Shown here: positions 1-6,385 of the stretch, piece by piece | Layout of the letters: each line of letters begins with the position of its first letter | Numbering within the stretch: the stretch's first letter is position 1 | Assembly: GCA_001443495.1 (NCBI GenBank) | Contig: LDXR01000037.1 | Location: 1 to 6,385, forward strand | Reading direction: 5' to 3' | Source of the DNA: a candidate division NC10 bacterium CSP1-5 | Lineage (GTDB): Bacteria; Methylomirabilota; Methylomirabilia; Methylomirabilales; CSP1-5 | DNA length: 6,385 bases | Program-made: the position numbers and the translations under genes | Notes under the pieces: generated by a model | Told to the model about the DNA's origin: nothing | The model's input: the letters and a program-made list of their open reading frames with translations, nothing else | Databases searched by the model: none

Positions 1-6
1 AAAGGG

Positions 7-63
7 CTGAGAGGAGGCCGGAAAAGACAATATAAAACGGAAATAATCAAAGCCTTCTGACAC
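7..63 (+). repeat. Imperfect direct repeat, copy A (partner at 1174-1221)
   Basis: Positions 7-33 match 1174-1200 at 20 of 27 bases, ending in the identical AGACAATAT. After differently sized A-rich spacers, both copies continue with CAAAGCC and CTGACAC/TGACAC (48-63 and 1209-1221). Frame 1 is open from the window edge to the TGA at 58-60, and this copy would encode GRKRQY. The second copy encodes the same six residues with synonymous codon differences at the first three. Each copy is followed at once by an unrelated protein-domain tail, so the repeat may be the end of a dispersed or mobile element, or the duplicated 3' end of a gene that begins left of the window. I cannot tell which. Confidence 0.45.
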
Positions 64-66
64 AAA

Positions 67-162
67 ATGAATCACCAGTACCTCATTGCCCATATCGACT
101 CGGAGAACAACAACTGTGAGTCCAACGAGGGGAACAACATTGCTATCCGACAGATCCCTTAG
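67..162 (+). pseudogene. C-terminal remnant of a CARDB-like domain
   Basis: A 31-codon open frame encodes a peptide containing YLIAHIDSEN and ESNEGNN, ending shortly before the TAG at 160-162. This matches the last strand of CARDB-type (cell-adhesion-related, Ig-fold) domains in extracellular bacterial proteins, where a D-S-x-N turn followed by E-S-N-E-x-N-N is typical. The same frame is closed just upstream by TGA at 58-60, and the beta-strands that should precede the motif are absent. No Shine-Dalgarno sequence precedes the ATG. I read it as the stranded 3' end of a larger secreted protein gene cut off by the adjoining repeat. The domain assignment is from motif memory and was not tested by search. 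Confidence 0.45.
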
Positions 163-164
163 GT

Positions 165-545
165 CTAGCGCCCGACTTTTGCCTCTAGGGCGGCAAGCCT
201 CTCACGGATTTCCAAGGCCTCGTCCAAGCGTTTGTTGGTAAAGGTGAGCTTTTCATCAAGGTGGGCCACCTGCGCGGTGAGCTTTTCATCAAGGTGGGCG
301 ATTCTCTCCTCTAAACGAGCCATACCGGTATCAATCTTGTTGTCGAGTCGAGCCATGCCGGTATCAATCTTGTTTTCCAGCCGGGCTAGCCCGTTGTCGA
401 TCTTATCGTCAATTCTCTTTATTTCGCTCCGGAGGCTTTTGATCTCGCCCTCTATAGAGGCGAGCCTGTCCTTGACAGCCTGCATCTCAGGGAGGATCAT
501 CCCTTGAAGGATCTTCTGGACAGTAGCAATAGTGGCACCGGCCAT
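165..545 (-). CDS. Small coiled-coil protein built of 11-residue repeats
   Basis: This 126-residue protein is soluble and highly charged, with no signal peptide or membrane segment. Residues 1-37 form an amphipathic start with a hydrophobic ILQGMILPE stretch. Residues 38-112 are a continuous predicted coiled coil with an 11-residue (hendecad) period, visible as RLENKIDTGMA, RLDNKIDTGMA and HLDEKLTAQVA, broken by one 7-residue unit (RLEERIA). The C-terminus ends in a short leucine-rich helix (IRERLAALE). The repeat is also visible in the DNA as 33-bp tandem units. The ATG lies 7 nt after a possible TATAAA -10 box and has no clear Shine-Dalgarno sequence, so a near-leaderless mRNA is possible. 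Many genomes carry uncharacterised coiled-coil proteins of this general build. An oligomerisation or adaptor role is only a guess. Confidence 0.7.
   Translation of the reverse strand: MAGATIATVQKILQGMILPEMQAVKDRLASIEGEIKSLRSEIKRIDDKIDNGLARLENKIDTGMARLDNKIDTGMARLEERIAHLDEKLTAQVAHLDEKLTFTNKRLDEALEIRERLAALEAKVGR
243..299. repeat. 33-bp tandem repeat inside the coiled-coil gene (pair 1)
   Basis: A 24-bp stretch at 243-266 recurs exactly at 276-299, a 33-bp period equal to 11 codons. It encodes the two AHLDEKLT units of the minus-strand coiled-coil gene. Exact identity suggests recent duplication or slippage. Confidence 0.85.
316..407. repeat. 33-bp tandem repeat inside the coiled-coil gene (pair 2)
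   Basis: Positions 316-341 and 349-374 match with one difference (A324 versus G357). A third, more diverged unit starts at 382. All are spaced by 33 bp and encode the RLxNKIDxGxA hendecads. The third unit is older or has been under less homogenisation. Confidence 0.8.
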
Positions 546-552
546 AAAAAAG

Positions 553-582
553 TTTATAGCACGGGGAGGCGTCCGACAGCAA
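553..582 (-). promoter_or_regulatory. Candidate promoter of the coiled-coil gene
   Basis: On the minus strand TTGCTG (582-577) and TATAAA (558-553) are separated by 18 bp, and the ATG begins 7 nt after the -10 box. Transcription would start at or next to the start codon, giving a leaderless or nearly leaderless mRNA, which agrees with the lack of a ribosome binding site. The -35 box is weak. Confidence 0.3.
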
Positions 583-612
583 CAAGAAAAAGGCTCCCGA
601 ATTTCGCAAAAG

Positions 613-1203
613 ATGAGAGAAAGACTATTTCATCTATTGTTGATTGCGTGTTTCGCATTTCTCTTCTATAGCAACAGTTTCGGTAATTTCTTCGTCTGGA
701 ACGACTGGACTCTAATTATCGAGAATTATCTAGTTAAAGACTGGAGCAACCTGCCGGAGATCTTTACCAGTGCTTTTTGGAAGCCTCTCTTGGGAGAGCC
801 TCCTCAAATCTACCGGCCTCTCGTCTTGCTGAGCTTTACGGCAGACTTTTTGCTCTGGGGCCTGAATCCCTGGGGCTACCATCTCAGCAATCTTTTGCTC
901 CATGTCTTGAACTCCCTCCTCGTCTACTCCCTGATGGGGTTCTATACCTCCCCGCTTACCGCATGCGTCGGGTCTCTTCTCTTCGCTGTCCATCCCATTC
1001 ATACGGAGGCCGTCACCTATATTTCTGGAAGGGTAGAGCTTCTTATGTCGCTCTTCCTTCTGGGCGGAACAGTTGTTTTTCTCGCCACACTCTCGGTTGG
1101 GATAAAAAGGCTTGAACAGAGGATGCAACAAGATACAAGACTTCGGCAACGCGTAAGGCATCTATGTATGATTCTGAAAAAAGGTAGAAAGAGACAATAT
1201 TAA
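613..1203 (+). pseudogene. Truncated TMTC/DUF1736-type membrane protein (N-terminal fragment)
   Basis: The first ~160 residues match the N-terminal membrane region of TMTC-like proteins, which are GT-C-fold membrane proteins that normally continue into more transmembrane helices and TPR repeats (roughly 500-800 residues). Visible landmarks are a first helix (5-22), FVWNDWTLIIEN (27-38), IYRPL (67-71), GYHLSNLLLHVLN (88-100) and FAVHPIHTEAVTYISGR (124-140). In the family the first loop usually reads WDD; here it is WND, so a key acidic residue may be lost. After residue ~163 the sequence turns into a basic tail (KRLEQRMQQDTRLRQR to GRKRQY) unlike the family and partly shared with repeat copy A. 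All TPR repeats are missing. I chose ATG 613 because the open frame back to GTG 532 overlaps the divergent gene and adds no family-like sequence. Probably a non-functional remnant. Confidence 0.6.
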
Positions 1204-1221
1204 ATAACCAAAGCCTGACAC
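1174..1221 (+). repeat. Imperfect direct repeat, copy B (partner at 7-63)
   Basis: This is the second copy of the repeat described at 7-63. It supplies the last codons and stop (TAA 1201-1203) of the truncated membrane-protein frame, then CAAAGCC and TGACAC. Relative to copy A it is shorter by small deletions, and most base differences are G/A transitions. AAGCCTGACACCTT at 1211-1224 resembles the GGTGTCAGG-type motif (on the other strand) that I associate with REP-like dispersed repeats. This link is from memory and not proven. Confidence 0.4.
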
Positions 1222-1227
1222 CTTACC

Positions 1228-1302
1228 ATGAGGGGCACGCCGTTCACGGTTACATTTACCGATACGGGCGGGGTGACGTCCATTGTCAAGTTCACGCCGT
1301 AA
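1228..1302 (+). pseudogene. Possible Ig-like domain tail (24 codons)
   Basis: A short frame reads FTVTFTDTGGVTSIVKFTP before TAA 1300-1302. The alternating hydrophobic pattern with a DTGG turn resembles the last two beta-strands of an extracellular Ig-like domain. It is closed upstream by TGA 1216-1218, directly after repeat copy B. It is too short to assign safely. The rest of the 152-bp gap (1204-1355) shows only short repeated words such as GTGACGT (1274, 1309) and CACGCCGT, with no clear terminator for the regulator gene that ends at 1356. Confidence 0.2.
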
Positions 1303-1355
1303 CCCTGGTGACGTAACGCCCGCTATTTTCTACCGGGGATTCTCAGTGGAAAATT

Positions 1356-1763
1356 TCAAGTCAATTTCTGTTCCGACTTTCCGGACGGCTCCCCCAAAAC
1401 CTGCTCAATACTCTTAATAAGCTCATCCGCGGTGATGGGTTTGGAAAGAAAGATGTGGCCGCCGATTGTGCCGGAGGCGGTCGCGACTTCCTTGTTTTTT
1501 ACCAGGGCTGTCAGGAAGAGTACTGGAGTGTTTCGCGTGACGGGATCGTTCTTTAAGCAGTTGGCTACTTCGGAGCCGTCCATGTCCGGCATGATGATAT
1601 CCAGCAGGATGAGGTCAGGTTCAAAAGACCGCGCGGCGTTGACGGTTTGAGATCCTTTGGTCTCGGTTTGGACCTCGAATTTTCCGGTCCCTTCAAGATT
1701 CAGCTTGAGCAAGCGAGCAAAACCCGCTTCGTCGTCAACCACCAGGATTTTTTTTGCTGCCAT
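1356..1763 (-). CDS. Single-domain (receiver-only) response regulator
   Basis: This 135-residue protein is a complete CheY-like receiver domain with no output domain. Key residues are all present: the acidic pair D10-D11 (LVVDDE), the phospho-acceptor D55 (LILLDIIMPDMDG), the switch threonine T85 (LFLTA) and the conserved lysine K108 (LSKPI). After the domain only a short polar tail remains. It starts 9 nt after the kinase gene, and its strong GGGGGG Shine-Dalgarno directly follows the kinase TAA (TAAGGGGGGACCATG), so the two genes are co-transcribed and probably translationally coupled. It likely receives phosphate from that kinase and acts by protein-protein contact or as a phosphorelay intermediate. 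The target cannot be read from this window. Cytoplasmic. Confidence 0.93.
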   Translation of the reverse strand: MAAKKILVVDDEAGFARLLKLNLEGTGKFEVQTETKGSQTVNAARSFEPDLILLDIIMPDMDGSEVANCLKNDPVTRNTPVLFLTALVKNKEVATASGTIGGHIFLSKPITADELIKSIEQVLGEPSGKSEQKLT

Positions 1764-1772
1764 GGTCCCCCC

Positions 1773-3014
1773 TTACGCGTGGAACTGAAGGGTGACGATA
1801 ACCCCTCCATGCTCCCGGTTGCGAATCCTAATTCTGGCATTATGCATGTCCAGGATATTTTTGACAATAGATAAGCCCAAGCCCGTGCCGCCGATGTTCC
1901 GCTTGGTGGTAAAAAAGGGATCAAAAACCCGCGCTAAGTTCTGTTCGGGAATAACTTTCCCGTCATTTTCGACTTCAGCGACGACAACTCCATTTTCCCC
2001 CGAGGTCTTTTCCCTGTATGTTCGTACCCTAAGTCGGCCCCCAGTAGGTTGGGCTTCGACCGCGTTCATAAAGAGATTGACGAAAACCTGCTCCAACCGG
2101 GGCCGGTCCCCTCGAACCTGGGGCAGGTCCTTTCCGAGATCTTTGATTACCTCGACATGCGCGCGATCGAACTGGTTCTTGAGAAGCAACAAGGATCTCT
2201 CAATGATTACATTGAGATCTTCCGGAACTATATCCAACTGCGCAATGCTGGCAAAATCCATCATTCCCCGGATTACGGTATCCGCCCTATGGACGGCCTC
2301 TTCCATCTCCTTGACCACCAGAGCGAGATCGGGGTTCTCGCCATCCGCCTTCTTAGAAAGATATTCCACTCCCTGAAGGAGTATGGCCAGCGGATTTTTG
2401 ACCTCGTGGGCCACACCCGCGGCCAGATTGGCCACTGTTTTCCACCTTTCACCTTCAGCTTGCTCCCGCATGACTTTTCCGGTTCGCACCACCTGGGCGA
2501 AATAACCGTAGAAGAGCGACGCCACAAACAGGAAGGGAAACCGGATGTAAACGCTCCAATCATAGATTTCAGTGGTCTTAAAAAACACGTATCCGTAAAG
2601 AATGCTGACAAACAGGGCGGCGAGGATGGACCAGCGAAGGTCTTGCCACAGGCTGCAAAGGATAATGATGAGGAAGTAGGCGAGATAAAAATCTGTTCCG
2701 GCTCGTTGGGTGAGGATCAACGAGGTGGTCAGGAAAAGCGTGTCGAACAGGACTAGCGGAATGTAAAAATAGGAGGAGTCGAATAGTCGCTCGTCGAGCC
2801 GATGAAGAACGGCGTTAGATAGGACGTAAAGAAGTAAAAGGAAATGCGACGTCGTGGGGCTGAGCCACGGGCTCGGGGAGTAAAGCAGCAGGTACGCGCA
2901 GACGATGACCACGGGCCAGCGAAGCCCGATGACCGTGGATTTTCTGGAGACCTCGAAGATCCCCTCGGGCCGGGGAAGAGCGACAGGGGCTTCGAGCGTT
3001 CGTGCCTTTTCCAT
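1773..3014 (-). CDS. Membrane-bound sensor histidine kinase (NtrB/AtoS-like core)
   Basis: This 413-residue protein has about six transmembrane segments (roughly 28-45, 56-71, 82-101, 108-122, 128-145, 155-175) with little loop sequence between them, so the sensor is the membrane region itself. No PAS or HAMP domain is evident. A HisKA dimerisation domain follows with phospho-acceptor H203 in GVAHEVKNPLA. The HATPase domain has an N-box (N313, N317), a slightly degenerate G1 box (ENDGK, D351), an F-box (FDPFFTTK, 364-371) and G2 (GGTGLGLS, 375-382). All residues needed for autophosphorylation seem present. I use ATG 3014. An in-frame TTG at 3035 would add seven residues and has a weak GGGGTGA upstream; TAA at 3042-3044 closes the frame beyond it. 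The gene heads an operon with the receiver protein at 1356-1763. An insertion sequence ends 66 bp upstream of the ATG. Confidence 0.93.
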   Translation of the reverse strand: MEKARTLEAPVALPRPEGIFEVSRKSTVIGLRWPVVIVCAYLLLYSPSPWLSPTTSHFLLLLYVLSNAVLHRLDERLFDSSYFYIPLVLFDTLFLTTSLILTQRAGTDFYLAYFLIIILCSLWQDLRWSILAALFVSILYGYVFFKTTEIYDWSVYIRFPFLFVASLFYGYFAQVVRTGKVMREQAEGERWKTVANLAAGVAHEVKNPLAILLQGVEYLSKKADGENPDLALVVKEMEEAVHRADTVIRGMMDFASIAQLDIVPEDLNVIIERSLLLLKNQFDRAHVEVIKDLGKDLPQVRGDRPRLEQVFVNLFMNAVEAQPTGGRLRVRTYREKTSGENGVVVAEVENDGKVIPEQNLARVFDPFFTTKRNIGGTGLGLSIVKNILDMHNARIRIRNREHGGVIVTLQFHA

Positions 3015-3038
3015 GGTGCGGTTCGACTCAACCAACTT

Positions 3039-3067
3039 ATTTTATCACCCCGGTAGGAAAATGAGAA
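3039..3067 (-). promoter_or_regulatory. Candidate promoter of the kinase-regulator operon
   Basis: On the minus strand TTCTCA (3067-3062) and TAAAAT (3044-3039) are spaced by 17 bp. A start near 3032 would give an ~18-nt leader before ATG 3014. The boxes lie between the kinase gene and the insertion-sequence end, so this promoter would have survived the insertion. The -35 box matches only 4 of 6 positions, so this is weak. Confidence 0.25.
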
Positions 3068-3080
3068 GCTCCAATTTACT

Positions 3081-3102
3081 GGGCCTGCAATTCAGACAGT
3101 GG
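3081..3102 (+). repeat. Left terminal inverted repeat of the insertion sequence
   Basis: CCTGCAATTCAGACAGT (3084-3100) is the exact reverse complement of 5501-5517. Including flanking bases, 20 of 22 positions pair between 3081-3102 and 5499-5520. The two copies enclose both transposon genes and nothing else, as expected of terminal repeats. Confidence 0.8.
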
Positions 3103-3284
3103 GGGAAAAGCGCACGTGTAGAATGAGCAGCAAGGAACGGGTTTCAACCGAGCGGGGTTGTGATGGGGACGAAGGGGATTTTTCCCAGCGGGTTCTCAGT
3201 TGTTAGGGAGCGTTGTGGGGGCAGTAGTACCTAGGCTTACTTTAAGAATCAGCAGACTCGGCTGGTTTTACCGGTTTCTGGCCG

Positions 3285-3312
3285 ACGCACGACCACTAGG
3301 GCGGTCGTGCGT
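3285..3312 (-). terminator. Hairpin at the transposase 3' end, stop codon in the loop
   Basis: ACGCACGACC (3285-3294) and GGTCGTGCGT (3303-3312) are perfect complements, a 10-bp GC-rich stem with an 8-nt loop. The transposase TAG (3298-3296) sits in the loop. No T-tract follows on the minus strand, so it is not a classic intrinsic terminator. It may stabilise the mRNA end or limit outward read-through toward the kinase gene. Confidence 0.45.
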
Positions 3313-4990
3313 TATCGAGTTGATGGGCCAAACTGCGGCGGAGTCTACGTGTCTTTGCCAGTATTTTCTTGCGAGCCTGCTCGTTGAGGGTAAGCACTAG
3401 TTCCTGGTGCTGGAGTGGGCTCAGACAGGCCACGTAGTGCTGGTAATAGATCAGAATGACAGTGGTGGTGGGACGCAGGAGTTCCAGGGTGCGAGTGCGG
3501 GTTTTGGGATTGAGTTCCTTGCGGCCGGCCCGCAGCAAGTACCACTGCAACAGGCTGTAGGTGAGCAACACGAAGACGACCTGATTGACAATCAGGCGAA
3601 AGGCGCACGAAGAGAAAGCCTCTAGGTCAGAGAAGCACTTCAGTTGGCGATGGCGCTCTTCAATGGTGGTGCGTAGGGCGTAGTTCTGACGGCCCCCTGT
3701 CGGATCATTAATAGGTGCGGTATCCAGCAGCACCCAGTAATCCTGATGACCATCGGCGTAGACTTCGCGGTTGACGATGGCGTTCAGGGGAACGGGACAT
3801 GTCGAAAACGTCTCCAGCCCTGTGACCGTCGCGACTTCGGAACGAATCAGAGTGGTAGAGGCCGCTGGAGTCTGCGCCTGAGCCTTGGCTTTACGCCGGA
3901 GCAGGGTCTGCTGTCTGGCCTCCTCGCGCTTTCGAATGCGCTCGGGTCGATGCATAGGAAGCGGTCTGGGATGGGGTGGTGGCGGCACCCAGGGCTGGAA
4001 ATCTAACACACCGCCTGCGGCCAGACTCACGACATCCTGATAGATATCCATATTGCGGCGCGCCGGAATCAGCACATCGATTCCCCACTCCTGTTTGCAG
4101 CGGCCGATCTCGGGGCCATCCAGGAAACCGCGGTCCACAATCAGCCGCTTGAGGACTCCCTGGCCATGGAACTGGACGAACTGCTCGACCAGGCTGTAAA
4201 GAATGGGGCTCTCGTGGTCCTTGCCGGCCGTGACTTCCAGGCCAGCGTAGAAAAAGAACTCGGCGGCCCGATTAGTGTGGATCAGGCTGACCAGCTTGTA
4301 GCAGCGGCGCAAGACGCAACGGGCCCGCTGTTGAGCTGTTAAGTTCCGGCCATCGACGGGGTGGTTGTGTTCGTCAAACAGTAGAACCGACGAACCCTCG
4401 TAGTGGCTGTTGTCGGGGACAAACAGATAAGTGGCATCCCCAATGAAAATCCCCTCGGAATCAAAGGCATGGTGCTGTTTGAAGATGCCCACCACGTCTC
4501 GGTTGAACCACCTCTGCAGCAACTTGGCATCGGTTCTCCGGGCCATCTTGCGTAGATAGTCCTGATCGCAAGGAGTCTGGCGATCGTACTCGTTCTTGTC
4601 ATTGAAACCCTCACAGCGCAACGACACGTCTCCCGTCTGCGGGTGCGTGACCTTATGTCCCATCTGAGGGCCAAAGGCATGGATCATCCCACCCGAGCGC
4701 ACTACATAGGGAAAGGCGTGGAAACGATGGACTCCGTGAAAGCGCAGGGAGATATCACTGGCAATGTAAACCCACAGGGGAACATCGTGTTTCTTGCACG
4801 GGGAAGGGTAAGTATCCGCCAATTTCTGCAGCACCTTTCTATCGGTAATGGCACGAAAGAAGTCCGCCTCGGACACTTCCCCCACCCCTTCAACATAATC
4901 AAACTCGCCCCGGCGAAACGCCTCCACCACCAAGGCATCGTTACGCTCAAAGAGCATCGCCGCTGAGGTTTGTTCAGTAGACTCTGCCAT
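3296..4990 (-). CDS. DDE transposase, IS4 superfamily (YREK type)
   Basis: This 564-residue protein shows the IS4-fold catalytic core: first aspartate D185 in IGDATYLF, second aspartate D286 in LIVDRGF, and glutamate E444 in YALRTTIEERHRQLK. The last segment fits the Y-(2)-R-(3)-E-(6)-K signature exactly (Y437, R440, E444, K451). Between D286 and E444 lies a long insertion rich in proline and basic residues (about 335-375), as in other IS4-superfamily enzymes with an inserted region. It would cut and join the element ends as a DNA-bound oligomer. I start at ATG 4990, one nucleotide after the DUF6788 gene's TGA. The frame stays open back to 5254, but those 88 codons run antiparallel to nothing known and simply overlap the upstream gene in another frame. 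A GAGAGG about 9 nt upstream may act as ribosome binding site. Confidence 0.93.
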   Translation of the reverse strand: MAESTEQTSAAMLFERNDALVVEAFRRGEFDYVEGVGEVSEADFFRAITDRKVLQKLADTYPSPCKKHDVPLWVYIASDISLRFHGVHRFHAFPYVVRSGGMIHAFGPQMGHKVTHPQTGDVSLRCEGFNDKNEYDRQTPCDQDYLRKMARRTDAKLLQRWFNRDVVGIFKQHHAFDSEGIFIGDATYLFVPDNSHYEGSSVLLFDEHNHPVDGRNLTAQQRARCVLRRCYKLVSLIHTNRAAEFFFYAGLEVTAGKDHESPILYSLVEQFVQFHGQGVLKRLIVDRGFLDGPEIGRCKQEWGIDVLIPARRNMDIYQDVVSLAAGGVLDFQPWVPPPPHPRPLPMHRPERIRKREEARQQTLLRRKAKAQAQTPAASTTLIRSEVATVTGLETFSTCPVPLNAIVNREVYADGHQDYWVLLDTAPINDPTGGRQNYALRTTIEERHRQLKCFSDLEAFSSCAFRLIVNQVVFVLLTYSLLQWYLLRAGRKELNPKTRTRTLELLRPTTTVILIYYQHYVACLSPLQHQELVLTLNEQARKKILAKTRRLRRSLAHQLDNARPP

Positions 4991-4991
4991 A

Positions 4992-5375
4992 TCAGGGTGC
5001 CTCTCGGCGCAGCTTCTCGATACGATCCAGCAAAACCAACATCTCCCTGCAAATCTCCGACACCCGAGCCCGGGCTCGGCGAAAACGCAAATACTCTTGG
5101 CTCTTCTCACGCAGTTCGGCCAGTCTGTCAGGAGGGATCGATAGCAGCCGGGTCTTGCCAAGCTCACTCCAGCTGAGGACCATACTGCGATGCAGCTTGC
5201 CTTGTGTACAGGCACAGGAGGGCTTGCCGCACTTTCGGGCCATCTCATAGACATTGCCCTTGACCAGCGGGGTACGCCCGAAGACCACTTGCAGAGATCT
5301 TTGCAGGTCTGTCAGAAGACGCCGTAAGGCCAAGCGCAGGCGGCTGAGGTCTTGGAGTTGGTCTTTCTTCTGCAT
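4992..5375 (-). CDS. DUF6788-like transposon accessory protein
   Basis: This 127-residue protein has a leucine-rich helical start (1-35), then KGNVYEMARKCGKPSCAC with clustered cysteines C49, C54 and C56. A beta-rich segment follows (MVLSWSELGKTRLLSIPP, about 65-82), then a C-terminal helical, probably coiled region (85-124). This order, with the G-N-V-Y-E, C-G-K-P-x-C and L-S-W-S motifs, is what I know of DUF6788 proteins, which are commonly found next to DDE transposases. The cysteines suggest a small metal-binding site and a DNA-binding or regulatory role, but the function is not established. It is the first gene of the element, and the transposase ATG begins one nucleotide after its TGA. 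The ATG sits inside the palindrome CTGCATGCAG (5370-5379) with no Shine-Dalgarno sequence, 8 nt after a perfect -10 box. Confidence 0.85.
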   Translation of the reverse strand: MQKKDQLQDLSRLRLALRRLLTDLQRSLQVVFGRTPLVKGNVYEMARKCGKPSCACTQGKLHRSMVLSWSELGKTRLLSIPPDRLAELREKSQEYLRFRRARARVSEICREMLVLLDRIEKLRREAP

Positions 5376-5437
5376 GCAGTGATATTATATCACATACAGA
5401 TCATCGCAAGTCAAGACAAAAAATCCAAGACCTCAGC
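5343..5437 (-). repeat. 14-bp inverted repeat spanning promoter and start codon of the IS operon
   Basis: GCTGAGGTCTTGGA (5343-5356) is the exact reverse complement of TCCAAGACCTCAGC (5424-5437). One arm lies inside the first codons of the DUF6788 gene, the other upstream of its promoter. The 67-bp interval contains the promoter, the start codon and two smaller palindromes. RNA entering from outside the element would contain both arms and could fold over the start codon. RNA from the element's own promoter would contain only one arm. Confidence 0.7.
5384..5414 (-). promoter_or_regulatory. Promoter of the transposase operon, embedded in a palindrome
   Basis: On the minus strand TTGACT (5414-5409) is followed after 19 bp by a perfect TATAAT (5389-5384). 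A TG one base upstream makes an extended -10 (TGATATAAT), which can compensate for the long spacer. The -10 box sits in the middle of GTGATATTATATCAC (5379-5393), a palindrome with 7-bp arms that could be an operator. The ATG follows 8 nt after TATAAT, implying a leaderless transcript. Confidence 0.55.
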
Positions 5438-5498
5438 TAAAATGTTTGTGGAAGCTTGATGAGAACCTACTGTGGTGCGGGATCAGGAGCCTCTTTTT

Positions 5499-5520
5499 CT
5501 ACTGTCTGAATTGCAGGTCC
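5499..5520 (-). repeat. Right terminal inverted repeat of the insertion sequence
   Basis: ACTGTCTGAATTGCAGG (5501-5517) pairs exactly with 3084-3100. It marks the outer boundary upstream of the transposase operon. A small inverted repeat, GTCCT/AGGAC (5517-5521 and 5526-5530), straddles the junction. Confidence 0.8.
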
Positions 5521-5552
5521 TGACAAGGACTTATTTAGGCGTGAGGGAATTC

Positions 5553-5570
5553 AAAAATGGAACACTTCCA
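5553..5570 (-). terminator. Weak intrinsic terminator-like hairpin after the PIN module
   Basis: On the minus strand TGGAA-GTG-TTCCA (5570-5558) forms a 5-bp hairpin followed at once by TTTTT (5557-5553). It lies about 45 nt beyond the stop of the last gene of the PIN module and, together with the palindrome just before it, could end that transcript. The stem is short, so confidence is low. Confidence 0.35.
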
Positions 5571-5572
5571 CG

Positions 5573-5590
5573 TTTCGACAATTGTCGAAA
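5573..5590. repeat. Perfect 18-bp palindrome
   Basis: TTTCGACAATTGTCGAAA equals its own reverse complement over all 18 bases. It lies 24 bp beyond the stop codon of the small partner gene (5615) and about 50 bp from the insertion-sequence end. It could be a dimeric protein-binding site or, in RNA, a 7-bp stem with an AATT loop that supports termination. Confidence 0.75.
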
Positions 5591-5614
5591 GGCCGAAATG
5601 AGGTGATATTGGGG

Positions 5615-5827
5615 CTACCGCTTAGCGCTCTCGTGGTGCTCTTTCGCTTTCTTGTAAATTTGCTCCACGTCCATCCCTTTGAAGATTTTTTCCTGGATAA
5701 CGAGATAGTCGCCTTCTCCCTTAGAAAAATGGCGCAGGAACCTGACCGCCCCGCTATACCCCAGAGCGCTAATTAGCGCCTTAATCCCGCTATCCACCAG
5801 ATCGCGGTCGCTCTTAACCTTGGCCAT
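5615..5827 (-). CDS. Small partner protein of the PIN module (putative antitoxin)
   Basis: This 70-residue protein is probably all-helical and charged, with no recognisable ribbon-helix-helix or AbrB signature. Its most distinctive part is ALGYSGAVRFLRHFSKGEGDY (about 21-41). A core like G-x-x-x-A-x-R-F-L-x-x-F with a following G-D-Y recurs in small proteins I associate loosely with PIN genes, but I cannot name the family. I chose ATG 5827 because GAGGGTGA lies 5 nt upstream; a GTG at 5836 in the same frame would add three residues. The gene overlaps the end of the PIN gene by 14 nt, so translation is likely coupled. By context it would neutralise the PIN nuclease. If so, the order is toxin first, the reverse of most type II modules. 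Confidence 0.75.
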   Translation of the reverse strand: MAKVKSDRDLVDSGIKALISALGYSGAVRFLRHFSKGEGDYLVIQEKIFKGMDVEQIYKKAKEHHESAKR

Positions 5828-6281
5828 ATTTCTCACCCTCGCCTCTTATGAACTCCACAGGATTGATAGCCTTCATCTTCAGCTTGCGCCGCCGTCTATG
5901 CCTTTCGAAGGCCGTAATCAGGGCATCATCGCATGTGACGAAATAATCGCATTCCGCAGTTTCAGCGCAGGCTAGGTGCACGGCATCTCTCGCCTTCACC
6001 TTGCTCCTTTTCAGTAAGCTTCTAGCTAGACTCATTATTTTTGGCGATGGGACAATTGTATCCGTACAAAGGCGCGATAACAACTCCACTCCTTCTTTTC
6101 TGTCCTCGTGAGGGTTTAAACTGTTCTCATAATCCAACATGAAAGACCATAATAACGCCAGCCTTTTAGCCTCGGCTAAGGCAAAGATGCCCTCAATGGC
6201 AGCGGTTTCCAGCCTGATCCTAAACTGATTCTGATCATCGAAGCATCGATTATAGACATTCATGTCGCAGTATAGTCTCAA
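5814..6281 (-). CDS. PIN-domain protein, putative toxin ribonuclease
   Basis: This 155-residue protein is a full-length PIN domain. The acidic metal-binding residues are in place: D6 in the first strand (LYCDMNVYNR), E52 (MLDYENS), D99 (KARDAVHLA) and D118 in YFVTCDDALI. PIN toxins of VapC-like modules cleave RNA with Mg2+ or Mn2+ held by these residues. I start at TTG 6281: GGAG sits 5 nt upstream, and the first ATG inside the frame (M7) would remove the essential D6. The C-terminus (INPVEFI) is typical of chromosomal PIN proteins. It is followed with a 14-nt overlap by a small putative antitoxin. The TTG start may keep toxin synthesis low. Target RNA unknown. Confidence 0.88.
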   Translation of the reverse strand: MRLYCDMNVYNRCFDDQNQFRIRLETAAIEGIFALAEAKRLALLWSFMLDYENSLNPHEDRKEGVELLSRLCTDTIVPSPKIMSLARSLLKRSKVKARDAVHLACAETAECDYFVTCDDALITAFERHRRRRKLKMKAINPVEFIRGEGEKYGQG

Positions 6282-6305
6282 ATGGACTCCGTTCAGGTCT
6301 CAAAT
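6275..6305. promoter_or_regulatory. Direct repeats around the PIN start codon (possible operator)
   Basis: GTCTCAAAT occurs at 6275-6283 and 6297-6305, spaced by 22 bp, about two helical turns. One copy covers the TTG start codon and the other lies between the -10 box and the Shine-Dalgarno sequence. A site here would suit autoregulation by the module's own complex, but chance is not excluded. Confidence 0.3.
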
Positions 6306-6314
6306 TGTCCACGG

Positions 6315-6344
6315 ATTGTACGAAACTGGCGTGAAAGAAAGCAA
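6315..6344 (-). promoter_or_regulatory. Candidate promoter of the PIN module
   Basis: On the minus strand TTGCTT (6344-6339) and TACAAT (6320-6315) are separated by 18 bp. Transcription would begin near 6308, leaving a leader of about 27 nt that contains the GGAG binding site. The -10 box matches 5 of 6 positions; the -35 box is weak. Beyond it, to the window end, I see no gene. Confidence 0.4.
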
Positions 6345-6385
6345 CGGAATCGGGGTTGGGTCTTGAATCTTGATCCCTTTCATCC

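Follow-up and report, generated by a model that had tools for sequence, protein, structure and literature searches.

Promoter sequence as a candidate mask for the transposase start codon in read-through RNA of a DUF6788 insertion sequence

Whether a mobile element can keep its transposase genes silent when transcription enters from a neighboring gene is the question raised by one inverted repeat in the window analyzed here, a 6,385-nucleotide stretch of contig LDXR01000037.1 from candidate division NC10 bacterium CSP1-5. IS10 and IS50 are protected from impinging transcription by an inverted repeat whose first arm precedes the site where transposase transcription begins and whose second arm covers the translation start, and only outside transcripts carry both arms. 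The original prediction held that a perfect 14-bp inverted repeat near the start of orfA could work in the same way in this DUF6788 element. Our analysis points to a second, shorter repeat, in which sequence of the element's own promoter would pair with the orfA start codon.

The element and its predicted near-leaderless start

The insertion sequence occupies positions 3085 to 5516 on the minus strand (2,432 bp), with ends CTGCAATTCAGACAGT ... ACTGTCTGAATTGCAG and terminal inverted repeats common to relatives L003 to L006; the terminal repeats CTGCAATTCAGACAGT are located at 5516 and 3085. The left terminal repeat, CTGCAATTCAGACAGTAG (5499 to 5516, minus strand), is the same or almost the same in six relatives, and the right one, ACTGTCTGAATTGCAG, spans 3085 to 3100 (minus strand). 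Two minus-strand genes lie between them. orfA (4992 to 5375) encodes a 127-amino-acid DUF6788 protein (PF20586, 42.4 bits versus a cutoff of 27.2), and orfB (3296 to 4990) encodes a transposase that passes the cutoff for DDE_Tnp_1 (PF01609). Against the IS4 family model, the transposase gave a weak hit of 22.2 bits, far below the cutoff of 115. The orfB ATG lies a single base past the orfA stop codon (TGATATG), so translation of orfB may depend on that of orfA. The loop of a perfect 10-bp hairpin at 3285 to 3312 (ACGCACGACC/GGTCGTGCGT) contains the stop codon of orfB, and no T run follows the hairpin.

A search of the organism's own genome showed the element to be single copy, with no further copies found. 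DNA searches of 195 relatives gave no true match, and the viral contigs and plasmids searched gave no match to the element. The IS4 family target duplication is about 10 bp (PMC2266710). A 10-bp direct repeat, AGCTGCTTAT, on both sides of relative L006 is likely a target duplication, and none was seen in the flanks of the window copy.

Just upstream, two minus-strand open reading frames (ORFs), 5615 to 5836 and 5814 to 6281, point toward the element, making read-through RNA into it plausible. The first is a 73-amino-acid ORF and the second encodes a PIN-domain protein; together they look like a toxin-antitoxin pair. Elsewhere in the window are a 126-amino-acid ORF, coiled-coil-like and with internal repeats (DTGMARLDNKI; 165 to 545, minus strand), and a 223-amino-acid membrane-protein-like ORF without a Pfam family (532 to 1203, plus strand), which may be a truncated gene.

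The orfA ATG (5375 to 5373) is preceded by a predicted −35 box, TTGACT (5409 to 5414, minus strand), and a predicted −10 box, TATAAT (5384 to 5389, minus strand). Because the −10 box ends 8 nucleotides before the ATG, the native mRNA should be nearly leaderless. The promoter spacer is 19 nucleotides, above the ideal, and a stricter scan (16 to 18 nucleotides) omits this promoter. No Shine-Dalgarno sequence precedes the start codon here (TATAATATCACTGC-ATG) or in the relatives. Bacterial leaderless mRNAs lack a Shine-Dalgarno sequence and begin with the AUG or only shortly before it; orfA shares the former trait, and the closeness of its AUG to the 5′ end is predicted from promoter spacing alone.

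Scanning and genome searches yielded six relatives (L003, L004, L005, L006, L035, and L036) with orfA 62 to 75% identical, which together with the window element make up a core group of seven. Their leaders align almost gap-free, since TGCAATTC and the ATG are 140 nucleotides apart in six of the seven elements and 139 apart in L006. Throughout the core group, a −35-like TTGAC (TGGAC in L004, TTGAT in L035) precedes the ATG, the −10 box is 8 to 10 nucleotides ahead of it, and the Shine-Dalgarno sequence is missing. The ATG of three core relatives comes straight after a stop codon, so an alternative start farther upstream is not available there. More widely, the best promoter match had a −10 box ending 7 to 10 nucleotides before the start in 14 of 45 DUF6788 loci, versus 0.25 in shuffles; for this count, start codons adjacent to the best promoter were chosen, and transcription starts were predicted from promoter spacing. 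A second DUF6788 group, most of it with a Shine-Dalgarno sequence, has 31 to 38 nucleotides between the −10 box and the start. One family thus has two translation layouts, a leadered one and a near-leaderless one in which 5 to 11 nucleotides separate the −10 box from the start.

A long outer repeat found in one copy

The 14-bp repeat is real. Its upstream arm, GCTGAGGTCTTGGATTT (5421 to 5437, minus strand), and downstream arm, AACTCCAAGACCTCAGC (5343 to 5359, minus strand), are complementary at 16 of 17 positions, with a perfect run of 14 bp and 61 nucleotides in between. Both arms are inside the element, and their placement is as predicted, with one upstream of the promoter and the other early in orfA (nucleotides +17 to +33), so that the −35 (5414 to 5409) and −10 (5389 to 5384) boxes both fall between them. 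This is the sole perfect 14-bp repeat with a loop of 3 to 100 nucleotides in the window, and 300 dinucleotide-preserving shuffles of the window contained a mean of 0.003 such repeats (loops of 30 to 100 nucleotides). Real DNA is richer in them: 163 kb of other loci held four perfect 14-bp repeats with loops of 30 to 100 nucleotides, or about 0.16 per window length. Elsewhere in the organism's own genome, the 14-mer is present in copies with a single mismatch, but a second pair of outer arms was sought there and not found.

Alignment was the check on which the repeat failed as a family device. At the upstream-arm site, the relatives have TCTTAGGGCCATCG, TCTCTAAGCCCTAT, and similar sequences, different and noncomplementary, and pairing with the orfA partner is possible at 1 to 8 of 17 positions in the six relatives versus 16 in the window. 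This stretch is variable among the six relatives as well. Covariation or compensation of the outer arms was sought in these six nearest relatives, and none was found; all six lack the upstream arm, an outcome that the original prediction itself had named as counting against it. Because they are unconserved and uncompensated, the outer arms are best regarded as a property of this copy, possibly a copy-specific reinforcement and possibly chance.

In predicted folds of the window RNA, opening positions −10 to +16 relative to the orfA start costs 15.8 kcal/mol in read-through RNA versus 2.0 kcal/mol in native RNA, the direction of difference that the prediction called for. With the outer arm scrambled the cost is 12.3 kcal/mol, meaning that the outer arms add about 3.5; it is 13.2 kcal/mol with the inner arm scrambled and 7.5 kcal/mol with both, so within these models the effects of the inner and outer arms on read-through RNA add up. 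The outer stem leaves the start codon in its loop, consistent with the predicted stem-loop region, and the inner structure pairs that codon. Pairing of the AUG largely survives loss of the outer arm, and occlusion is to that extent independent of the repeat first named. Longer upstream RNA also cuts accessibility of +1 to +16 in all six relatives, which are without outer arms, and this counts against the proposed insulation.

A short inner repeat and its recurrence in the family

The inner repeat joins TCTGTATGTG (5391 to 5400, minus strand), a part of the promoter spacer that precedes the predicted start of transcription, to TGCATGCAGA (5369 to 5378, minus strand), which includes the orfA start codon. 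This placement fits the impinging-transcription layout, with a 5′ arm upstream of the predicted start and a 3′ arm on the translation start; the outer 3′ arm starts 17 nucleotides into orfA. Two palindromes described previously, at 5370 to 5379 and 5379 to 5393, are present in the sequence. The second, GTGATATAATATCAC (minus strand), covers the −10 box; compared with the relatives it is not conserved, and it was rejected as a conserved unit.

By itself, the window inner repeat is not significant (P = 0.12 to 0.14). Its position is nevertheless shared by the whole core group: in each of the seven elements, this is where the best repeat between −60 and +40 falls, with its center at −9.0 to −9.5 (half a base off the others in L004) and the AUG in an arm. 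A compensatory change in L006 replaces C-G with A-T, together with a codon 2 change (Q2H), and a compensatory pair distinguishes L038 (T-A) from L039 and L041 (G-C). The arms thus recur in the core group with two compensatory pairs, while a swap control was weak: when upstream and downstream halves were swapped between elements with promoter and start motifs kept, 3 of 25 near-leaderless loci kept P ≤ 0.05, which gives weak support.

Across the wider family, the best repeat between −60 and +40 reached significance (P ≤ 0.05) at 8 near-leaderless loci out of 25, 7 of them with the AUG inside an arm. Of the 12 loci in the other class, 5 had a significant repeat, and there the 3′ arm lay at or adjoining the Shine-Dalgarno sequence. 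For 15 of the 16 loci listed, 67 to 100% of the 5′ arm was upstream of the predicted transcription start. Repeats at the start region numbered 16 versus 4.5 expected (score of 22), a rough figure because G+C-rich DNA inflates the background repeat count.

Occlusion was scored by comparing how much energy it takes to open the docking site (AUG or Shine-Dalgarno sequence) with real versus shuffled upstream sequence. At P ≤ 0.05, it was detected in 7 of 25 near-leaderless loci, leaving 18 without significant occlusion, and in 8 of 12 others (15 of 37 together). Control ORFs showed it in 10 of 110 cases with AUG docking and 2 of 20 Shine-Dalgarno genes (12 of 130 in total). Fisher tests against controls gave P values of 0.018 (near-leaderless, AUG), 0.0015 (Shine-Dalgarno), and 3 × 10⁻⁵ (combined), although related loci were counted separately and these family figures therefore overstate independence. 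The window locus scored P = 0.15. Smaller hairpins of the same plan appear to recur in part of the DUF6788 family.

Proposed mechanism, alternatives, and known systems

The element may well shield its transposase genes from entering outside transcription in an IS10/IS50-like manner, the anti-start arm being supplied by the promoter sequence; we give this reading about an even chance. The promoter would sit nearly atop the orfA start, so that native mRNA would have its 5′ end on the AUG or beside it, lack any 5′ arm, and leave the AUG open. RNA initiated in a neighbor would include the promoter sequence, in which TCTGTATGTG could pair with TGCATGCAGA, and in this copy the 14 to 17 bp of the outer arms could pair in addition. 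An AUG that is paired, internal, and without a Shine-Dalgarno sequence should support poor translation of orfA and hence of orfB, and selection may act on the resulting insulation. The claim that only outside RNA carries both arms and hides the start holds up in part, favored by family-level statistics and folds, while the arms it named are unconserved in six relatives. More tentatively, and somewhat short of even, a general design rule for DUF6788 elements can be suggested: the promoter spacer and −10 region would be complementary to the start codon (near-leaderless loci) or to the Shine-Dalgarno sequence (leadered loci), any RNA containing the promoter sequence, and hence not made by that promoter, would be translationally shut, and sequences would compensate while geometry is kept.

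The main rival, which we consider rather unlikely, is a DNA operator, in which a dimeric repressor, perhaps the transposase or the DUF6788 protein, binds the palindromes at the −10 box and start and thereby turns off its own promoter, and RNA pairing is incidental. Palindromes are indeed concentrated over the −10/start region, half-sites resembling one another, TCTGTATG, are found repeatedly in the core group as well as in L039 and L041, and the arms of L019 and L063 end at the edge of the Shine-Dalgarno sequence. However, the repeat center follows the ribosome site and not the transcription start, relative to which it lies at −1.5 to −16 in most near-leaderless loci (+4 in L022) but at +3.5 to +7 in most Shine-Dalgarno loci. 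Arm spacing also varies between groups, and all but one of the seven core elements retain a T-G wobble (common register), with two more wobble pairs, read as G-U in RNA, in the L039 inner repeat; variable spacing and retained wobbles are easier to reconcile with RNA than with a DNA palindrome. No further copies of TCTGTATG occur close to the core element ends.

It is unlikely, too, that the outer repeat is an accident or template-switch scar and that a near-leaderless start alone insulates, with an internal AUG lacking a Shine-Dalgarno sequence being little used whatever the fold. That account is in keeping with an outer arm missing from all six relatives, in a stretch variable among them, with the many loci that are near-leaderless in spacing and lack a Shine-Dalgarno sequence, and with the background frequency of long-loop 14-bp repeats in comparable DNA, about 0.16 per window length. 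It leaves unexplained the compensatory pairs and the excess occlusion at Shine-Dalgarno loci (8 of 12 versus 2 of 20 controls). Highly improbable is the opposite reading, that the outer 14-bp arms are themselves the evolved device: perfect pairing, the right geometry, and about 3.5 kcal/mol of extra cost for opening the start region speak for it, but the arms are neither conserved nor compensated in six relatives.

If promoter sequence does mask the start codon, the window element would resemble IS10 and IS50 in the arm placement of its inner repeat relative to a predicted transcription start. Those elements hide a Shine-Dalgarno sequence, whereas the hidden site in the window element would be the AUG of an mRNA predicted to be near-leaderless. 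The IS200 transposase is of a class other than the one in the window. RNA structure also restricts transposase expression in IS200, but in a different layout, in which one stem-loop halts impinging transcripts and another covers the ribosome binding site (PMC3196728). In ISPpu9, translation of transposase mRNA is likewise governed by 5′ RNA structure, involving a long leader and two small RNAs but no read-through sensor (PMC8450116). The principle is therefore already known from IS10 and IS50, and in another form from IS200, and the DUF6788 case would be a variant of it because of the promoter-on-start layout. As the original prediction supposed, the literature searched contained no paper naming DUF6788 or describing such insulation in DUF6788 elements. 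If the proposal is correct, promoter sequence alone lets part of these elements distinguish transcripts of their own from foreign RNA, and near-leaderless translation is tied to read-through protection, a link that reporters could test. In the window, the conspicuous long repeat is the least conserved part.

A separate observation concerns L046, where imperfect 31-nucleotide arms span −48 to +19 at a DUF6788 start. The −35 box is in the 5′ arm, the first codons are in the 3′ arm, and part of the −10 box is in the loop.
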